Both the position numbers and the translations under genes were made by a program. From positions 186,001 through 250,000 of the forward strand of contig NZ_QYAD01000002.1 of assembly GCF_016758255.1 (NCBI RefSeq): a stretch of 64,000 nt of DNA, written 5' to 3'. Shown piece after piece: positions 1-64,000 of this stretch. The notes under the pieces are model-generated. The model worked only from the letters and a program-made list of their open reading frames with translations, was not told the DNA's origin and made no database searches. Position 1 is the first letter of the stretch. Each line of letters starts with the position of its first letter. The DNA comes from Leucobacter chromiireducens subsp. chromiireducens (GTDB lineage Bacteria > Actinomycetota > Actinomycetes > Actinomycetales > Microbacteriaceae).

Positions 1-704
1 CATCCCGCGACGACCTGCACATGGATATCGGTGTGAAAACCTACCCGCACCTCACCACCGTTGGGGGAACTGTGTGGGACGACGCGGACGAGGACGGCGA
101 GCAAGAGTCGGGTGAAGCGCCGCTCGCTGATCAGGAGGTGACGCTGTGGGAGCGCGTTGACGGAGACTGGCAGGTCGCTACTGACGCGAACGGTGAGTCG
201 ACGCAACGAACTGATGCCGAGGGGCGTTATGCCTTCGCGGTGCTGCCGACCGAGTACGACGCCGCGGCTCCCGGCTACCTGCTGCCCCGCACGTACCGCA
301 CCACTGTGGCTGTGCCGCAGGCCTTCCGCCTGAGCGCTGGGAGTTTGACGGCCAAGCCCGACGGGAAGCGCGCCGTTTCGCTCGAAGCGCAGATTGTGGA
401 GTTGGCGGATGCGGAGTCCGAAGCGCTTGAAAGCGCTGAGGGTGCCGATACCGCTGTGGACGATCATGAGCCGTCAGCGACTCGGATTGACCTGGCGAGT
501 GTGCGCGATGATCTCACGCTCAGCTACCCGTTTGCGCGGGTGCCTGTGCCAGTCACGCCGACGCCCGGCCTTCCCGTGATCGGCGATCTCGCGGTCACGG
601 GAACCGGGCTCGGTATTGGCGCCGTACTCGGGGTGTTGCTGCTCGCAGCAGGCGGGGTGCTCCTCGGCCTGCGGCGACAGCGCGCGAAGCAGGAAAGCAA
701 ATAG
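1..704 (+). CDS. SdrD_B-like surface protein with sortase signal (5' partial)
   Basis: Only the C-terminal 233 residues are visible; the frame is open through the left edge, so the ATG at 21 is probably internal. The first third (VGGTVWDDADEDGEQESGE... ending near TDAEGRYAF) is an SdrD_B/Cna-B-like beta-sandwich as found in stalks of surface adhesins. The C-terminus has LAVTG (bases 588-602), then about 20 hydrophobic residues and the basic tail RRQRAKQESK. This is the order of a sorting signal, and LAXTG is the motif used by actinobacterial class E sortases. I infer a protein covalently attached to the cell wall. Its stop (702-704) lies just before a gene for a single-pass membrane protein. 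No sortase gene is in the window. Confidence 0.8.
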   Translation, partial: SRDDLHMDIGVKTYPHLTTVGGTVWDDADEDGEQESGEAPLADQEVTLWERVDGDWQVATDANGESTQRTDAEGRYAFAVLPTEYDAAAPGYLLPRTYRTTVAVPQAFRLSAGSLTAKPDGKRAVSLEAQIVELADAESEALESAEGADTAVDDHEPSATRIDLASVRDDLTLSYPFARVPVPVTPTPGLPVIGDLAVTGTGLGIGAVLGVLLLAAGGVLLGLRRQRAKQESK

Positions 705-724
705 TGGAAGCGGAGGAACCCCGA

Positions 725-1186
725 GTGGCAAAGCATGGAGTGCCTGAGCGTGAGCACGCAGCGGAGGCTGCGGAAGCTGCGGAGACGACGGCGGCTCAGG
801 GAACTGGGGCGGAACCCAGCGCGTCTGCTGGGCGTCCCGGTCGCTCTCGGCATCGTGCGCTCTGGCTCGGCGTTGGAGCTGCCGCGGCGCTTGCGATCGG
901 CGCGGTGACCTGGTCCTTGTGGCCCGCGGGTGATGTGCGCACCACCACGGTGCTTGGTGTGGAGTACTCAACGAACCTGAATGTCGAGGAACAGAACGGC
1001 TATACCTACGTCACGGTGCCCGTCAACACGGAGGTGGAGTCCCTGGTGCTTGAGGTGCCCGACGCCGAGGACACCCGGACGATCCGTGAGTTCCTCGCTG
1101 GCCTCGATACGTTCGTGCCCGGAGAACACGTGCTGTCGCTGGGCACAGCAAATCTGCACATCATCGTGGACGGGCTCGCCGAGTAG
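725..1186 (+). CDS. Single-pass membrane protein, unknown function
   Basis: About 153 residues. I chose GTG 725 because GGAGG at 712-716 sits 8 bases before it; an in-frame GTG at 704 would overlap the upstream stop by one base but has no ribosome site. The N-terminal 40 residues are rich in Ala and Glu, then a membrane segment (ALWLGVGAAAALAIGAVTW) is followed by an outer domain of about 80 residues with no cysteines. The gene follows the sortase-substrate gene without a gap, so the two are probably co-transcribed and may both act at the envelope. I do not recognise the outer domain. Confidence 0.65.
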   Translation: MAKHGVPEREHAAEAAEAAETTAAQGTGAEPSASAGRPGRSRHRALWLGVGAAAALAIGAVTWSLWPAGDVRTTTVLGVEYSTNLNVEEQNGYTYVTVPVNTEVESLVLEVPDAEDTRTIREFLAGLDTFVPGEHVLSLGTANLHIIVDGLAE

Positions 1187-1203
1187 GCGGAGGGAGCTCC
1201 TCC

Positions 1204-1234
1204 TTGACCCTCCCGTAGCGGGAGCCTGCATCCT
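1204..1234 (+). promoter_or_regulatory. MerR-type autoregulated promoter and operator
   Basis: TTGACC (1204-1209) is the -35 box. A perfect inverted repeat, CTCCCG-TAG-CGGGAG (1210-1224), fills the spacer, and CATCCT (1229-1234) lies 19 bp from the -35. The stretched 19-bp spacer filled by a palindrome is the hallmark of promoters that MerR proteins untwist. The expected RNA start falls on or next to ATG 1241, so the transcript would be leaderless. Confidence 0.75.
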
Positions 1235-1240
1235 TGAATC

Positions 1241-2077
1241 ATGTTGCAAATCGGAGATTTCGCGGGGATTACCGGACTGAGCGTGAAAGCGCTGCGCCAC
1301 TACGGAGAGAAAGCGGTGCTGGCTCCCGAGGTGGTGGATGAGCGGTCGGGATACCGCTGGTACGCCGAAGGGCAGGTGCGTACCGGCGCGACCATTCGAG
1401 CGATGCGGGCGGGCGGGGTGCCGCTGCCGGAGATCGCGGAGGCGCTGGGCGCGAGTTCAGTTGGAGCTGACGGGGCACTCGACGCGCTCGAAGCTCACCG
1501 TGAACGTGTGCTCGAAGAGCGCGCGCGGGAGGATCTCGCGCACGAGGCCGCGGTGAACGAACTTCGCGCACTGCGAGTTCCGGTCCATGTCGAACTTCGA
1601 CAGCAGCCCGAACAGCACTTCGTTGGACGAGCGCTGCACGCACCAGGCGACGATCTCGACGAGCTGACCGACGACGAAGCGAACGCGGTCTTCGGGGAGC
1701 TCTTCGAGCGTCTCGCCGACGCGAGAATCCCGGTGAGCGGTGAGTTCTGGACGACGCTGGGGACCGGCGAGAACGGTGGTGTTGCGCTCATGGGCTGCTG
1801 GGAAGTGCCCCATTCCCTCGGCGCCGCGTGGACCTTCCCCGGGGACCGGGCAGGCACGCTGCCACCCCGCACCGAGCTCGTTGCGACGTGGCGGCCCGAA
1901 GAGGGGGAAGAACTCCCGGAGGGGGCGACGCACCCCGCGATCGTCGCGCTCTTCGACGCGCTCGATGAGCGTGGCATCGAGCTGCGCCTCGGGCGTATGG
2001 AGGTGCGGCAAACGATTCGCGGGCAGGATCCTAATGGATTCAGCGTGGAAGTGTCGGTGGTGGTTGCGGAACGCTAG
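1241..2077 (+). CDS. MerR family regulator with GyrI-like effector domain
   Basis: 278 residues. Residues 1-70 form the MerR helix-turn-helix and wing (GDFAGITGLSVKALRHYGE, then SGYRWYAEGQV), followed by a dimerisation helix. Residues from about 115 resemble a GyrI/Rob-type effector-binding domain, which in BmrR-like proteins binds amphipathic drugs. MerR proteins of this form activate drug efflux or their own gene. The operator just upstream shows likely self-control. No efflux gene follows directly; the next gene encodes a small HEAT-like protein, so the target outside this promoter is unknown. Confidence 0.88.
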   Translation: MLQIGDFAGITGLSVKALRHYGEKAVLAPEVVDERSGYRWYAEGQVRTGATIRAMRAGGVPLPEIAEALGASSVGADGALDALEAHRERVLEERAREDLAHEAAVNELRALRVPVHVELRQQPEQHFVGRALHAPGDDLDELTDDEANAVFGELFERLADARIPVSGEFWTTLGTGENGGVALMGCWEVPHSLGAAWTFPGDRAGTLPPRTELVATWRPEEGEELPEGATHPAIVALFDALDERGIELRLGRMEVRQTIRGQDPNGFSVEVSVVVAER

Positions 2078-2156
2078 CCTCGGGTGAGATCGCCACGGCC
2101 GGGCGAGACGACCGTGCCGTGGGCCGGTTGCGGAGGCCAACAATGTGGAGGACACC

Positions 2157-2525
2157 ATGGGAAAGCGGAAGACACCCGAAGAACGGGCTGCTGAAGAAGA
2201 ACGTTACGTCCGCGCGCTGGGGGCCCACACGGACGACGAGTTCGAGCCGTTCTTCACCGACACGAACCAGTCCATTCGCAATGCTGCGGCGCTGAACCCG
2301 GATGCCAGCCCCGCGGTGCTTGCGCGCTTTGCACAGGATCGCTTCTGGAGCGTGCGCGTCGCCGTCGCCGAGCACCCGAATACGAGCCGGGAGACGATTC
2401 TCGGAATGCTCGAGGAGAAGCCGGCGCGACGCGGGGTGGTGCACCACGCGGCTCGCGAGCGCCTCGAACGCGAGGGCATCGTGTTCGGTGAGGATGGACT
2501 GCCGGAGGCGCCCCTGGTGGAGTGA
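2157..2525 (+). CDS. Small HEAT-like or variant leucine-rich repeat protein
   Basis: 122 residues from ATG 2157, which has GGAGG 5 bases upstream; GTG 2145 overlaps that ribosome site and is unlikely. Residues 30-85 carry two to three repeats of the form xAALNPDASPAVLARFAQD and VAVAEHPNTSRETILGMLEE, as in the variant leucine-rich repeats common in actinobacterial small proteins. The N-terminus is highly charged. No catalytic motif or membrane segment is visible. A protein-binding role is likely; the partner is unknown. Confidence 0.6.
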   Translation: MGKRKTPEERAAEEERYVRALGAHTDDEFEPFFTDTNQSIRNAAALNPDASPAVLARFAQDRFWSVRVAVAEHPNTSRETILGMLEEKPARRGVVHHAARERLEREGIVFGEDGLPEAPLVE

Positions 2526-2642
2526 ACCGTGTGTTTGCGCAAACGTCAGCTGCAGCCCATTCGCGTGTCTGATGTGCTCGCTACACTCAGAACACGGCCA
2601 GATCGACCGGTCGAGGTCCATACGAATCGAGAGGCAGCACAC

Positions 2643-3029
2643 ATGGGGGCATGGGGCAGCGCACCCTGGGATACGGATGGTGCGGCGGATTGGTTCGCCG
2701 AGTTCTTCGAGGGAGTTGACGCGGATGCGCGCATCTCCGAGGCGTTCGAAGCGGATGACGACTACGACCGCATTCGGGCAGCCGGCTACCTCCTTGCCGT
2801 GCTCGGGCGCGGCTATATCTGGCCCGGCGATCTCGAGCGCCTCGACGCGCTGCTCGAGCGTGGGATCGAGCTGCTCTCCGAGATGCTGGAGCCCGACTCT
2901 GAGTTCCGTGAGCTCTGGGAAGACGATCCCGAGGTCCTCGCCGCGGTGCGAGCCGAACTCGCCGTCCTTGAGGAGCGCCTTGGCGGCGACGACGAGGCAG
3001 ACGACGATGAGGATGACGCGGATCGATAG
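2643..3029 (+). CDS. DUF4259 domain protein
   Basis: 128 residues from ATG 2643. The opening MGAWGSAPWDTDGAADWFAE is the conserved start of the DUF4259 family, which makes this start firm although the frame is open further upstream. The rest is acidic and helical, ending in a run of Asp and Glu (DDEADDDEDDADR). Family function is unknown; members are small cytosolic proteins. The gene lies in a run of single small genes on the same strand with no clear operon. Confidence 0.8.
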   Translation: MGAWGSAPWDTDGAADWFAEFFEGVDADARISEAFEADDDYDRIRAAGYLLAVLGRGYIWPGDLERLDALLERGIELLSEMLEPDSEFRELWEDDPEVLAAVRAELAVLEERLGGDDEADDDEDDADR

Positions 3030-3122
3030 CGACGACGAGCGGGGCACCGAGCACGGTATGGTCTGAAGTCGGCCAGCCTCGATTCCGGGCGCCGGTATTC
3101 CGCGAGCCCTGAGGAGGACGCC

Positions 3123-3530
3123 ATGACTGACGAGACCCCCGAGACCACGCAGCTCCCGCCGTGCCCCGAGTGCGGCAGCGAGTACGCGTACGAGATGGGT
3201 GCGTTGCTCGTCTGCCCCATGTGCGCGCACGAGTGGGCGGCCGTGGTTGGCGACGGTGTGGCTCACGGTACTGACGCAAACAACGGGGCGAGCGCGAGTG
3301 CCGACGTGATTCGCGACTCTGTGGGCAACGTGCTCTCGGACGGCGACACGGTGACGGTCGTGAAGACCGTCAAGGTCTCGGGCGGCGGGGGTGGCTCGAT
3401 CAAGGCCGGCACGAAGGTGACCGGGATCCGGCTTGCGCCGGGCGGCGCCGGCGGGCACGACATCGATGCACGCGTGCCCGGCTTCGGCAAGATGATGCTG
3501 AAATCAAGCGTGGTGCGGCGCGCAAACTGA
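3123..3530 (+). CDS. yjdM: YjdM/PhnA family zinc-ribbon protein
   Basis: 135 residues with a strong ribosome site (GAGGAGG) before ATG 3123. Residues 13-37 form a zinc ribbon (CPECG and CPMC). The C-terminal half (RDSVGNVLSDGDTVTVVKTV, then KAGTKVTGIRL) is the SH3-like PhnA/YjdM domain ending in LKSSVVRR. Named for alkylphosphonate use in E. coli, but the family's role is not settled. A VOC protein of the PhnB/YjdN type follows 100 bp downstream; yjdM and yjdN are also neighbours in enterobacteria, so the pairing may be meaningful. Confidence 0.88.
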   Translation: MTDETPETTQLPPCPECGSEYAYEMGALLVCPMCAHEWAAVVGDGVAHGTDANNGASASADVIRDSVGNVLSDGDTVTVVKTVKVSGGGGGSIKAGTKVTGIRLAPGGAGGHDIDARVPGFGKMMLKSSVVRRAN

Positions 3531-3629
3531 TCCCCGTCTACTGAATGTGCGCCAGGGGCTTCCGCGGGGCCTGGGCCAGGTGCATACTGAGCGCACGCGG
3601 ATCCCATCCGCTCCGTCGAAGGAGTCATC

Positions 3630-4058
3630 ATGACGCACACACTGGCCACATACATCTCGCTGCCGGGGTCTACCGGCGAAGCAATGGAGCACTGGCACGA
3701 AGTGTTCGGGGGTGAGCTCGAGATCCTGCGCTACGGCGACATGCCGCCCATGCCGGGCATGCCGTTCGAGCCAGACGCGAAGGCGGTTGCGCACGCAACG
3801 CTGACCCTACCCGCGGGGGTGATCGCCGGCGGCGACTCGATGGACCCTGGCACGGACTACCCCGTGCGCGGCTCGGCCTATTCGCTGCTCTACACGACCG
3901 ACACTCCGGACGAGGCGCGAGCGTACATCGCGAAACTCCTTGCAGGAGGCGGCACTGAGGGGATGCCCTTCGAAGAGGCGCCGTGGGGTGACTGGTACGG
4001 TCAGGTATTCGACCGCTACGGCGTGATGTGGTCGTTCTCGTGCAGCGCCGCTGCGTGA
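3630..4058 (+). CDS. VOC superfamily protein, PhnB/YjdN-like
   Basis: 142 residues, GAAGGAG ribosome site before ATG 3630. The sequence (THTLATYISLPGSTGEAMEH near the start; MPFEEAPWGDWYGQVFDRYG near the end) matches the glyoxalase-fold PhnB family, in which two beta-alpha-beta-beta-beta modules form one metal-binding or ligand-binding pocket. The reaction is unknown for most members. It lies 100 bp after the YjdM gene. Confidence 0.85.
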   Translation: MTHTLATYISLPGSTGEAMEHWHEVFGGELEILRYGDMPPMPGMPFEPDAKAVAHATLTLPAGVIAGGDSMDPGTDYPVRGSAYSLLYTTDTPDEARAYIAKLLAGGGTEGMPFEEAPWGDWYGQVFDRYGVMWSFSCSAAA

Positions 4059-4107
4059 GAGTGAGCCGGGGCGGCTGACACCGAAACCCCGGGGGAGGAC
4101 TTCGAGG

Positions 4108-4656
4108 ATGGCAGCAACACCGATGAGCAGCGCCGGTACGGCACCCGCACGGGGCCGAACGGCGAAGCAGCCTGCGATGCGCCCGGGCGACGAGCCGGCG
4201 GAGCAGGTACTCGACCGTGTGTCGGGTCCGCGCCGTGCGGAAGCCGACGAGTTGCTCGCGCTGCACCGCGAGGTGAGCGGCGAGGCCCCCATTGTCTGGG
4301 CCGGGCGCATCATCGGTTTCGGTGAGGTCAGCTACCTGTACGAGAGCGGACACGGTGGGATCATGCCCGAGCTCGCGTTTGCGACCGCGCAGGCGAAGCA
4401 CACCATCTACTTCCCGGCTGGTTTCGCCGAGCGCTGGCCCGAGCTGCTCGCCGAGCTTGGTCCGCACACCGCGAGCAAGGCCTGCCTCTACATCACGCGT
4501 CTGGCGCGCGTCGATCGCTCGGTGCTGCGTGCGCTGCTCGAACGGGCGCTCGAGGAGACTCGAACGGATGCCGGGGCGCAGGACACCGATCCGAACGCGA
4601 ACTCGGACATGGATTCGGACGCGGGCTCAGGCTCCGTAGCGCAGCGCGATGCGTAG
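4108..4656 (+). CDS. DUF1801 domain protein
   Basis: 182 residues. After a low-complexity N-terminus of about 35 residues, residues 40-145 match DUF1801 (YdhG/frataxin-like fold): VSGPRRAEADELLALHREVSG, then APIVWAGRIIGFGEVSYLYE and KACLYITRLARVDRSVLRAL. The C-terminal tail is acidic and disordered. Family function is unknown; an iron-chaperone role has been suggested for some members. Its last eight bases overlap the next gene's first possible start, suggesting translational coupling. Confidence 0.78.
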   Translation: MAATPMSSAGTAPARGRTAKQPAMRPGDEPAEQVLDRVSGPRRAEADELLALHREVSGEAPIVWAGRIIGFGEVSYLYESGHGGIMPELAFATAQAKHTIYFPAGFAERWPELLAELGPHTASKACLYITRLARVDRSVLRALLERALEETRTDAGAQDTDPNANSDMDSDAGSGSVAQRDA

Positions 4657-6274
4657 CCCCGGCCGAGCGCACCGCCGGGCGGGCATGCGCAGCGTGAGCG
4701 TCCGCAGCGCGACGATCGCGGGAGCGCTTGCCGCGCTGCTGGTGCTGAGCGGGTGCATGGCTGGCTTCCCCGGGTGGCGGGGCTGGCCGGGTGGTGGCTC
4801 GGCGGGACCAGGCTCAGGGAACGCGAACTCCGCCTCGGCGGTGCAGGAGCGCGACTTCGCGGAGCTCTACGCGCAGCGCATCGCCTGGCGCGAGTGCCTT
4901 CCCGAGGACGGCCTCGACGACGACACCGGTGCGGCGCTCGAGGAAGCAGGCTACACGCTCGCGAAGATCCGCTGCGGCACCGTGATCGCACCGCTCGACT
5001 GGGAGGACCCCACAGATCGGGATCGGATCGAGCTCGCCGTCGTGCACCTCCCCGCGCTCGGCACGAAGCCGCTCGGCACCCTGCTCGGCAACCCCGGCGG
5101 CCCCGGCGCTACGGGCGTCGACTTCATGCTGGGCATGCCGCTGTCGCCCGGCTTCGAGCCGATCGCAGAGCGCTACGGGCTGCTGGGCTTTGACCCGCGT
5201 GGGATCGGCAACAGCACACCGCTCGATTGCGATGGCGGCGGCTCGGAGATCACCGCGATCCAGATCGGTACGTGCGTGGCGACGAACCCGATCGCGCACA
5301 CGATGGGCACGTCTCAGGTGGCGCGCGACATGGAGCTCATGCGCGCGCTGCTCGATGAGGAACGCCTGAACTTCCTCGGCTACTCGTACGGCACTATGCT
5401 CGGCGCGACGTACGCGACCCTCTTCCCCGAGCGCGCAGGACGCATGGTGCTCGACAGCGCGGAGAACGCGCAGTGGGCGAGCCCTATCCACGCCTTCGAT
5501 CAGGCGGCGGCGATCGCGAAGGCGACGGTGGCGCTTGCCACCTCGTGCCGCACCGAGTATCGCGACGAGGTCGAGGTGTGCCCCTTCGTTGATGAGGCGA
5601 GCCTGCTCAAGGTGCTCGGCGAACTCGACGAGAAGCCGCTCGAGGCGACGGACGGGACGCAGATTACTGGGCAGGACCTGCAGGGGTTTCTGACCGACAC
5701 GCTCTACCAGAGCCACTTCGAGCGCGGGCGAGCACTGGATCGTATCGCTCTTGCGTTGTTTGGCGACCAAGACGCGATCGACGAGATCGGTGCGGCGGTG
5801 GCGCCCGACCCCGCGGGAGGAATCGACCTCGCGATGGAGATTGTGAGCTGTCACTCGTTCCCCATCGAGCCCGACATCCCGGGGCTGCTCGCGCACATTG
5901 AGGAGGCGGGCATGCCCCGCCTGCTCGGCGGCCCCGAGATCTCGGACGACACCCTTGCGCCGTTCGTTGACCTCTCTTGCTACGCGCTCCCCGAGAGCGG
6001 CCTCGACATTACGGACTCGTTCCACGCGCCGGACACGGCGGAGCCGCTTCTCGTGATTGGGATCACGGGAGACCACGCGACCCCGTACCCGTACGCGAAG
6101 GAGCTGGTGGACGAGCTCGGCAACGCGCGACTGCTCACCCTTGACGGGCAGGGGCACGCTGCCTCGTACTCCGATCGCTCCTCGTGCGTGGACGATGCGG
6201 TGACCGAGTACCTCCTCGCGGGCGCACTCCCAGCCGCTGGCGCGGTGTGCCGTGACGACGCGGCCGAGGCGTAA
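4649..6274 (+). CDS. Secreted tripeptidyl-aminopeptidase-like lipoprotein (alpha/beta hydrolase)
   Basis: 541 residues from ATG 4649, which overlaps the previous stop; ATG 4685 would give a more usual signal peptide and is equally possible. The signal ends in the lipobox LVLSGC. The alpha/beta hydrolase fold carries the oxyanion motif GNPGGPGATG, the nucleophile elbow GYSYG (Ser), Asp in ITGDHATP and His in GQGHAASYS, with the TAP-like C-terminal domain. Relatives (Streptomyces SlpD/Tap, mycobacterial CaeA) remove short N-terminal peptides or hydrolyse esters outside the membrane. Three peptide importers nearby make a role in peptide feeding plausible. Confidence 0.88.
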   Translation: MRSPGRAHRRAGMRSVSVRSATIAGALAALLVLSGCMAGFPGWRGWPGGGSAGPGSGNANSASAVQERDFAELYAQRIAWRECLPEDGLDDDTGAALEEAGYTLAKIRCGTVIAPLDWEDPTDRDRIELAVVHLPALGTKPLGTLLGNPGGPGATGVDFMLGMPLSPGFEPIAERYGLLGFDPRGIGNSTPLDCDGGGSEITAIQIGTCVATNPIAHTMGTSQVARDMELMRALLDEERLNFLGYSYGTMLGATYATLFPERAGRMVLDSAENAQWASPIHAFDQAAAIAKATVALATSCRTEYRDEVEVCPFVDEASLLKVLGELDEKPLEATDGTQITGQDLQGFLTDTLYQSHFERGRALDRIALALFGDQDAIDEIGAAVAPDPAGGIDLAMEIVSCHSFPIEPDIPGLLAHIEEAGMPRLLGGPEISDDTLAPFVDLSCYALPESGLDITDSFHAPDTAEPLLVIGITGDHATPYPYAKELVDELGNARLLTLDGQGHAASYSDRSSCVDDAVTEYLLAGALPAAGAVCRDDAAEA

Positions 6275-6277
6275 GAT
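6272..6277 (+). promoter_or_regulatory. -10 box for leaderless DUF4287 gene
   Basis: TAAGAT lies 7 bases before ATG 6285, overlapping the stop codon of the peptidase gene. No ribosome site is visible. Confidence 0.5.
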
Positions 6278-6284
6278 CAGCGAC

Positions 6285-6494
6285 ATGACCGAGCGTGCCA
6301 CCGGACCCAAATCGTACTTCCCGTCGATCGAGGCGAAGTACGGCAAATCGATCGACGAATGGATCGCACTCCTACGCCCGCACGCGGGCGAGAAACACAT
6401 GGAGCAGGTCGCATTCCTCAAGGAGCAGGGGATGGGGCACGGCCACGCGAACGCCCTCGTGCACGTGTTCCGCGCGGAGCACGACGGCGCCTGA
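6285..6494 (+). CDS. DUF4287 domain protein
   Basis: 69 residues. The sequence (PKSYFPSIEAKYGKSIDEWI, then VAFLKEQGMGHGHANALVHV) is the DUF4287 domain almost end to end. Members are small cytosolic proteins found alone or fused to DUF5655; the function is unknown. I start at ATG 6285 because the homologous region begins there and a -10 box sits 7 bases upstream. Confidence 0.8.
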   Translation: MTERATGPKSYFPSIEAKYGKSIDEWIALLRPHAGEKHMEQVAFLKEQGMGHGHANALVHVFRAEHDGA

Positions 6495-6541
6495 CCGGCG
6501 AGGGCCAGCTGAAATCACAGCGGCTTCCGAAGCTAGGCCAG

Positions 6542-6547
6542 TAGCCT
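6542..6547 (+). promoter_or_regulatory. -10 box for leaderless alarmone synthetase gene
   Basis: TAGCCT, followed by 6 bases and ATG 6554. No ribosome site is present, so the transcript probably begins at the start codon. Confidence 0.5.
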
Positions 6548-6553
6548 GCTGAC

Positions 6554-7300
6554 ATGAGCACCGACGCACCCGCCGCATCCGCGCAGGAACCGGAGCCCGA
6601 CTCGCACTCGGCGCTTGCCGCCGCCGACAACGACGAGATCACCATCTCCGCAAGCGCGCTGCGCACCCTCGGCGATCAGATGCAGCGATTCCTGCTGGAG
6701 TACCGCTTCGCTATGCAGGAGGTCGAGACGAAACTCGCCATTCTGCGCGAGGAGTTTCTCCACATGCACGAGTACAACCCGATCGAGCACGTGTCGAGCC
6801 GCGTGAAGTCCGTGGACAGCCTCGTTGCGAAGCTCGAGCGGCGCGGCATTGGCAGCGAGTTCGAGGTGATCCGTCGGGAGATCCACGACATCGCTGGTGT
6901 GCGTGTCACCTGCGCGTTCATCAACGACGTCTATCGGCTCTTCGACCTGTTGACGCAGCAGGATGACATCACCGTGCTCGAGGTCGAGGATTACATCGAG
7001 ACCCCGAAGGAGAACGGGTACCAGAGCCTGCACACCATCCTCTCGATCCCGGTCTACCTCTCGACGGGGCGCGTGGACGTGCCGGTCGAGGTGCAGTTCC
7101 GCACCATCGCGATGGACTTCTGGGCGAGCCTTGAACACAAGATTTACTACAAGTACGCGCGGCAGGTGCCCGACTCACTCACGCAAGAGCTCAAGCGCGC
7201 GGCCGACACCGCCGCCGAGCTCGACACCCGCATGGAGCGCCTCCACATCCAGCTGCACGGCCAAACCGGGCGACCACGCAACATCGTCCGCCAGGTCTAG
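6554..7300 (+). CDS. Small alarmone synthetase (RelA/SpoT synthetase domain)
   Basis: 248 residues, the length of stand-alone RelQ/RelP-type enzymes, with no hydrolase, TGS or ACT domain. The synthetase domain (residues 40-220) shows VSSRVKSVDSLVAKLERRG, IHDIAGVRVTCAF, the ATP/GTP-site loop TPKENGYQSLHTI and VEVQFRTIAMDFWASLEHKI. The product is expected to make (p)ppGpp from ATP and GDP or GTP in the cytosol. The first 35 residues are acidic and probably disordered. The full-length Rel enzyme is not in the window. No cognate hydrolase or toxin-type neighbour is present. Confidence 0.88.
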   Translation: MSTDAPAASAQEPEPDSHSALAAADNDEITISASALRTLGDQMQRFLLEYRFAMQEVETKLAILREEFLHMHEYNPIEHVSSRVKSVDSLVAKLERRGIGSEFEVIRREIHDIAGVRVTCAFINDVYRLFDLLTQQDDITVLEVEDYIETPKENGYQSLHTILSIPVYLSTGRVDVPVEVQFRTIAMDFWASLEHKIYYKYARQVPDSLTQELKRAADTAAELDTRMERLHIQLHGQTGRPRNIVRQV

Positions 7301-7345
7301 CGACACATCCTGGGCGCGCTCGCGCGTGTCGGCACCGCGGTGCGC

Positions 7346-7351
7346 TACGGT
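7346..7351 (+). promoter_or_regulatory. -10 box for leaderless phosphotransferase gene
   Basis: TACGGT, then 6 bases, then GTG 7358. This spacing favours GTG 7358 over the in-frame GTG at 7340. Confidence 0.5.
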
Positions 7352-7357
7352 CGAATT

Positions 7358-8176
7358 GTGGAGAGCGAACACCTGCCGGGCGGATCGGGCGGTGTCTGGC
7401 GGATCGCCGGCGCCGATGGGGTGACGCGCGTCCACCGGCCCACGGGCCCTTGGACCCCCGCGGTGCACGAGTTGCTCGCGCACCTGCACGCGCGCGGCCT
7501 TGATGGCATCCCCGAAGTCGAGGGATTCGACGACGAGGGACGTGAGGTGCTGGAGTACCTCCCCGGACGCACGCTCGATCCCGAGACTGAGCAGGTGAGT
7601 GACGAGGCGCTCGCCGCAGCGGCGGCCTGGCTGCGCCGGTTTCACGATGCAGTACGAGACTTCCCGCGAGACGCCCGCGAGTGGCGGCAGGGCGCACAGG
7701 AACTCGCTAACGGCGAGGTGATCTGTCACAACGATCCCGGGCTCTACAACTGGATGATTCTCGACGGTGAGTTCGCGGGAATGATTGATTGGGATCGGGC
7801 AGGCCCGGGCCGCCCGATCGAAGATCTCGCGTTCCTCTGCTGGTCGGGGGTCCCTTTGCTCCGCGAGATTCCAGTGGCCGACGCCGCGCGTCGCGTCGAT
7901 ATCGCCGCGGCGGCCTACGGTGATGTCGCGCCCGAGGAGCTCCTCGCTGCGGTTGACGCACGAATGGAACTCATCGCCGCGCGCTGGCGTGCGGGCCTCG
8001 AGCGAGAAGATCCGGGCACCATCGCGCTCCGCGACGGCGGCATCATGGCGCGTCACGCGGCGCGGGTCGCCGGCTTCTCGGCTCGCCGCGAGAAGCTGCG
8101 CGCTTTGCTGGTTTCCGACGGCGCGAGCCGGCCCGGCGCAACACCCCAGATCCCGATCGAGCACAGGAGCGAATGA
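7358..8176 (+). CDS. APH family phosphotransferase
   Basis: 272 residues from GTG 7358. The kinase-like fold shows the catalytic loop CHNDPGLYNW (Asp as base, Asn for metal) near residue 125 and the metal-binding IDWDRAGPGRPIEDLAF about 20 residues later. The family covers aminoglycoside, choline, homoserine and methylthioribose kinases; the substrate cannot be read from sequence. The stop overlaps the start of a homocysteine S-methyltransferase gene by four bases, so a small substrate linked to methionine recycling is one idea. The glycine-rich N-lobe loop is short (LPGGSGGVWRI). Confidence 0.82.
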   Translation: MESEHLPGGSGGVWRIAGADGVTRVHRPTGPWTPAVHELLAHLHARGLDGIPEVEGFDDEGREVLEYLPGRTLDPETEQVSDEALAAAAAWLRRFHDAVRDFPRDAREWRQGAQELANGEVICHNDPGLYNWMILDGEFAGMIDWDRAGPGRPIEDLAFLCWSGVPLLREIPVADAARRVDIAAAAYGDVAPEELLAAVDARMELIAARWRAGLEREDPGTIALRDGGIMARHAARVAGFSARREKLRALLVSDGASRPGATPQIPIEHRSE

Positions 8177-9087
8177 TGACGCAGGCAGCACCGTTGGCAG
8201 CAGAGAATTCGGCACGCGTGACCCTCGCGGATGGCGGGATCGAGACGGCGCTCACGGAGCGGCTGGGACAGGAGCTGCCGGAGTTTGCGGCGTTCGTGCT
8301 GCTCGACAGCGTCGAGGGGCGTGCCGCGCTGAACGAGTATTATCGACCCTTCGTGGAGCTCGCCGCCGAGCGCGGTCTCCCGCTCGTGCTCGACACGCCG
8401 ACCTGGCGCGCGAACCCGGACTGGGGCGCCCGGGTGGGCGCCGACGCGGCGGCACTCGAACGCGCCAATGCGGACGCCGTCGCCCTCGTGCGCCAGGCCG
8501 GGCTCGACGACACCGTGGTGAACGGCTGCGTGGGCCCCCGGTTCGACGACTACGTCGCGGAAGAGCGGATGACCGAGGCAGCTGCCGAGGCGTATCACGC
8601 ACCGCAGATTCAGGCGCTTGCCGAGGCGGGCGCCGACCGCGTGACTGCGGTGACCATGATCGATGCCGCCGAGGGGATCGGCGTGGTGCGAGCCGCTCGC
8701 GCAGCGCGTGTTCCGGTCGCGGTGTCGTTTGCGGTGGGGGCGGACGGGATGCTCGGCGATGGGAGCTCCCTTGCCGCTGCGATCGCGGCGACCGACGCGG
8801 CGACCGAGGGCTACGCTGACGGCTTCCTCGTGAACTGCGCGCACCCGAGTGAGGTCGCGCGCGGGCTGGCGGCCGGAGCAGGGGCGCCCGAGCTCTCGCG
8901 CATCATCGGCTTCCGGCTCAACGCCGCGGAGCACGGTGACGAGGGTGCGGGGGACGCGCCCGCAGATTTTGCACGCGGCGTGCTCGCACTGCGCGATCTC
9001 GCACCTCAGGCCGTGGCTTTCGGTGGGTGCTGCGGCACGGACGCGCCGCACATCGCGGCGCTCGCTGATGCCGCTCAGGCGGAGTGA
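8173..9087 (+). CDS. mmuM: Homocysteine S-methyltransferase
   Basis: 304 residues; ATG 8173 overlaps the previous stop (ATGA), with GGAG upstream; ATG 8176 is an equally good start. The TIM barrel begins TLADGGIETALTERLG; the three zinc-binding cysteines are in NCAHPSE (near residue 221) and GGCCGTD (near 283). The enzyme transfers a methyl group from S-methylmethionine or S-adenosylmethionine to homocysteine in the cytosol to make methionine. No S-methylmethionine permease is next to it; the upstream partner is a kinase-fold protein. Confidence 0.9.
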   Translation: MMTQAAPLAAENSARVTLADGGIETALTERLGQELPEFAAFVLLDSVEGRAALNEYYRPFVELAAERGLPLVLDTPTWRANPDWGARVGADAAALERANADAVALVRQAGLDDTVVNGCVGPRFDDYVAEERMTEAAAEAYHAPQIQALAEAGADRVTAVTMIDAAEGIGVVRAARAARVPVAVSFAVGADGMLGDGSSLAAAIAATDAATEGYADGFLVNCAHPSEVARGLAAGAGAPELSRIIGFRLNAAEHGDEGAGDAPADFARGVLALRDLAPQAVAFGGCCGTDAPHIAALADAAQAE

Positions 9088-9168
9088 TTCAGCCCGGCCC
9101 AGGGTGTGAGTGCCGCCTGAATCCCACCGCATTCGGGTGGCCCGCACGCAGCATGGATGCTGAGTAGT

Positions 9169-9174
9169 TAGGGT
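9169..9174 (+). promoter_or_regulatory. -10 box for leaderless membrane-protein gene
   Basis: TAGGGT, then 6 bases, then GTG 9181. The gap is all G and T with no separate ribosome site. Confidence 0.45.
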
Positions 9175-9180
9175 GGGGGT

Positions 9181-9885
9181 GTGAATAAGGACCCACTGGA
9201 GGAACTCTTCGGCCCCGCCGACGAGACGCCCGAACCCGTCCCCGCCCGTGAACGCCTGGCCTACGAGCAGGCCGAGCGTGTTCGGACCGCGCAGCTCCCT
9301 GCCGATCGTGGAGGCGCGTGGGGAGACCCGGGAGAGCCCCAGCGCGACCGTGCTGCGCAGGCCAAGCCGTGGATCGTGGTCGGCATTGTTGCCCTCCTCG
9401 CAATCCTCGCGTCGATCGTCGTCGTGAACATTGCGCGTGGGCAGGGAGACGCCGAGCCGAGCACTCCGAAGCCGACGGCAACGGAGCAGCCGAGCACCGA
9501 GCAGCCCGATCCCAAGCCCACTACGCCGGTCACTGAGAAGCCGGAGACCGAGAAGCCGGATGAAGACACGGTGCCGAGCGTCGATGTGGGGCCCACCTCA
9601 TCGTTCCCGATTGGTCCCTGGAACGCGTCGTCTGAGTGGCCGCAGCGCCTCGGCGCCGCGAACTTCGAGATTCCAGACGCGAGCCACCTCAAGTTGAGCG
9701 GTGAGCTCTTCAACTCGTTCCCCGAATCGTGCGCCGCAATGCGTGGGGAGTGGGGTGCCACGAAGCTTCCGGACGGAAAGTTTGAGGTTGCGAAGCCCGC
9801 GGCCACGTGCGAGGCCGCGCCAGAACTCTACGACCAGGTCTGGGGCCTGCTCGATGCCTGGGTGAAATCGATCAAGGTCAACTAA
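9181..9885 (+). CDS. Membrane-anchored protein with Pro/Glu linker and possible META-like domain
   Basis: 234 residues. A charged cytosolic part of about 60 residues is followed by one membrane segment (WIVVGIVALLAILASIVVVN), a linker of Thr, Pro, Glu and Lys repeats (PKPTATEQPSTEQPDPKPTT), and an outer domain of about 90 residues. That domain has two cysteines (ESCAAMRGEW and AATCEAAPEL) and a weak resemblance to META/HslJ domains; I would not name it from this alone. It probably extends from the membrane into the wall layer. The gene converges on the CPBP protease gene. Confidence 0.7.
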   Translation: MNKDPLEELFGPADETPEPVPARERLAYEQAERVRTAQLPADRGGAWGDPGEPQRDRAAQAKPWIVVGIVALLAILASIVVVNIARGQGDAEPSTPKPTATEQPSTEQPDPKPTTPVTEKPETEKPDEDTVPSVDVGPTSSFPIGPWNASSEWPQRLGAANFEIPDASHLKLSGELFNSFPESCAAMRGEWGATKLPDGKFEVAKPAATCEAAPELYDQVWGLLDAWVKSIKVN

Positions 9886-9947
9886 CCAGTCAATATCACG
9901 CCCTTGCTCAGGGCCAATTCGGCGAGCTTCGGCATCGGGGCGTTCGG

Positions 9948-10751
9948 CTAACTGCCGGGCGCCCCGAACCATGCGGGCCACAGCGCGAGCGCGAGCGGGT
10001 AGCCCGCAAAGCTCACGATGTCGAGGATCCAGTGCGCCACAACGAGGGGCACTGAGCGGCCGTAGCGGTGGTAGGCCCACCCGAACACGAGCCCCATCAC
10101 GACGTTGCCGATGAAGCCGCCAAAGCCCTGGTAGAGGTGGTAGCTGCCACGCAGCAGTGCGCTCGACACGATCACGCCGACCGTGCCGACTCCGAGCCGG
10201 CGCAGCCGGTCGAAGAGGTATGCCACCACGATGATCTCCTCCGTCACCGCTGCGCGGAACGCGTGCAGCACGAGCACGGGGACCGTCCACCAGTAGGTGT
10301 CGAGCGCGGTGGGAATGACGGTGACGTTGATGCCGATGAGCTTGGACACGACGTAGAACGCGATGCCCGGGATCCCAATTAGGGCTGCGAGGCCAAGCCC
10401 GCCGAGCAGCTCGCGGCCCCAGCGCGCCTGCCCGCCCACTCCGAGCGCGGCGAAGTGCGGGCGCCGCGGCTGCCACACGAGATACGCGACGAGGGCGACC
10501 GGTGCGAGCGCGAAGGCGAAGCCGAGCAGCTGGTACACGAGATCGAACGCCGGCCGTTCGGAGAGCACACGATTGATGGTGGCGGTCTGTTCGGCGAGCG
10601 CCGAGTCGCGGGTGAGCGAATCAATGAGCGACACGACCGCGTACACTGCCGACGCGCCGAAGGAGAGCGCGAGCACGATGCCGATCTCCCAGCGGAGTCG
10701 GGTGCGGGCGGCGGGGGAGTGCGCGATGGGTGGCAGTGCAGTTGGGCTCAC
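9948..10751 (-). CDS. CPBP family intramembrane protease
   Basis: 267 residues from GTG 10751. About seven membrane segments. The CPBP core is in the C-terminal half: the glutamate pair in AVTEEIIVVAYLFDRLRRLG, then RGSYHLYQGFGGF (His), then HWILDIVSF (His and Asp). These match the Glu-Glu, His and His/Asn motifs of Rce1/CAAX-like proteases, in the actinobacterial form that lacks the Arg of EExxxR. It probably cleaves or processes a membrane-embedded peptide; the substrate is unknown. A -10 box lies 6 bases upstream of GTG 10751, so the start is probably leaderless. Confidence 0.85.
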   Translation of the reverse strand: MSPTALPPIAHSPAARTRLRWEIGIVLALSFGASAVYAVVSLIDSLTRDSALAEQTATINRVLSERPAFDLVYQLLGFAFALAPVALVAYLVWQPRRPHFAALGVGGQARWGRELLGGLGLAALIGIPGIAFYVVSKLIGINVTVIPTALDTYWWTVPVLVLHAFRAAVTEEIIVVAYLFDRLRRLGVGTVGVIVSSALLRGSYHLYQGFGGFIGNVVMGLVFGWAYHRYGRSVPLVVAHWILDIVSFAGYPLALALWPAWFGAPGS

Positions 10752-11059
10752 ATGCTCAGCGTAGCGCCGGGCCGCGCGCGTTCGCGCGGGTTCGCTCCAC
10801 GTTCCGTGTTGTGCGACTACGTACGGAGAAACGCGCCCGAGATTGCGGATATGTACAGAAAGTATCCCTAACTCTGGCATTGCAATTGCGGAGAGCTACA
10901 GTTCTCGGTCACGAAGCAGTTACGGCTGGTCCATTTTTTCGGGGGCGGTTGCAACGGTCGATAAGCTGGGCGGGAATATACCGAATCTTTTCGGGGATAG
11001 ATTCGGCCGCACCTTGTCGTGCGCGCCGCCCCGGAGGGACACGTTCAAGGAGGAAACAA
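10752..11059. other. Divergent intergenic region before the first binding-protein gene
   Basis: 308 bases. It holds the minus-strand -10 box TACGCT (10758-10763) for the CPBP gene. Toward the plus-strand gene there is an inverted repeat CCGAATC...GATTCGG (10981-11006), probably in the mRNA leader, and the ribosome site AAGGAGG (11047-11053). I cannot assign the plus-strand promoter with confidence. No gene is visible. Confidence 0.6.
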
Positions 11060-12682
11060 GTGAAGCGATCACGGATGGGTCTGAGCTTTATCGCTCTGGC
11101 CGCCGCAGGCGCGCTTGCCCTGTCGGGCTGCACGTCGGGCGGGGGATCGGACAACGGTGGCGATGCTGCTGCCAGCGACGCGATTATCACGACCAACGGC
11201 TCGGAGCCGCAGAACCCGCTCATCGCGACGAACACCAACGAGGTGGGCGGCGGCAAGATCCTCGACCAGATCTTCGCTGGCCTCGTTTACTACGATGCTG
11301 ACGGTGCTGCGCACAACGACATCGCAACCTCGATCGAGACCGATGACGCGATCAACTACACGATCAAGATTCGTGACGACGCGACCTTCACCGACGGCAC
11401 CCCCGTCAAGGCGGAGAACTTTGTCAAGGCGTGGAACTACGGCGCCGACTCCGAGAACGCTCAGCTGAACAGCTACTTCTTCGAGGACGTTGAGGGCTTC
11501 AGCTACGAGGACAGCGTCAAGGAGCTCCCGGGCCTGAAGGTTGTCGATGACACCACCTTCACCGTGAAGCTCAACAAGGCTGCATCGGACTTCCCGCAGC
11601 GCCTCGGCTACTCGGCCTTCTACCCGCTGCCCGACGCTGCGTTCGAGGACATGGACGCGCAGGGTGAGAACCCGATCGTCAACGGCCCGTACAAGCTGGC
11701 CGGCGAAGGCGCATGGCAGCACGACGAGCAGATCGAGCTCGTGGTGAACGAGGACTACAACGGTCCCCGCAAGCCCGTGAACGGTGGCCTGACCATCAAG
11801 TTCTACGCGACGCAGGACGCTTCGTACTCGGACCTCATGGGCGGCAACCTCGACGTTGTCGACCAGATTCCCGAGACGCAGCTCGCGAACTTCCAGGACG
11901 ACCTGGGTGACCGCGCTGTGAACCAGCCGGCAGCCATCTTCCAGTCCTTCACGATCCCGGAGCGCCTCGAGCACTTCTCGGGCGAAGAGGGCAAGCTGCG
12001 CCGCCAGGCCATCTCGATGGCGATCAACCGTGAGCAGATCACGGACAAGATCTTCGACGGCACCCGTACCCCCGCAAGCGACTTCACCTCGCCCGTCATC
12101 GACGGCTGGAGCGATTCGCTCAAGGGCGCCGAGGTGCTCGCGTTCAACCCCGACGAGGCCAAGAAGCTCTGGGCCGAGGCTGACAAGCTCTCCCCGTGGT
12201 CGGGCACCCTTGAGATTGCCTACAACTCCGATGGTGGCCACCAGGCCTGGGTCGACGCTGTGTCGAACAGCGTGAGCTCCACGCTCGGTATCACCGCCGC
12301 TGGCAAGGCATACCCCAAGTTCGACGTCCTCCGCGAAGAGGTCACGAACCGCACGATCAAGACCGCCTTCCGTACCGGCTGGCAGGCCGACTACCCGGGT
12401 CTGTTCAACTTCCTCGGACCGTTGTACGCAACGAACGCTTCCTCGAACGATGGCGACTACTCGAACCCCGAGTTCGACAAGCTGCTGCAGGAAGGCTCGG
12501 TTGAGACCGATCCCGCCAAGGCGAACGAGAAGTTCCAGCAGGCACAGGAAGTGCTCCTCGCTGATCTGCCGGCCTTCCCGCTCTGGTACGCCAACGTGAA
12601 CGGTGGCTACGGCGAGAACGTGGACAACGTCGAGTTCGGCTGGAACTCGGTGCCGCTGTACCACGAGATCACCAAGAAGTAA
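11060..12682 (+). CDS. Oligopeptide ABC transporter substrate-binding lipoprotein (SBP_bac_5), system 1
   Basis: 540 residues. GTG 11060 follows AAGGAGG by 6 bases and opens a lipoprotein signal ending LALSGC. The mature protein has the OppA/DppA layout: TTNGSEPQNPLIATNTNEVG, LDQIFAGLVYYDADG and IVNGPYKLAGEGAW. Anchored outside the membrane, it should capture peptides for the two permeases downstream. A perfect hairpin follows the stop at 12695-12720 and the first permease starts 182 bp later, a spacing often used to make more binding protein than permease. Confidence 0.92.
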   Translation: MKRSRMGLSFIALAAAGALALSGCTSGGGSDNGGDAAASDAIITTNGSEPQNPLIATNTNEVGGGKILDQIFAGLVYYDADGAAHNDIATSIETDDAINYTIKIRDDATFTDGTPVKAENFVKAWNYGADSENAQLNSYFFEDVEGFSYEDSVKELPGLKVVDDTTFTVKLNKAASDFPQRLGYSAFYPLPDAAFEDMDAQGENPIVNGPYKLAGEGAWQHDEQIELVVNEDYNGPRKPVNGGLTIKFYATQDASYSDLMGGNLDVVDQIPETQLANFQDDLGDRAVNQPAAIFQSFTIPERLEHFSGEEGKLRRQAISMAINREQITDKIFDGTRTPASDFTSPVIDGWSDSLKGAEVLAFNPDEAKKLWAEADKLSPWSGTLEIAYNSDGGHQAWVDAVSNSVSSTLGITAAGKAYPKFDVLREEVTNRTIKTAFRTGWQADYPGLFNFLGPLYATNASSNDGDYSNPEFDKLLQEGSVETDPAKANEKFQQAQEVLLADLPAFPLWYANVNGGYGENVDNVEFGWNSVPLYHEITKK

Positions 12683-12694
12683 CCCTTCTGACGC

Positions 12695-12720
12695 AGGCCC
12701 CGGGGCACGCCCCGGGGCCT
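12695..12720 (+). terminator. Perfect GC hairpin after binding-protein gene 1 (no T-tract)
   Basis: Arms AGGCCCCGGGG and CCCCGGGGCCT pair over 11 bp around a 4-base loop, 12 bases after the stop. No run of T follows. It could be a partial terminator or an RNA end that protects the upstream message. Confidence 0.7.
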
Positions 12721-12864
12721 CCGCCGTGCCGCGTGACTACCCGTCGCGCGGCACGGCCCCCAACTTGCAAATCTGCGACACCGAAGTCCACAGATTTGCC
12801 GCGCACTACAACTGCGAGAGAATACCCACATGCATAGCTCAGTCGAGCGGGGGAGGGTCAGCAC

Positions 12865-13791
12865 ATGCTGAGATACATCCTTTTCCGCCTCCTCCAGGTG
12901 ATTCCAGTTCTCCTGGGCACCACATTCCTCATTTACTTCATGGTCTTCGCCATGCCCGGCGACCCCATCCTCGCGATGTTCGGCGACAAGACGCCCGACC
13001 CGGCGATTCTTGAGCGCCTTCGCGAGCAGTACCACCTCGATCAGCCGTTCATCGTCCAGTACCTCATGTACCTGAAGGGCGTTCTCGTCGGCGACTTCGG
13101 GATGAGCTTCTCGGGCCAGGCTGTCTCGGACATCCTCGCGCGCACCTTCCCGGTGACGATCAAGCTCGCGGCGATGGCGATTGTGATCGAGCTCATCCTC
13201 GCTATCACGATCGGCCTCATCTCGGGTCTGCGCAAGGGCAAGCTGTTCGACAACGTCAACCTGATCATCGGCCTGCTCTTCATGAGCATCCCGATCTTCG
13301 TGATCGCCTTCATCGCGCAGTGGGGCCTCGGCATCAAGCTCGGCTGGTTCCGTACGACGGTCGGCACGGGAGCCCCCGTGCAAGACCTGCTGCTGCCGGC
13401 AATCGTGCTCGGCGTCAGCCTCTACGCAACGAGCATGCGCCTCACGCGCGCCTCGGTGATCGACACGCTGAACCAGGACTTCGTGCGCACCGCGTACGCG
13501 AAGGGCCTGAGCCGCGGCCGAGTCGTCCCGGTCCACGTGCTTCGCAACTCGCTCATCCCGACGATCACCAACACCGCAACCGACTTCGGTGTGCTGATGG
13601 TGGGCGCCACGGTGACCGAGGGTATCTTCAACGTTCCCGGCGTCGGCAACGCACTCTTCAACGCGATCCTGAAGGGCGACAACTCGCTGGTGGTCTCCTT
13701 CGTCACGTTCATGGTGCTCATCTACCTCGGCGTGAACCTGATCGTCGACCTGCTGTACGCCGTACTTGACCCGAGGATCCGTTATGCCTGA
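12865..13791 (+). CDS. Oligopeptide ABC transporter permease (OppB-like), system 1
   Basis: 308 residues, six membrane segments. The N-terminus (LRYILFRLLQVIPVLLGTTF) and the EAA loop (RTAYAKGLSRGRVVPVHVLR) are typical of OppB/DppB. It pairs with the OppC-like permease to form the channel. GGGAGGG lies upstream of ATG 12865. Its stop overlaps the next start by eight bases. Confidence 0.92.
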   Translation: MLRYILFRLLQVIPVLLGTTFLIYFMVFAMPGDPILAMFGDKTPDPAILERLREQYHLDQPFIVQYLMYLKGVLVGDFGMSFSGQAVSDILARTFPVTIKLAAMAIVIELILAITIGLISGLRKGKLFDNVNLIIGLLFMSIPIFVIAFIAQWGLGIKLGWFRTTVGTGAPVQDLLLPAIVLGVSLYATSMRLTRASVIDTLNQDFVRTAYAKGLSRGRVVPVHVLRNSLIPTITNTATDFGVLMVGATVTEGIFNVPGVGNALFNAILKGDNSLVVSFVTFMVLIYLGVNLIVDLLYAVLDPRIRYA

Positions 13792-14737
13792 GCCGCAGAA
13801 CCCGAAAATGGAGCACTTCGTCGCACCGTTCGACGAGACGCCGGTGGCCGCGGTCGATGCCGTGGTTGTCAAGGAGAAGAAGTCGAACCTGTGGCTCGAC
13901 GCGTGGCGCGATATGCGTGGCCGGCCGATGTTCTGGATCTCCGCGACCATCATTCTGATCGTGCTCGTCGTGTCCCTCTTCCCGTCGATGTTCACCAATG
14001 TCGACCCGCGCGCTGCCGACCTCGGCATGTCGAAGGAGGGGCCGACCGATGGGCACCTGCTCGGCTTCAACGCGCAGGGGCAGGACATCTTCTCTCGCCT
14101 CATCTACGGCACCTCGACCTCGGTCTCGGTCGGCCTACTGGTGATTCTCATCACCTTCGTGGGCGGCGTGATCGCCGGCTCGCTGGCCGGCTACTTCGGC
14201 GGCTGGGTGGACACCGTGCTCTCTCGCATCGGTGACATCTTCTTCTCGATTCCTTACATCCTCGCCGCGGTCATCGTGATGACCGTGTTCCAGGAGCATC
14301 GGACCCCGCTCGTCATCGCCTTCGCGATCGGTGGCTTCTCGTGGCCGGTCTCCGCGCGTATTCTGCGCTCCGAGATCCTCCGCGTGAAGAATGCCGACTT
14401 CGTGATGGCATCGACCGCACTCGGGCTGTCGAAGCTGAAGACCCTTGTGCGCCACGTGCTACCGAACTCGATTGCACCACTGATCGTTGTCACGACGCTC
14501 TCGCTGTCCGCTGCGATTGTGGCCGAGGCGGTCCTCTCGTTCCTGGGTGTGGGCCTGCCTCCGGCCGACTACATCAGCTGGGGCAACGACATCTCAGCCG
14601 CACAGCGTGATCTCCGCAACGATCCGCAGATTCTGCTTTACCCGTCTCTCGCGCTTGCGATCACCGTGCTCGGCTTTGTCATGCTGGGCGAGGTTGTTCG
14701 TGACGCGCTCGATCCGAAGGCGAGGGCGCAGCGATGA
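13784..14737 (+). CDS. Oligopeptide ABC transporter permease (OppC-like), system 1
   Basis: 317 residues from ATG 13784, which has GAGGA 7 bases upstream and overlaps the OppB stop; an in-frame TTG at 13766 is less likely. About 45 cytosolic residues precede the first membrane segment. The periplasmic-side motif (TDGHLLGFNAQGQDIFSRL) and EAA loop (STALGLSKLKTLVRHVLPNS) are standard for OppC. The stop overlaps the ATPase start (ATGA). Confidence 0.92.
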   Translation: MPEPQNPKMEHFVAPFDETPVAAVDAVVVKEKKSNLWLDAWRDMRGRPMFWISATIILIVLVVSLFPSMFTNVDPRAADLGMSKEGPTDGHLLGFNAQGQDIFSRLIYGTSTSVSVGLLVILITFVGGVIAGSLAGYFGGWVDTVLSRIGDIFFSIPYILAAVIVMTVFQEHRTPLVIAFAIGGFSWPVSARILRSEILRVKNADFVMASTALGLSKLKTLVRHVLPNSIAPLIVVTTLSLSAAIVAEAVLSFLGVGLPPADYISWGNDISAAQRDLRNDPQILLYPSLALAITVLGFVMLGEVVRDALDPKARAQR

Positions 14738-16431
14738 GCGAGCAACAGCCAATTCTGAGTGTCCGTGACCTTCGTGTCGAGTTCGGAACGAAGAAGGAGC
14801 GCCGCGAGGTGCTGCACGGCGTCGGTTTCGACGTCTTCCCCGGCGAGACCGTGGCAATTGTCGGCGAGTCGGGTTCCGGCAAGTCGACGACCATGCACGC
14901 CGTGATCAACCTGCTTCCGGGCACGGGCAAGATCACGGGCGGTTCCGTTGAATGGAAGGGCCGCGACCTCGTTGGGATCGGTCGGAAGGACATGGAGTCC
15001 CTGCGTGGACGCGAGATCGGTCTCGTGCCGCAGGACCCGATGTCGAACCTTAACCCGGTGTGGTCGGTCGGCTTCCAGGTCGAAGAGGCGATCCGTGCCA
15101 ACGGCTTGGCGAAGGGCAAGAAGGAGGTGCGCGAGCGCGCCATCCAGGTGCTCGAGCAGGCCGGTCTGCAGAATGCCGAGCAGCGCATGAAGCAGTACCC
15201 GCACCAGTTCTCTGGCGGCATGAAGCAGCGCGCGCTCATCGGTATTGGCCTTTCGGCTGAGCCCGATCTGCTCATCGCTGATGAGCCGACCTCCGCGCTC
15301 GATGTGACAGTGCAGCGAGTGGTGCTGGATCACCTCCAGAAGCTCACCACCGAGCTCGGCACCGCTGTGGTCTTCATCACGCACGATCTCGGCCTTGCGG
15401 CTGAGCGCGCTGAAAAGCTCATCGTGATGTACCAGGGCAACATCGTGGAGTCCGGCCCGAGCCGCGAGATTCTGCAGCACCCGAAGCACCCGTACACGAA
15501 GCGACTCGTCTCGGCGGCGCCGAGCCTCGCCTCGCGTCGGATCGGTGCTGACGCGACGCTTCCCACGGCACCGACCGAAACCTTCGACCTCGCGGCGCTC
15601 GCCGAGAGCGAGAAGCGCAAGGTTGCCCAGGGCGAGCCCGTGATCGAGGTCACTGACCTCGGCAAGGTCTACAAGATCCGCAAGGGCAACTTCGGTTCGG
15701 AAGACTTCCACGCGGTGTCCGGCGCGACGTTCACGGTGAACCGTGGCGAGACCATGGCACTCGTCGGCGAGTCGGGCTCGGGCAAGTCGACCATCGCGAA
15801 GATGGTGCTGCAGCTCGAGGAGCCGACGAGTGGTTCGGTGCGGATCGCGGGCAAGGAGACACGTGGCATGTCGGGCCGCGAGCTGTTCGAGCTGCGCTCG
15901 ACGCTGCAGCCCGTGTTCCAGGATCCCTACGGTTCACTCGACCCGCTGCACAACATCGGCAACACCATCATGGAGCCGCTGAAGATTCACGGTGTCGGCG
16001 ATGCAGCGAGCCGGAAGGCCCGCATGTACGAGCTGCTTGACCAGGTGGCCCTGCCGCGTGAACTCGCGACGCGCTACCCGAACGAGCTCTCGGGCGGCCA
16101 GCGTCAGCGCGTCGCTGTGGCTCGCGGTCTCGCACTGAAGCCGGACATCCTCGTGCTCGACGAGGCCGTCTCCGCGCTTGACGTGCTCGTGCAGGCGCAG
16201 ATCCTCGATCTGCTCGCCGAGCTGCAGCGTGACCTGGGGCTCACGTACCTGTTCATCACGCACGACCTCGCGGTCGTCCGGTTGATCGCCGATCGTGTCT
16301 GCGTCATGCAGCAGGGCAAGATCGTCGAGCAGGCGACTACCGATGAGGTGTTCGAGAACCCGCAGCAGGAGTACACGAAGAACCTCCTCGCCGCGATCCC
16401 GGGCGCAAACATCGAACTCGGTGTGAGCTAG
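14734..16431 (+). CDS. Fused double ATPase (OppDF-like), system 1
   Basis: 565 residues with two complete ABC domains. Domain 1: Walker A GESGSGKST near residue 45, FSGGMKQR near 160, Walker B LLIADEPTSALD near 180. Domain 2: GESGSGKST near 345, LSGGQRQR near 452, ILVLDEAVSALD near 470. Both keep the H-loop (FITHDL), so both sites look able to hydrolyse ATP. A short oligopeptide-family C-terminal extension follows each. The fusion replaces separate OppD and OppF subunits. Last gene of the operon, before a strong terminator. Confidence 0.93.
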   Translation: MSEQQPILSVRDLRVEFGTKKERREVLHGVGFDVFPGETVAIVGESGSGKSTTMHAVINLLPGTGKITGGSVEWKGRDLVGIGRKDMESLRGREIGLVPQDPMSNLNPVWSVGFQVEEAIRANGLAKGKKEVRERAIQVLEQAGLQNAEQRMKQYPHQFSGGMKQRALIGIGLSAEPDLLIADEPTSALDVTVQRVVLDHLQKLTTELGTAVVFITHDLGLAAERAEKLIVMYQGNIVESGPSREILQHPKHPYTKRLVSAAPSLASRRIGADATLPTAPTETFDLAALAESEKRKVAQGEPVIEVTDLGKVYKIRKGNFGSEDFHAVSGATFTVNRGETMALVGESGSGKSTIAKMVLQLEEPTSGSVRIAGKETRGMSGRELFELRSTLQPVFQDPYGSLDPLHNIGNTIMEPLKIHGVGDAASRKARMYELLDQVALPRELATRYPNELSGGQRQRVAVARGLALKPDILVLDEAVSALDVLVQAQILDLLAELQRDLGLTYLFITHDLAVVRLIADRVCVMQQGKIVEQATTDEVFENPQQEYTKNLLAAIPGANIELGVS

Positions 16432-16449
16432 TTCGGCGTCGTTCGCGCA

Positions 16450-16494
16450 GCCTCAGGGCAGTCCGTCATAGACGGGCTGCCCTGAGGCTTTTTT
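16450..16494 (+). terminator. Rho-independent terminator of peptide operon 1
   Basis: GCCTCAGGGCAG (16450-16461) pairs with CTGCCCTGAGGC (16477-16488); an inner CCGTC-ATA-GACGG extends the stem. Six T follow (16489-16494). Confidence 0.92.
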
Positions 16495-16858
16495 GGTGCG
16501 CAGAAGTTGGCGCCAATACGTGTTCCCAGGCTCGCATCTCCGTCCGGATGATTCTTGTGCGATGTCGCGCATGCCCGCGCAGAATTTCTCCCGCAACTTC
16601 GTAGCGTTCTTGCGTCTGTGCAACGCAGGATTGGGCTGAGCTGAAGGCAAAAAGCCTTGTCTTCTCCGTGTTCGCCCGCACGAGGCGGTAGGTTCGCACG
16701 TTTCCCTTGCTCAACATCGTTGGGAGAAAGAACTTGGCGCGTGCTTCCTCTCGGAGGATTCTGCACTACAGGGACTCCCTGCTGCATAGTCGTGGCGTAT
16801 GCTTGAGTATAGTAATTTACTATCTATTTTCTATTAAGAATTTGACGAGGGTATTTTT
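16495..16858. other. Gene-free, lower-GC stretch before a secreted-protein gene
   Basis: 364 bases with clearly lower GC than the flanks. I see no supportable coding frame. Near the right end is a perfect palindrome ATAGTAA-T-TTACTAT (16809-16823) in very AT-rich DNA, a possible operator or promoter for the gene at 16859. GAGGG at about 16846 is its likely ribosome site. Confidence 0.5.
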
Positions 16859-17359
16859 ATGCACATGCGAACTCTGCGACAGTTTGCGGGGCTGGGGCTC
16901 GTTCTTGCGCTGTGCGCATCCGCGTCCCCCGCGATGGCCGCCCCTTTGCAGTCAGCCACCAGAGCTGCGGCAAAGGACGAGTCAGTCAACTCAGCCTCTG
17001 TCGGGAAGCGTCCTTCACAAAGCGTGACTGCGTTCACGAAGGAGAATTATGCATCCCCCAGATATGCGGTAAATGTTATTGGCTACTTCTCCGAGCACAA
17101 GACAAATTCTGTCAAACTGACGAAACTGAGGATCTGCTATTCCGGGAGCAAGTCCTCGTCGCTTTGGATGTCGCCGAGTGTTGTTCGACCGAGCGGCAAG
17201 GGAACATGGACGGGAGGCCGGAAGACGATTCCGACAGGTAAGTGTCAGGAGTGGAGCGGAATAAACCGTGTCTACTCGAAGAGCAAATACAACGAGCTTT
17301 TTCGAGTGGACGCATACGCAAACGGCTCGAACCTCACAGTGCACGGCTTCAAACGGTAG
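16859..17359 (+). CDS. Small secreted protein, unknown
   Basis: 166 residues; ATG 16859 or ATG 16865. A Sec signal (LRQFAGLGLVLALCASASPA, cleavage after AMA) is followed by a basic mature domain of about 135 residues rich in Ser, Thr, Tyr and Lys, with two cysteines (RICYSGSKSSS and TGKCQEWSG) that could form a disulfide. No family is recognised. Lys and AT-ending codons are unusually common for this genome. The gene is alone between two terminators and has a palindrome upstream, which together suggest a recently acquired single gene, perhaps a bacteriocin-like or surface-active secreted product. Confidence 0.65.
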   Translation: MHMRTLRQFAGLGLVLALCASASPAMAAPLQSATRAAAKDESVNSASVGKRPSQSVTAFTKENYASPRYAVNVIGYFSEHKTNSVKLTKLRICYSGSKSSSLWMSPSVVRPSGKGTWTGGRKTIPTGKCQEWSGINRVYSKSKYNELFRVDAYANGSNLTVHGFKR

Positions 17360-17440
17360 TGAGGCCGGTTCAGCGATCGGGGCGTTGCCGAAACGCATAG
17401 TGAGACTCCTTGACCGCTGAGTGATCTCATTCACTTTCTC

Positions 17441-17487
17441 GCTGCGTTCCTGTGGACAATTGTCCCTGGGAACGCAGCTTTCTTTCC
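17441..17487 (+). terminator. Terminator after the secreted-protein gene
   Basis: GCTGCGTTCC (17441-17450) pairs with GGAACGCAGC (17469-17478), enclosing a perfect inner palindrome GGACAATTGTCC (17454-17465). TTTCTTTCC follows. It ends about 120 bases after the stop and may also stop leftward transcription. Confidence 0.75.
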
Positions 17488-17544
17488 CGGGCGTGCGGAT
17501 CCGTTCAATATTTGAGTGTGTTGTTCCGAATTGGTCACGGAAGC

Positions 17545-17573
17545 TGAACGAAGGCCGTGAGTGTCGCTATGCT
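17545..17573 (+). promoter_or_regulatory. Probable promoter of peptide operon 2
   Basis: TATGCT (17568-17573) with a weak -35 (TGAACG, 17545-17550) 17 bp upstream. The leader would be about 65 bases before TTG 17648. Confidence 0.45.
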
Positions 17574-17647
17574 CGTGTCCGTTGAATGACACGCGCAGCG
17601 CAGCGCACCGCTCCGCCGCGCGCCACCTTGGGTACCAGGAGGAACTC

Positions 17648-19273
17648 TTGAAGAAGACAATGATGTCTGCGGCCGCACTCTTCGGCAGCGCTGTGCTGCT
17701 CACGGCCTGCGCAGGCGGCGGCACTGGCGGCGGCAACGCCGGCGGCGATGGCGGGTCCGGCGGCGGCGCGATCACGGTCGGCACGACCGACGTGGTCACC
17801 TCGCTCGATCCCGCGGGCTCGTACGACAACGGCTCATTCGCCGTGATGACGAACGTCTATCCGTTCCTGCTGAACCACGAGATCGGTTCGAGCGACGTGG
17901 CGCCCGACATCGCGGAGTCCGCCGAGTTCACCTCGCCCACCGTGTACACCGTGAAGCTCAAGAGCGGCCTGAAGTTTGCGAACGGCAACGACCTCACCAG
18001 CTCGGACGTGAAGTTCACCTTCGATCGCCAGGTGAAGATCGCCGACCCGAGCGGCCCTTCGAGCCTGCTCGGCAATCTCGACAAGGTCGAGACCCCCGAT
18101 GAGACCACGGTCGAGTTCCACCTCAAGGAGGGCAACGACCAGACGTTCCCGCAGGTGCTGTCGACCCCGGTTGCGCCGATTGTTGACGAGGACGTGTTCC
18201 CCGCCGACAGCGTGCTGAGCGACGAGGACATCGTCAAGGGCCAGCCTTTCGCGGGCCAGTACACGCTCAAGAACTTCAAGAAGAACGACCTTGCCTCCTA
18301 CGTCGCAAACGCCGACTACGCGGGCCTGTGGGGCGCCGCGAAGACCTCCGATGTGAACGTGAAGTACTTCGCGAACGAGACCAACCTGAGCCAGGCGATG
18401 GAGACGAAGGCCGTGGACGTTGCCTTCCGCAGCCTTTCCGCGACCGACACCGAGAAGCTCGGCAAGACCGACGGCCTGAAGCTCGTCGACGGCCCCGGCG
18501 GCGCGATCCGCTACATCGTGTTCAACTTCGACACGCAGCCCTTCGGCGCGAAGACGCCCGAGGCCGATGCGGCGAAGGCGCTCGCAGTGCGCCAGGCAGC
18601 GGCCGACATGATCGACCGTGAGAAGATCGCCTCGCAGGTGTACAAGGACACGTTCACCCCGCTGTACAGCCCGGTGGCGCAGGGCTTCACCGGCGCGACC
18701 GAAGCGTTCAAGGACGCCTACGGTGACAAGCAGGGCGGCGCGGACTCCGCAGCGGCGAAGGCACGTCTGGAGGCCGCTGGCGTCACGCTCCCGGTGAAGC
18801 TCCAGCTGCAGTACAACCCGGATCACTACGGCGACGCATCGTCCGAGGAGTACGCGCTCATCAAGCAGCAGCTTGAGGCAGACGGCGTCTTCACGGTCGA
18901 TCTGCAGTCGACCGAGTGGGGCCAGTACTCGAAGGACTTCCCGGCAGACGCGTACCCGATGTACCAGCTCGGCTGGTTCCCCGACTTCTCGGATGCCGAC
19001 AACTTCCTCACCCCGTTCTTCGTTGACGGTGGCTTCTTCAACAACCACTACAGCTCCGCGAAGACCAACGAGCTGATCGCGAACGAGCGTGTAGAGACCG
19101 ACGCGGCGAAGCGCACCACCCTCATCGAGGAGGCGCAGGCCGAGGTCGCGAAGGATGTTCCGATGATCCCGCTGCTGCAGGGCACGCAGGTCGCAGTGAC
19201 CACCGACGCCATCGACGGCGTGGTGCTCGACGGTTCGTTCAAGTTCCGCCTCGGGACGATCACGAAGAAGTAA
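17648..19273 (+). CDS. Peptide ABC transporter substrate-binding lipoprotein (SBP_bac_5), system 2
   Basis: 541 residues from TTG 17648. I chose this rare start because AGGAGG (17637-17642) is 5 bases upstream and the signal peptide begins there (MKKTMMSAAALFGSAVLLTAC, lipobox LLTAC). A Gly-rich linker follows. The mature part shows the family pattern (VVTSLDPAGSYDNGSFAVMT, LKSGLKFANGNDLTSSDVKF, QLGWFPDFSDADNFLTPFF). A perfect 16-bp hairpin after the stop separates it from its permease genes. Confidence 0.92.
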   Translation: MKKTMMSAAALFGSAVLLTACAGGGTGGGNAGGDGGSGGGAITVGTTDVVTSLDPAGSYDNGSFAVMTNVYPFLLNHEIGSSDVAPDIAESAEFTSPTVYTVKLKSGLKFANGNDLTSSDVKFTFDRQVKIADPSGPSSLLGNLDKVETPDETTVEFHLKEGNDQTFPQVLSTPVAPIVDEDVFPADSVLSDEDIVKGQPFAGQYTLKNFKKNDLASYVANADYAGLWGAAKTSDVNVKYFANETNLSQAMETKAVDVAFRSLSATDTEKLGKTDGLKLVDGPGGAIRYIVFNFDTQPFGAKTPEADAAKALAVRQAAADMIDREKIASQVYKDTFTPLYSPVAQGFTGATEAFKDAYGDKQGGADSAAAKARLEAAGVTLPVKLQLQYNPDHYGDASSEEYALIKQQLEADGVFTVDLQSTEWGQYSKDFPADAYPMYQLGWFPDFSDADNFLTPFFVDGGFFNNHYSSAKTNELIANERVETDAAKRTTLIEEAQAEVAKDVPMIPLLQGTQVAVTTDAIDGVVLDGSFKFRLGTITKK

Positions 19274-19281
19274 CTCTCATG

Positions 19282-19317
19282 CCGGCGGCGTGCGGGGGAG
19301 ACCCCGCACGCCGCCGG
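19282..19317 (+). terminator. Perfect 16-bp GC hairpin after binding-protein gene 2 (no T-tract)
   Basis: CCGGCGGCGTGCGGGG (19282-19297) pairs exactly with CCCCGCACGCCGCCGG (19302-19317) around GAGA. No T-run follows. It lies between the binding-protein stop and the permease start, so GTG 19290, inside the stem, is unlikely to be used. Confidence 0.75.
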
Positions 19318-19328
19318 TGAGTTGCATC

Positions 19329-20405
19329 ATGGCTACACTCGCACCCCCGGCGGCGCCGACACCCACGCGCGCCGCTCGCTCGGGAGGGGGCCTGCTCCGC
19401 TACATCCTGTGGCGCGCGCTCCTCATCCTCCCCACCGTCTTCATCCTCGTCACGATGGTGTTCCTGCTGATGCGCAGCATCGGCGATCCGATCACCGCCG
19501 CGGTCGGCGGCAAGCTGCCGCCCGACGAGCTCGCCAAGCGCATTCATGACGCCGGCTACGACCGGCCCATCCTCACCCAGTACTTCGAGTACCTCGGGCA
19601 GGTGTTCACTGGCAACTTCGGAACAACGATCAGCGACAACCGCGCCGTCACCGAGGTGCTCGCGACGTTCGGCGCGGCAACGCTCGAGCTCGCCGTCTTC
19701 ACGCTCATCGTGGCCTTCGTCGTCGGCATCCCGCTCGGCATGCTCGCCGCGTACTACCGTGACCGCGGCCCCGACGCCGTGCTGCGCGTGTTCGCGATCT
19801 TCACCTACGCGACACCCGTGTTCTTCTCGGGCCTCCTGATGAAGCTCATCTTCGGCGTGTGGCTCGGCTGGCTGCCCGTTTCCGGGCGCGCGTCGATCGG
19901 TACTGAGCTGCAGATTGAGATGCTCGATGGCCCTTCCGGCTTCTACCTGATCGACGCGTTCCGCACGGGCAATCTCGCCAACGTGGGCGATGTGCTCATC
20001 CACGCGATCCTGCCCGCCTTGACGCTCGGCATGATGACCGCGGGCATCTTCCTCCGCCTCGTGCGCACCAACATGATCGGCACGATCGGTCGTGAGTACG
20101 TCGACTCGGCGCGCTCGCGCGGTGTGGGCGAGTTCCGGCTCGTCACGAAGCACGCCTACCGGCCGGCCCTGATCCCGATCATCACGGTCATTGGCCTGCA
20201 GATCGCGATGCTGCTGGGCGGCGCCGTGCTCACCGAGACAACGTTTGAGTGGAAGGGGCTCGGCTTCCAACTGGCCCACTACCTGAGCGCTCGCGACTTC
20301 GTTGCGGTGCAGGGCATTGTGGCGCTGCTCGCCGTGATTGTCGCGCTCAGCAACTTCGTTGTCGACGTCGTTGCCGCGCTCATTGACCCGCGAGTGAGGT
20401 ACTGA
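19329..20405 (+). CDS. Peptide ABC transporter permease (DppB-like), system 2
   Basis: 358 residues from ATG 19329, just after the hairpin. Six membrane segments; the N-terminal one (LRYILWRALLILPTVFILVT) and EAA loop (DSARSRGVGEFRLVTKHAYR) are typical. It has a longer loop before the third segment than the system 1 permease. It ends one base before ATG 20407 of its partner. Confidence 0.9.
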   Translation: MATLAPPAAPTPTRAARSGGGLLRYILWRALLILPTVFILVTMVFLLMRSIGDPITAAVGGKLPPDELAKRIHDAGYDRPILTQYFEYLGQVFTGNFGTTISDNRAVTEVLATFGAATLELAVFTLIVAFVVGIPLGMLAAYYRDRGPDAVLRVFAIFTYATPVFFSGLLMKLIFGVWLGWLPVSGRASIGTELQIEMLDGPSGFYLIDAFRTGNLANVGDVLIHAILPALTLGMMTAGIFLRLVRTNMIGTIGREYVDSARSRGVGEFRLVTKHAYRPALIPIITVIGLQIAMLLGGAVLTETTFEWKGLGFQLAHYLSARDFVAVQGIVALLAVIVALSNFVVDVVAALIDPRVRY

Positions 20406-20406
20406 G

Positions 20407-21468
20407 ATGACCACCGAAGCCATCCTGACCACCCGCGCCACCGAGCGCGGGTGGCACTCCTGGCCTCTCATCAAGCAGCTCCGGCAGAGTGTTGGCCTGC
20501 AGCGCGGCATGCTTATCGCGGGTCTCGCGCTCGTCGCGTTCTTCCTCGTGCTCGCGATCTTCGCACCGCTCATCGCACCGTACGATTTCAACGCGCTCGC
20601 GGGCCCCGACGGCGACTTCGGATCGCGCAGCGCGCCCTCCGCGGCCCACCCGTTCGGCACTACGATCGCCGGGTACGACGTGCTCTCGCGCGTGATCTGG
20701 GGATCCCGCACCGCGTTGCTCGTGATCCTCATCGCCGTGGTGAGCTCGATTTTCGCCGGCACGCTGCTCGGGCTCGTCTCCGGGTACATCGGTGGCGCCC
20801 TCGACCGCGTGCTCGTGATGATCACCGACGCGATCTACGCGTTCCCCTCGCTGCTGCTCGCGATCGTCATGTCGATCGTCATCTCGGGCGGCCAGTCGAG
20901 CCTGTGGGGCGGCATCTGGTCCGCGGCCCTCTCGATCACCGTCGTGTTCATCCCGCAGTACTTCCGCGTGGTGCGCTCCGAGGTGGTGCGCGTGAAGGCG
21001 GAGGCGTTCGTTGAGTCGGCGCGCGTGGTCGGCGCGAGCCGGGGCCGAATCATGTTCCGGCATGTGCTGCGCAATTCGACGCGTTCGCTGCCGCTCGTGT
21101 TCACCCTGAACGCGTCGGAGGCGATTCTCACGCTGGCCGGCCTCGGCTTCCTCGGATTCGGCATCGAGCCGAACTCCGCCGCTGAGTGGGGCTACGACCT
21201 CAATAAGGCGATTGCCGACGTGACGAACGGTGTGTGGTGGACGAGCCTCTGGCCCGGCCTCGCCATCGTGCTGATCGTCACGGGTCTCACGCTGACCGGC
21301 GAGAGCCTCAATGACCTTGCAGATCCGCGCCTGCGCAGCCGCCGCCGGGTCAAGGCGGGCACGGGAACCGTCGCCCGTACCTCGGTCGCCGGCCTCGACA
21401 CCGCGTCGACGCCCATTGGTGGCACCGCCGAGCCGAGCGACTCCACGCAGGAAGGAACGACACGATGA
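20407..21468 (+). CDS. Peptide ABC transporter permease (DppC-like), system 2
   Basis: 353 residues. Hallmarks: SAAHPFGTTIAGYDVLSRVI outside the first segment, and the EAA loop ESARVVGASRGRIMFRHVLR. The last 50 residues are a disordered Thr/Ser/Pro tail after the final membrane segment. The stop overlaps the ATPase start (ATGA). Confidence 0.92.
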   Translation: MTTEAILTTRATERGWHSWPLIKQLRQSVGLQRGMLIAGLALVAFFLVLAIFAPLIAPYDFNALAGPDGDFGSRSAPSAAHPFGTTIAGYDVLSRVIWGSRTALLVILIAVVSSIFAGTLLGLVSGYIGGALDRVLVMITDAIYAFPSLLLAIVMSIVISGGQSSLWGGIWSAALSITVVFIPQYFRVVRSEVVRVKAEAFVESARVVGASRGRIMFRHVLRNSTRSLPLVFTLNASEAILTLAGLGFLGFGIEPNSAAEWGYDLNKAIADVTNGVWWTSLWPGLAIVLIVTGLTLTGESLNDLADPRLRSRRRVKAGTGTVARTSVAGLDTASTPIGGTAEPSDSTQEGTTR

Positions 21469-23207
21469 GCCGAGTGGGCGGAATCCTGAAAACGGGTGCG
21501 GCCCCGCGCAGCGGTGCCGTGCTCGACATCCAGAACCTCGAGGTCACCTTCGCAACCGATCACGGGCCCGTGCGCGCGGTCGATGGCGTCTCTCTGACGG
21601 TCGAGCCGGGCCGCGTGCTCGCGGTGGTGGGGGAGTCGGGCTCCGGCAAGACGGTCTCCGCGCGCACCGTGCTCGGGCTGCTGCCCGAGACCGCGACCGC
21701 CGCGGGCTCGGTGATTCTCACCTCGCGCGACGGCGGCGAGACGAACGATGTGCTGCGCCTCACGGGCGAGCAGCTGCGCAGCGTGCGCGGCCGCGATGTC
21801 GCGATGGTGTTCCAGGAGCCGTCGACCGCGCTGAACCCCGTCTACACGATCGGGTGGCAGATCGCGGAGGGGCTGCGCGCGCATGAGAAGCTCTCGAAGA
21901 AGCAGGCGCGCGAGCGTGCCATCGAGATGCTCGAGCGAGTGGGCATCCCGGATCCCACAGAGCGCGTGGACTCGTACCCGCATCAGCTCTCGGGCGGCCA
22001 GAAGCAGCGCGTCATGATCGCGATGGCGCTCGCGCTGCGGCCCGGGCTGATCGTGGCCGACGAGCCGACCACCGCGCTCGATGTGACCGTGCAGGCCGAG
22101 ATTCTCGACCTGCTCCGCCAGCTGCGCGACGAGTTCGGCACCGCGATCCTGCTCATCACCCACAACATGGGGGTGGTGGCCGATCTCGCGGACGACGTCG
22201 CCGTGATGTACCAGGGCGAGGTCGTTGAGCGCGCGCCCGTCGCGGAGCTCTTCGCGAACCCGCGTGAGGCATACACGAAGCAGCTGCTGGGGGCCGTGCT
22301 GAAGTTGGGTGAGGGGCCGATCCGTGTCTCGGCGCCGCAGCACGACCAGCAATCAGATCGGGATCGCGGCCAGGCTGCCGCCGCACCGCTTGTTGTGGCG
22401 CAAGGTTTGGAGATCCGGTACCCGGGGCGACTCGGCAAGCCTGGCTTCCTTGCGGTGCGCGGCGTCGACTTCGAGATCGCCGCTGGCGAGGTGTACGGCC
22501 TCGTCGGCGAATCTGGCTCAGGCAAGTCGACGATCGGTCGCGCGATTGCGGGCCTTACTCCCGCGACTGGTGGCTCGCTCAGCGTGCTCGGCCACGAGAT
22601 GGTGGGGTTCAAGGAGCGCCAATTCCGTGCCGCCCGCCGCGACATCGGCTTCGTGTTCCAGGACCCGGCGTCGAGCTTCAACCCGCTCCTCACGATCGCG
22701 GAGAACGTCGCCGAGCCGCTCGTGGTGCAGAAGATCGCCGCGAACCCCGCGGCAGCCCGCGCCCGCGTCGACGAGTTGCTCGAGGCGGTGCAGCTACCCC
22801 GCTCGTACGGGGACCGCTTCCCGCACGAGCTCTCGGGCGGGCAGCGTCAGCGCGCGTCGCTGGCGCGCGGCCTGGCGCTCGATCCGAAGCTGCTCATTGC
22901 CGATGAGCCGACCTCGGCGCTCGACGTGTCTGTGCAGGCGCGCGTACTTGAGCTGTTCACGGAGCTGCAGGCGGAGCTCGGCTTCGCGGCGCTGTTCATC
23001 ACGCACGACCTCGCGGTCGTCGATGCGCTCGCGGATCGCGTAGGCGTGCTCTACCACGGCGAGCTTGTGGAGAGCGGCCCGGCGTCCGAGGTGCTGCGTG
23101 CGCCGCGCGAGCGATACACGCAGCGACTGCTCGCCTCGCTGCCGGTGCCGGATCCCGCGGAGCAGGCAGTCCGCCGCGAGGAGGCTCGCGCGCTGCGCGA
23201 CGCGTAA
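21465..23207 (+). CDS. Fused double ATPase (DppDF-like), system 2
   Basis: 580 residues. Domain 1: Walker A GESGSGKTV near residue 57, LSGGQKQR near 175, LIVADEPTTALD. Its H-loop reads LITHNMG. Domain 2: GESGSGKST near 348, LSGGQRQR near 460, LLIADEPTSALD, FITHDL. Both ATP sites look complete. A Gln/Asp/Arg-rich linker (residues 285-305) joins the halves. Last gene of the operon. Confidence 0.93.
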   Translation: MSRVGGILKTGAAPRSGAVLDIQNLEVTFATDHGPVRAVDGVSLTVEPGRVLAVVGESGSGKTVSARTVLGLLPETATAAGSVILTSRDGGETNDVLRLTGEQLRSVRGRDVAMVFQEPSTALNPVYTIGWQIAEGLRAHEKLSKKQARERAIEMLERVGIPDPTERVDSYPHQLSGGQKQRVMIAMALALRPGLIVADEPTTALDVTVQAEILDLLRQLRDEFGTAILLITHNMGVVADLADDVAVMYQGEVVERAPVAELFANPREAYTKQLLGAVLKLGEGPIRVSAPQHDQQSDRDRGQAAAAPLVVAQGLEIRYPGRLGKPGFLAVRGVDFEIAAGEVYGLVGESGSGKSTIGRAIAGLTPATGGSLSVLGHEMVGFKERQFRAARRDIGFVFQDPASSFNPLLTIAENVAEPLVVQKIAANPAAARARVDELLEAVQLPRSYGDRFPHELSGGQRQRASLARGLALDPKLLIADEPTSALDVSVQARVLELFTELQAELGFAALFITHDLAVVDALADRVGVLYHGELVESGPASEVLRAPRERYTQRLLASLPVPDPAEQAVRREEARALRDA

Positions 23208-23225
23208 CCGATCGCGTTGGAACGA

Positions 23226-23264
23226 CACTGGCGCCCTCTCCCGCTCTGGGAGGGGGCGCCAGTG
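23226..23264. terminator. Hairpin terminator between convergent genes
   Basis: A 17-bp stem with one G-T pair: CACTGGCGCCCTCTCCC (23226-23242) and GGGAGGGGGCGCCAGTG (23248-23264). It lies between the ends of peptide operon 2 and the minus-strand exporter gene and could serve both. T-runs are weak. Confidence 0.7.
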
Positions 23265-23300
23265 ATTTCGGCGGCAGCCGTGCGTCAGTACCGCGACGGG

Positions 23301-24488
23301 CTACGCTGCGCGACGGGCGAGGAGCGCGCCGCCCACCGCGAGCGTGGCAACCGTGAGCACGAACAGGGCCATCGGAAGAGCTGTGTGCTCACCCCAGGCG
23401 CCCACGAGCGGAGAGGCCACACCGCCCACGGCGAACTGCGCGGCACCGAGCAGTGCCGATCCCGATCCGCGGGCTTCTCGCGCCCGGGCGAGTGCGAGTG
23501 CGCTCGCGTTCGACATGATGAACCCGGTGCCGCCCGTCAGCGTGAACGCGCAGGCGATGAACGCCGCAGGACTGAGCGTGTCGGTGAGGGTGACTGTCGT
23601 GAGCGCCACACCGGCAGTGAGTGCGAGGATCGCCCCGAGCAGCAGCATCCGCGTGGGCTGCACGCGCCCCGCGAGTCGAGCGTTGATCGTGTTCGCTGTG
23701 ATCATGGCCAGTGCGCCGAGCGCAAATGCGAGCGAGTACACGAAGGGCGACATGCCAAGCACCACCTGGCCGACGAACGGGGAGGCGGAGATGTACGCCA
23801 TCATGCCGCCGAAACCGAGGCCGAACACGCACATGAGTAGCAGGAAGGAACGGTCGCGCAGCAGTTTGCCAAAGTTGCGCGCCGCGGCGGAGAGCCCGCC
23901 GGCGTGGCGCTGATCCCGCGCGAGGGACTCGGGGACAAACAGCGCCGCGAGCACCAGCATCGCGACCGCGAGGAACGCGAGCGTGGCAAGCACCACACGC
24001 CAGTCCGAGATCGCCGCGATCGCCCCGCCGATCGGGGGAGCGAGGAGCGGGCCGAGCCCCACGAACAGTGCGATGAGGCTGATCGCGCGGATGGACTCCG
24101 CGCCCTCGGTGAGGTCGACCGCGATGGCGCGCGAGATGACCACACCGGCCGCGCCCGCAAAACCCTGCACGAAGCGCAGCGCGATCAGCACCTCGATCGT
24201 GGGGGAGAACACCATCGCGATGCTGGTCGCGGCGAACACCGCGAGAGCGGCGAGCAGGATCCGGCGGCGGCCATGCTGATCCGAGAGCGGGCCGAGCACC
24301 AGCTGGCCCGCGCCCATGCCGAGCAGGAAGGCCGTGAGCGTGAGCTGCACCGAAGAGGCTGGGGCGCCAAGGTCTTGCGCGATGTGCGTGAACGAGGACA
24401 GGTACATGTCCGTGGCAAATGGGCCGGTGGCCGCGAGGAAGGAAAGAACCGCGAGGAGTCCGCGTGTGAACTTCGGTCGGGCACTCAT
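23301..24488 (-). CDS. Bcr/CflA family drug exporter (MFS)
   Basis: 395 residues with twelve membrane segments. Segment 1 has the Bcr/CflA signature ATGPFATDMYLSSFTHIAQD, and the loop after segment 2 carries motif A (GPLSDQHGRRRIL). Family members are proton-driven exporters of bicyclomycin, chloramphenicol or sulfonamides, and sometimes of cysteine or dipeptides. ATG 24488 is preceded by TATGAT 6 bases away, so it is probably leaderless. It is divergent from typA. Confidence 0.9.
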   Translation of the reverse strand: MSARPKFTRGLLAVLSFLAATGPFATDMYLSSFTHIAQDLGAPASSVQLTLTAFLLGMGAGQLVLGPLSDQHGRRRILLAALAVFAATSIAMVFSPTIEVLIALRFVQGFAGAAGVVISRAIAVDLTEGAESIRAISLIALFVGLGPLLAPPIGGAIAAISDWRVVLATLAFLAVAMLVLAALFVPESLARDQRHAGGLSAAARNFGKLLRDRSFLLLMCVFGLGFGGMMAYISASPFVGQVVLGMSPFVYSLAFALGALAMITANTINARLAGRVQPTRMLLLGAILALTAGVALTTVTLTDTLSPAAFIACAFTLTGGTGFIMSNASALALARAREARGSGSALLGAAQFAVGGVASPLVGAWGEHTALPMALFVLTVATLAVGGALLARRAA

Positions 24489-24494
24489 TCTCGA

Positions 24495-24500
24495 ATCATA
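24495..24500 (-). promoter_or_regulatory. -10 box for leaderless exporter gene
   Basis: On the minus strand TATGAT is followed by 6 bases and ATG 24488. Confidence 0.5.
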
Positions 24501-24536
24501 TATGATCGCCTGTGTGCGGACTCGTCTGTGATCCGC

Positions 24537-24542
24537 TAAAAT
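24537..24542 (+). promoter_or_regulatory. -10 box of the typA promoter
   Basis: TAAAAT stands out in the divergent exporter-typA region. It implies a leader of about 90 bases rich in GC before ATG 24642. The -35 is weak. Confidence 0.4.
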
Positions 24543-24641
24543 AGTGCGTCGGCTTCTTCGGCGCCGCTTGGGGGATCGCCCCGCGGTGCCCGGCACCCCG
24601 CCGTGTCGACGACCCGTTCGTCACGTTAGGACACCACCCCT

Positions 24642-26549
24642 ATGGCTCTCGCTACTCGCGAAGACCTCCGCAATGTCGCCATCGTCGCACACGTCGACCA
24701 CGGCAAGACCACGCTCGTCGACGCCATGCTGCGCCAGACGAACTCCTTCGACGCGCATGCTGAGATGGACGACCGGGTCATGGACTCGAACGATCTCGAG
24801 CGCGAAAAGGGCATCACGATCCTCGCGAAGAACACCGCGATCACGTACGAGGGCGAGCACGCCAAGAACGGCCCGATCGTCATCAACGTGGTCGACACCC
24901 CCGGCCACGCTGACTTCGGTGGCGAAGTGGAGCGCGCACTCTCGATGGTGGACGGCGTTGTGCTGCTCGTTGACTCGTCCGAGGGCCCGCTGCCCCAGAC
25001 CCGCTTCGTGCTGCGCAAGGCGCTCGAGGCGAAGCTCCCCGTGATCCTCGCGGTGAACAAGACCGACCGTCCCGACGCGCGCATCGAGGAGGTCGAGGGC
25101 GAGGCCCAGGATCTGCTGCTCGGCCTCGCATCGGACCTCTCGGAGGACAACCCCGAGATCGATGTCGACGCTGTGCTCGACGTGCCGACCGTGTACCTCT
25201 CGGGCCGTGCCGGCGCCGCGAGCCACACCCGCCCCGCGGATGGCGAGCTGCCTGACAACGAGACCCTCGAGCCGCTCTTCGAGACGATCCTCGATCGCGT
25301 GCCCGCTCCCACCTACGATGACACGCACCCGCTGCAGGCGCACGTCACGAACCTCGACTCCTCGCCGTTCCTCGGCCGTATCGCGCTGCTCCGCGTGCAC
25401 AACGGCTGGATCAAGAAGGGCCAGAACGTCGCGTGGGTCAAGCACGACGGCACCGTCGCGAACGTGCGCATCACTGAGCTCATGCTCACGAAGGCGCTTA
25501 CTCGCTACCCGGCCGAGCAGGCTGGCCCCGGCGACATCGTTGCCATCGCGGGTATCGAAGACATCACCATTGGTGAGACGATCGCTGATGCCGAGGATGT
25601 GCGTCCCCTCCCGACCATCACGGTCGACGAGCCCGCCATCTCGATGACCATCGGTGCAAACACCTCGCCGCTCGTCGGCAAGGTCAAGGGTCACAAGCTC
25701 ACCGCCCGCATGATCAAGGATCGCCTCGATCGCGAACTCATCGGTAACGTGTCGCTCAAGGTTGTTGACACCGAGCGTCCCGACGCGTGGGAGGTGCAGG
25801 GTCGAGGCGAGCTCGCGCTCGCGATCCTGGTCGAGAACATGCGTCGCGAGGGCTTCGAGCTGACCGTGGGCAAGCCCCAGGTGGTCACGAAGCAGGTCGA
25901 CGGCAAGACGCACGAGCCCTACGAGCACCTGACCATCGATACGCCCGAGGAGCACCTCGGCGCGATCACGCAGCTCCTCGCCGCGCGCAAGGGCCGCATG
26001 GAGAACATGGTGAACAACGGCACCGGCTGGGTGCGCATGGAGTTCATCGTCCCGTCGCGTGGCCTGATCGGCTTCCGCTCGGAGTTCATGACGATGACCC
26101 GCGGTACCGGCATCGCGAACGCGATCGCACACGGCTACGGCGAGTGGGCCGGCGTCATCACGACGCGCAACAACGGCTCGATCGTTGCTGACCGCGCGGG
26201 TGTCGTCACCCCGTTCGCGATCATCAACCTGCAGGAGCGCATGTCGTTCTTCGTGCAGCCGACTGCCGAGGTGTACGAGGGCATGGTGATCGGTGAGAAC
26301 TCGCGCTCCGAGGACATGGACGTGAACATCACCAAGGAGAAGAAGCTCACGAACATGCGTTCGGCGAACGCGGACACCTTCGAGTCGATGACGCCCCCGC
26401 GCGTGCTGACGCTCGAGGAGTGCCTGGAGTTCGCCCGCGAGGACGAGTGCGTTGAGGTCACCCCCGACGACGTGCGCATTCGCAAGGTCGTGCTCGACTC
26501 GAACGCGCGTGCTCGCACCGCTTCGCGTCAGAAGAACACGGGCAAGTAA
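24642..26549 (+). CDS. typA: Ribosome-associated GTPase TypA/BipA
   Basis: 635 residues, full family length. G1 AHVDHGKTT (residues 16-24), G2 region EREKGIT, G3 VDTPGHADF and G4 NKTD are all present, followed by the EF-G-like domains and the BipA-specific C-terminus (PPRVLTLEECLEFAREDECV). The GTPase binds ribosomes and helps assembly and growth under cold or other stress. It stands alone with its own promoter and a strong terminator. Confidence 0.97.
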   Translation: MALATREDLRNVAIVAHVDHGKTTLVDAMLRQTNSFDAHAEMDDRVMDSNDLEREKGITILAKNTAITYEGEHAKNGPIVINVVDTPGHADFGGEVERALSMVDGVVLLVDSSEGPLPQTRFVLRKALEAKLPVILAVNKTDRPDARIEEVEGEAQDLLLGLASDLSEDNPEIDVDAVLDVPTVYLSGRAGAASHTRPADGELPDNETLEPLFETILDRVPAPTYDDTHPLQAHVTNLDSSPFLGRIALLRVHNGWIKKGQNVAWVKHDGTVANVRITELMLTKALTRYPAEQAGPGDIVAIAGIEDITIGETIADAEDVRPLPTITVDEPAISMTIGANTSPLVGKVKGHKLTARMIKDRLDRELIGNVSLKVVDTERPDAWEVQGRGELALAILVENMRREGFELTVGKPQVVTKQVDGKTHEPYEHLTIDTPEEHLGAITQLLAARKGRMENMVNNGTGWVRMEFIVPSRGLIGFRSEFMTMTRGTGIANAIAHGYGEWAGVITTRNNGSIVADRAGVVTPFAIINLQERMSFFVQPTAEVYEGMVIGENSRSEDMDVNITKEKKLTNMRSANADTFESMTPPRVLTLEECLEFAREDECVEVTPDDVRIRKVVLDSNARARTASRQKNTGK

Positions 26550-26583
26550 GCCCGAGTTCGCACCGCGGTAGCTGCCGCGCCCC

Positions 26584-26632
26584 GCACAGCGCCCCATCCG
26601 TCACTTGACGGGTGGGGCGCTGTGCTGTTTTT
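26584..26632 (+). terminator. Terminator after typA
   Basis: A 19-bp stem (arms at 26584-26602 and 26607-26625, one G-T pair) with loop ACTT, followed by TG and five T (26628-26632). Confidence 0.93.
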
Positions 26633-26658
26633 CTCGGGCGCGGTGGAACCGCGCAGCG

Positions 26659-26664
26659 TAGGAT
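26659..26664 (+). promoter_or_regulatory. -10 box for leaderless maltokinase-cap gene
   Basis: TAGGAT, then 6 bases, then ATG 26671. Confidence 0.5.
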
Positions 26665-26670
26665 CGGCGC

Positions 26671-27339
26671 ATGGGACTCATTTACGACACCACAATGTCT
26701 CCGTCGAAGGCGGAGCTGCTCGCTGCGTGGCTGCCCACGCGCTCCTGGTTCACGGGCGACGTGTCCGCGCTCACCAAGATCGCCGCGTACCGCTACGACG
26801 ATCCTGAGGGCGAGGTCGGTATCGAGGGCCACCTGGTGACCGCCGGGGACAGCACGGTCTACCACGTGCCCCTCACGTACCGCGGTGCGCCGTTGCAGGA
26901 CGGTGAGGAGTTCTTGCTCGACACCTCCGCGCACGGCGTGCTCGGCACCCGCTGGATCTCGGACGCGGTGGGGGATCCCGTCTTCCGCACTGTGATCGCC
27001 GAGGCGATCTCCCACGGCCGCACGGGCGCCGAAGAGATTGGGGTGTCGGAGTCGGGTGAGGAGGCTCCGCTCGCGCCCACGAGCAGCGTTGCGGGCACGG
27101 GAGCGCCCGATCTCGCGGTGCCCGAGCTGTGGGCGGCGTCAGTTTCCGAGCTGGCCGGCGAGAGCATCGCCGACACGGGCTTCGCAACATTGCGGGTGCG
27201 TCACGTGCTCGACGCATCGGCGCTCGCTGGGGGAGGCGAGCCTACGCCGGGCGATGAGCGCCTCGCGCTGCGCATCACCTGGCCGGGGCAGGAGAACCCG
27301 GTCACGATTGCAACGCTGAGCACAGTGTCGCCCGAGTAA
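26671..27339 (+). CDS. Maltokinase N-terminal cap-like domain protein
   Basis: 222 residues. The opening TMSPSKAELLAAWLPTRSWF and the later TAGDSTVYHVPLTYRGAPLQ match the cap domain that precedes the kinase in actinobacterial maltokinases and also occurs alone. The domain ends near residue 120 (MLGTRWISDAVGD-like segment at LGTRWISDAVGD), followed by an Ala/Ser/Glu-rich linker and a second small beta domain. No kinase motifs are present, so it is probably not an enzyme itself. Its role is unknown. It is monocistronic, just upstream of tRNA-Pro. Confidence 0.75.
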   Translation: MGLIYDTTMSPSKAELLAAWLPTRSWFTGDVSALTKIAAYRYDDPEGEVGIEGHLVTAGDSTVYHVPLTYRGAPLQDGEEFLLDTSAHGVLGTRWISDAVGDPVFRTVIAEAISHGRTGAEEIGVSESGEEAPLAPTSSVAGTGAPDLAVPELWAASVSELAGESIADTGFATLRVRHVLDASALAGGGEPTPGDERLALRITWPGQENPVTIATLSTVSPE

Positions 27340-27435
27340 CGGGAGGCCGTCTCGAATGAGCCGCGCCCGGGCGGCTCGCGATTTCCTAGTTTGCGTCGAG
27401 ACCCGATAGAGTAGTCCCTGCGTGAAAGCGCAAAT

Positions 27436-27512
27436 CGGGATGTGGCGCAGCTTGGTAGCGCACGTCGTTCGGGACGACGGGGTCGCAGGTTCAAATCCTG
27501 TCATCCCGACCA
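27436..27512 (+). tRNA. tRNA-Pro (anticodon CGG)
   Basis: The acceptor arms CGGGATG (27436-27442) and CATCCCG (27502-27508) pair, the anticodon arm is CGTCG-TTCGGGA-CGACG with anticodon CGG, and the T-loop GGTTCAAATCC is standard. Discriminator A at 27509 is followed by an encoded CCA (27510-27512). Confidence 0.96.
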
Positions 27513-27516
27513 TGAA

Positions 27517-27549
27517 GCCGCGGAAACCTCAGGGTTTCCGCGGCTTTTT
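27517..27549 (+). terminator. Terminator after tRNA-Pro
   Basis: GCCGCGGAAACC pairs with GGTTTCCGCGGC around TCAG, followed by five T. Confidence 0.95.
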
Positions 27550-27625
27550 AGGTTGAGGCGCGCAGCCTGATTCATTGCGCAGGGTCTCATTGGCTGCTCT
27601 TGCTGGCCTGGGGCCCGCTCGTCTG

Positions 27626-27985
27626 TCACAGGACGAGTGAGAGCACCAGTACCGTGACAGACAAGGCCAGGAGGCCGAGGCAGTTCAGCCAGAACGCTGG
27701 CCCGAAAAAGCGAGCACGAATGTGAGACGCGGCGGCACAGGTGAAGTACGCAATCACGCCGACGTTGGCCGCGAAAGCGATGCCCGGAACCCAGATCCCC
27801 ACGATGAGCCCTGCTGTAGCGAGCGTCTTGATCACAATGAGGGTCCACCACCATTCGCGAGGGAACCTCACTCCGTCGAGGCAGTCACGAATGAACTTGG
27901 GAGGACGCATCGACATCGCCGCATCGCTGAGGAGTACGAGAGCAAGCAGAACCGGAGGCCACCATTGCTCGGGTATCAGAATCAT
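27626..27985 (-). CDS. DoxX-like small membrane protein
   Basis: 119 residues, four membrane segments, starting at ATG 27985 with AAGGAG upstream. LNCLGLLALSVTVLVLSLVL ends the protein; the FIRDCLDGVRFPREWWWTL loop is typical of the DoxX-like group near TetR regulators. Its ribosome site lies in the last codons of the TetR gene and only four bases separate the two genes, so they form an operon. Function is unknown; DoxX proteins are linked to quinones or thiol redox balance. Confidence 0.78.
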   Translation of the reverse strand: MILIPEQWWPPVLLALVLLSDAAMSMRPPKFIRDCLDGVRFPREWWWTLIVIKTLATAGLIVGIWVPGIAFAANVGVIAYFTCAAASHIRARFFGPAFWLNCLGLLALSVTVLVLSLVL

Positions 27986-27989
27986 TGGA

Positions 27990-28586
27990 TTACTCCTTAC
28001 AGTCGCAAATGGTGGCAAACGTCGCACCGAGGTGCGAGAGGAGCTCCGCGGGTTCGGAGGAGTTCCTGGCAGACCACGTGAGTAGCGTGCCGATGTAGGC
28101 GAAGTACAGTGCGCGAGCTTTCTGTGCGGCCCCAGTGGGGGCAGTGCAGTCGTGCAGTCCTATTGCTGAGCGAAACTCCTTGTCGATTCGAGCCGCGAGC
28201 TCGGTGAACAAGATGGACTCGTGAGTTCCGGAGACGAGGATCGATGCGTAGTGTCGAGCAAGGATGGGGTTGGTGGTGAAGAGCGTGACGAACGGCTGTA
28301 CGAGAGCAACCAGGCGATCGCTACACGTGTTGTGCGCAGGTGGAGCAGCTTCACTTTCATGCTCCGCGCGTCTCATGTGCTCAGCCGCAATCATGTCATC
28401 AAAGACATGAATCAGGAGGTCGTTTTTGTCTCCGACCACCATCACCCTGCCGACGCTGACGCCGCTGGTCTCCGCAATCTCCCGGATCGTTGTTTCGGCA
28501 AAGCCGCGCTCGCGGAACAGCTGGCCCGCGGTGTCGATGATTCGTTGCTGCGTCGCCTGCCTGAGCTGCTCGCGTGTAGAAGTCAT
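27990..28586 (-). CDS. TetR family regulator
   Basis: 198 residues. Residues 10-60 form the TetR helix-turn-helix (RIIDTAGQLFRERGFAETTI, then REIAETSGVSVGRV). The usual tyrosine-rich end of helix 3 is altered (VMVVGDKNDLL in place of a YxYFxSKexL pattern), so DNA contact may differ. The ligand domain is unremarkable. A perfect inverted repeat upstream and the DoxX-like gene downstream suggest it controls its own operon. Confidence 0.88.
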   Translation of the reverse strand: MTSTREQLRQATQQRIIDTAGQLFRERGFAETTIREIAETSGVSVGRVMVVGDKNDLLIHVFDDMIAAEHMRRAEHESEAAPPAHNTCSDRLVALVQPFVTLFTTNPILARHYASILVSGTHESILFTELAARIDKEFRSAIGLHDCTAPTGAAQKARALYFAYIGTLLTWSARNSSEPAELLSHLGATFATICDCKE

Positions 28587-28614
28587 TCGAGGGAATCCTT
28601 CATTGAGTGTGTTC

Positions 28615-28630
28615 AGTGAACGTGTTCACT
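28615..28630 (-). promoter_or_regulatory. Probable TetR operator
   Basis: AGTGAAC-GT-GTTCACT is a perfect 7-2-7 inverted repeat, 29 bases before the TetR start, next to a possible -10 (TAGAGT on the minus strand). GTGTTC recurs to its left. Confidence 0.7.
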
Positions 28631-28713
28631 CTATCATTTCTCGCTGTCGATGCCGGCGCTGTCTGGTATTCGTCGCGGTGAACGCTTCTCTGGTACACGG
28701 CACAACTCCGGCG

Positions 28714-28719
28714 TACGCT
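28714..28719 (+). promoter_or_regulatory. -10 box of the decayed antitoxin gene
   Basis: TACGCT, then 6 bases, then ATG 28726. The promoter seems to have outlived the gene. Confidence 0.4.
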
Positions 28720-28725
28720 GGGGGC

Positions 28726-28979
28726 ATGTCCATGAGTCTTACTGAGGTTGAGAACGCGATGCTCGCGTTGAACGGCGTGACCTCGCCGCGTTGATTCACC
28801 GTGGACTTCAGGTACTCGATCACGAAGAGTCCTAAGCCTCTCAGCATGAGCTCGATGAGGCTTGGCGTGATGAGCTGAGCAAGCGCATTGACGACATCGA
28901 GAGCGGGAGGGTCGAAACGATGCCCGCTGAGGATGTGTTCGCACGCATCCGTGCGGAACTCGCTGCTCGGCGTCCATGA
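28726..28979 (+). pseudogene. Broken addiction-module antitoxin (RelB/TIGR02574-like)
   Basis: The start (MSMSLTEVENAMLALNG) matches the head of this antitoxin family but stops at 28792. The rest of the family pattern continues two bases out of frame from 28782 (LAALIHRGLQVLDHEES), meets a stop at 28833-28835, then runs on as DEAWRDELSKRIDDIESGRV and PAEDVFARIRAEL to the stop at 28977-28979. One frameshift and one nonsense codon therefore separate three recognisable parts. The end overlaps the toxin start as ATGA, as in intact pairs. Confidence 0.7.
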
Positions 28980-29236
28980 CGCTCGCTCGACGCTTCCATC
29001 CCGAAGCCGGACGGATTCTCGAATGGCCGCGTATCGCGCCCGTGTTCCCCGGGTGGCATCGTGAACTTGTCGTGCGCACCCAGGCCGTACCCAGACTTCC
29101 GTATCGTGTGCTCTACTACTTTGCCGATCAGGTCGTGGTGATTCTTGCGGTCGCGCATTACCGGCGCAAGCCCGGATATTGGAGACCTCGCCTTGGGGAG
29201 TGGGGTCCCGCGAATACCCAACAGAATCACACGTGA
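28976..29236 (+). pseudogene. ParE/RelE-like toxin with central deletion
   Basis: 86 residues in an open frame. RRFHPEAGR (residues 5-13) is the family's first strand, and from ILEWPRIAPVFPGWHRE onward the C-terminal half is well conserved (VPRLPYRVLYYFADQVVVIL, VAHYRRKPGYW). The roughly 35 residues that normally lie between them, including the helix with the AxxWYEE-type pattern, are missing. The deletion kept the frame. With its antitoxin also broken, the toxin is very probably inactive. Confidence 0.68.
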
Positions 29237-29415
29237 CGACTCCAAACCTACCGGCATAGCGTGGAAAGGGTGACATGCCTCGATCCCAAGCAAGTCGAGG
29301 TAAATTGTGGCAACCCGATGTCGTTCCAAGCGCCCTGACTATCGCGTCTGGGGAGATGGTTTTCGGTCTCAGCCCCTATCGTGCCGACAGAATCGCCCGG
29401 AGCTTCATTGAGAAC
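29237..29415. other. Gene-free remnant between toxin remnant and channel gene
   Basis: 179 bases. I see no supported gene, repeat or terminator. Confidence 0.4.
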
Positions 29416-30189
29416 TCAACGAAGTTCCGCGCTTTTCTTGTTTTCGATCTCTCGGACTGCGCCCTCTGGCGCGCTCACGGAGGTGCGTTCCAGCAGTAGT
29501 GACTTTACCTCTGCCAGCTCCCGGCGAAGCTCATTTACTTGCTCGGAGGTAGCGTTGAGGGTGGGCCCGTTTTCGGTGGACACCTTTTCAACGATCCACG
29601 AAGCGAGAGTTGCTGTGACCGCGCCAATCAGTGCGATCCCTCCCAACATTAGTCCCGCGGCGATGACTCGACCGCCAGTAGTGACCGGGGCGAGGTCGCC
29701 GTAGCCGACCGTGGTCATTGTGACTACTGCCCACCACAAGGCTTCACCAAAGGAGTCAATCGTTCCCTCACTCTGTTCCGCATCGAGAATAGCGAGCGCT
29801 GCTATCACAACGAACAAGCTCGCTGCACCGATCGTGTAGGTAACGACCCTTCCCCTCAGAGCGTTGCCCGCGGATCGTTGGACTAGGGCGACAACAGTGA
29901 GAAATCTCATTAGTCTGAGTGGCCTCAGCATAGGCAGCGCGACAATCGCAAGGTCGAGAAGATGTCGATAGAACCATCGCCATCGATCTTCCGTGAGGAT
30001 CAAGCGCGCCAGGTAGTCCACAAGAAAGATGGCCCAGGTCAACCAAATGATGAGCTCTGTGACCTCGCCAAGTATTCCGCCGGGCCGAGAAATGATTTGG
30101 ATCGCGTAGGCGGCAAAGAACGCGAGGGCCGCGAGCGTGAGCGGCCACTCTGTGGCCTTCTCCCAGCGCTGAATCCTGTATCCAAACAT
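29416..30189 (-). CDS. Voltage-gated-type potassium channel
   Basis: 257 residues from ATG 30189. Six membrane segments. Segment 4 is positively charged (LRPLRLMRFLTVVALVQRSA, then NALRGRV), and the pore loop has the filter TMTTVGYGD. The last 50 residues predict a coiled coil (SEQVNELRRELAEVKSLLLE), which may assemble the tetramer. No RCK domain. ATG 30189 has TAACCT 7 bases upstream; GTG 30213 is the other option. The role, potassium leak or membrane-potential control, is inferred from the family. Confidence 0.88.
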   Translation of the reverse strand: MFGYRIQRWEKATEWPLTLAALAFFAAYAIQIISRPGGILGEVTELIIWLTWAIFLVDYLARLILTEDRWRWFYRHLLDLAIVALPMLRPLRLMRFLTVVALVQRSAGNALRGRVVTYTIGAASLFVVIAALAILDAEQSEGTIDSFGEALWWAVVTMTTVGYGDLAPVTTGGRVIAAGLMLGGIALIGAVTATLASWIVEKVSTENGPTLNATSEQVNELRRELAEVKSLLLERTSVSAPEGAVREIENKKSAELR

Positions 30190-30196
30190 GGGAATC

Positions 30197-30202
30197 AGGT
30201 TA
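30197..30202 (-). promoter_or_regulatory. -10 box for leaderless channel gene
   Basis: Minus-strand TAACCT, 7 bases before ATG 30189. Confidence 0.4.
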
Positions 30203-30432
30203 TCGGTGCGCACACTGTCAGCCGGTGCCCACAGTTGGCGTGGTGAGCAGCGCGCAGGCTGCCTTGACGATCCCAGACTCGGTTGGAATGGCCGGAGGAC
30301 TCAGCATAACGAGTACTTCCCGCTGGTGAGGCGCCAGTCGGACGGACTGTTGGGCTTAGCGTCCGTGGCGCCTTCTCGCCCGCTTCCTCCGCATCGAGCT
30401 CGCAACCCGTTTGTCTGCACGATGAAGCAACG

Positions 30433-30472
30433 AAAAGGGCGAGGCTTCCACGGTACGGTGCAGCCTCGCCCT
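30433..30472 (-). terminator. Terminator of the Ltp-repeat gene
   Basis: Read on the minus strand, AGGGCGAGGCT and AGCCTCGCCCT form an 11-bp stem with a 15-base loop, followed by TTTT. Confidence 0.8.
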
Positions 30473-30496
30473 GCGGTGAAGTGTTGCTTCGCGCGC

Positions 30497-31084
30497 CTAG
30501 AGGTTGGCGATCGCCCAGTCGGCTTCCTCCGGAGTGAACTTCTCCCCATATTCAGACGTGAGCTGATCTCGAATGGCCTCTGGTGACATTGACATGGTGT
30601 CCTGGTAGGTGCGCGCTTTCTCGAGCGCGTTCTGATTCCAGTCGGCCTTCACGTTGTCAATGCCATACTGAGCAGCTTCGGGTGAGAACTTCTCGCCATA
30701 CTCTGATGACAGCTGGTCGTAGATTCCAGCCTTGCTCATATGCATTGTGTCGGCATATAGCTGAGCCTTTTTCACTGCGGAGCGGTGTTCCGCAGGCACC
30801 TCAGGCTCCGGTGCCGGCTCCGGTGCGGCAGGGGGTTCCGCTTTCTCCGGCTCAGGCGCCTTTTCTGGTTCGGGCGCCGGTTCTGCCGCTGCGGGTTTCT
30901 TGGTATCGACGGTCGATGCGCTCTCGGTGGCGGACTTTTCGGGTGACTTGTCGCTGCCGCCCGTTGCGGCGTTGACGCCGCCGATCAGGAGGAGTGCGGC
31001 GATCAGCCAGACCCACCACTTCTTGAACCAGGGCTTCTTCGGTTTCGTTCCATTAACAACATTGGAAACTGCTGCTTCTGTCAT
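30497..31084 (-). CDS. Membrane-anchored protein with two Ltp repeats
   Basis: 195 residues. Residues 15-42 are a basic stretch and one membrane segment (WWVWLIAALLLIGGVNAATG). A linker of Glu, Pro and Ala (residues 60-105) leads to two copies of the Ltp domain (AVKKAQLYADTMHMSKAGIY and ALEKARTYQDTMSMSPEAIR, each ending in SEYGEKF[ST]PE). Ltp was named for the host-cell-surface lipoprotein of Streptococcus phage TP-J34, which blocks DNA entry of other phages. Here a membrane helix replaces the lipobox. An anti-phage role is possible but unproven; such repeats also occur in ordinary actinobacterial surface proteins. Confidence 0.82.
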   Translation of the reverse strand: MTEAAVSNVVNGTKPKKPWFKKWWVWLIAALLLIGGVNAATGGSDKSPEKSATESASTVDTKKPAAAEPAPEPEKAPEPEKAEPPAAPEPAPEPEVPAEHRSAVKKAQLYADTMHMSKAGIYDQLSSEYGEKFSPEAAQYGIDNVKADWNQNALEKARTYQDTMSMSPEAIRDQLTSEYGEKFTPEEADWAIANL

Positions 31085-31090
31085 GCTCTG

Positions 31091-31096
31091 AGCATA
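31091..31096 (-). promoter_or_regulatory. -10 box for leaderless Ltp-repeat gene
   Basis: Minus-strand TATGCT, then 6 bases, then ATG 31084. Confidence 0.5.
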
Positions 31097-31122
31097 GCCA
31101 AATCTAATCTTATTTGAGCTTC

Positions 31123-31422
31123 ATGCCTCTGATTCCTGAGACAATTGCGTTTATGCTCAAAAACAACGCGCCAGCTACCTGGCTATTCAACATAGCTGTA
31201 TTCATGACGATCGTTGGGGGCATCGCGTTGATCCTTGGCGGCGCCTTTGCTCACCCGGGTATGGTTTCGGCTCTTGAGAGCCCTGTTCCCGGAGCCGTTC
31301 TTGTGACGCTGGGGTTCTCCGGTCTCTCAATCGGGATTGCGCTGTTTCTTACGTACCTCGTGGTGGCAGCGATTGTTGTCGGTGTTACTCGCGCGATTGC
31401 CGAGGCGATCAGGAGCGAATAG
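31123..31422 (+). CDS. Small membrane protein, unknown
   Basis: 99 residues from ATG 31123; ATG 31153 is also possible. Two clear membrane segments (WLFNIAVFMTIVGGIALILG and SGLSIGIALFLTYLVVAAIV), with a short loop rich in Pro and Ser between them. No family is recognised. It is divergent from the Ltp-repeat gene and converges on the lipoprotein gene 18 bases downstream. Its lower-GC codons match the surrounding accessory stretch. Confidence 0.5.
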   Translation: MPLIPETIAFMLKNNAPATWLFNIAVFMTIVGGIALILGGAFAHPGMVSALESPVPGAVLVTLGFSGLSIGIALFLTYLVVAAIVVGVTRAIAEAIRSE

Positions 31423-31439
31423 GTGGCACGACGTAGGAA

Positions 31440-31871
31440 TCACAACTGCGGGTCGCGGTGGACTCCCTCGAAGGGGGTGAGCGTGCGCCACACGCCCGAC
31501 TCGTCGCGGGTGATGAAGAGGACCACCTCGCCAGAGACGTCGAGCGGATCGCCCTCCGGGTATACCTTGTCGCCCGAGCACGTGACCGGCGTGGACGCGA
31601 CGGGCAGCGCGGTGCCCGCAGTGGCATCACCCTTCAGGACCTCGCGCACGGCGACCGTATGCACCGCAGCGTCATATCCGAAGAGCTGCGTTGTCTTCCT
31701 TGTCGGCGTGACCGTGCCGCGGACGACCAGCTCGGAGTCAGCGAACACCGCGTCGACAGAGTCGTATCCGGCCCAGGAGACGCAGCTCTGCGCCTGGGGC
31801 ATGCAGCCACTCAGCATTCCACAGCAGAGCGCTACGAGGGCAATGGTGCTCGCACTGTTCCGAATCCTCAT
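31440..31871 (-). CDS. Small lipoprotein, unknown
   Basis: 143 residues from ATG 31871, which has TATGGT 6 bases upstream and begins a signal ending in the lipobox GMLSGC. The mature domain is a beta-rich region (VDAVFADSELVVRGTVTPTR, VHTVAVREVLKGDATAGTAL, EVVLFITRDESGVWRTLTP) resembling small secreted beta-barrel domains of unknown function. Two cysteines (QSCVSW and VTCSGD) may form a disulfide. Confidence 0.7.
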   Translation of the reverse strand: MRIRNSASTIALVALCCGMLSGCMPQAQSCVSWAGYDSVDAVFADSELVVRGTVTPTRKTTQLFGYDAAVHTVAVREVLKGDATAGTALPVASTPVTCSGDKVYPEGDPLDVSGEVVLFITRDESGVWRTLTPFEGVHRDPQL

Positions 31872-31877
31872 GCTGTG

Positions 31878-31883
31878 ACCATA
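31878..31883 (-). promoter_or_regulatory. -10 box for leaderless lipoprotein gene
   Basis: Minus-strand TATGGT, then 6 bases, then ATG 31871. Confidence 0.45.
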
Positions 31884-32035
31884 CGCGCGAAATGCGTTAC
31901 CTGCACGGGCGCGGGGAGAGCACGGCAAAGGAGTGCGCGAAGGGCGTCACAGGCCCTCGTCGCGACACGCCCGGCGTGAAGTCGCCGAGCCTGAGAACTC
32001 CCGGTGAGGGATGTGAACCGGGTATCTTCGATGGT

Positions 32036-32242
32036 ATGACTTCCCAGAGCTTCCTCCGTCTTCCCGAGTCCGTTCAAGTTCTCGTGACCGAAGGCCTTGA
32101 CACCGAGGTGCAGAACTCGTTCGCTCGGATCGAGGAAGCACAGGCCGCGGGTGATGAGACGCTCGTCCGCTTCCTGGAGGGCGACATCATGCGTGCCTCG
32201 GCGCTGCGCATGAAGATCACCGGGGAAGACCCGAAGATCTAG
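32036..32242 (+). CDS. Small conserved-looking protein, unknown
   Basis: 68 residues, mostly helical and acidic (SVQVLVTEGLDTEVQNSFAR, then EEAQAAGDETLVRFLEGDIM). TATCTT 7 bases before ATG 32036 suggests a leaderless message. No family recognised. Its TAG stop shares the sequence CTAG with the stop of the convergent SnoaL-like gene. Confidence 0.55.
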   Translation: MTSQSFLRLPESVQVLVTEGLDTEVQNSFARIEEAQAAGDETLVRFLEGDIMRASALRMKITGEDPKI

Positions 32243-32664
32243 CGTTCAGCAGCGGCGAGCTGCGCGGCGAGTCCCGCAGCATCCTGCTGAATCCAGTACT
32301 CGACGATCAGGCCGTCGGCAACGCGATACACCGCGCTGCCGACGGCCTCGATCGTTGTGCCGGTCGGGGCGTGGCCGTCGATCTCGCCCACGTGCGCGCC
32401 ATGCTGAATCCACCGGGCGTACGCGCGATCCCCATCGACCAGAAGCTCGTCGATCACGAACTCGAACGGGCCGAACATTTCGAGCATCTCCTCGACGTGC
32501 TCCTCGTAGTTCGCAGGGGAGCGGTCGATCGTCTCGCGCGCGGCTGCGCGGACCTGGTGTGCCCGCACGCTCGATGCCATGAACTCCGCTGCACGGTGCG
32601 GTTCGCGTCCGCTGCGAACGGTCTCCAGGAATGCGGTCACGGTGTCGCGGGTGCTTCGGCTCAT
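32239..32664 (-). CDS. SnoaL-like/NTF2-fold protein
   Basis: 141 residues. The fold pattern (AAEFMASSVRAHQVRAAARE, MLEMFGPFEFVIDELLVDGD, ARWIQHGAHVGEIDGHAPTG, AVYRVADGLIVEYWIQQDAA) is that of SnoaL-like ester cyclases, which are also common as small enzymes or binding proteins of unknown substrate. The Asp/His residues of polyketide cyclases are only partly present, so cyclase activity is not claimed. Monocistronic. Confidence 0.75.
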   Translation of the reverse strand: MSRSTRDTVTAFLETVRSGREPHRAAEFMASSVRAHQVRAAARETIDRSPANYEEHVEEMLEMFGPFEFVIDELLVDGDRAYARWIQHGAHVGEIDGHAPTGTTIEAVGSAVYRVADGLIVEYWIQQDAAGLAAQLAAAER

Positions 32665-32994
32665 GCATCGATTCTGGCATGGCTGGCGCCCTGTACCCGC
32701 GCACGAATGAGGCGCTCCGCTCCGCCCCAATTGGCCCTTCGTCGCAGAAACCGATAGGTATGGTGTGGGCGACTTTGCCCAGAACTCCGTCGAAAGGGGA
32801 GCCCTATCCATCCGCCGGTACACGTCCACTCTCACTCAAGACCTCTTGCCAACCCCGCGCCGCTCCGCGAGCGCCTGATCGATGTCACGCGGCGATTTAC
32901 GCCGTCGGACCTCATTCCCACTTAGCGTTCTTTCTTTTCACCATTCGGTTCCCGGCACTGACGCCGACCATCCGTATCTTGAAAGGAACACGCA
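32665..32994. other. Intergenic region before the symporter gene
   Basis: 330 bases. It should carry the symporter promoter; TTGGCC (about 32730) and TAGGTA 18 bp later are a weak candidate. A short hairpin (CGGCG-ATTTA-CGCCG) lies near 32890 and AAAGGA serves as ribosome site before ATG 32995. I do not recognise a riboswitch. No gene. Confidence 0.4.
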
Positions 32995-34716
32995 ATGACA
33001 GAGCTGCAACAGCTCTCGGGCCCGGTTGTTCTCGGGCTCTTTATTCTCTTCTTCGGCGCGAGCCTCATCATCTCGCTTCGCATCAGCCGGAAGCGTGAGA
33101 ACGCCGACGGCTACATGACCGGCGGAGGCCGCATCGGCTTCGGCATTTCCGCCGCCTCGATGACCGCAACCTGGATTTGGGCTGCATCGATGTACGCCTC
33201 CGCGACCTCCGGCTTCCAGTACGGCCTCTCGGGCCCAATCCACTACGGACTCTGGGGCGCGCTGATGATTCTGCTGATCTACCCCTTCGGGCGGCGGATT
33301 CGGCAGGTTGCGCCGCGTGCGCACACGATCGCGGAGGTGATGTTTGCGCGGCACGGCCGCTCAAGCCAGCTGATGCTCGCGGGCTCCAACGTGCTGGGCA
33401 GTGTGATCAGCCTCACGTCGAACCTTATCGCCGGTGGTGCGCTCATCGACATGCTTTCGCCGTTCACCTTTACGCAGGGCATCATTGCGATCGGCGCTGG
33501 TGTGCTGCTCTACACGCTGTGGGCCGGGTTCCGCGCCTCGGTGCTTACCGACTTCATGCAGGTGCTCTTCATGCTGGGGGCCGTGGTGATCATCATCCCC
33601 GTCGTGTTCTTCGCCGCGGGCGGCCCCGAGCTGTTCGAGACGGGAGCGCATCGCCTCACGCCTCAGCAGGCGAACTTCTTCTCATCGGACGCGTTCTTCA
33701 ACCAGGGCGCGCCCTACATCGCGGCAGTGCTCGCATACGCGATCGGCAACCAGACGATCGCGCAGCGCCTCTTCGCAGTGCGCGAGGACCTCATCAAGAA
33801 GACCTTCGTCACCGCGACGGTCGGCTACGGCGCCACGATCATCGGCATCGGCATGCTCGGCGTGATCGCGCTCTACGCGGGCATTGAGCCCGCGGGCGGC
33901 GACGTGAACAACCTCATCCCGCAGCTGGCGGCCACGTACCTGCCGCCGGCGCTGCTCGCGCTGTTCTTCATCATGATCATCGGCTCGCTCTCGTCGACCG
34001 CGGATGCAGATCTGACCGCGCTCGCGTCGATCGTGATGGCCGACATCTACGGTCAGAACGTGGCGGGGAAGGGGCGCGCGAACCCGCGCACGATGGTGCT
34101 CATCGGGCGCATCACCATGATCGTCGCGGTGACCGCGGGGATCTTCTTCGCGGGATCGCAGCTCAACATTCTCGATCTGCTCGTTTTCGTCGGCGCGCTC
34201 TGGGGCGCGCTGGTGTTTCCCGTGATCGCGAGCTTCTATTGGGATCGCGTCACGAACGCCGCGTTCAGCGTCGCGGTGGTCGCGGCGCTTGCGGCATTCT
34301 TGCCGGTGCGCTTCGAATGGGTTGAGCTGAGCGGGGGCGTGGGGATCCTGAGCGACGTGCTCGCCACCATCGGCATCGGCGTGGTGCTTGGCCTCATGGC
34401 GTTCGGCTTCTTTGGGCGCCGCGTCGCGCTCGTGGTGGGCGTGCTGTCGACGCTCGCGGCAGCGCCGTTCGCGATCGGATTCCTGCACCAGTACCCGGTG
34501 CTTTTGGGATCCCTCGTGGCGTACGCCGTGAGCACGATCGTGTGTGTCGCGCTGACGCTCGCCTCACGGAAGGCGCCGTTCGACTTCGCGCTGATCCGTG
34601 AGCGCACGGGTGACTTCGATCCGATCCCGAACGAGGAAGAGGTCGCTGGCGCCGCCGCGAGCAGCGACCTCACCGCGCCGGGAGCCCCGACCATGGCAGA
34701 AAGGACACACGCATGA
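32995..34716 (+). CDS. Sodium:solute symporter, DUR3 (urea/polyamine)-like
   Basis: 573 residues, about 15 membrane segments. The N-terminal part is close to DUR3-type SSS proteins: ADGYMTGGGRIGFGISAAS, TATWIWAASMYASATSGFQY, GPIHYGLWGA and RAPR-type PRAHTIAEVM. The sodium-site region near segment 8 reads IIGSLSSTADADLTALASIV. DUR3 relatives import urea or polyamines with sodium or protons; the true substrate is not fixed by sequence. The stop overlaps a 45-residue membrane-protein gene that is probably a subunit. No urease genes are in the window. Confidence 0.88.
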   Translation: MTELQQLSGPVVLGLFILFFGASLIISLRISRKRENADGYMTGGGRIGFGISAASMTATWIWAASMYASATSGFQYGLSGPIHYGLWGALMILLIYPFGRRIRQVAPRAHTIAEVMFARHGRSSQLMLAGSNVLGSVISLTSNLIAGGALIDMLSPFTFTQGIIAIGAGVLLYTLWAGFRASVLTDFMQVLFMLGAVVIIIPVVFFAAGGPELFETGAHRLTPQQANFFSSDAFFNQGAPYIAAVLAYAIGNQTIAQRLFAVREDLIKKTFVTATVGYGATIIGIGMLGVIALYAGIEPAGGDVNNLIPQLAATYLPPALLALFFIMIIGSLSSTADADLTALASIVMADIYGQNVAGKGRANPRTMVLIGRITMIVAVTAGIFFAGSQLNILDLLVFVGALWGALVFPVIASFYWDRVTNAAFSVAVVAALAAFLPVRFEWVELSGGVGILSDVLATIGIGVVLGLMAFGFFGRRVALVVGVLSTLAAAPFAIGFLHQYPVLLGSLVAYAVSTIVCVALTLASRKAPFDFALIRERTGDFDPIPNEEEVAGAAASSDLTAPGAPTMAERTHA

Positions 34717-34850
34717 CCTGGAACACCGTATTGCTGACCCTGTACGTGCTGATCTGGCCGGTGCTCGTGGCGGGCACGCTGACGGTGATCGTGCGCGCCT
34801 TTGTGAAGGAGTGGCGCGAGGCGAAGCGCGAGGGGCGCTCCATCATTTAG
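34713..34850 (+). CDS. Transporter small subunit (45-residue membrane microprotein)
   Basis: ATG 34713 overlaps the symporter stop (ATGA). The product has one membrane helix (TVLLTLYVLIWPVLVAGTLT, then VIVRAFVKE) and a basic tail (WREAKREGRSII). Tiny partners of this kind accompany SSS and NSS transporters in actinobacteria, for example MetS with MetP in Corynebacterium. Position, size and overlap make a stabilising subunit the best guess. Confidence 0.75.
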   Translation: MTWNTVLLTLYVLIWPVLVAGTLTVIVRAFVKEWREAKREGRSII

Positions 34851-34894
34851 CAGCGTGCCGCGCTCGGCCCTGGGGGCCGCGGGTGCCGGATCGG

Positions 34895-35437
34895 TTACGC
34901 GATCCGGTGCTCGTGGATCTCGGAGCTGAGCGCGGATCCGTTCACCTCGAGGTACAGCTGGCCCTCGGTGACCGAGACCGTCATCGTATTGCGGCGCTCG
35001 AGCAGCGGCACAATGGAGTCGATGAAGCCAGGATCGAACGAGCGGATCGGGATCTCGGCTGCCGCGTGAATCGTCTTCCCCTGCCAGTTCGGCATGAGGC
35101 GGGCGGGGTGGCGGTGCGTGTAGACGGCCGCTCGGTCGGCGAGCTTGCTGCCGTGGTGGAGGCGCTGCGCGTCAGGAGCGCCGATCTCAATCCAGGCGGT
35201 GATCTGACCGGTGAGATCGCGCACGAGCACGGCGGGTTCGTCGGTATCTGAGACCCCACCCGCAGCGAACGTGATGCCCTCCTCGTACTCGAGGCAGTAG
35301 GCAAGCACGCGGGTGGCGAGGTATGCCGCGGTCTCCGAGGGGTGGCGCGCGGCCCGGAGCTGGAGGTCCTCGTAGACCCCGCGGTCCACGTCCGCCAGTT
35401 GGATGTCGAAGTTGTGGATCGTCGCGCCAATAGCCAT
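34895..35437 (-). CDS. yaeQ: YaeQ family protein
   Basis: 180 residues from ATG 35437. MAIGATIHNFDIQLADVDRG at the start, YCLEYEEGITFAAGGVSDTD and WIEIGAPDAQRLHHGSK are the family's conserved blocks. YaeQ has a PD-(D/E)XK nuclease-like fold; the residues Asp and Glu of the core are kept here (EPAVLVRDL, WIEIG). It was reported as a multicopy suppressor linked to RfaH, but its activity is unsettled. The family is best known from Proteobacteria. TAGGCT lies 8 bases upstream. Confidence 0.85.
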   Translation of the reverse strand: MAIGATIHNFDIQLADVDRGVYEDLQLRAARHPSETAAYLATRVLAYCLEYEEGITFAAGGVSDTDEPAVLVRDLTGQITAWIEIGAPDAQRLHHGSKLADRAAVYTHRHPARLMPNWQGKTIHAAAEIPIRSFDPGFIDSIVPLLERRNTMTVSVTEGQLYLEVNGSALSSEIHEHRIA

Positions 35438-35586
35438 AGTCATCGAGCCTAGTGGGCGGCGCGTCACCCCGGATCCCGATCGAGAAAAGCGATGCGCTGC
35501 CGTGCCCGACGGGTTACGCTCGGCTCACAGGCCTGGGGCTGAGTGTTCCGCCCGATGGCACGCAGGATCGCGAAAGGACCCGCTCG

Positions 35587-36153
35587 ATGACCACCTACCG
35601 CGTCGGCTTTCTCGTCGGCAGTATTTCCTCGACCTCGATCAACCGCAAGCTCTCGCTTGCACTCGCACGGTTGGCGCCGGAAGCAGGCCTCGAGTTCTCG
35701 GAGATCCCGATCGCCGGCCTGCCGTTCTACTCCGCGGATCACGACGCGGACATTCCTACGGCGGCCGCGGAGTTGAAACGCGCCATCGAGGAGGCGGAGG
35801 CCGTGGTCATCGTGACGCCCGAGTACAACCGATCGGTGCCGGGGGTGCTGAAGAACGCGCTCGACACCGCGAGTCGGCCGGGCGGGCAGAACAGCTTCAC
35901 CGGCATCCCGTCGGCGGTGATCGGCGCTTCGGGTGGCCGCATCGGCACGGCCGTCGCCCAGCAGCATCTGCGCTCCATCCTGTCGTTTCTGAACTCGCCG
36001 GAGATGGCGCAGCCGGAGGCGTACATCACCATGCGCGACGGAATGATCACCGACGAGGGCGAGGTGACCGACGAGTCGACCCGCGGCTTCCTGCTGCGGT
36101 GGCTCGAGGCCGTGCACGCGCACGTGGCGCAGGTACGCGGCGACGCAAACTAG
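35587..36153 (+). CDS. NADPH-dependent FMN reductase
   Basis: 188 residues from ATG 35587, with AAAGGA upstream. Flavodoxin-like fold with the FMN loop GSISSTSINRKLS (residues 10-22) and the family signature TPEYNRSVPGVLKNALDTAS near residues 76-95; GGRIGTAVAQQHLR follows. Such cytosolic enzymes reduce quinones, azo dyes, chromate or nitro compounds with NAD(P)H. It converges on the MarR gene, and the two stops share CTAG; no operon partner. Confidence 0.92.
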   Translation: MTTYRVGFLVGSISSTSINRKLSLALARLAPEAGLEFSEIPIAGLPFYSADHDADIPTAAAELKRAIEEAEAVVIVTPEYNRSVPGVLKNALDTASRPGGQNSFTGIPSAVIGASGGRIGTAVAQQHLRSILSFLNSPEMAQPEAYITMRDGMITDEGEVTDESTRGFLLRWLEAVHAHVAQVRGDAN

Positions 36154-36731
36154 TCCGTAGCGCCCGGTTCCTCGTGCGCCCAGTCGAGGTCTGCGATGTC
36201 AATCTCGCGGGTCATGTCGGTGAGGAACCGGGTGACCGCGGCCCGCTCCTCGCTCGTGAGGCGCGCGGCCGCGTGGAACCGCTTCGCGTGCTGCGCGCCC
36301 ACCGTGCGGATCGCCGCCTCGCGCGTCTCGGGGGTGATGCTGATCGCAAAGGCGCGGCGATCCTGCGGGTGAATCGCACGCGAAATGTGGCCGCCACGCT
36401 CCAAGCGGTCGAGGAGCTTCGTTGTGGACGGCGTGGTGATCCCGAGGTGTGTGGCGATTGACCCCGGGGTCGCGATGCCACCCTGATTCTCCGTGACGAT
36501 GAGGAAGTGCAGCGCGCGCATGTCGGTACGGCCCAGCTGCATGTACTTGAGCGAGGCCTCGGAGAGACGATCTTCGGCCTCGCGCAGCGCGCCGAGGGCT
36601 GCCATCAGTGCGCCAATCTCGGTGAGGTCTTCGCCCGACATGCCTCGCCGATCGACCAGTCGGCTCTCCGGATCGTTTCCGGCCACGTCGTACATCCCGG
36701 GGGTGCGGGGGAGTGGCTCGGTCGCAGACAT
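36150..36731 (-). CDS. MarR family regulator
   Basis: 193 residues, longer than usual because of a 40-residue N-terminal tail. The winged helix is clear: LHFLIVTENQGGIATPGSIA, HLGITTPSTTKLLDRLERGG, RAIHPQDRRAFAISITP. It is divergent from an MMPL exporter gene with only 74 bp between starts and an inverted repeat there, so repression of the exporter is the likely job. TAACAT sits 6 bases before ATG 36731. Confidence 0.9.
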   Translation of the reverse strand: MSATEPLPRTPGMYDVAGNDPESRLVDRRGMSGEDLTEIGALMAALGALREAEDRLSEASLKYMQLGRTDMRALHFLIVTENQGGIATPGSIATHLGITTPSTTKLLDRLERGGHISRAIHPQDRRAFAISITPETREAAIRTVGAQHAKRFHAAARLTSEERAAVTRFLTDMTREIDIADLDWAHEEPGATD

Positions 36732-36737
36732 GATGCT

Positions 36738-36743
36738 ATGTTA
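36738..36743 (-). promoter_or_regulatory. -10 box for leaderless marR-type gene
   Basis: Minus-strand TAACAT, then 6 bases, then ATG 36731. Confidence 0.45.
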
Positions 36744-36775
36744 TCCCCACAGATAAATTGTGCTGAGGGTGATTA

Positions 36776-36793
36776 TTAACCCTGGCTAGTTAA
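36776..36793 (+). promoter_or_regulatory. Probable MarR operator
   Basis: TTAAC-N8-GTTAA, a perfect 5-8-5 inverted repeat in AT-rich DNA, directly before the MMPL gene. Size and place suit a MarR dimer. Confidence 0.55.
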
Positions 36794-36805
36794 GTGGGGT
36801 GGGAG

Positions 36806-39013
36806 ATGTCCGCGAACCGGGAACGCACGACACAGCGCGCTGAGCGGGAGTCGTCGGCGAAGCGCTGGCCTACCTGGGCGCGCGTGCTCGTGCCGGCCGC
36901 GCTGATTCTCATTTGGGTCGCCGCCGCGGGCGTGGGGGGCCCGTACTTCGGCAAGGTGAGCGAGGTGTCGTCGAACGACCAAACCACCTACCTGCCGACC
37001 TCCGCGGAGGCCACGCAGGTGCAGCAGCGCCTCGGCGACTTCCGCGACGGCGACGACATTCCCGCCGTCGTCGTGCTGACGCAGCAGGACGCGTTCACGC
37101 CCGAACAGCTCAGCGCGCTGAATGAGGCCGCAGCCGAGCTGCCGGACCGGGTGCCCGGAGTAGGCAAGGGACTCTCCCCGCTTATCCCTTCCGAAGACGG
37201 GCGTGCGGCACAGCTCTTCGTGCCCATCGACAGCGGCGAGGGGCTCCGCGACACCGTGAATGCGGTGGGCGACGAGCTTCGGGCCGTGGCTCCCGCCGGC
37301 GTCGAGGTCTTCGTGACGGGCCCCGCAGGGTTCACCGCCGATCTCGTGAACGGCTTCTCGGGCATCGACGGGATTCTGCTTGGCGTCGCGCTCGCCGCAG
37401 TGTTCGTGATCCTCATCATCGTGTACCGCTCGCTGCTGCTGCCCGTCGCCGTGCTTGGCACGAGCGTCATCGCGCTCACGGCCGCGCTGCTGCTCAACTG
37501 GTGGCTCGCCAAGTGGGGGTTGCTCATGCTCTCGGGCCAGACGCAGGGCATCCTCTTCATCTTGGTCATCGGTGCGGCAACCGACTACTCGCTGCTCTAC
37601 GTGTCTCGGTACCGGGAGGAGCTGCGCCTCGTGCAGGATCGCGGCACCGCGACGTTCCGCGCGCTGAAGGGCTCGCTCGAGCCGATCCTCGCCTCGGGGG
37701 GCACGGTGATCGCAGGTCTGCTCTGCCTGCTGTTGTCCGACCTGAAGTCGAACAGCTCGCTTGGGCCGATCGCGGCGATCGGCATCGTGTTCGCGATGCT
37801 CGCTGCGCTGACTCTCCTGCCCGCAATCCTCTTCGCGTTCGGGCGGGCCGCCTTCTGGCCGAAGCGGCCGAAGTACGAGCCCGAGGTGGTCGCTGCCGAA
37901 CACGGCATCCACGGCGGGGTGTGGGCGAAGCTCGCCGGCTGGATCAAGCGCCGCCACCGCCCCATCTGGATCGCTACGGCACTCGTGCTTGCGGTCGGCG
38001 TGGTCGGTGCGTCGCAGCTCGACGCGAGCGGCGTGCCCCAATCGGACCTCGTGCTGGGTGCGTCCGAGGCTCGCGATGGCCAGCAGGCGCTTGGCGAACA
38101 CTTCCCGGGTGGCTCGGGCAGCCCGGTCATGGTGATCACGCCGGAGAGCGAGCTGCAGGCGACGGCGGACACGCTCCTCGCCCAGTCCGGCATCGAGAGC
38201 GTGAGCGTCACCGCGCAGGACTCGGTGAGTGGCACCCTGCCGGTCACCGCAGACGGGATCGGGCAGGCCGGCCCGCCTGGAATGCCGGGCGCCGCAGCGC
38301 CGCAGCCCACCGTTGCTGACGGCGACGTGTTGCTGCAGGCCACGCTCTCGGACGCGGCAGACTCGGACGCGGCGGGGGAGACGGTGCGCGATCTCCGCGC
38401 GGCGCTCGCCGATTCAGTACCGGCGGCGCTGGTCGGCGGCGTCACGGCCACCGCGATCGACACGAACGATGCGTCGATCCACGACCGTACGCTCATCATT
38501 CCGATCGTGCTGCTCGTCATCACGCTGATTCTGATGCTCCTGCTGCGCTCGCTCGTCGCCCCGCTGCTGCTCGTCGCGACGACCGTGCTCTCCTTCGGCA
38601 CCGCGCTCGGGGTGGCGGGCTGGCTCTTCACCCACGTCTTCAAGTTCCCGGGAGCCGACCCCGCGGTGCCGCTCTACAGCTTCGTGTTCCTCGTGGCGCT
38701 CGGCATCGACTACAACATCTTCCTCATGACGCGCGTGCGCGAGGAGTCGCTCGCGCACGGCACCCGCCAGGGCGTGCTGCGCGGGCTGTCGATCACGGGC
38801 GGGGTCATCACCTCGGCTGGGCTCGTGCTCGCGGCGACGTTCGCCGCGCTCTCCGTGATCCCAATCCTGTTCCTCGTGCAGATCGCATTTATTGTTGCCT
38901 TCGGTGTGCTGCTCGACACCTTCATCGTGCGCTCGCTGCTCGTTCCGGCGCTCAGCTACGACATCGGCCGCGCGATCTGGTGGCCGTCGAAGCTCGCCCG
39001 CGGGGAACGCTAA
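36806..39013 (+). CDS. MMPL family (RND-type) exporter
   Basis: 735 residues from ATG 36806; GTG 36794 is an alternative. Two halves, each with one membrane segment, an outer domain and five more segments. Proton-relay regions are GAATDYSLLYVSRYREEL in the first half and LGIDYNIFLMTRVREES in the second, the paired Asp-Tyr motifs of MMPL proteins. Relatives export lipids, siderophores or drugs. Control by the divergent MarR protein points to stress or drug response rather than housekeeping. The stop overlaps the convergent ABC ATPase stop by four bases. Confidence 0.9.
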   Translation: MSANRERTTQRAERESSAKRWPTWARVLVPAALILIWVAAAGVGGPYFGKVSEVSSNDQTTYLPTSAEATQVQQRLGDFRDGDDIPAVVVLTQQDAFTPEQLSALNEAAAELPDRVPGVGKGLSPLIPSEDGRAAQLFVPIDSGEGLRDTVNAVGDELRAVAPAGVEVFVTGPAGFTADLVNGFSGIDGILLGVALAAVFVILIIVYRSLLLPVAVLGTSVIALTAALLLNWWLAKWGLLMLSGQTQGILFILVIGAATDYSLLYVSRYREELRLVQDRGTATFRALKGSLEPILASGGTVIAGLLCLLLSDLKSNSSLGPIAAIGIVFAMLAALTLLPAILFAFGRAAFWPKRPKYEPEVVAAEHGIHGGVWAKLAGWIKRRHRPIWIATALVLAVGVVGASQLDASGVPQSDLVLGASEARDGQQALGEHFPGGSGSPVMVITPESELQATADTLLAQSGIESVSVTAQDSVSGTLPVTADGIGQAGPPGMPGAAAPQPTVADGDVLLQATLSDAADSDAAGETVRDLRAALADSVPAALVGGVTATAIDTNDASIHDRTLIIPIVLLVITLILMLLLRSLVAPLLLVATTVLSFGTALGVAGWLFTHVFKFPGADPAVPLYSFVFLVALGIDYNIFLMTRVREESLAHGTRQGVLRGLSITGGVITSAGLVLAATFAALSVIPILFLVQIAFIVAFGVLLDTFIVRSLLVPALSYDIGRAIWWPSKLARGER

Positions 39014-40542
39014 GCGGAGCCGCTCACGCCAGTCGCGGCGAGCAGCTCGCGCGTGAACTCGTGTTGCGGGGACCGGAACACCTGCTCGGTCGGCCCCTCC
39101 TCGATAACGCTGCCGTCGCGCATGATGAGTGTGCGGTCGGCCACCGCGCGCACGGCGGCGAGATCGTGAGACACGAAGACGAGCGCCACGTGCTCGCGCT
39201 CCTGCAACTTCCGAAGGAGCGCGAGGATGCCCGCCTGCGTGGCCATGTCGAGCGCGGAGACGGGCTCATCACACACGAGCACATCGGGCCGCGCGGCGAG
39301 CGCGCGCGCAATCGCCACTCGCTGTCGCTGGCCCCCGGAGAGCGACACGGGGCGGCGTCGCAGCAGCTTGGGATCAAGGCCCACCGTACGCAGCAGCTCG
39401 GCGGGGGTGCGCTGCGCGCCAGATGAGGTCTGGTCGGGCCGGATCGACGCGGCGATGATGCGTTCCACGCGCCACCGCGGATCGAATGTGGCGAGCGGAT
39501 CCTGCGGGATGAGCCGCGCCCGGGGCGGAGGATCTGCCTGCGCGAGTGCGCCAGAGTCTGGCCGCTCGGCCCCAGCGAGCACGCGCGCGAGGGTCGTCTT
39601 TCCCGCTCCAGACTCGCCGACCACCCCGAGTGCTTCGCCGGCGCGCAGGGTGAGCGAGACACTGCGCAGCCCGGTCGTGCCGCCCGCGGGCGCCGGGAAG
39701 AGCCGGCTCACTTCGGTCAGTGTGATGAGTTCGCGGCCCGGCCGTGGTGGCGGGCCCGGCTTCGCCCCGCGCGGAATTGCTGCGACGAGCGCCCGCCCCG
39801 CCGGGGTGCTTGGCCGTGCGAGGAACTCTGCGCTGGGCGCGCACTCCACGATGCGCCCGGCCTCGAGCACCGCCACGCGGTTGGCCACGCGAGCGACTGC
39901 GCCGAGATCGTGGCTGATCAGCAGCACGCCCGTGCCGGCATCGCGGATGCCGCTGAGATGATCGAGCACGCGCGCCGCGGTCGCTGAGTCGAGCGCGGTG
40001 GTGGGCTCGTCGGCGATGAGGAGCGGCGGCTGAGCGGCCAGGGCAGCGGCGATCAGCGCACGCTGCCGCATGCCGCCCGAGAGCTCTCCGGGGCGCTGCA
40101 CGAGCCGTGCCTCGGCGTCTGGCAGGCCGGCGGCCTGCAGAGCAGCGATCACTGCGGCGCGGCGCTCGGCCCCGCGTACCCCGCGGAGTGCGAGCGCCTC
40201 GCCGACCTCGGCGCCGATCGTGCGCAGCGGATCGAGCGACTGCAACGCGTCCTGCAGCACGAGGCCGACGGTAGCGCCGCGGATGCCGCGCCACTGGCGC
40301 TGGGTGGCGCGCCGCACGTCACGCCCGGCGACGCGCAGTGTGGTCGCCTCCACATGCCAGCGCGGGCTCGCCTGCGTCAGGCCGAGCAGCGTGCGTGCGA
40401 GCACGGACTTTCCCGCGCCGGATGAGCCGACGACGGCGAGGCACTCGCCCGGCGCGACGGTGAGCTCGAGTTCGGTGAGTACGCGTGCGCCGCCGGGTGC
40501 GGTGACGCTGAGTCCAGTGGTGTCGAGCAGGGGGATCGTCAT
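39010..40542 (-). CDS. Fused double ATPase (DppDF-like), system 3
   Basis: 510 residues from ATG 40542. Domain 1: Walker A GSSGAGKSV near residue 40, LSGGMRQR near 160, LLIADEPTTALD; H-loop LISHDL. Domain 2: GESGAGKTT near 315, LSGGQRQR near 410, VLVCDEPVSALD; H-loop FVSHDL. The linker is short and Pro-rich. Shorter than the ATPases of systems 1 and 2 because the family tails are reduced. The start overlaps the permease stop (ATGA). Last gene of the third importer operon. Confidence 0.92.
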   Translation of the reverse strand: MTIPLLDTTGLSVTAPGGARVLTELELTVAPGECLAVVGSSGAGKSVLARTLLGLTQASPRWHVEATTLRVAGRDVRRATQRQWRGIRGATVGLVLQDALQSLDPLRTIGAEVGEALALRGVRGAERRAAVIAALQAAGLPDAEARLVQRPGELSGGMRQRALIAAALAAQPPLLIADEPTTALDSATAARVLDHLSGIRDAGTGVLLISHDLGAVARVANRVAVLEAGRIVECAPSAEFLARPSTPAGRALVAAIPRGAKPGPPPRPGRELITLTEVSRLFPAPAGGTTGLRSVSLTLRAGEALGVVGESGAGKTTLARVLAGAERPDSGALAQADPPPRARLIPQDPLATFDPRWRVERIIAASIRPDQTSSGAQRTPAELLRTVGLDPKLLRRRPVSLSGGQRQRVAIARALAARPDVLVCDEPVSALDMATQAGILALLRKLQEREHVALVFVSHDLAAVRAVADRTLIMRDGSVIEEGPTEQVFRSPQHEFTRELLAATGVSGSA

Positions 40543-41348
40543 GCGAGCTCCGCTCCACGCGCGAGGCGGCGGCCCAGCACGGTGAGCCCGGCCGCCGTGC
40601 ACACGATCGCGAGGCCCGGCCCCACGGTCATCCACCATGCGGAGGTGAGGTACACGCGGCCCGCGTTGAGCATGGCGCCCCACTCGGGGGCCGGCGGCTC
40701 GGTGCCGAGTCCGAGGAAGCCGAGCGCAGACACCCACACGATCGCCTGACCCACGCCGAGTGTGGCCGCAGACACGAGCGGCCACAGGGTGTTTGGTGCG
40801 ATGTGCCGCACGAGGAGACGTGCGGGCGAAACCCCGTCGAGCCGGGCCCACTCGACGTAGCCGCTCTGCGCAACCCCGCGCACGCGCGCTCGGAGCATGC
40901 GGGCGTAGCCGGGCACGGTGGCGATCCCAATCGCGAGGATCGCTGCGGTGGGGCCGCTTCCGAGCACCGCGATGAAGAGCAGCGCCATCACGAGAGTGGG
41001 GAGCGCGAACAGCACCTCGAAGAGCCGGCCAAGCGCCGAGTCGACCACACGCGGGCCGAGCCCCGCGAGGAAGCCGAGCAGCGCGCCTGCGCCGATGCCA
41101 ATGCCGGTGGCGGCGAACCCGATGCCGACGGAGGCGCCGGCGCCGTGCACCACGCGCGTTGCGACATCGCGACCCGACTCGTCGGTGCCGAGCGGGTGCG
41201 CGAGCGACGGCGCTTGGAACGCCTCGGCCGGGTGAATCGCGAGGGGGTCGCCGGGTGCGATCAGCCCCGGGGCGACGACGGCGATCAGGGCGAGGGCGAG
41301 CAGGAGCAGGCTGGCGTACTCGGGCACGCGCAGGCGCGGCGGGGTCAT
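40539..41348 (-). CDS. Peptide/nickel-type ABC permease (DppC-like), system 3
   Basis: 269 residues, six membrane segments. LAHPLGTDESGRDVATRVVH after the first segment and the EAA loop EWARLDGVSPARLLVRHIAP identify the DppC/NikC type. It lacks the long N- and C-terminal tails of the system 1 and 2 counterparts. Overlaps its neighbours by four bases on each side. Confidence 0.9.
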   Translation of the reverse strand: MTPPRLRVPEYASLLLLALALIAVVAPGLIAPGDPLAIHPAEAFQAPSLAHPLGTDESGRDVATRVVHGAGASVGIGFAATGIGIGAGALLGFLAGLGPRVVDSALGRLFEVLFALPTLVMALLFIAVLGSGPTAAILAIGIATVPGYARMLRARVRGVAQSGYVEWARLDGVSPARLLVRHIAPNTLWPLVSAATLGVGQAIVWVSALGFLGLGTEPPAPEWGAMLNAGRVYLTSAWWMTVGPGLAIVCTAAGLTVLGRRLARGAELA

Positions 41349-42448
41349 GCGGTTCCCTCCGTGCCAGCGGAGTGCGTGCCTGCGGGGCGCGTTCCTGCGG
41401 AGTGGGTGCGTGCGGTGCTCTCGCCTGCGGCGGTGCCCGGGACGCGGACGGCACGCAGCCGCGGATCGACGAGCGGTTCGAGGAGCTCGGTGACGAGCAT
41501 CACGGCGACGTACAGCAGCGCGATGACGGTCACCCCGCCGATCACCACGGGGACATCGCGCACCATGGTCGCCTCGAGCAGCATGCGGCCGAGGCCGGGT
41601 CGCGCGAACAGCGCCTCGACCACCACGGCGCCGCTCAGCAGCGAGCCGTAGGCCCAGCCCGACAGAGCGAGCGCGGGGAGTGCGGCGTGCCGCAGCGTGT
41701 GGCTGACGAGCACGCGCGTCTCGGAGGCGCCGCGAGCGCGCGCAGTTGTGGCGAAAGGGGCGAGGTCGGCCTCCTCGAGTGAGCCGTGCATCACGTGCGC
41801 GAGGTAGCCGGCAATGGGGACAGCGAGCGTCACAACGGGCAGCACGAGACCTGCGGGGGAGGCGCCCGTGCTCGTTGCCGGGAAGAGGCCGAGCCCACTC
41901 GCGAACACGAGGATGAGCACAGCCCCGAGGAAGAAGTGCGGGGTCACCGAGACGATCGTCTCGATGCCCGAGAGCGCGGCGCGCACGGCTCGCCCGATCC
42001 GCCCCCGCTGTGTCGCTGCGAGGAGCGCACCGCCGAGTGCGAGCAGCCACGCGAGGATGAGCGCGAGGGAGGCGAGCAGCACGGTCGGGGGGACGTTCGC
42101 GGCGAGGAGCTCGCTGACGGGCTGCTTCCGCGCGTAGGAGTCGCCGAACTGCAGCGTGACGGTGCGCCACAGCTGCGACAGGTATTGCACGATGAGGGGC
42201 TGGTCGAGGCCATAGTCGGAGCGGGCGCGTGCCACCGCATCGGCGCTCGCTTGGGATCCGGGGCCGCCAAGAATCGCCTCGAGCGGATCCCCGGTGGCGC
42301 GCACGGCGACGAACACGATCGTCGCGGTGACGAGCACTACGAGGATCGCCGCGCCAAGGCGTCGCAGCACCGCGCGGGCGACTCGTGCCGCCCGCGCGGT
42401 GGGTGCGGGCCCGCCGGCCCGTGTGGGCCGCGTGCCCCCATCGATCAT
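41345..42448 (-). CDS. Peptide/nickel-type ABC permease (DppB-like), system 3
   Basis: 367 residues. Six membrane segments, DppB pattern (DYGLDQPLIVQYLSQLWRTV; EAA loop TTARARGASETRVLVSHTLR). The last 35 residues are an unusual low-complexity tail of Ala, Gly, Thr, His and Ser in near-repeats (THSAGTRPAGTHSAGTEGT), absent from ordinary DppB proteins. The gene starts two bases after the binding-protein stop. Confidence 0.9.
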   Translation of the reverse strand: MIDGGTRPTRAGGPAPTARAARVARAVLRRLGAAILVVLVTATIVFVAVRATGDPLEAILGGPGSQASADAVARARSDYGLDQPLIVQYLSQLWRTVTLQFGDSYARKQPVSELLAANVPPTVLLASLALILAWLLALGGALLAATQRGRIGRAVRAALSGIETIVSVTPHFFLGAVLILVFASGLGLFPATSTGASPAGLVLPVVTLAVPIAGYLAHVMHGSLEEADLAPFATTARARGASETRVLVSHTLRHAALPALALSGWAYGSLLSGAVVVEALFARPGLGRMLLEATMVRDVPVVIGGVTVIALLYVAVMLVTELLEPLVDPRLRAVRVPGTAAGESTARTHSAGTRPAGTHSAGTEGTA

Positions 42449-42450
42449 GT

Positions 42451-44118
42451 TTACTCCGTGAGCTGCGCGTTCACGAAGGTGGGTGTTGCCACGGTGCCGA
42501 GCGTGGTCACGCCCGTCACACCCTTCGTGAGGAAGTGGTTCTGCTGATCATAGAGCGGCAGCACGGTGTAGCTCGCGAGGATGCGCTGCTGCGCGTCGGC
42601 GTAGAGCTTCTCCCGCGCCTCGGCATTGAGCGTGTCCGAGGCCTCGTCGAGGATCGCGTCGAGCTTCGCGTCAGCCAGCTGCGCGTGGTTCGCGAAGTAG
42701 CCGGACGGGGCGGGCACGATGCCGTCCGAGTGGAAGAGGATCCGCAGCACGTCGGGCCCCACCTTCGTGTAGGGGGCGCTCACTGCTTCGTACTCGTTCG
42801 CGCCCAGCGCACCGTACCAGGTGCTGAGGTCGACGGGCTCGAGCTGCACGTCGAAGCCGATCTTGCCGGTGTTCGCCTGAATCTGCTCGAACAGCGACTG
42901 CTCGGCCGCGGTCGACTGGTTCGTGCTCACGGGGAAGCGAACAGTGAGACGCTTGCCATCCTTTACACGAACGCCGTCCGCGTCGGTCTGCGTCCAGCCT
43001 GCCTCGTCGAGCAGCTTCGCGGCCTGCGCCGCGTCGGTCGTGAACAGATCGGGATCGCTCGCGCCCGCCGGCTCCGTGCTCGCGAGGGGTGAGTACGAGC
43101 GCTCGGCGGTGCCGCGCGTCAGCGACTCGATGCCGGGGTTCGGGTCGGCGGCGCGGATGAACGCCTCGCGCACGCGGATATCGTCGAAGGGCGTCTGCGC
43201 CGAGTTCAGTTCGATGCGGTTCGATGCGCCGGGACGGGGCGCATTGATGTGCGCGATGCCCGCGTCCTTCGCCGCGACGATGTCGCCGGGCAGCGGGTTG
43301 TCGATCACCTGCACCTCGCCGGATGCGAGCGCGGCGTAGCGGGTTGCCGCGTCGGGGATGAAGCGCCACTCGATGCTCTCGAGGTGCGCCGCGCCATCGT
43401 GGTCGGCCTCGGGGCCGGGGGTGGCGTAGTCTTCGTTGCGCACGAGCGTGACCGACTGCTGCGGCGCCCAGCCCTGCACCACAAAGGGCCCGGTGCCGAT
43501 CGGGGACTTGCAGTTCTCCTCCATGCCGCGGGCGATTCCGGCGGGCGACTGGATCGCGGTCCACTGCTGGCTGAGCGACTCGAGCAGCGCCGAGTCGGGC
43601 GCCGAGAGGTGGAAGCGCGCGTGCGTGGCATCGACGGCTTCGACGCTCTTCACCTTCTCGACCGCGAGGTAGCCCGTTGACGACTGGGTCTCGGGATCCT
43701 GCAGATGCTCGATGTTCGCCTGGACTGCTGCGGCGTCGAGCGGTGTGCCATCGGTGAAGGTGACGCCCTCGCGCAGGGTGAAGTCCCAGGTCAGCCCGTC
43801 TTCGCTCGTGGTCCATTCGCTGGCCAGCCAGGGGGTGATTGTGCCGTCGGCGGTACGTCCGACGAGCGGCTCAAGGTACTGCGTCGAGATGAGTGCCTGC
43901 GGGTAGTTGCCGCCCACGTGCGGGTCGAGGCAGGTGGGCTCGGCGTCGCCGGTTGCGTAGACGAGCGTGCCGCCGTCCTTCGGGGTGCCGGCGCCGGGCT
44001 CTGCGCCGGGGGTGGCGCACGAGCTGAGCATGAGGGCGGCGCCCGTGGCGAGGATCGCGAGGCCGCCAAGGCCGAGTGCGCGTGGGGCGTGTGCGGCCCG
44101 CGGGGTGTGCAGTGCCAT
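42451..44118 (-). CDS. Substrate-binding lipoprotein (SBP_bac_5), system 3
   Basis: 555 residues from ATG 44118. Lipobox LMLSSC after a 33-residue signal, then GTLVYATGDAEPTCLDPHVG, SEWTTSEDGLTWDFTLREGV and IGTGPFVVQGWAPQQ. The family carries peptides, nickel complexes or opines; the early GDAEPTCLDPHV with a cysteine is unusual, but I cannot assign the ligand. Unlike systems 1 and 2 there is no hairpin between this gene and the permeases. A TetR gene is divergent. Confidence 0.9.
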   Translation of the reverse strand: MALHTPRAAHAPRALGLGGLAILATGAALMLSSCATPGAEPGAGTPKDGGTLVYATGDAEPTCLDPHVGGNYPQALISTQYLEPLVGRTADGTITPWLASEWTTSEDGLTWDFTLREGVTFTDGTPLDAAAVQANIEHLQDPETQSSTGYLAVEKVKSVEAVDATHARFHLSAPDSALLESLSQQWTAIQSPAGIARGMEENCKSPIGTGPFVVQGWAPQQSVTLVRNEDYATPGPEADHDGAAHLESIEWRFIPDAATRYAALASGEVQVIDNPLPGDIVAAKDAGIAHINAPRPGASNRIELNSAQTPFDDIRVREAFIRAADPNPGIESLTRGTAERSYSPLASTEPAGASDPDLFTTDAAQAAKLLDEAGWTQTDADGVRVKDGKRLTVRFPVSTNQSTAAEQSLFEQIQANTGKIGFDVQLEPVDLSTWYGALGANEYEAVSAPYTKVGPDVLRILFHSDGIVPAPSGYFANHAQLADAKLDAILDEASDTLNAEAREKLYADAQQRILASYTVLPLYDQQNHFLTKGVTGVTTLGTVATPTFVNAQLTE

Positions 44119-44182
44119 GGGGCAACTCCGGTTTCTGCTGATGCGGCTCCCGCGTGCGGCGCTAGTGGCGCCGGGGGAGCGT

Positions 44183-44205
44183 GTTGTTAGATCGAGTTCA
44201 ACAAC
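44183..44205. promoter_or_regulatory. Probable TetR operator between importer 3 and tetR
   Basis: GTTGTT-N11-AACAAC, a perfect inverted repeat in the divergent region, with the outer bases GTTGTTAGA and TTCAACAAC nearly matching. It suits a TetR dimer and could cover the minus-strand importer promoter. Confidence 0.6.
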
Positions 44206-44280
44206 GAGGAGTCTACCCCAGGACGCATGCCGAACGGGAGTGTGATGCGAAGCGCTGAGGGGCGCTCGTCATACCACCGC

Positions 44281-44286
44281 TAGGCT
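44281..44286 (+). promoter_or_regulatory. -10 box for leaderless tetR gene
   Basis: TAGGCT, then 6 bases, then ATG 44293. Confidence 0.5.
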
Positions 44287-44292
44287 GGGCCC

Positions 44293-44856
44293 ATGAGCAC
44301 TGCCGCGCGCGGGCGCCCCCGCGCCTCCTCCCGAGAGACGATCGCTGACGCCGCGACCGAGCTCTTCCTCGAGCAGGGCTACGAGGCCACCGCCGTGACC
44401 GAGATCACGCGCCGTGCGGGAGTGAGTCGCTCCAGCTTCTTCAACTACTTCGCGGGCAAGGCTGACATCCTGTGGTTTGTGCTCGACCAGCGCATCGCAG
44501 CGGTGCTCGAGGCGGTTGCAGATGCCACCGTGCCGGTGCCCGAAGCGCTGGCGCTGCTCGCGGCCGGCCCCGGGCCCGAAACGCTCGCTCTGGCGATCGT
44601 GGACGCGCGCACGATGAGCGTCGAGGAGGAGCTCGCTGCTGGTCGCGCCGAGCGGCAGCTCCGTCTCGGTGCCGCGCTCGCCGAGCGACTCGTTCGCGAT
44701 GGGAGCGATCCCTGGACCGCGGAGATCGCAGGCGCCGGCTACGCGGCCGCCGTACTCGGTGCGGTGTGGCGCTGGGCCGAGCGGGGCGCTGGCCGAACCC
44801 CGCTCGAGGCCCCACTCTCGGAGGCGCTCGCCGCCGCCCGCGCCCTGCTCAGCTGA
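44293..44856 (+). CDS. TetR family regulator
   Basis: 187 residues. The N-terminal helix-turn-helix is canonical (RETIADAATELFLEQGYEAT, EITRRAGVSRSSFFNYFAGK). The C-terminal domain is Ala-rich and helical without a known ligand signature. Divergent from the third peptide importer, with an inverted repeat between them; it probably controls that operon and itself. Confidence 0.9.
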   Translation: MSTAARGRPRASSRETIADAATELFLEQGYEATAVTEITRRAGVSRSSFFNYFAGKADILWFVLDQRIAAVLEAVADATVPVPEALALLAAGPGPETLALAIVDARTMSVEEELAAGRAERQLRLGAALAERLVRDGSDPWTAEIAGAGYAAAVLGAVWRWAERGAGRTPLEAPLSEALAAARALLS

Positions 44857-44880
44857 CGCAGGAGGGTGTAGCGTGTCGCG

Positions 44881-46953
44881 CTACAGTGACGCCGCCAGGC
44901 GGGTGCCCTGGTCGATGGCTCGCTTCGCGTCGAGCTCGGCCGCAATGTCTGCGCCACCAATGAGGTGCGCGGTGATGCCGCGTTGGGCGAGCTCCGCGTG
45001 GAGTGACCGCTCGGGCTCCTGTCCCGTGCAGAGCACAATCGTGTCGGCCGGGATCGTGCGCTCCGCGCCGTCCACCGCGATGCGCAAGCCCGCATCGGTG
45101 ACGCCGAGGTAGCTTGCGCCGGGCACCATCTCAACGCCGCGCCGCGCGAGCTCGCCCCGGTGTATCCAGCCGGTGGTCTTGCCAAGCCCCGCACCGAGCT
45201 TCCCTGGCTTGCGCTGCAGCATGGTCACCGTGCGTGGTCGGGGCTGCTGGGCTGTTGGCGCGGCCGTCATGTTGCCCCGTGCCGCGCGCTCGCGCGGCGC
45301 AGGGTCGATCCCGCCCGGTGCCGTCGACTCGCGGTCGATGCCCCAGTGCGCGAGGAAACCCGCAACGTCCGAGGGGTCATCGTCACCCCCGTGCGTGAGA
45401 AACTCGGCGACGTCGAAGCCGATCCCGCCCGCGCCGAGGATGGCCACGCGGTCGCCCACCGGCACGCGATCCCGCAGCACATCGAGATAGGTGACCACGC
45501 GCGGGTCGGCGAGGCCCGGAATGTCCGGGGTGCGGGGGAGCACCCCCGTCGCGAGCACCACCTCATCGAAGCCCGCGGCGGCGAGCATCTCGGCCGTCGC
45601 GGGGGAGCCAAGTTTGAGTCGCACGCCAGTCTCCGCGATGCGCACGGTGAAGTAGCGCAGCGTCTCGCGGAACTCGCTCTTGCCGGGCACCTGCAGTGCG
45701 ACGTTGAGCTGCCCGCCAATGCGTTCGGCGGCGTCGAAGAGCGTGACGTCGTGCCCACGTTCCGCCGCAGTCGTCGCGCACGCGAGCCCGGCCGGCCCCG
45801 AGCCGACTACCGCGATCCTGCGCCGCCCCGGGGCGCGTGTGATCCGCAGCACGGTCTCCGCGCCGGCGCGCGGATTGACTAGGCAGCTCGCGAGCTTGCC
45901 CGAGAACGTGTGATCGAGGCACGCCTGGTTGCAGCCGATGCAGGTGTTGATGCGCTCGGGAGTGCCGGCGGCGGCCTTCGCGACAAACTCCGGATCCGCA
46001 AGGAATGGGCGGGCGAGCGACACGAGGTCAGCGTCCCCCTCCGCGAGAGCGCGTTCTGCCGCCTCCGGGGTGTTCACACGGTTCGTGGTGACGAGTGGAA
46101 TGCTGACCTTCCCCATGAGGCGACGTGTGACCCAGGTGAACGCGCCCCGCGGCACCGAACTTGCGATCGTGGGCACGCGTGCCTCGTGCCAGCCGATGCC
46201 CGTGTTGAGGAGGGTGGCGCCAGCAGCTTCTGCGCGTCGCGCGAGTTCAGCGACCTCCTCGGGCGTTGAACCGCCGGGAACCAAATCGAGCATGGAAAGC
46301 CGGTAGACGATGATGAAGTCTGTGCCGAGCTCCTCGCGGGTCTGTCGAATGATCTCGAGGGGGAGGCGGACCCGGTTGTCGAAGGAGCCACCCCAGGCGT
46401 CGGTGCGCTGGTTGGTGCGCTCCGCGATGAACTGGTTGATGAGATAGCCCTCGGACCCCATGATTTCGACGCCGTCGTACCCGGCCTCCTGCGCGAGGCG
46501 AGCGGTGCGCACAAAGTCTGCGATCGTGCGCTCGATCTCCGCGGCGCTGAGCTCGCGCGGCGTGATGGGGGAGATGGGCGCCTGAATGGGGCTGGGTGCG
46601 ACCGCCTCCGGATGCGCTGCGTAGCGGCCCGCGTGCAGAATCTGCAGCGCGATGCGCCCGCCCTCGTCGTGGACCGCGTCGGTGATGATGCGGTGGTGGG
46701 CGACCGCCGCCGGGCTGTCGAGCAGTGCGGCACCGGGAGTAAGTCGCCCCTCGGGGTTCGGTGAGATCCCACCCGTGATGATGAGGGCGGCTCCTCCCGC
46801 CGCCCGCTCGCGGTAGAACGCGGCGAGGCGCTCAGCCCCGCCCGGCGCTTCCTCCAGGCCGAGGTGCATCGAACCCATGATGATTCGGTTGGGAAGAGTG
46901 ACGGAGCCCAGCTCGAGCGGGCTGAACAGGTGGGGATACGTCGGCGTTGACAT
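44881..46953 (-). CDS. NADH:flavin oxidoreductase / 2,4-dienoyl-CoA reductase (FadH) family
   Basis: 690 residues, full length for the family. Residues 1-370 form the FMN barrel (FSPLELGSVTLPNRIIMGSM; VEIMGSEGYLINQFIAERTN). Four cysteines in CIGCNQACLDH and LASCLVNPR hold a 4Fe-4S cluster. The C-terminal half binds FAD and NAD(P)H (VVGSGPAGLACATTAAERG; AILGAGGIGFDVAEFLTHGG). FadH shortens unsaturated fatty acids; relatives act on trimethylamine, enoates or steroids, so the substrate is open. ATG 46953 has GAGAGGG upstream. Single gene. Confidence 0.88.
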   Translation of the reverse strand: MSTPTYPHLFSPLELGSVTLPNRIIMGSMHLGLEEAPGGAERLAAFYRERAAGGAALIITGGISPNPEGRLTPGAALLDSPAAVAHHRIITDAVHDEGGRIALQILHAGRYAAHPEAVAPSPIQAPISPITPRELSAAEIERTIADFVRTARLAQEAGYDGVEIMGSEGYLINQFIAERTNQRTDAWGGSFDNRVRLPLEIIRQTREELGTDFIIVYRLSMLDLVPGGSTPEEVAELARRAEAAGATLLNTGIGWHEARVPTIASSVPRGAFTWVTRRLMGKVSIPLVTTNRVNTPEAAERALAEGDADLVSLARPFLADPEFVAKAAAGTPERINTCIGCNQACLDHTFSGKLASCLVNPRAGAETVLRITRAPGRRRIAVVGSGPAGLACATTAAERGHDVTLFDAAERIGGQLNVALQVPGKSEFRETLRYFTVRIAETGVRLKLGSPATAEMLAAAGFDEVVLATGVLPRTPDIPGLADPRVVTYLDVLRDRVPVGDRVAILGAGGIGFDVAEFLTHGGDDDPSDVAGFLAHWGIDRESTAPGGIDPAPRERAARGNMTAAPTAQQPRPRTVTMLQRKPGKLGAGLGKTTGWIHRGELARRGVEMVPGASYLGVTDAGLRIAVDGAERTIPADTIVLCTGQEPERSLHAELAQRGITAHLIGGADIAAELDAKRAIDQGTRLAASL

Positions 46954-47054
46954 GCGGCCCTCTCTGGTGTGCGCGGTGCTTCCGAATGTATCGACGTGCT
47001 CGGTGCGCTGTCGAACGAGCTGTGGTCTTTCTACAAGAACCCCGCGGGCACACG

Positions 47055-47083
47055 AAAGGAGGCGGAGCCGAAGCCCCGCCTCC
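47055..47083 (-). terminator. Terminator of the cold shock gene
   Basis: On the minus strand, an 11-bp stem (GGAGGCGGGGC and GCTCCGCCTCC, one G-T pair) closed by a UUCG tetraloop, followed by TTT. Confidence 0.85.
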
Positions 47084-47142
47084 CTGGCGTTCACCGCCGA
47101 AGCGATGGGTGCGACGCGTATGCGTCGCGCAATGTCCGATCC

Positions 47143-47346
47143 TTAGATGGCGCGGATGTTGCTTGCCTGCAGGCCCTTGGGGCCCTGCTCGATGTCGAAC
47201 TCGACGCGCTGCTCTTCGAACAGGTCGCGACGGCCGTTGCCCTGGATCGCGCTGAAGTGAGCGAAGACGTCGGACGCGCCGTCATCGGGCGTGATGAAGC
47301 CGAAGCCCTTTTCGGAGTTGAACCATTTCACGGTGCCGGTGGCCAT
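47143..47346 (-). CDS. cspA: Cold shock protein (CspA family)
   Basis: 67 residues, one OB-fold domain. Both RNA-binding motifs are intact: RNP1 KGFGFITPD and RNP2 DVFAHFSAI. It binds single-stranded RNA and DNA and melts structure at low temperature or in fast growth. AAAGGAAA precedes ATG 47346, and the message has a leader of about 145 bases with hairpins. Confidence 0.96.
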
Positions 47347-47503
47347 ACTGTATTTCCTTTGTGTTGCTGGCCGCGAGAAGCGGCCGGGGTGCCACGGCGA
47401 CGGCGCCGACGTGGAGACTGGTAGCTGTGCCGCATGTTTGCGACGGACAAAACTTGCTGGTGAATCCCAACGTTCGGCATTACTGGTCTTGCGGCTGAGC
47501 ATA
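47347..47503 (-). promoter_or_regulatory. cspA promoter and long structured leader
   Basis: Minus-strand TATGCT (47498-47503) with a weak -35 (CTGCAA) 18 bp upstream gives a leader of about 145 bases. It contains a stem GGCCGC-GAGAA-GCGGCC (47369-47385) not far from the ribosome site. Long leaders that refold with temperature are common in cspA genes; that behaviour is inferred here. Confidence 0.55.
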
Positions 47504-47650
47504 TCTCACCTCAGAGCGCTGTTGCAGAATCGTGACAATGTCGTGTCTTTTTTCTGAGTTCCCTGAGTTCTCGCCGATCTCTCGACACTCCCGGGGGAGT
47601 GGATCGTGGGCGACGGGGCAGCTTTTCGGTCGCCGCGAGTGCGCGGAGAT

Positions 47651-47678
47651 TTGACGGGCTCAAAAATTGCCGTACGCT
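47651..47678 (+). promoter_or_regulatory. Promoter of the nrtR-nad operon
   Basis: TTGACG (47651-47656), 16 bp, TACGCT (47673-47678). The RNA start would fall at about 47685, inside the palindrome that follows. Confidence 0.65.
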
Positions 47679-47683
47679 GAGTA

Positions 47684-47700
47684 AAAGTCACTGTGACTTT
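47684..47700 (+). promoter_or_regulatory. Probable NrtR operator
   Basis: AAAGTCAC-T-GTGACTTT is a perfect 8-1-8 palindrome over the predicted transcription start of the NAD operon, the place expected for a repressor. Confidence 0.72.
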
Positions 47701-47745
47701 AACTCCCGCATGAGAGTGCGAATACTTCGAGCAGACGGGGCAGCC

Positions 47746-48657
47746 ATGCCGTACGGGAACGCGAGCGTGAGCGAGCGACGCACCTTGCCGCCTGCTGTGG
47801 CGGTGTCTGTGGTGGCATTCGCGCTGCACCCGCCGCATGATGCGGAGCGCGACGAGACTGCGCTGTCAGCTCACCCGGGCACCGCGATCTGGGTGCCCCT
47901 GGTGCGGCGCACCCGCGCCCCGTTCCTCGGGCAGTGGGCGCTCCCCGGAGGGCCGACGGAGTGGGACGAGACACTCGCGGATACCGCGCTGCGCACGCTC
48001 CGCGCAGCGGCTCGGCGCGACCCCGGCTCGCTCGAGCAGCTCTACTCGTTCGGGAGTGTCGAACGCTCCGCGGAGGCGCAGCGCCTCGTGACGATCGCGT
48101 ACTGGGCGCTCTACGGCGAACGCGAACTCGCCGCCCCGGCGCTCGACCTCGGTGAGGCCGAAACGGATGACGGGGATCACGGCCCTGATCCCGATCTCGA
48201 TCCCACACCGCGTCGGTGGGACGATCCCGCGCCCGCAGCGCAGCCCACTCAGCGCCCGCCCGCCGCGTCGCGTGAGGGGGAGAGCGGTAACGTGCGCTGG
48301 TTCTCGGCGGACGCGCTGCCCACGCTTGCCTTCGACCACGCGGAGATCGTCGCGCACGCGCTGGCCCGCCTCCGAGCCCGCACCGAGTACGCCGCCGTTG
48401 CGCACCGCTTCCTGGGTGCCGAGTTCACGCTGAGTCAGCTCCGCACCGTGACCGAGGCGGTGCGCGGTGAGGCCGTCGATCCCGCGAACTTCCGCCGGCA
48501 GGCACTCGCGCGCGGTGGCCTTGTAGACACCGGCCGCCTCGCGACGGGCGGCGCCCACCGACCCGCCCGGCTCTACCGCTTCAGCGAGGCCGACGAATCC
48601 TCGGCCGCCTCGGCCGCCCCACTCTTTTCACCCTCTCAGACAAGGAGCGCCTCATGA
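47746..48657 (+). CDS. nrtR: NrtR-type regulator of NAD synthesis (Nudix plus winged helix)
   Basis: 303 residues from ATG 47746; ATG 47710 is possible. Residues 15-175 are a Nudix domain (PFLGQWALPGGPTEWDETLA), but the catalytic REUxEE part of the Nudix box reads LRTLRAAARRD, so it should bind rather than cleave its nucleotide. Residues 185-285 are the NrtR winged helix (LGAEFTLSQLRTVTEAVRGE, DPANFRRQALARGGLVDTG). A disordered insert of about 45 residues rich in Asp, Pro and Gln interrupts the Nudix domain. NrtR proteins repress NAD genes and release DNA on binding ADP-ribose. It heads the nadABC operon and overlaps nadA by four bases. Confidence 0.87.
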   Translation: MPYGNASVSERRTLPPAVAVSVVAFALHPPHDAERDETALSAHPGTAIWVPLVRRTRAPFLGQWALPGGPTEWDETLADTALRTLRAAARRDPGSLEQLYSFGSVERSAEAQRLVTIAYWALYGERELAAPALDLGEAETDDGDHGPDPDLDPTPRRWDDPAPAAQPTQRPPAASREGESGNVRWFSADALPTLAFDHAEIVAHALARLRARTEYAAVAHRFLGAEFTLSQLRTVTEAVRGEAVDPANFRRQALARGGLVDTGRLATGGAHRPARLYRFSEADESSAASAAPLFSPSQTRSAS

Positions 48658-49991
48658 CGAGCGTGCACGAACTCATCCGCGACGCCGCAGAACGTGAAGC
48701 CGCGGCCACCACGCGGGGAATAGGGCGACCGAGCGCCGCGCCGCACCGCCGCCCGATCGCGCTGCGGGCAACCGGCGCCTCGAGCTGCGACACGGGCCTC
48801 GTGCGCGATCCGTGGGCGATCGATCAGGATCCGGGATACGGGCCCGGAGCGTCGGCCGACGACGAGATTCCCGGCGCCGCGCCGCGCCAGGGACCGCTGC
48901 CCGCAAAGTACACGGACGCGAGCGACGAAGAGCTCACGGAGTGGATCCGAGCGGCGAAGGAAGCGTTGGGGGAGCGCGTGCGCATCCTTGGCCACTTCTA
49001 CCAGCGCGATGAGATCGTCGAGCACGCAGACTTCGTCGGCGACTCGTTCATGCTCGCGCAGGCGGCGAAGGAGCACCCCGAGGCGGAGGCATTCGTATTC
49101 TGCGGGGTCCACTTCATGGCCGAGACCGCGGATATCCTCTCCGGGCCCGAACAGGCCGTGATCCTGCCGAACCTTGCCGCGGGTTGCTCGATGGCCGATA
49201 TGGCGACGATCGAGCAGGTGGAGGATTGCTGGCGCGAGCTCACCGCATCGCTCGGTCCCGCCGAGTCCGGCGACCTGCAGCCCGTCATTCCGGTCACGTA
49301 CATGAATTCTTCGGCCGCGATTAAGGCATTCTGCGGGCGCAACGGCGGAATCGTGTGTACCTCATCGAACGCGCGCACCGTGCTCGAATGGGCGTTTGCC
49401 CGTGGCCAGCGCGTGGTGTTCTTCCCTGACCAGCACCTCGGCCGCAACACCGCGAAGGCCATGGGCATCCCGGAGAGCGAGATGCCGCTCTGGCGACCCC
49501 ACCTCGCACTCGGGGGGAACACCGAGGAGCAGCTGCGCGACGCGAAGGTGATCCTGTGGAACGGTTTCTGCTCGGTGCACAAGCGCTTCACGGTCGGACA
49601 GATCGAGCAGGCACGCGCCGAATTCCCCGGCGTGCGAGTGCTCGTGCACCCTGAGTGTCCGGCTGCCGTGGTTGAGGCGGCCGATGGCGCCGGTTCCACC
49701 GAGTACATCCGCAAGGAGATTGAGGCGGCTGCGCCCGGCAGCGTGATCGCGGTGGGCACCGAGATTAATCTCGTCAACCGGCTGCAGGAGCAGCGGCCCG
49801 ACCTCACGATCTTCTGCCTCGATCCGGTCGTGTGCCCGTGCTCCACCATGTACCGCATTCACCCCGCGTACCTGGCCTGGACGCTGGAGTCGCTCCTTGC
49901 CGGCGAGACGCCGAACCGCATCACCGTCTCCGAGGCCGTTGCCGACGACTCGCGGGTGGCGCTTGAGCGGATGCTCGCGGCCCGGCCATGA
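48654..49991 (+). CDS. nadA: Quinolinate synthase NadA
   Basis: 445 residues. It condenses iminoaspartate with dihydroxyacetone phosphate to quinolinate. The three cluster cysteines are in NLAAGCSMAD, ILWNGFCSVH and PVVCPCSTMYR; LGHFYQRDEI and FFPDQHLGRNTA are substrate-site motifs. The first 80 residues are a less conserved actinobacterial extension. ATG 48654 overlaps the nrtR stop. The 4Fe-4S cluster explains the cysteine desulfurase gene at the operon's end. Confidence 0.97.
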   Translation: MTSVHELIRDAAEREAAATTRGIGRPSAAPHRRPIALRATGASSCDTGLVRDPWAIDQDPGYGPGASADDEIPGAAPRQGPLPAKYTDASDEELTEWIRAAKEALGERVRILGHFYQRDEIVEHADFVGDSFMLAQAAKEHPEAEAFVFCGVHFMAETADILSGPEQAVILPNLAAGCSMADMATIEQVEDCWRELTASLGPAESGDLQPVIPVTYMNSSAAIKAFCGRNGGIVCTSSNARTVLEWAFARGQRVVFFPDQHLGRNTAKAMGIPESEMPLWRPHLALGGNTEEQLRDAKVILWNGFCSVHKRFTVGQIEQARAEFPGVRVLVHPECPAAVVEAADGAGSTEYIRKEIEAAAPGSVIAVGTEINLVNRLQEQRPDLTIFCLDPVVCPCSTMYRIHPAYLAWTLESLLAGETPNRITVSEAVADDSRVALERMLAARP

Positions 49992-51646
49992 TCCTCATCG
50001 TCGGCTCGGGGATCGCCGGGCTCTCCGCGGCGCTTGCGGCAGTGGCCGCCGGCGCGGATGTTGAGCTTGTGCTCCCCGGCCGCCTCGAACCGCTCAGCGG
50101 GGGCGCAGGGGGAAACACCGCGCTCGCCCAGGGTGGTGTCGCGGCCGCGATCGGTGCGGCGGACTCAGTGCGGGATCATCTCGCGGATACCGTGGCCGCC
50201 GGGGCTGGGCTCGTGGACGTCGAGGCGGCCACCGCGCTGGTGAGCGATGGGGCCCGGCGCGTGCGCGAGCTCATCGAGGCCGGCTGGCCGGTGGACCGTG
50301 CGGACGACGGCAGCCCCGCGCTCGGGCGCGAGGCAGCGCACGGGCGTTCGCGGGTGGTGCACGCGGGCGGGGATCGCACGGGCGCGGGACTGCATGCGTA
50401 CGTGCGCGCCCAGGTGCGTGCCGCTGCGGAATGCGGGCGTCTGGTGCTTCGCGAGCACAGCCGAGTCACTGCGTTGCGTCGAACGGCGGGTGTCGTGGTG
50501 GGTGCGGAGTTCGTGGGGCCAGACGGCGCCCGGAGGAGCTGCGCGGCAGACGCCGTGGTGCTCGCGACGGGTGGCTACGCCAGCCTCTTTCCGCGCACCT
50601 CGAACGACGCTGCTGCCGTGGGCAGCGGCGTGCTGCTTGCTGCCCGGGCGGGTGCGCTAGTTGCCGACCTCGAGTTCGTGCAGTTCCACCCGACCGTGCT
50701 GCATGTCGGTGACGGGGCGGGCCGCGGCGACCTCATATCGGAAGCGGTGCGTGGCGCCGGCGCAGTGCTGCGCGACGGGGCCGGCTCGCGGTTTATGGAG
50801 TCCGCTCACCCACGGGCCGAGCTCGCGCCGCGTGACGTCGTGTCGCGCACCATCCATCGCGTGTTGCGCGAGCGCGGCGAATCGACGGTGTGGCTTGACG
50901 CCACCGGGATTGAGACCGCGAGCGGATCAGGCACGCTGGCTCGTCGTTTCCCCGGTATTTCCGAGACGCTCGCTGCGCACGGGATCGACTGGAGTCGTGA
51001 GCCGGTGCCCGTATCGCCCGCGGCGCACTACGCCATGGGTGGGGTGTTGAGCGACCTGGACGGGCGCAGCAGTGTGCCTGGGCTATTCGTGGCCGGCGAG
51101 GTGGCGTCCACCGGCGTGCACGGCGCGAACCGGTTGGCGTCGAACTCACTGCTCGAGGGGCTCGTGTTCGGCGATCGCGCTGGCGCCGCGGCGGCAGCAT
51201 GGAGTCGCGAGCCCGGCGAGGCGTGGTCCACGCACGGCGCAGGTTTCGCAGAGCTCAGCGCGTCGGCCCTCACCGTTCCGCTGCGACGCGACCCCGCGAG
51301 CGGACAAGCGGGCACGGAGGACTCCGCAGTGCGGGGAGCCATAGCGCGCGGGCTGGGAATCGAACGCGATGCCGCGGGCCTTCGCGACGTCCTCTCTGCC
51401 TGCGATGCCGCGACCGGAGACTCCGCCGAGCTGGCCTCGATGATCGCGCACGCGGCGAGCGAGCGACGAGAGTCGCGCGGAGCTCACCAGCGCACCGACT
51501 TCCCCGAGACTAACTTCATTGCGGCCGACACCGCCGGGTCGTCCTCGGGCCCAAGCTCGCGTGCCGCACAGCGCACTGCTTTCCACTTCACCCGAATACT
51601 GCCCTCTTCCGCAGACCTCACGGCTAGGAGCTTTGCCGCATGCTGA
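49988..51646 (+). CDS. nadB: L-aspartate oxidase NadB
   Basis: 552 residues. It oxidises aspartate to iminoaspartate. The FAD fold begins at the first residues (LIVGSGIAGLSAALAAVAAG); NTALAQGGVA, QFHPTVLHVGDG, HYAMGGVLSDLDG and HGANRLASNSLLEGLVFG are the standard flavoprotein blocks. It ends with a Ser/Thr tail of about 25 residues. ATG 49988 overlaps nadA, and its end overlaps nadC by seven bases. A second, unrelated flavoprotein of this fold lies at 55049. Confidence 0.96.
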   Translation: MILIVGSGIAGLSAALAAVAAGADVELVLPGRLEPLSGGAGGNTALAQGGVAAAIGAADSVRDHLADTVAAGAGLVDVEAATALVSDGARRVRELIEAGWPVDRADDGSPALGREAAHGRSRVVHAGGDRTGAGLHAYVRAQVRAAAECGRLVLREHSRVTALRRTAGVVVGAEFVGPDGARRSCAADAVVLATGGYASLFPRTSNDAAAVGSGVLLAARAGALVADLEFVQFHPTVLHVGDGAGRGDLISEAVRGAGAVLRDGAGSRFMESAHPRAELAPRDVVSRTIHRVLRERGESTVWLDATGIETASGSGTLARRFPGISETLAAHGIDWSREPVPVSPAAHYAMGGVLSDLDGRSSVPGLFVAGEVASTGVHGANRLASNSLLEGLVFGDRAGAAAAAWSREPGEAWSTHGAGFAELSASALTVPLRRDPASGQAGTEDSAVRGAIARGLGIERDAAGLRDVLSACDAATGDSAELASMIAHAASERRESRGAHQRTDFPETNFIAADTAGSSSGPSSRAAQRTAFHFTRILPSSADLTARSFAAC

Positions 51647-52488
51647 CCCCCCAACTCACCACGGACGTTGTCTCGCGCGCGCTCGCCGAGGACGCGCCGT
51701 GGGGTGACCTGACGGTCGCGCTCACCATCCCCGAGGACGCAACGATCGCCACCCGGCTGGTCGCGCGGGAGGCCGGGGTATTCGCCGGTGGCGCGCTCGT
51801 CGAAGCGGCGTTCCGGCAGACGGATTCCCGCGTGGAGTTGAGCGAACTCGCGGCAGACGGCACGTCGTTCGAAGCAGGAGACGTGTTGGCTCGCATCGCT
51901 GGCCCCGCGCGCGCGGTGCTCACCGCTGAGCGAATCGCCCTGAACTTCAGCCAGCGGATGAGCGGCATTGCGACGCTCACCGCGCGCTTCGTCGCCGCGG
52001 TGGCACACACCCCAGTGCGCATTGCGGACACGCGAAAGACCACGCCTGGTCTGCGCGCGCTTGAGAAGCACGCGGTGCGCATGGGCGGCGGCTCGAATCA
52101 CCGCTTCAGCCTGTCCGACGCAATCATGGTGAAGGACAATCACCTTGCGGCTCTCGGCGCAGTTGACGCCGAGAGCACCACTGCGGCGCTGGCGGGACTG
52201 CGCGAGCGTGTCGGGCACACGACGGCGATCATCGTCGAAGTGGATCGGGTCGATCAGATCGAAGCGGTGCTCGCCGCTCACCCGACCGGGCTGCTGCTCG
52301 ACAACTTCACGAACGACGAGCTGCGCGCGGGCGTCGAGCTGATCGCCGGGCGCGCCATCGTTGAGGCGAGCGGCGGGGTGAATCTCGATACCGTGGCGGG
52401 CATCGCGGAGACGGGCGTTGACGTAATCTCCGTCGGGCAATTGACCCACGGTGCACGGGCGCTCGACCTCGGCCTCGACGCTGAGTGA
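51640..52488 (+). CDS. nadC: Nicotinate-nucleotide pyrophosphorylase NadC
   Basis: 282 residues. It turns quinolinate and PRPP into nicotinate mononucleotide and carbon dioxide. EDAPWGDLT, LNFSQRMSGIATLTARFVAA, ADTRKTTPGLRALEKHAVRM and GGGSNHRFSLSDAIMVKDNH are conserved active-site segments, and EASGGVNLDTV near the end closes the phosphate site. Overlaps nadB. Confidence 0.97.
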   Translation: MLTPQLTTDVVSRALAEDAPWGDLTVALTIPEDATIATRLVAREAGVFAGGALVEAAFRQTDSRVELSELAADGTSFEAGDVLARIAGPARAVLTAERIALNFSQRMSGIATLTARFVAAVAHTPVRIADTRKTTPGLRALEKHAVRMGGGSNHRFSLSDAIMVKDNHLAALGAVDAESTTAALAGLRERVGHTTAIIVEVDRVDQIEAVLAAHPTGLLLDNFTNDELRAGVELIAGRAIVEASGGVNLDTVAGIAETGVDVISVGQLTHGARALDLGLDAE

Positions 52489-52495
52489 GCCACGG

Positions 52496-53728
52496 ATGAG
52501 CAGGACACAGCCGGGTTACCTCGATGCGGCGGCGACCGCGCCGTTGCGCCCCGAAGCGCGCGCCGCGATGACCGCGGTGTGGGACGAGGGACAGGCGAAC
52601 GCATCGAGTGTGCACGCGGCGGGCGCGCGGGCACGGGCCACGGTGGAGCACGCGCGGGCGCAGATCGCCGCAGCTCTGGGTGCGCGGCCTGCAGAGCTCG
52701 TCTTCACCTCGGGCGGCACTGAGGCGAATGCGCTGGCGCTCACCGGGCTCGCGCTTGCTCGCCCACGGGGCAGGCACCTCATCGTCTCGGCGATCGAACA
52801 CTCCTCGGTCCTCGAGTCCGCGCGCTTCCTGGAACGGGTCTTCGGCTTCGAGCTGACCGTGCTGCCCGTGGATGATCGCGGACGGGTGAGCCTCGCCGCA
52901 GTAGACGCAGCTCTTCGGGAGGATACGACGCTCCTCTCAATCGGACTCGCGAACGGCGAGATTGGCACCGTGCAGTCACTCACGGACATCGCGGCGGCGG
53001 CGCACGCGCGGGGGGCGCTCGTCCACTCGGACGCCGTGCAGGCCGCTGCGACGCTGCCCGTCTCATTCAGCGACCGCGGGCTCGCGGCCAGCGAGGTGGC
53101 CGGCCAGCCTGCGCCGTGGCCCGGCGCCGCGGTCGACGCGCTCACGATCGCCTCGCACAAGTTTGGTGGACCGCAGGGCGTCGGGGCGCTCCTCGTGCGC
53201 ACGCGGTTTCCACTTGAACCGTTGCTGCACGGGGGCGGGCAGGAGCGAGGCCTGCGCTCGGGCACAGAGAACGTTGCTGGGATCGCGGGCTTCGGTGCCG
53301 CCGTGACCGCGGCGCACGAACAGATCGGGCGGAGCGCGCTGGCGCTCATGCGAAGCCGAGACGCGCTGATCGCTGCGGTGACCGCTGGGGTGCCGGGCGC
53401 GAGCCTCAGCGGTGATCCGGTGGAACGGCTGCCCGGCCACGCGTCGTTTACGATCGCCGGGGTGAGCGGAGAATCGCTGCTCGTGGCGCTCGACGCCGCG
53501 GGTCTTGCGGTCTCCTCCGGCTCCGCATGCGCGGCGGGGCGCTCCGATCCTTCCCCCACGCTCCTCGCGCTCGGGGTGTCGCCGGAGCTCGCACAATCGG
53601 CCTTGCGCTTCACCCTGCCGAACGAGATCCCGCATGAGCTCATTGACCGGGTGGTGGAGGTGCTTCGAGCTGAGGTCGCGCGGGCGCAGGCCCCTCGACT
53701 CGCGCGATATGGCTCGGCACCGAGATGA
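52496..53728 (+). CDS. nadS: Cysteine desulfurase (IscS/NifS class I), NAD-operon copy
   Basis: 410 residues from ATG 52496, seven bases after nadC. The PLP lysine is in ASHKFGGPQGVG and the catalytic cysteine in SSGSACAAGRSDPSP; YLDAAATAPLRP and FTSGGTEANALAL are the entry motifs. It takes sulfur from cysteine, most likely for the NadA cluster, as the nadB-linked NifS protein does in Bacillus subtilis. The symbol reflects context. Its last 89 bases overlap the convergent DUF4192 gene. Confidence 0.9.
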   Translation: MSRTQPGYLDAAATAPLRPEARAAMTAVWDEGQANASSVHAAGARARATVEHARAQIAAALGARPAELVFTSGGTEANALALTGLALARPRGRHLIVSAIEHSSVLESARFLERVFGFELTVLPVDDRGRVSLAAVDAALREDTTLLSIGLANGEIGTVQSLTDIAAAAHARGALVHSDAVQAAATLPVSFSDRGLAASEVAGQPAPWPGAAVDALTIASHKFGGPQGVGALLVRTRFPLEPLLHGGGQERGLRSGTENVAGIAGFGAAVTAAHEQIGRSALALMRSRDALIAAVTAGVPGASLSGDPVERLPGHASFTIAGVSGESLLVALDAAGLAVSSGSACAAGRSDPSPTLLALGVSPELAQSALRFTLPNEIPHELIDRVVEVLRAEVARAQAPRLARYGSAPR

Positions 53729-54932
53729 GTTCGCGGAGCATTGAGACGAGTGGGTGTGCCGGGGTCGTCTGCTCCGCCGCAGCGAGGTGCTGGTCCGCGA
53801 CGCTCTGTATTCCCGTCAGCCACCACACCCACCCGCTGAGCGCATAGAGCGGCGCGCGGTGAGCGGGCGGGCACTCGGAGATCGCCTCCGCGAGGCGCGC
53901 CCGCACATGGACGAGCCGCGAGCGCTCAGTGAACTCAGGTGAAAGAAGCGCGAGCAGCCAGTGCAGCGACCACGCCCCAGGCGTGGGGTCGTCGACCGGC
54001 AGGGCCGCGAGCCTGCGCTCCGCGACGCTTCCGCTGCGCAGGTTCTTGGCAAGGATCGACGCGCTGAGAATGCCGAGTGCGGTGGCGGCCCACACGCGGT
54101 GGTCTCGCAGCCCCGCAATGAGCCGGGCGGTGGGCTCGGGGCCGAGCGGCGTCGTGCGCCTGAGATCCTGTGCGATCGCTCGTGCCCGCGCGAGCCACCC
54201 GGGATCGCCGAGCGGCGGCTGCCGAAGCACTGGCGCATCCTGAAGACAAGCGCCCAGTGCGGCATGAACAGCACGCGCCCGTTCGCGGGGCGCACGCTGG
54301 ATGCGGCCGAGGGTGCGTTGATCTGGGATCGCCCCTGTCTGCACGGCAGCGGAGAGCGCGATGGGGGCGAGAGTGAGCTCGCTGAGCGGTCGCCCGCTGC
54401 GGGGCCAAGCGTCGGCAAGGTAGCTCATCCAGCCATCGGGGGCGCGGCAGCACAGCTCGCGCACGGGATACCCAGCACGAGGGAGTCGTGCCCGCAGCCG
54501 TGCGGCCAACCGTTGCCAGGGCGGGCCCCCGCCCGCGAATCGCACCTCGGTGAAGATAGCGATGCCGACGGAGACCGGGGCGGTGGGCTCGGCGGAAGTG
54601 TCTGCGCCTGTATGCGAGTCTGGGGCTGAGCCAGAGTCGTGGTCCTCACCCGCGAGGGAACCGAGCGCGGTGCGCACCGTGTCGAGAAGCGCGTCGACGT
54701 GCTCAGGGCTCTCATCGGGCGGCAGGTCCATGCGCAGCGCTTCGCGCGAGCGGGTACCGATGAATCTCACAATGGTCAGACTGCTGCGCGGTTCGAAGCC
54801 GAGCAGATGCGGCAGCACCGCAAGGAAGTCTGCGGGGGTGCCGCAGGCGAGCACGTGCGGCGACGCCGCGGACGAGCGGAGCGTGTGTTCGGGGGCGGAA
54901 CGGACGGAATCGGTGGGCAGCTCGTGGGTCAT
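53640..54932 (-). CDS. DUF4192 domain protein
   Basis: 430 residues. The actinobacterial DUF4192 pattern is clear: LACGTPADFLAVLPHLLGFE, SLTIVRFIGTR, VREL-CCRAPDGWMSYLADAWP and SGWVWWLTGIQSVADQHL near the end. Cytosolic, function unknown; members often sit near replication or DNA repair genes, but not here. ATG 54932 opens the homologous region. Convergent with nadS, with 89 bases coding on both strands. Confidence 0.85.
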   Translation of the reverse strand: MTHELPTDSVRSAPEHTLRSSAASPHVLACGTPADFLAVLPHLLGFEPRSSLTIVRFIGTRSREALRMDLPPDESPEHVDALLDTVRTALGSLAGEDHDSGSAPDSHTGADTSAEPTAPVSVGIAIFTEVRFAGGGPPWQRLAARLRARLPRAGYPVRELCCRAPDGWMSYLADAWPRSGRPLSELTLAPIALSAAVQTGAIPDQRTLGRIQRAPRERARAVHAALGACLQDAPVLRQPPLGDPGWLARARAIAQDLRRTTPLGPEPTARLIAGLRDHRVWAATALGILSASILAKNLRSGSVAERRLAALPVDDPTPGAWSLHWLLALLSPEFTERSRLVHVRARLAEAISECPPAHRAPLYALSGWVWWLTGIQSVADQHLAAAEQTTPAHPLVSMLRELISVPSHIARVEGPAPARPQLEAPPPPGQ

Positions 54933-55048
54933 GCCACTGATCCTGAGCGATGCGTGGGGAGCGCCTCCAGTTCTCCACAGCACACCGCCCGGTGCCCGCA
55001 AATATGCGGAAACCGGGCGGTGTGAGCGAGAAGTGAGGTCTCGCGCGA

Positions 55049-56806
55049 CTACTCGACGAGCTTTCCCGCGACCGAGTCGTCGGCATCCGCGTAGGCGAGA
55101 TCGCGGAACGAATCGGGTGCATCCGGCAGCGCTTCGAACCGGGCCCCACCCTGCGGCGTCCACACGAAGTTGCCGCGCAGTTCAGCGCTCGTCTCCGGGA
55201 AATCGGAGCGGTTGTGGCAGCCACGCGTCTCGCGCCGCTCCAGCGCGCACTCGAGGGTGGCGCGTGCCGCGAGAATCGAGCCGTACAGATCGAAGGCGTG
55301 TGCCAGATCGTCGAAGCCCGCGATATCCGGGTGCGCGGTGACGTTGGCCACGCGCTCCTCGATAGCTGCGAGCTTGTCGAGGCCGGCCTGCAGCCCCTCC
55401 TCGCTGCGCACCACACCTGCGTGCTCGGTCATGAGATCGCGCAGGTCGCGCTGCAGTCGACGCGGGCTCTCCGTGCCCGTGCCCTCGAGCAGTCCGGTCA
55501 TCTCAGCGCGCGCCTCGGCCACGGCGGCAGGATCGCGGTGCACCTCTGTGATTCCGCTCACGTACTCGGCGGCGTCCGTGCCGGTGATGCGGCCGTAGAC
55601 GAGCAGCTCGATCAGGGAGTTACCGCCGAGGCGGTTCGCGCCGTGGAGGCCACTTGACGCCTCGCCGATCGCGTACAGGCCGTCAACGCCGGTGCCGTGA
55701 TCCTCGGGGCGCACCCACACGCCGCCCATCGAGTAGTGCGCGGTGGGGGCGATCTCGATCGGCTCCTCGGTGATGTCGAGCATCTGCAGGTCGATCAGGT
55801 TGCGGTAGACGCGCGGCAGCTTCGAGAGGATCTGTTCGCGGGGGAGGTGCGAGACGTCGAGGTACACGCCCCCGTTCGTGGTGCCACGCCCCTCAACAAT
55901 CTCCGTGTAGCTCGCAAGCGCCACACGGTCGCGGGTCGAGAGCTCCATGCGCTCGGGGTCGTACTTCTCCATGTAGCGCTCGCCGAGCGCGTTGCGGAGA
56001 ATGCCGCCCTCACCGCGCGCGGCTTCGGAGACGAGCAGCCCCGCGGCTTCTGCGGGCTCAAGGATGCCCGAGGGGTGGAACTGCACGAGCTCTGCGTCGC
56101 GGATCTTGCCGCCGGCGAGGGCCGCGAGGCGGAACGAGTCACCGGTGTTCTCATCGCGCCGCGACGAGGTGTTGCGCCAGATGCGCGTGTGCCCGCCGGC
56201 CGCGAGAATCACCGCGTCGGCGTTGATCTGCACGGGCGTGCCGTCGACGATATCGAAGCCGTAGGCGCCGAAGATGCGACCCTTGCTCGTCAGCAGTCGG
56301 GTGATGTAGATCGTGTCAACGATGGGTACCTGGAGCTCGGCGGCTCGACGCATGAGGGTGCGCTGGATCTCGAGTCCCGTGTAGTCGCCCGCGTAGGCGG
56401 TGCGGCGGTACTTGTGCGCGCCGAAGAAGCGCTGGCTGATGCGACCGTCCTCCTCGCGGGCGAAGGGCATGCCCCAGCGCTCAAGATCAGCGATGCCCTC
56501 GGCGGCACCCCGGGTGACCACCTCGACGATGGCGGGGTCTGCCAGGAAGTAGGACTCGCGCAGGGTGTCGGCAGCGTGCTGCTCCCAGCTGTCCTCCGGG
56601 TCCATCGTGCCCAGCGCAGCGTTGATGCCGCCCGCTGCGAGCGTGGTGTGTGCGTCGTGTGCGCGACGCTTGCCGACGGCGAGCACCTGCACCCCGCGTT
56701 CGGCGAGTTCGATGGACGCGCGCAGGCCGGCGCCGCCCGTGCCGATCACGAGGACGGAGGTGGAGAGCAGACGCTCGCTGCGGTGGGAACTGGTGGGTGA
56801 AGTCAT
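55049..56806 (-). CDS. FAD-dependent succinate dehydrogenase/fumarate reductase-type flavoprotein, orphan
   Basis: 585 residues from ATG 56806. FAD fold VLVIGTGGAGLRASIELAER; TLAAGGINAALG, QFHPSGILEPAEAAG, HYSMGGVWVRPEDHG and HGANRLGGNSLIELLVYG; near the C-terminus ETRGCHNRSDFPE. These are shared by SdhA/FrdA, aspartate oxidase and related enzymes. No iron-sulfur or membrane subunit is adjacent, so it is not a standard complex II gene. A divergent LysR gene suggests control by a substrate. It may oxidise a dicarboxylate or amino acid; the substrate is unknown. Confidence 0.85.
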   Translation of the reverse strand: MTSPTSSHRSERLLSTSVLVIGTGGAGLRASIELAERGVQVLAVGKRRAHDAHTTLAAGGINAALGTMDPEDSWEQHAADTLRESYFLADPAIVEVVTRGAAEGIADLERWGMPFAREEDGRISQRFFGAHKYRRTAYAGDYTGLEIQRTLMRRAAELQVPIVDTIYITRLLTSKGRIFGAYGFDIVDGTPVQINADAVILAAGGHTRIWRNTSSRRDENTGDSFRLAALAGGKIRDAELVQFHPSGILEPAEAAGLLVSEAARGEGGILRNALGERYMEKYDPERMELSTRDRVALASYTEIVEGRGTTNGGVYLDVSHLPREQILSKLPRVYRNLIDLQMLDITEEPIEIAPTAHYSMGGVWVRPEDHGTGVDGLYAIGEASSGLHGANRLGGNSLIELLVYGRITGTDAAEYVSGITEVHRDPAAVAEARAEMTGLLEGTGTESPRRLQRDLRDLMTEHAGVVRSEEGLQAGLDKLAAIEERVANVTAHPDIAGFDDLAHAFDLYGSILAARATLECALERRETRGCHNRSDFPETSAELRGNFVWTPQGGARFEALPDAPDSFRDLAYADADDSVAGKLVE

Positions 56807-56813
56807 GCGGACC

Positions 56814-56819
56814 ACGCTA
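56814..56819 (-). promoter_or_regulatory. -10 box for leaderless flavoprotein gene
   Basis: Minus-strand TAGCGT, 7 bases before ATG 56806. The region up to 56871 is AT-rich and should also hold the LysR binding site. Confidence 0.4.
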
Positions 56820-56871
56820 GGGAGCGCGCAATGATTACTCCAATGAATAGAACGGATCACCACGATGCGGT

Positions 56872-56877
56872 TAGGCT
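56872..56877 (+). promoter_or_regulatory. -10 box for leaderless lysR-type gene
   Basis: TAGGCT, then 6 bases, then ATG 56884. Confidence 0.5.
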
Positions 56878-56883
56878 ATCGAC

Positions 56884-57846
56884 ATGAACCTTGAACAGCT
56901 CCGCGGCTTCGCGGAAATCGCCGCGACCGGCCATTTCACGCGCGCGGCGGAGCAGCTGCACCTCGCCCAGCCCTCCCTGAGTCGCCAGATCTCGAGCCTC
57001 GAACGCGAGCTCGGTGTCGAGCTGTTTCACAGGGTGCGAGGCAACGTCGCGCTCACCAGTGCCGGCGAACGGCTGCTGCCGCTCGCGCGGCGGATGCTTG
57101 CGGACGCCGATACGGCGCGCAGCGAGATGGCCGAGCTCGCTGGACTCAAACGGGGCAGGATCCGCTTGGGCGCAACGCCCACCCTGTGCACGAGCCTCGT
57201 CGTCGACGTGATCGCAGAGTTCCACGCGCGCTACCCCGGGATCGACATTGAGATTCTCGAGCGGGGATCGCGCACCCTGATCGGTGCTCTGGTCGAGGGC
57301 GGGCTCGACCTGGCGCTCATCGTCACGAGCGTCGCGGCGGGGGAGGCACGGGCCGTGCTCGAACGCGAGCCGATCCTGAGTGAGCGGCTCGTCGTGGTCT
57401 CGGCCGCGCACCTGCCTGATCCGTTCGCGCGCGCGACGGCGCCGGCGGGGCGGGCGGTGCCCCTCGCGGAACTCGCCGCGGTGCCGCAGATTGCATTCCC
57501 TGAGAATTACGATCTGCGGGTAGCAATGGATGTCGCCTACCGGGCGGCGGGGCTCACCCCCGTGGTCGCGGTCGAAGGCGTCGAGATGGATGCGGCGCTG
57601 CGGTTCGCGGAGCGCGGGATCGGGGTTGCGGTGGTGCCCGCGATGGTGGCGATCGATCGCCCCAAGCTTCGCGCCACCCCGCTCGCGGGCCCCGAGCTGA
57701 CGCGCACGGTGAGCCTCGCGCGGCGCTCCGACATGGCGCCGACGCCGTCTGGCGCCGCGCTGCAAGCGCTGATCCGCGAGATCGCTGACCGTTTGGCGTC
57801 GGGCGGCCCGACGGAGGAGCTCGTCAGCCGAGTGGCGGCAGGGTAA
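56884..57846 (+). CDS. LysR family regulator
   Basis: 320 residues. The N-terminal winged helix (LEQLRGFAEIAATGHFTRAA, LAQPSLSRQISSLERELG) is canonical and the ligand domain spans residues 90-300 (GRIRLGATPTLCTSLVVDVI; DLALIVTSV). It is divergent from the orphan flavoprotein, 77 bp apart, the usual arrangement of a LysR activator and its target. The inducer may be the enzyme's substrate. Confidence 0.92.
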   Translation: MNLEQLRGFAEIAATGHFTRAAEQLHLAQPSLSRQISSLERELGVELFHRVRGNVALTSAGERLLPLARRMLADADTARSEMAELAGLKRGRIRLGATPTLCTSLVVDVIAEFHARYPGIDIEILERGSRTLIGALVEGGLDLALIVTSVAAGEARAVLEREPILSERLVVVSAAHLPDPFARATAPAGRAVPLAELAAVPQIAFPENYDLRVAMDVAYRAAGLTPVVAVEGVEMDAALRFAERGIGVAVVPAMVAIDRPKLRATPLAGPELTRTVSLARRSDMAPTPSGAALQALIREIADRLASGGPTEELVSRVAAG

Positions 57847-57889
57847 CGCTGTGCGGGCGTCGTGAGCCGGAACGGGCTGTGGCGAGGCG

Positions 57890-58573
57890 CTACTTCTGGC
57901 GGGAGACCATCTCCGTGATCCAAATCGGGGCGAATGGGGAGACGCAGCCGGGCGGCGTGGGGTAGTCGGCGAGCACCTGCAGGCGCTCGCCGATGTCGAT
58001 CGCGCGTGTGCGAAGCGCCGGGGTCGTGATCCCAATCTGTGCGAGGCACTCGTTCATGGCCCACTGAAGCGACTCGGGCGCCGAGCCCATCTCGCTCTCG
58101 ATCTGATCGAGCAGCGCGGGGAGATCGAGGCCCTCGGGGCGCTTCAGCACGCGCTCCGTAGTGAGTGCCCAGCCTGAGCCCGCAAGCAGCGGATCGGCAT
58201 GGTTGAACCAGCGGAGGCGGAGTTCTTCCGCGTGCGGGCTCTTCTTCACGATGTAGTTCACCAGCCAATCGCGCACCTTGGGGATCCGCGAATCGCGCAG
58301 CATCGCCTCGAGCTCGTCCGCGGTGTAGTCCTTCGGGCCGCTGATCAGCAGCGAGACGAGTCGCTCGGGGGAGCTGCCGGTTGCCCAGAGCTCGCGCGCG
58401 AGCCCAGGGTTGCGTTTCAGCTGCTTGGCCACCGCGCGGAGCTTCGTGAGGTTGACGCCGTGATCGTCGCCGTGGCGCTCGTTGATGGCGCGCGCCTTCG
58501 GGTCCTCAAGCGCGGCGAGCGCGCGGGACACCTCATCGGCCGAGCTCTGCGGTGTGATCTCGATCGCGGTCAT
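57890..58573 (-). CDS. AlkD-like DNA alkylation repair protein
   Basis: 227 residues, all-helical HEAT-like repeat layout. INERHGDDHGVNLTKLRAVA, LARELWATGSSPERLVSLLI and VKDWL-type VRDWLVNYIVKKSPHAEELR match the AlkD/DNA-alkylation-repair family, which removes bulky or cationic alkyl bases without base flipping. The catalytic Trp-Trp-Asp set of AlkD cannot be confirmed by eye. GGAGGG precedes ATG 58573. Stand-alone, 31 bp after sufU on the same strand. Confidence 0.78.
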   Translation of the reverse strand: MTAIEITPQSSADEVSRALAALEDPKARAINERHGDDHGVNLTKLRAVAKQLKRNPGLARELWATGSSPERLVSLLISGPKDYTADELEAMLRDSRIPKVRDWLVNYIVKKSPHAEELRLRWFNHADPLLAGSGWALTTERVLKRPEGLDLPALLDQIESEMGSAPESLQWAMNECLAQIGITTPALRTRAIDIGERLQVLADYPTPPGCVSPFAPIWITEMVSRQK

Positions 58574-58603
58574 CGTATGTCCCTCCGGCTCCGTGAAAGG
58601 GGG

Positions 58604-59077
58604 CTAGGCCGCGCGCTGCGCCTCAACCTGCGTGAGGTCTGCCTCGAGCGCGACCCAGCCGAGCATCGCGCACTTCACGCGCATCACAAACTTTGCGACG
58701 CCCTGCAGCGCAACTGCGTCGCCGAGCAACTCCTCGTCCGGCTCCTCCGCGCCGCGCGCCTGGATCATCTGCCGGAACGCGGCGATGCGGGTGCGGGCCT
58801 CGTCCATGGACAGCTGCTCATCGCGCACCAGCTGCGAGAGGATCGACGCCGAAGCCATCGAGATCGAGCAGCCCTGGCCCTGCCAGGCGAGCTCGGAAAT
58901 CTTGCCGGTCTCCGGGTCCACCGAGATAGCAAGGTCGATCTCGTCGCCGCAGCTCGGGTTGAATTCGTGGTGCGACGCGGTCAGCGCGCCCTCCGCGGGG
59001 GAGAGCTCGCCCTTTCCGATGGGACGCTTCGAGTGATCGAGGATCAGCTCCTGGTACAGTCCGTCGAGCGCGCTCAC
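58604..59077 (-). CDS. sufU: Fe-S cluster assembly sulfurtransferase SufU
   Basis: 157 residues. The zinc/cluster ligands of SufU are in NPSCGDEIDL, GQGCSISMAS and VKCAMLGW. SufU takes sulfur from the SufS cysteine and passes it to SufB. Its start overlaps the sufS stop (ATGA). The sufBCD genes are not in the window, so the pair is separate from the main suf cluster or the cluster is elsewhere. Confidence 0.94.
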   Translation of the reverse strand: MSALDGLYQELILDHSKRPIGKGELSPAEGALTASHHEFNPSCGDEIDLAISVDPETGKISELAWQGQGCSISMASASILSQLVRDEQLSMDEARTRIAAFRQMIQARGAEEPDEELLGDAVALQGVAKFVMRVKCAMLGWVALEADLTQVEAQRAA

Positions 59078-60378
59078 GCCGACACCTCCGCTCCAAAGTA
59101 CCGCTGGGCGCCGCGGAGCGCGTCGAGGAAACGATCAACTTCGTCCTCGGTGGTGGTCAGGTGCACGCTGGCGCGCGAGCTCGACGTGATGCCGAGCGCG
59201 CGATGCAGGGGCTGCGCACAGTGGTGCCCCACGCGGACCAGCACGCCCTGCTCATCGAGGAACTGGCCGACATCGTGCGCGTGCACGCCATCGACAGAGA
59301 CCGCGGTGAGCGCGACGCGCTGCGTGGGATCAGCCGAACCGAGGAGCCGCAGCCCCGGGGTCTCGGTGATGCCCGCAACCAGGCGTTCAACGAGCTCGTG
59401 CTCGCGCGCAGCGACGCGCGCCATATCTGCCTGCTCGAGGAACGCGACGGCAGCGCCCAGGCCAACCACCTGCGAGACCGGTTGCGTGCCCGGTTCGAAG
59501 CGGAGTGGCGGCGGCATAAACTCCGCGCGCTCCATCGTCACTCGCGTGATCGCGGAGCCACCGGTGCGTGCGGGGGGCAGCGCATCAAGCATCTCGGGGC
59601 GGCCGTAGAGCACGCCAATGCCGTTCGGGCCGAGCATCTTGTGTCCCGAGAACGCCGCGAAGTCGACGCCGAGCGCCGTGAAATCAACGGGGATGTGGGG
59701 AACCGACTGACAAGCGTCGAGCACCGTCACCGCGCCAACCGCGCGCGCGAGTTCCACGAGCTCCGCAACCGGAGCGACCCAGCCCGTCACGTTCGAAACG
59801 TGGGCGAATGCAAAGATCTTCGTGCGGTTGGTGATGGCCTCGCGCGCGTCGTCAATTGTCCACGTGCCGTTCTCGCGCACCGGGATGAAGCGCAGGGTCG
59901 CCCCTGTCTTCACCGCGAGCCGCTGCCAGGGGATGAGGTTCGCGTGGTGCTCTGCCTCGGTGATGAGGATCTCATCGCCGGGCGAGAGGGCGAAACGCTC
60001 GCTGCCCGCAACCCCGAGCCCGGCGTTCGCCTCGCCGATACCGAGCGCCACGATGTTCAGCGCGTCGGTGGCGTTCTCGGCCCACACAATCTGTTCCGGC
60101 GTGCCGGCGCCCACAAAAGCAGCAACCGCGGCGCGCGCGCCCTCGAAAGCCATCGTTGCCTCGCCGACGGCACCGCTCGTTCCGCGGTGCACAGCAGCGT
60201 TGGCGGTCTCGAGGAACCGGCGCTCCGCGTCGAGCACGACGCTGGGGCGCTGCGCGGTGGCCGCGGAGTCGAGATACGCGGGACCGCCCTGGCGATCCTG
60301 AGCGGCGAAGTACGGGAACGCGGCGCGCAGGTCAGCGACCTCCGCGGGAGTGAACGCACGAGCAGACATGGTCTCCAT
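59074..60378 (-). CDS. sufS: Cysteine desulfurase SufS (class II)
   Basis: 434 residues from ATG 60378; ATG 60369, with GGAG just upstream, is the other start. The PLP lysine is in FSGHKMLGPNGIG and the catalytic cysteine in RVGHHCAQPLHR; AYLDSAATAQRP and AEHHANLIPWQ are family motifs. It feeds sulfur to SufU for Fe-S assembly. A class I desulfurase lies 6 kb away in the NAD operon. Confidence 0.95.
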   Translation of the reverse strand: METMSARAFTPAEVADLRAAFPYFAAQDRQGGPAYLDSAATAQRPSVVLDAERRFLETANAAVHRGTSGAVGEATMAFEGARAAVAAFVGAGTPEQIVWAENATDALNIVALGIGEANAGLGVAGSERFALSPGDEILITEAEHHANLIPWQRLAVKTGATLRFIPVRENGTWTIDDAREAITNRTKIFAFAHVSNVTGWVAPVAELVELARAVGAVTVLDACQSVPHIPVDFTALGVDFAAFSGHKMLGPNGIGVLYGRPEMLDALPPARTGGSAITRVTMERAEFMPPPLRFEPGTQPVSQVVGLGAAVAFLEQADMARVAAREHELVERLVAGITETPGLRLLGSADPTQRVALTAVSVDGVHAHDVGQFLDEQGVLVRVGHHCAQPLHRALGITSSSRASVHLTTTEDEVDRFLDALRGAQRYFGAEVSA

Positions 60379-60449
60379 TCTTCCACCGGTTGGGTACACC
60401 GGGGCTACGAGTTCTCCAACAGCGTGGACGGCCGCGCTATTCCGCGGGT

Positions 60450-61700
60450 TTAGCGTGCACTCGGCCCGGTGAGGAGCCAGTTCACCCCGCCGGCCACGAG
60501 CGCGATCAGCGCGGCAATGAGCGGTATGACCAGCGCGGCGGGTGTGCCGAGATGATCGGCGACGCTGCCGGTGATTGCGGCGGCAGCCGACTGACCCACC
60601 ATCAGACCGGAACCGAGCATGGTCATGACCGTGGCCGAGCGGCCCTCAGGGCTCCGCTGCGCGCCGAAGCTGTAGAGCGTCACGAGGAGCGGGCCTACCC
60701 CGATGCCCATGAGTGCGAGGCTGAGCAGCATACTCGGCAGGTCGTGCGCGTTCTGCAGGAGCAGGCCGCCCGCGACGATGAACACGGCGAACACGGGCCA
60801 GCGGTAGCGGAGCGTGAAACGTGGAGGCAGGAAGGCGACCGCGATCGCGAAGATCGCGGAACCGATGCCCATGACGCCATAGATGAGTCCGGCCTGCTCG
60901 GCCGCGCCGCGATCCCGCATGAACGAGGTGAGTGAGGTGAGCATCGAACCGAAGAACAGGCCGACGGCCACGATCCCGAGCACGGTGATGAGCAGCTGCG
61001 GTCGGAAGAGCTCCGCCGCGGGTGCGAGCGTGGCCGCCCGGTCTGCGGCGCTCTGCGGAGGAGCACTCGTGTGGTGCAGGGCGAACGCGGTCACGAAGAT
61101 GAGGGTGAGCACCGACGCGCCGACGATGGGGGCCCACGCGCCGAGTGTGGTGGCGAGCAGCCCCACCGCGACAGGGCCGAACACGAAGATGACCTCGTCT
61201 GCGGCAGACTCGTAGGCCAGCACCGTCGAGAGTGTCTTCGGACGCTTCTGGGCCGGCAGGTCCTTCTGAATGATCGTGACGAGGCGCGAGCGGGACATCG
61301 GAGACGGCTGCGGCGCTGAAGCACCCGCGAGGAACGACCCGAGGAACACAGTCCAGATGGGCAGATCACTGAACGCGACCCAGGCGAGCACGCCGAGGAA
61401 TGCGGCGTTGATGGCCCCCGAGATGAGCAGTGTGGGCCGCTGCCCGAAACGATCGGCTGCGGCGCCGATGAGCGGCCCGCAGGTCGCAACGCCGAGCCCC
61501 ACCATGGCGGAGTTCAGCCCGCCAAGCTCCACCGAACCGCGGGCAGAAACGACGAGCGTGAGCACGCCGATGACCATCATCGCGTAGGGGAGCCGCGCGA
61601 CAAGCGCGACCGGGAAATAGAGTTTGCCGACGCGAGACAGCAGCGTGGGGGCGGGCTCCGGGGCGCCAGGAGCAGCGGGAGTATAGGTCGAATCCTGCAT
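60450..61700 (-). CDS. MFS transporter
   Basis: 416 residues, twelve membrane segments; ATG 61700. Motif A-like GPLIGAAADRFGQRPTLLIS follows segment 2. The N-terminus is a short Pro/Ala-rich tail. The pattern is of the drug/sugar-like MFS proteins with unknown cargo; no regulator or enzyme partner is adjacent. The gene is 72 bp from sufS on the same strand, so read-through into sufS-sufU is possible. Confidence 0.88.
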   Translation of the reverse strand: MQDSTYTPAAPGAPEPAPTLLSRVGKLYFPVALVARLPYAMMVIGVLTLVVSARGSVELGGLNSAMVGLGVATCGPLIGAAADRFGQRPTLLISGAINAAFLGVLAWVAFSDLPIWTVFLGSFLAGASAPQPSPMSRSRLVTIIQKDLPAQKRPKTLSTVLAYESAADEVIFVFGPVAVGLLATTLGAWAPIVGASVLTLIFVTAFALHHTSAPPQSAADRAATLAPAAELFRPQLLITVLGIVAVGLFFGSMLTSLTSFMRDRGAAEQAGLIYGVMGIGSAIFAIAVAFLPPRFTLRYRWPVFAVFIVAGGLLLQNAHDLPSMLLSLALMGIGVGPLLVTLYSFGAQRSPEGRSATVMTMLGSGLMVGQSAAAAITGSVADHLGTPAALVIPLIAALIALVAGGVNWLLTGPSAR

Positions 61701-61737
61701 AGCCGACCGAGTCTACACCCCCGCCGAGGCGATGGGG

Positions 61738-62811
61738 CTACTTCACGGCGATGCCCTGCTGCACGAGGAACGCGCGGAACGCGTCGCCGTCAGCGGGGTC
61801 GCCCGGGTAGGGCACACCATCGACGAGCACGAGCGGGGTGCCCGTGACCATCAGCTCGGGATCGGCCGCGTGCGGCACGGGGTTCGCGAATGCCCAGGCG
61901 GAGAGCGCCTGCGCGAACGGCACGAATCGCTCATCCGTGATGCACGCGCGCGCCTCGGAGTTCAGGGCACCCGCGCCGTCCTCGATTGCGGCGATGATGC
62001 CCGCGTTGTCGAGGCCGGGGCCGCCCTCTGCCGGCTGCACCTCGGGGAGCATGAGCGCGGCGTTCGCCTGCCACGCTGCGTCGGGCTGAGTGTCGGCGAG
62101 GCAGGCCAGCGCGCCCGCTGCGCGCGAGGAGTAGTAGCTCCCCTCGGAGGCACGATCCAGGAACGTGAGCGGAGTGAGCTCGACCGCGGCCTCGCCATCG
62201 GCAAGCACCTGCGTAAGCGTCTCGGCATTCGCGGTCTCAAAGAGCGAGCAGTACGGGCAGCGGTAGTCGACGTACACGCGAATGAGGGCCTTCGCACCGA
62301 GCTCCTCCGCCGTGCGCGGCACCGGGAGCGCGCTGTCTGCGGGCGCGTCTGACGTGGCAAGCTCGCCCTTCGTGCCACCGAACACTAGGCCGCCGCTCGC
62401 CATGTTGCTCGGCCACGCCACCGAGCTCGCGGCGTCGTTCGAGCCGTCCGGGCTGCTCCCCGAGCCCGAGTCGTGCTGCGCCGCCCCGACAAGCGCCCCG
62501 CCGAGCGCAAGCGCGCCGACTACAACGGCCGCGATGACCGCGAGCGCGCCGGCGACCACGCCAGTGAGCGCAGGGCCGCGCCGCTGCCGCCGTACGAGGG
62601 CGACGATGCCGAGCGCCACAGCGACGACACCGATTGCGGCGCCCACCCACGCAAAAGCACTGAACGTGACGGGCGCGACGGCGGCGGTGACAAGACCCAC
62701 GAGGCCGAGCGCCATCGCCGCGATCGGTAGGGCTTGACCGGTGCGGGGCGACCCGATCTCGGGCTGTGCGTAGGGGTGCGGGGGCGGGCCGGGCAGCTGC
62801 GAGTCGCTCAT
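61738..62811 (-). CDS. Membrane-anchored DsbA-like thioredoxin-fold protein
   Basis: 357 residues from ATG 62811. A Pro-rich cytosolic tail, two membrane hairpins in a DUF4190-like region (residues 27-75 and 85-115), then an outer DsbA/thioredoxin domain. The redox motif is YVDYRCPYCSLFE (CPYC) and the cis-Pro loop TGTPLVLVDG is present. Extra cysteines (LACLAD and RACITDE) may form a second disulfide. It probably makes or isomerises disulfides in exported proteins. The membrane fusion is larger than in typical actinobacterial DsbA. Confidence 0.87.
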   Translation of the reverse strand: MSDSQLPGPPPHPYAQPEIGSPRTGQALPIAAMALGLVGLVTAAVAPVTFSAFAWVGAAIGVVAVALGIVALVRRQRRGPALTGVVAGALAVIAAVVVGALALGGALVGAAQHDSGSGSSPDGSNDAASSVAWPSNMASGGLVFGGTKGELATSDAPADSALPVPRTAEELGAKALIRVYVDYRCPYCSLFETANAETLTQVLADGEAAVELTPLTFLDRASEGSYYSSRAAGALACLADTQPDAAWQANAALMLPEVQPAEGGPGLDNAGIIAAIEDGAGALNSEARACITDERFVPFAQALSAWAFANPVPHAADPELMVTGTPLVLVDGVPYPGDPADGDAFRAFLVQQGIAVK

Positions 62812-62842
62812 GCGGCTTATTCTTGCAGGCGCTCCTCGGGAA

Positions 62843-62848
62843 TACCAT
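62843..62848 (+). promoter_or_regulatory. -10 box for leaderless rsmI
   Basis: TACCAT, then GGAGGC, then ATG 62855. The GGAGG is too close to the start to work as a normal ribosome site. Confidence 0.45.
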
Positions 62849-62854
62849 GGAGGC

Positions 62855-63673
62855 ATGATCCTCCTCGCGGCCACTCCCATCGGCAACCTCGGCGACGCGT
62901 CTGTGCGGCTCCGGGAGACCTTCGAAGCGGCCACCGTGATCGCCGCGGAAGATACGCGCCACACGGCGCAGCTGCTCCGTCTGCTCGAGATCGAGAATCG
63001 CCCCGAGCTGCTCGCGCTGCACGATCACAACGAACACGAGCGGGCCGCCGCGCTCGTCGCCCGCGCTGAAACCGAAGACATCGTGCTCGTGAGCGACGCC
63101 GGCATGCCGACCGTCTCCGACCCCGGCTTCCGTGTCGTGCAGCTCGCGGCCGAGGCCGGTGTGACGGTCAGCGCGATCCCCGGGCCGAGCGCCGTCATCA
63201 CGGCACTCGCCGTCGCGGGGCTGCCGACCGACCGCTTCGCGTTCGAGGGCTTCCTGCCACGGAAGGCGGGGGAGCGAGGGCGCGCACTCGCGGGGCTCGC
63301 CTCTGAGCGCCGCACGCTCGTGTTCTTCGAAGCGCCCACCCGCCTCGCGGCGACGCTTGCCGACCTCGCCGACGCGTTCGGTCCGGAGCGACCGGCCGCC
63401 GTGTGCCGTGAACTCACGAAGCTGCACGAGGAGGTGCGACGTGGGCCGCTTGCCGAACTCGCTGACTGGGCCGCCGAGGGCGTGCGCGGCGAAATTGTGC
63501 TTGTCGTGGGCGGTGCGCCCGAGGTCGAGGTGTCGCCGGAGACGGCACTTGCCGAGGTGCAGCAGCGCGTGGCAGAGGGCGAGCGGCTGAAGGACGCAAG
63601 CCGTGCCGTTGCCGAGGCGAGCGGGCTCTCCGCGCGCGAGCTTTACGCCGCGGCGCTTGCCGCCCGCGCATAG
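62855..63673 (+). CDS. rsmI: 16S rRNA (cytidine1402-2'-O)-methyltransferase RsmI
   Basis: 272 residues from ATG 62855. The SAM-dependent tetrapyrrole-methylase fold shows LLAATPIGNLGD, ALHDHNEHERA, LVSDAGMPTVSDPGFRVV, IPGPSAVITALAVAGLPTDR and CRELTKLHEEVRRG, the RsmI signatures. It methylates the ribose of C1402 in the decoding centre. Divergent from the DsbA-like gene. Confidence 0.96.
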   Translation: MILLAATPIGNLGDASVRLRETFEAATVIAAEDTRHTAQLLRLLEIENRPELLALHDHNEHERAAALVARAETEDIVLVSDAGMPTVSDPGFRVVQLAAEAGVTVSAIPGPSAVITALAVAGLPTDRFAFEGFLPRKAGERGRALAGLASERRTLVFFEAPTRLAATLADLADAFGPERPAAVCRELTKLHEEVRRGPLAELADWAAEGVRGEIVLVVGGAPEVEVSPETALAEVQQRVAEGERLKDASRAVAEASGLSARELYAAALAARA

Positions 63674-63719
63674 CGGCCCCCGACCACACTGCACCCCAGA
63701 GAGGACACCGACGCACACC

Positions 63720-64000
63720 ATGAGCCGCAAACGACCTGCCGCCCCAACCGTTCCCGCCGGCCCCGAAGCTCGGCGCCGCGTGAGCATTGAGCTGTGGCGC
63801 CTCGCGCTCCCCGTCCTCTGGTTCGGGCTCATCGCTGCGATCTCGTTCATCGAAGCGCCACTGAAGTTCCAGGCCCCCGGCATCACGATCCCACTCGGGC
63901 TTGGCATCGGGCGGCTCGTGTTCGCCGCGCTCAACGTCGCCGAGGGGCTCGTGCTGCTCGCCCTCACCCTGCTCTCCTTCTGGCCGCTCGCGACGAGGAT
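63720..64000 (+). CDS. Membrane protein, unknown (3' partial)
   Basis: ATG 63720; the frame runs open to the window edge, 93 residues visible. A basic N-terminus of 25 residues, then two membrane segments (LALPVLWFGLIAAISFIEAP and FAALNVAEGLVLLALTLLSF) with a short outer loop (KFQAPGITIPLGLGIGR). The pattern recalls small DUF4149-like membrane proteins, but I would not name it from this part. AGAGAGGA lies a little far upstream. Confidence 0.6.
   Translation, partial: MSRKRPAAPTVPAGPEARRRVSIELWRLALPVLWFGLIAAISFIEAPLKFQAPGITIPLGLGIGRLVFAALNVAEGLVLLALTLLSFWPLATR

Follow-up and report, generated by a model that had tools for sequence, protein, structure and literature searches.

A disrupted toxin-antitoxin pair next to a tRNA-Pro gene

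The 64,000-nucleotide stretch of the Leucobacter chromiireducens subsp. chromiireducens genome that was analyzed here, which we refer to as the window, contains the remains of a type II toxin-antitoxin (TA) pair, located downstream of a gene for tRNA-Pro and of 2 genes on the opposite strand that encode a DoxX-like membrane protein and a TetR-family regulator (Table 1). The gene order TypA, a 222 amino acid protein, and tRNA-Pro is conserved in 2 other Leucobacter genomes, here called G007 and G029. For a neighboring gene, the closest named records are those of Leucobacter chromiireducens LYC-2 and Leucobacter sp. PH1c, with 84% and 79% amino acid identity.

Table 1. Coordinates of the features at the locus, given as positions in the window.
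Feature	Position	Strand	Remarks
tRNA-Pro gene (anticodon CGG)	27436..27512	+	Putative integration site; identified with ARAGORN
attL-like segment	27476..27553	+	tRNA-Pro 3' half and a terminator of the type also found in second tRNA copies
Whole accessory interval	27554..31961	.	Not at the site in two close syntenic relatives
DoxX-like membrane protein gene	27626..28027	-	Open frame, start uncertain; PF13564, 48.4 bits
TetR-family regulator gene	27990..28586	-	Open frame; PF00440, 33.6 bits
-10 box TACGCT	28714..28719	+	6 nt before the antitoxin ATG; putative leaderless-type promoter
Antitoxin pseudogene (TIGR02574/PF09720)	28726..28979	+	Frameshift at about 28772, TAA at 28833-28835
Toxin pseudogene (ParE/RelE-like)	28976..29236	+	Open frame of 86 amino acids; 30 central residues and the usual stop lost
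attR-like segment	29365..29442	+	Decayed tRNA-Pro 3' end (to about 29388) and native-type tRNA-Pro terminator

The antitoxin ATG at position 28726 opens a frame that closes at 28794 after 22 codons. In an alignment with the copies in the Leucobacter genomes G003 and G041, the window sequence contained one base fewer than both, with the loss placed at about 28772/28773. The original frame runs from about 28779 to the TGA codon at 28977-28979 and is interrupted by a single TAA codon, which differs by 2 bases from both aligned relatives and corresponds to a sense codon in each of them. The C-terminal piece of the antitoxin scored 36.4 bits with PF09720 (cut-off 23.3) and 42.2 bits with TIGR02574 (cut-off 31.9), and the N-terminal piece of 22 amino acids matched no Pfam or NCBIfam family by itself. 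Since the frameshift and the TAA codon leave no continuous full-length frame in the window, the gene was classified as a pseudogene of the TIGR02574/PF09720 family, and its locus is the single PF09720 place found in its own genome. When solved structures were searched with an antitoxin profile, all of the chains returned were at chance level (E 0.18 or worse), and no papers that name TIGR02574 or PF09720 were found in the literature available to us.

The toxin frame matched ParE_toxin (PF05016) with 20.9 bits (E 0.00056), which is under the curated cut-off of 23 bits, and had no match in NCBIfam. An alignment with 11 relatives revealed that a central stretch is absent from the window toxin; relative to the G003 toxin, 90 nt corresponding to 30 residues are gone in frame. 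The loss of the usual stop codon adds approximately 11 residues to the C-terminus, and the conserved C-terminal block is retained. The frame scored 89.8 bits with a Leucobacter toxin profile that itself contains the window sequence. The predicted product is a shortened homolog of the full-length ParE/RelE-like toxins. When the toxin profile was compared with solved chains, the sole match at E up to 0.01 was the ParE2 toxin in PDB 8c26 (E 1e-4), which is distant to the window toxin and aligns with about 30 central residues that the window toxin lacks. The G003 toxin matched 9 plasmid records, 3 of which were actinobacterial with about 40% identity and an "addiction module protein" annotated beneath the match, as well as one phage record; a search of 72,556 plasmid records with the antitoxin protein of G003 gave no match at E 1e-3.

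Gene order, overlap, and promoter-like sequence

The pair displays the layout of a type II TA operon, with the antitoxin gene placed first, 2 adjoining and overlapping genes, and one promoter-like site upstream. The ATG of the toxin overlaps the TGA of the antitoxin in the sequence ATGA at positions 28976-28979. Homologous loci were collected from Leucobacter genomes and from a sample of 299 genomes of the family Microbacteriaceae, in which 25 matches were obtained, 3 of them already in the Leucobacter set, resulting in 22 further loci. The first base of the toxin start codon directly precedes the antitoxin stop codon, giving ATGA or GTGA, in 10 of the 12 intact Leucobacter pairs and in all 14 intact pairs from the family sample, which amounts to 24 of 26 intact pairs altogether.

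A TANNNT box whose end lies 6 or 7 nt upstream of a candidate antitoxin start was identified at 33 of the 40 other Microbacteriaceae loci, of which 13 were among the 18 other Leucobacter loci (the exceptions being L043, L048, L052, L055, and L059) and 20 among the 22 further loci in the family sample (the exceptions being L082 and L092). Such a box precedes 15 of the 1338 ATG codons in the window, a background rate of 1.1%; the antitoxin start was picked among the available starts, with GTG allowed, which inflates the chance rate a few-fold, to a value below the observed level. The putative -10 box placed 6 nt before the ATG is a feature of the family.

Cortes et al. (2013; PMC3898074) reported for Mycobacterium tuberculosis that, among 37 TA gene pairs that have a primary start site, 32 are leaderless. 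The leaderless TA operons in that study resemble the window in having a TANNNT -10 box at leaderless spacing, and the loci examined here differ in that they belong to Microbacteriaceae, contain PF09720 antitoxins, and were read from sequence alone. The comparison would, at the sequence level, extend the reported association of TA operons with leaderless promoters to the PF09720 antitoxins in Microbacteriaceae.

A preliminary description of the locus had assigned the 2 genes to the same families and had reported a frameshift and a nonsense codon in the antitoxin, as well as the gene order, the ATGA overlap, and the -10 box, all of which were confirmed. It had also reported an in-frame loss of about 35 central residues from the toxin; the loss is indeed in frame, and its size was corrected to 30 residues.

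Homologous pairs and the order of decay

Within the genus, PF09720 was identified at 19 places in 16 of the 54 genomes, and a DNA query that covered the pair and its flanks matched 10 of the 54 genomes, the window's own genome being included in both counts. The best DNA matches to the pair were found in G003, G041, and G007, with complete homologous pairs in G003 and G007. The match to the complete pair in G003 was 81% identical over 214 nt (E 2e-52), which excludes a chance resemblance.

The comparison comprised 41 loci, and the term intact describes the reading frame rather than the function of a gene, meaning that the frame was open and of the expected length. Both genes were intact at 26 loci, only the antitoxin at 12 loci, where the toxin was broken or missing, and neither at 3 loci, where each of the 2 genes was broken or missing; there was no locus at which the antitoxin was the only broken gene. 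For the 19 Leucobacter loci, one of which (L059) has an ambiguous antitoxin start, both genes were intact in 12 cases, the antitoxin was intact and the toxin broken in 4 cases (L043, L044, L047, and L053), both genes were broken or missing in 3 cases (the window, L048, and L055), and an intact toxin next to a broken antitoxin was found in none. Of the 22 family-sample loci, 14 were intact pairs, and at the other 8 (L079, L082, L085, L087, L088, L092, L093, and L097) an antitoxin frame was present and the toxin was broken or missing; no toxin piece at all was found at L085 and L092, the latter being a weak and divergent match that may be no TA locus.

These loci were located through the antitoxin, and the genus was therefore also searched with a toxin profile, which was built from these toxins and that of the window and which very different toxins would escape. 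All 12 full-length hits, covering at least 99 of 105 positions, were the toxins of the 12 intact pairs. The remaining hits in the genus comprised the window toxin, fragments, one hit at a contig end, and a weak match in G030 (31 bits) that, judging from its translation, looks like a different ParE/RelE protein. It was also noted that 2 incomplete toxin matches, each in another frame, follow an intact antitoxin at L053:1704-1924 (reverse complement), as if 2 toxin genes had recombined.

The asymmetry fits the expectation that the antitoxin cannot be lost for as long as the toxin works. Judging statistically from the other loci, most of which were found through the antitoxin, the toxin probably dies before the antitoxin, and the pattern suggests that the 90-nt loss in the toxin came first in the window. 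The broken toxins also bear on the question of whether the lesions in the window are assembly or sequencing errors in a pair that is really intact. The loss of a single base is a common type of error, but the lesions are unlike each other (a one-base loss, a nonsense codon, a 90-nt in-frame loss, and a lost stop), they lie in an assembly of 6 contigs that is rated 100% complete, and 6 of the 18 other Leucobacter loci likewise have a broken or missing toxin, which makes such errors an extremely improbable explanation.

Age of the lesions

The dN/dS values, estimated by the Nei-Gojobori method, are rough, since they are based on few codons and on dS values of 0.4 to 2.0. For the C-terminal part of the antitoxin, dN/dS was 0.16 between the window and G003, as it was between G003 and G041, and the 15 N-terminal codons had a value of 0.29. 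The 2 toxin remnants had values of 0.16 and 0.17 in the comparison with G003, no higher than between intact copies, and the TetR gene had a value of 0.14 in the comparison with the Leucobacter genome G050. Since most of the surviving pieces thus have values like those of intact genes, most of the divergence seems to predate the lesions, and the death of the pair would be recent.

The low values of the toxin remnants could instead mean that the shortened frame survives as a small protein with a function, such as that of a non-toxic partner or a regulator, and the open frame and the preserved C-terminal block are in line with this. Yet the 30 lost residues form the center of the alignment, the gene for the antitoxin partner is itself broken, the stop codon has shifted, and lesions that are recent relative to the divergence from G003 would leave a dN/dS just as low. 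We consider a retained small protein very unlikely, and favor a recently disabled toxin gene.

An accessory interval at the tRNA-Pro gene

In the close and syntenic relatives G007 and G029, homology to the window ends at positions 27553 and 27510 and returns at 31962 and 31961, respectively, and nothing in the stretches fetched from these genomes aligned to the window between the break and the return at E 1e-4. The interval is therefore accessory. In a third relative, G019, homology likewise breaks at 27510 and resumes at 32913.

The tRNA-Pro loci of 17 relatives were fetched and sorted by the type of terminator. A CCCGGAAC... hairpin was present at 9 loci (G029, G003, G018, G017, G053, G019, G020, G004, and G044) and a GCCGCGG or GTCGCGG hairpin, as in the window, at 7 loci (G007, G001, G028, G049, G006, G050, and G005), with another type at one locus (G013). 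We refer to the first type as native, which is our own label, based on G029; the native-type loci of G003 and G044 also bear second copies.

A local alignment of the window with the tRNA-Pro 3' end and terminator of G029 gave a score of 81 at 29365-29442, compared with a maximum of 36 in 200 dinucleotide-preserving shuffles, and scores of 26 to 28, inside its own shuffle range, in the rest of the window. The same place was the best for 8 further native-type queries (scores 45 to 77), and 3 queries of other types scored 24 to 25, one of them at 29365-29400 and 2 elsewhere; 5 of the 17 loci were left out as queries. The copy was detected only by comparing the tRNA end and the terminator of the relatives together. 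The tRNA 3' end alone missed it, with a best hit at 29294-29318 and a score of 22 that was equalled by 43 of 200 shuffles, and when the window was scanned for another tRNA-Pro 3' end, with up to 3 mismatches allowed, the tRNA itself was the only hit. The direct repeat of the tRNA 3' end on the far side, which begins 129 bp after the toxin, is thus a decayed copy, the tRNA part of which is not significant alone. Second copies of the attL-like segment are present in G003, G050, and G007.

None of the integrase and excisionase-like proteins encoded by G050 and G007 matched the interval 27400-32100 at E up to 1; as a control, the N-terminal integrase piece and the excisionase of G050 matched those of G007 at 67% and 77%. 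The absence of these genes implies that the window contains at most a remnant of a tRNA-integrating element. Most likely, the pair is passenger DNA within an element remnant that spans about 1.9 kb (27476-29390) and is enclosed by the attL-like and the decayed attR-like repeats. This element appears to reach only to about 29390, and the stretch from 29.45 to 31.96 kb appears to be a separate accessory stretch. Beyond the displaced tRNA end, positions 29416-31084 include genes for an ion-channel protein (PF07885) and for a protein that matched Lipoprotein_Ltp (168 bits, in 2 stretches), and this part has partial DNA matches elsewhere in the genus.

The accessory origin that had been proposed for the segment from 27.6 to 32 kb is confirmed by the limits of homology, with the element that contained the pair seemingly occupying only the part up to about 29390. 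Joint decay of the 2 genes had been taken as a sign of a mobile module, for which decay alone is insufficient; it is the duplicated tRNA-Pro 3' end that indicates mobility.

Related elements in other Leucobacter genomes

In at least 7 of the 54 genomes (G003, G005, G028, G037, G044, G047, and G050), the contig and strand that bear the tRNA-Pro gene also contain a second tRNA-Pro 3' segment, 3.8 to 72 kb downstream of the gene, with 9 to 13 candidates scored per genome. The gene for tRNA-Pro(CGG) is a predicted repeated insertion site in Leucobacter.

After a tRNA 3' copy in G050 (L018:10220-10300) come an HTH_17 excisionase-like gene and a gene for a split tyrosine integrase, the C-terminal piece of which matched PF00589 with 72.5 bits, then genes for DoxX and TetR proteins with 81% and 79% amino acid identity to the window genes (over 198 amino acids for TetR), and an exact 37-nt tRNA 3' copy at 2823-2859. 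On contig C89 of G007, the tRNA copy at L015:5853-5929 precedes an HTH_17 gene, an open reading frame for an integrase N-terminus (PF14659), a TA pair, and the genes for Lamassu LmuA and LmuB, as called by PADLOC, and an exact 18-nt piece of the tRNA was found at 13129-13146 (score 36; maximum of 29 in 60 shuffles). The pair in G003 sits between a tRNA copy (L013:6450-6529) and a degenerate copy at 7498-7525, which scored 35 against shuffle maxima of 26 for the tRNA query and 34 for a longer query. The displaced copy that was predicted in G007's own tRNA-Pro interval yielded a 14-nt match at chance level, and the hit for the tRNA 3' end in the G041 contig was also at chance level (score 23).

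We noted that the integrase-like open reading frame in G007 (L015:6307-8421) codes for 704 amino acids and starts as a tyrosine integrase (PF14659), with no Pfam match in the rest; it looks as if 2 genes had been fused and the catalytic domain lost, and its C-terminal part is presumably relaxase-like. The defense cluster of G007 (L015:2450-5624 and L015:9239-12945) is located at the tRNA-Pro 3' copy, with SIR2-HerA on one side and the excisionase-like gene, the integrase-like open reading frame, the TA pair, and Lamassu LmuA/LmuB on the other.

Some of the PF09720 pairs in the genus appear to lie on contigs or at sites with no tRNA-Pro copy nearby, as would be expected if the window pair were an old resident chromosomal locus that had decayed next to the tRNA gene by coincidence. 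We give this explanation a slim chance, since the pair is not at the site in 2 close syntenic relatives, is enclosed by 2 tRNA-Pro 3' segments, and has homologs in G003 and G007 that are also beside tRNA-Pro 3' copies.

Proposed history of the locus

We consider it highly likely that the locus represents a recently killed type II TA pair that was a passenger of a small integrative element inserted into tRNA-Pro(CGG). The pair and the TetR-DoxX genes are enclosed by the tRNA-Pro gene and the decayed second 3' copy with its native-type terminator, and the elements at tRNA-Pro 3' copies in other species combine xis-like and int genes with either TetR-DoxX (G050) or a homologous TA pair (G007). 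Upon insertion, the copy and terminator of the element itself would have replaced the 3' half of the tRNA, and the native end would have been pushed to the far side; a complete tRNA with the end of the element and a displaced native end is the expected trace of insertion into a tRNA 3' end. In the intact state, an antitoxin produced from a leaderless mRNA would have restrained the ParE-like toxin, thereby aiding the persistence of the element. The 90-nt in-frame loss may then have disabled the toxin first and made the antitoxin dispensable, after which the antitoxin would have acquired the frameshift and the nonsense codon. With the integrase gone and attR decayed, the remnant would have become fixed, with the TetR and DoxX frames staying open. 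The pair itself is presumably inactive.

The window shares a duplicated tRNA 3' end, with the complete tRNA at one side, with the integrative elements and islands that are inserted into tRNA 3' ends and encode a tyrosine integrase and an excisionase, and the relatives G050 and G007 contain integrase and excisionase-like genes; the window remnant differs in that it has neither of these genes and that its attR-like copy has decayed. Similarly, it has the families, the gene order, and the ATGA/GTGA overlap of type II TA systems in which a TIGR02574/PF09720 "putative addiction module" antitoxin is combined with a RelE/ParE-family toxin, but both genes are broken. The locus represents ordinary biology and a fossil of a common kind, placed in a probable remnant of a tRNA-Pro element.

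More tentatively, the tRNA-Pro(CGG) gene of Leucobacter might host a family of integrative elements in which xis and int are accompanied by a leaderless TA pair of the ParE type and by exchangeable cargo, and loss of the toxin and then the antitoxin, along with int and attR, might be a repeatable route out of addiction that domesticates useful cargo, a generalization that we regard as possible rather than likely. The cargo would consist of TetR-DoxX in G050 and the window, and of Lamassu in G007, with SIR2-HerA across the tRNA copy. The comparison of 41 loci makes the expected order of decay, with the toxin lost before the antitoxin, countable, and the locus is a legible record of the way in which a mobile element may shed its addiction module and settle for good at a tRNA gene.
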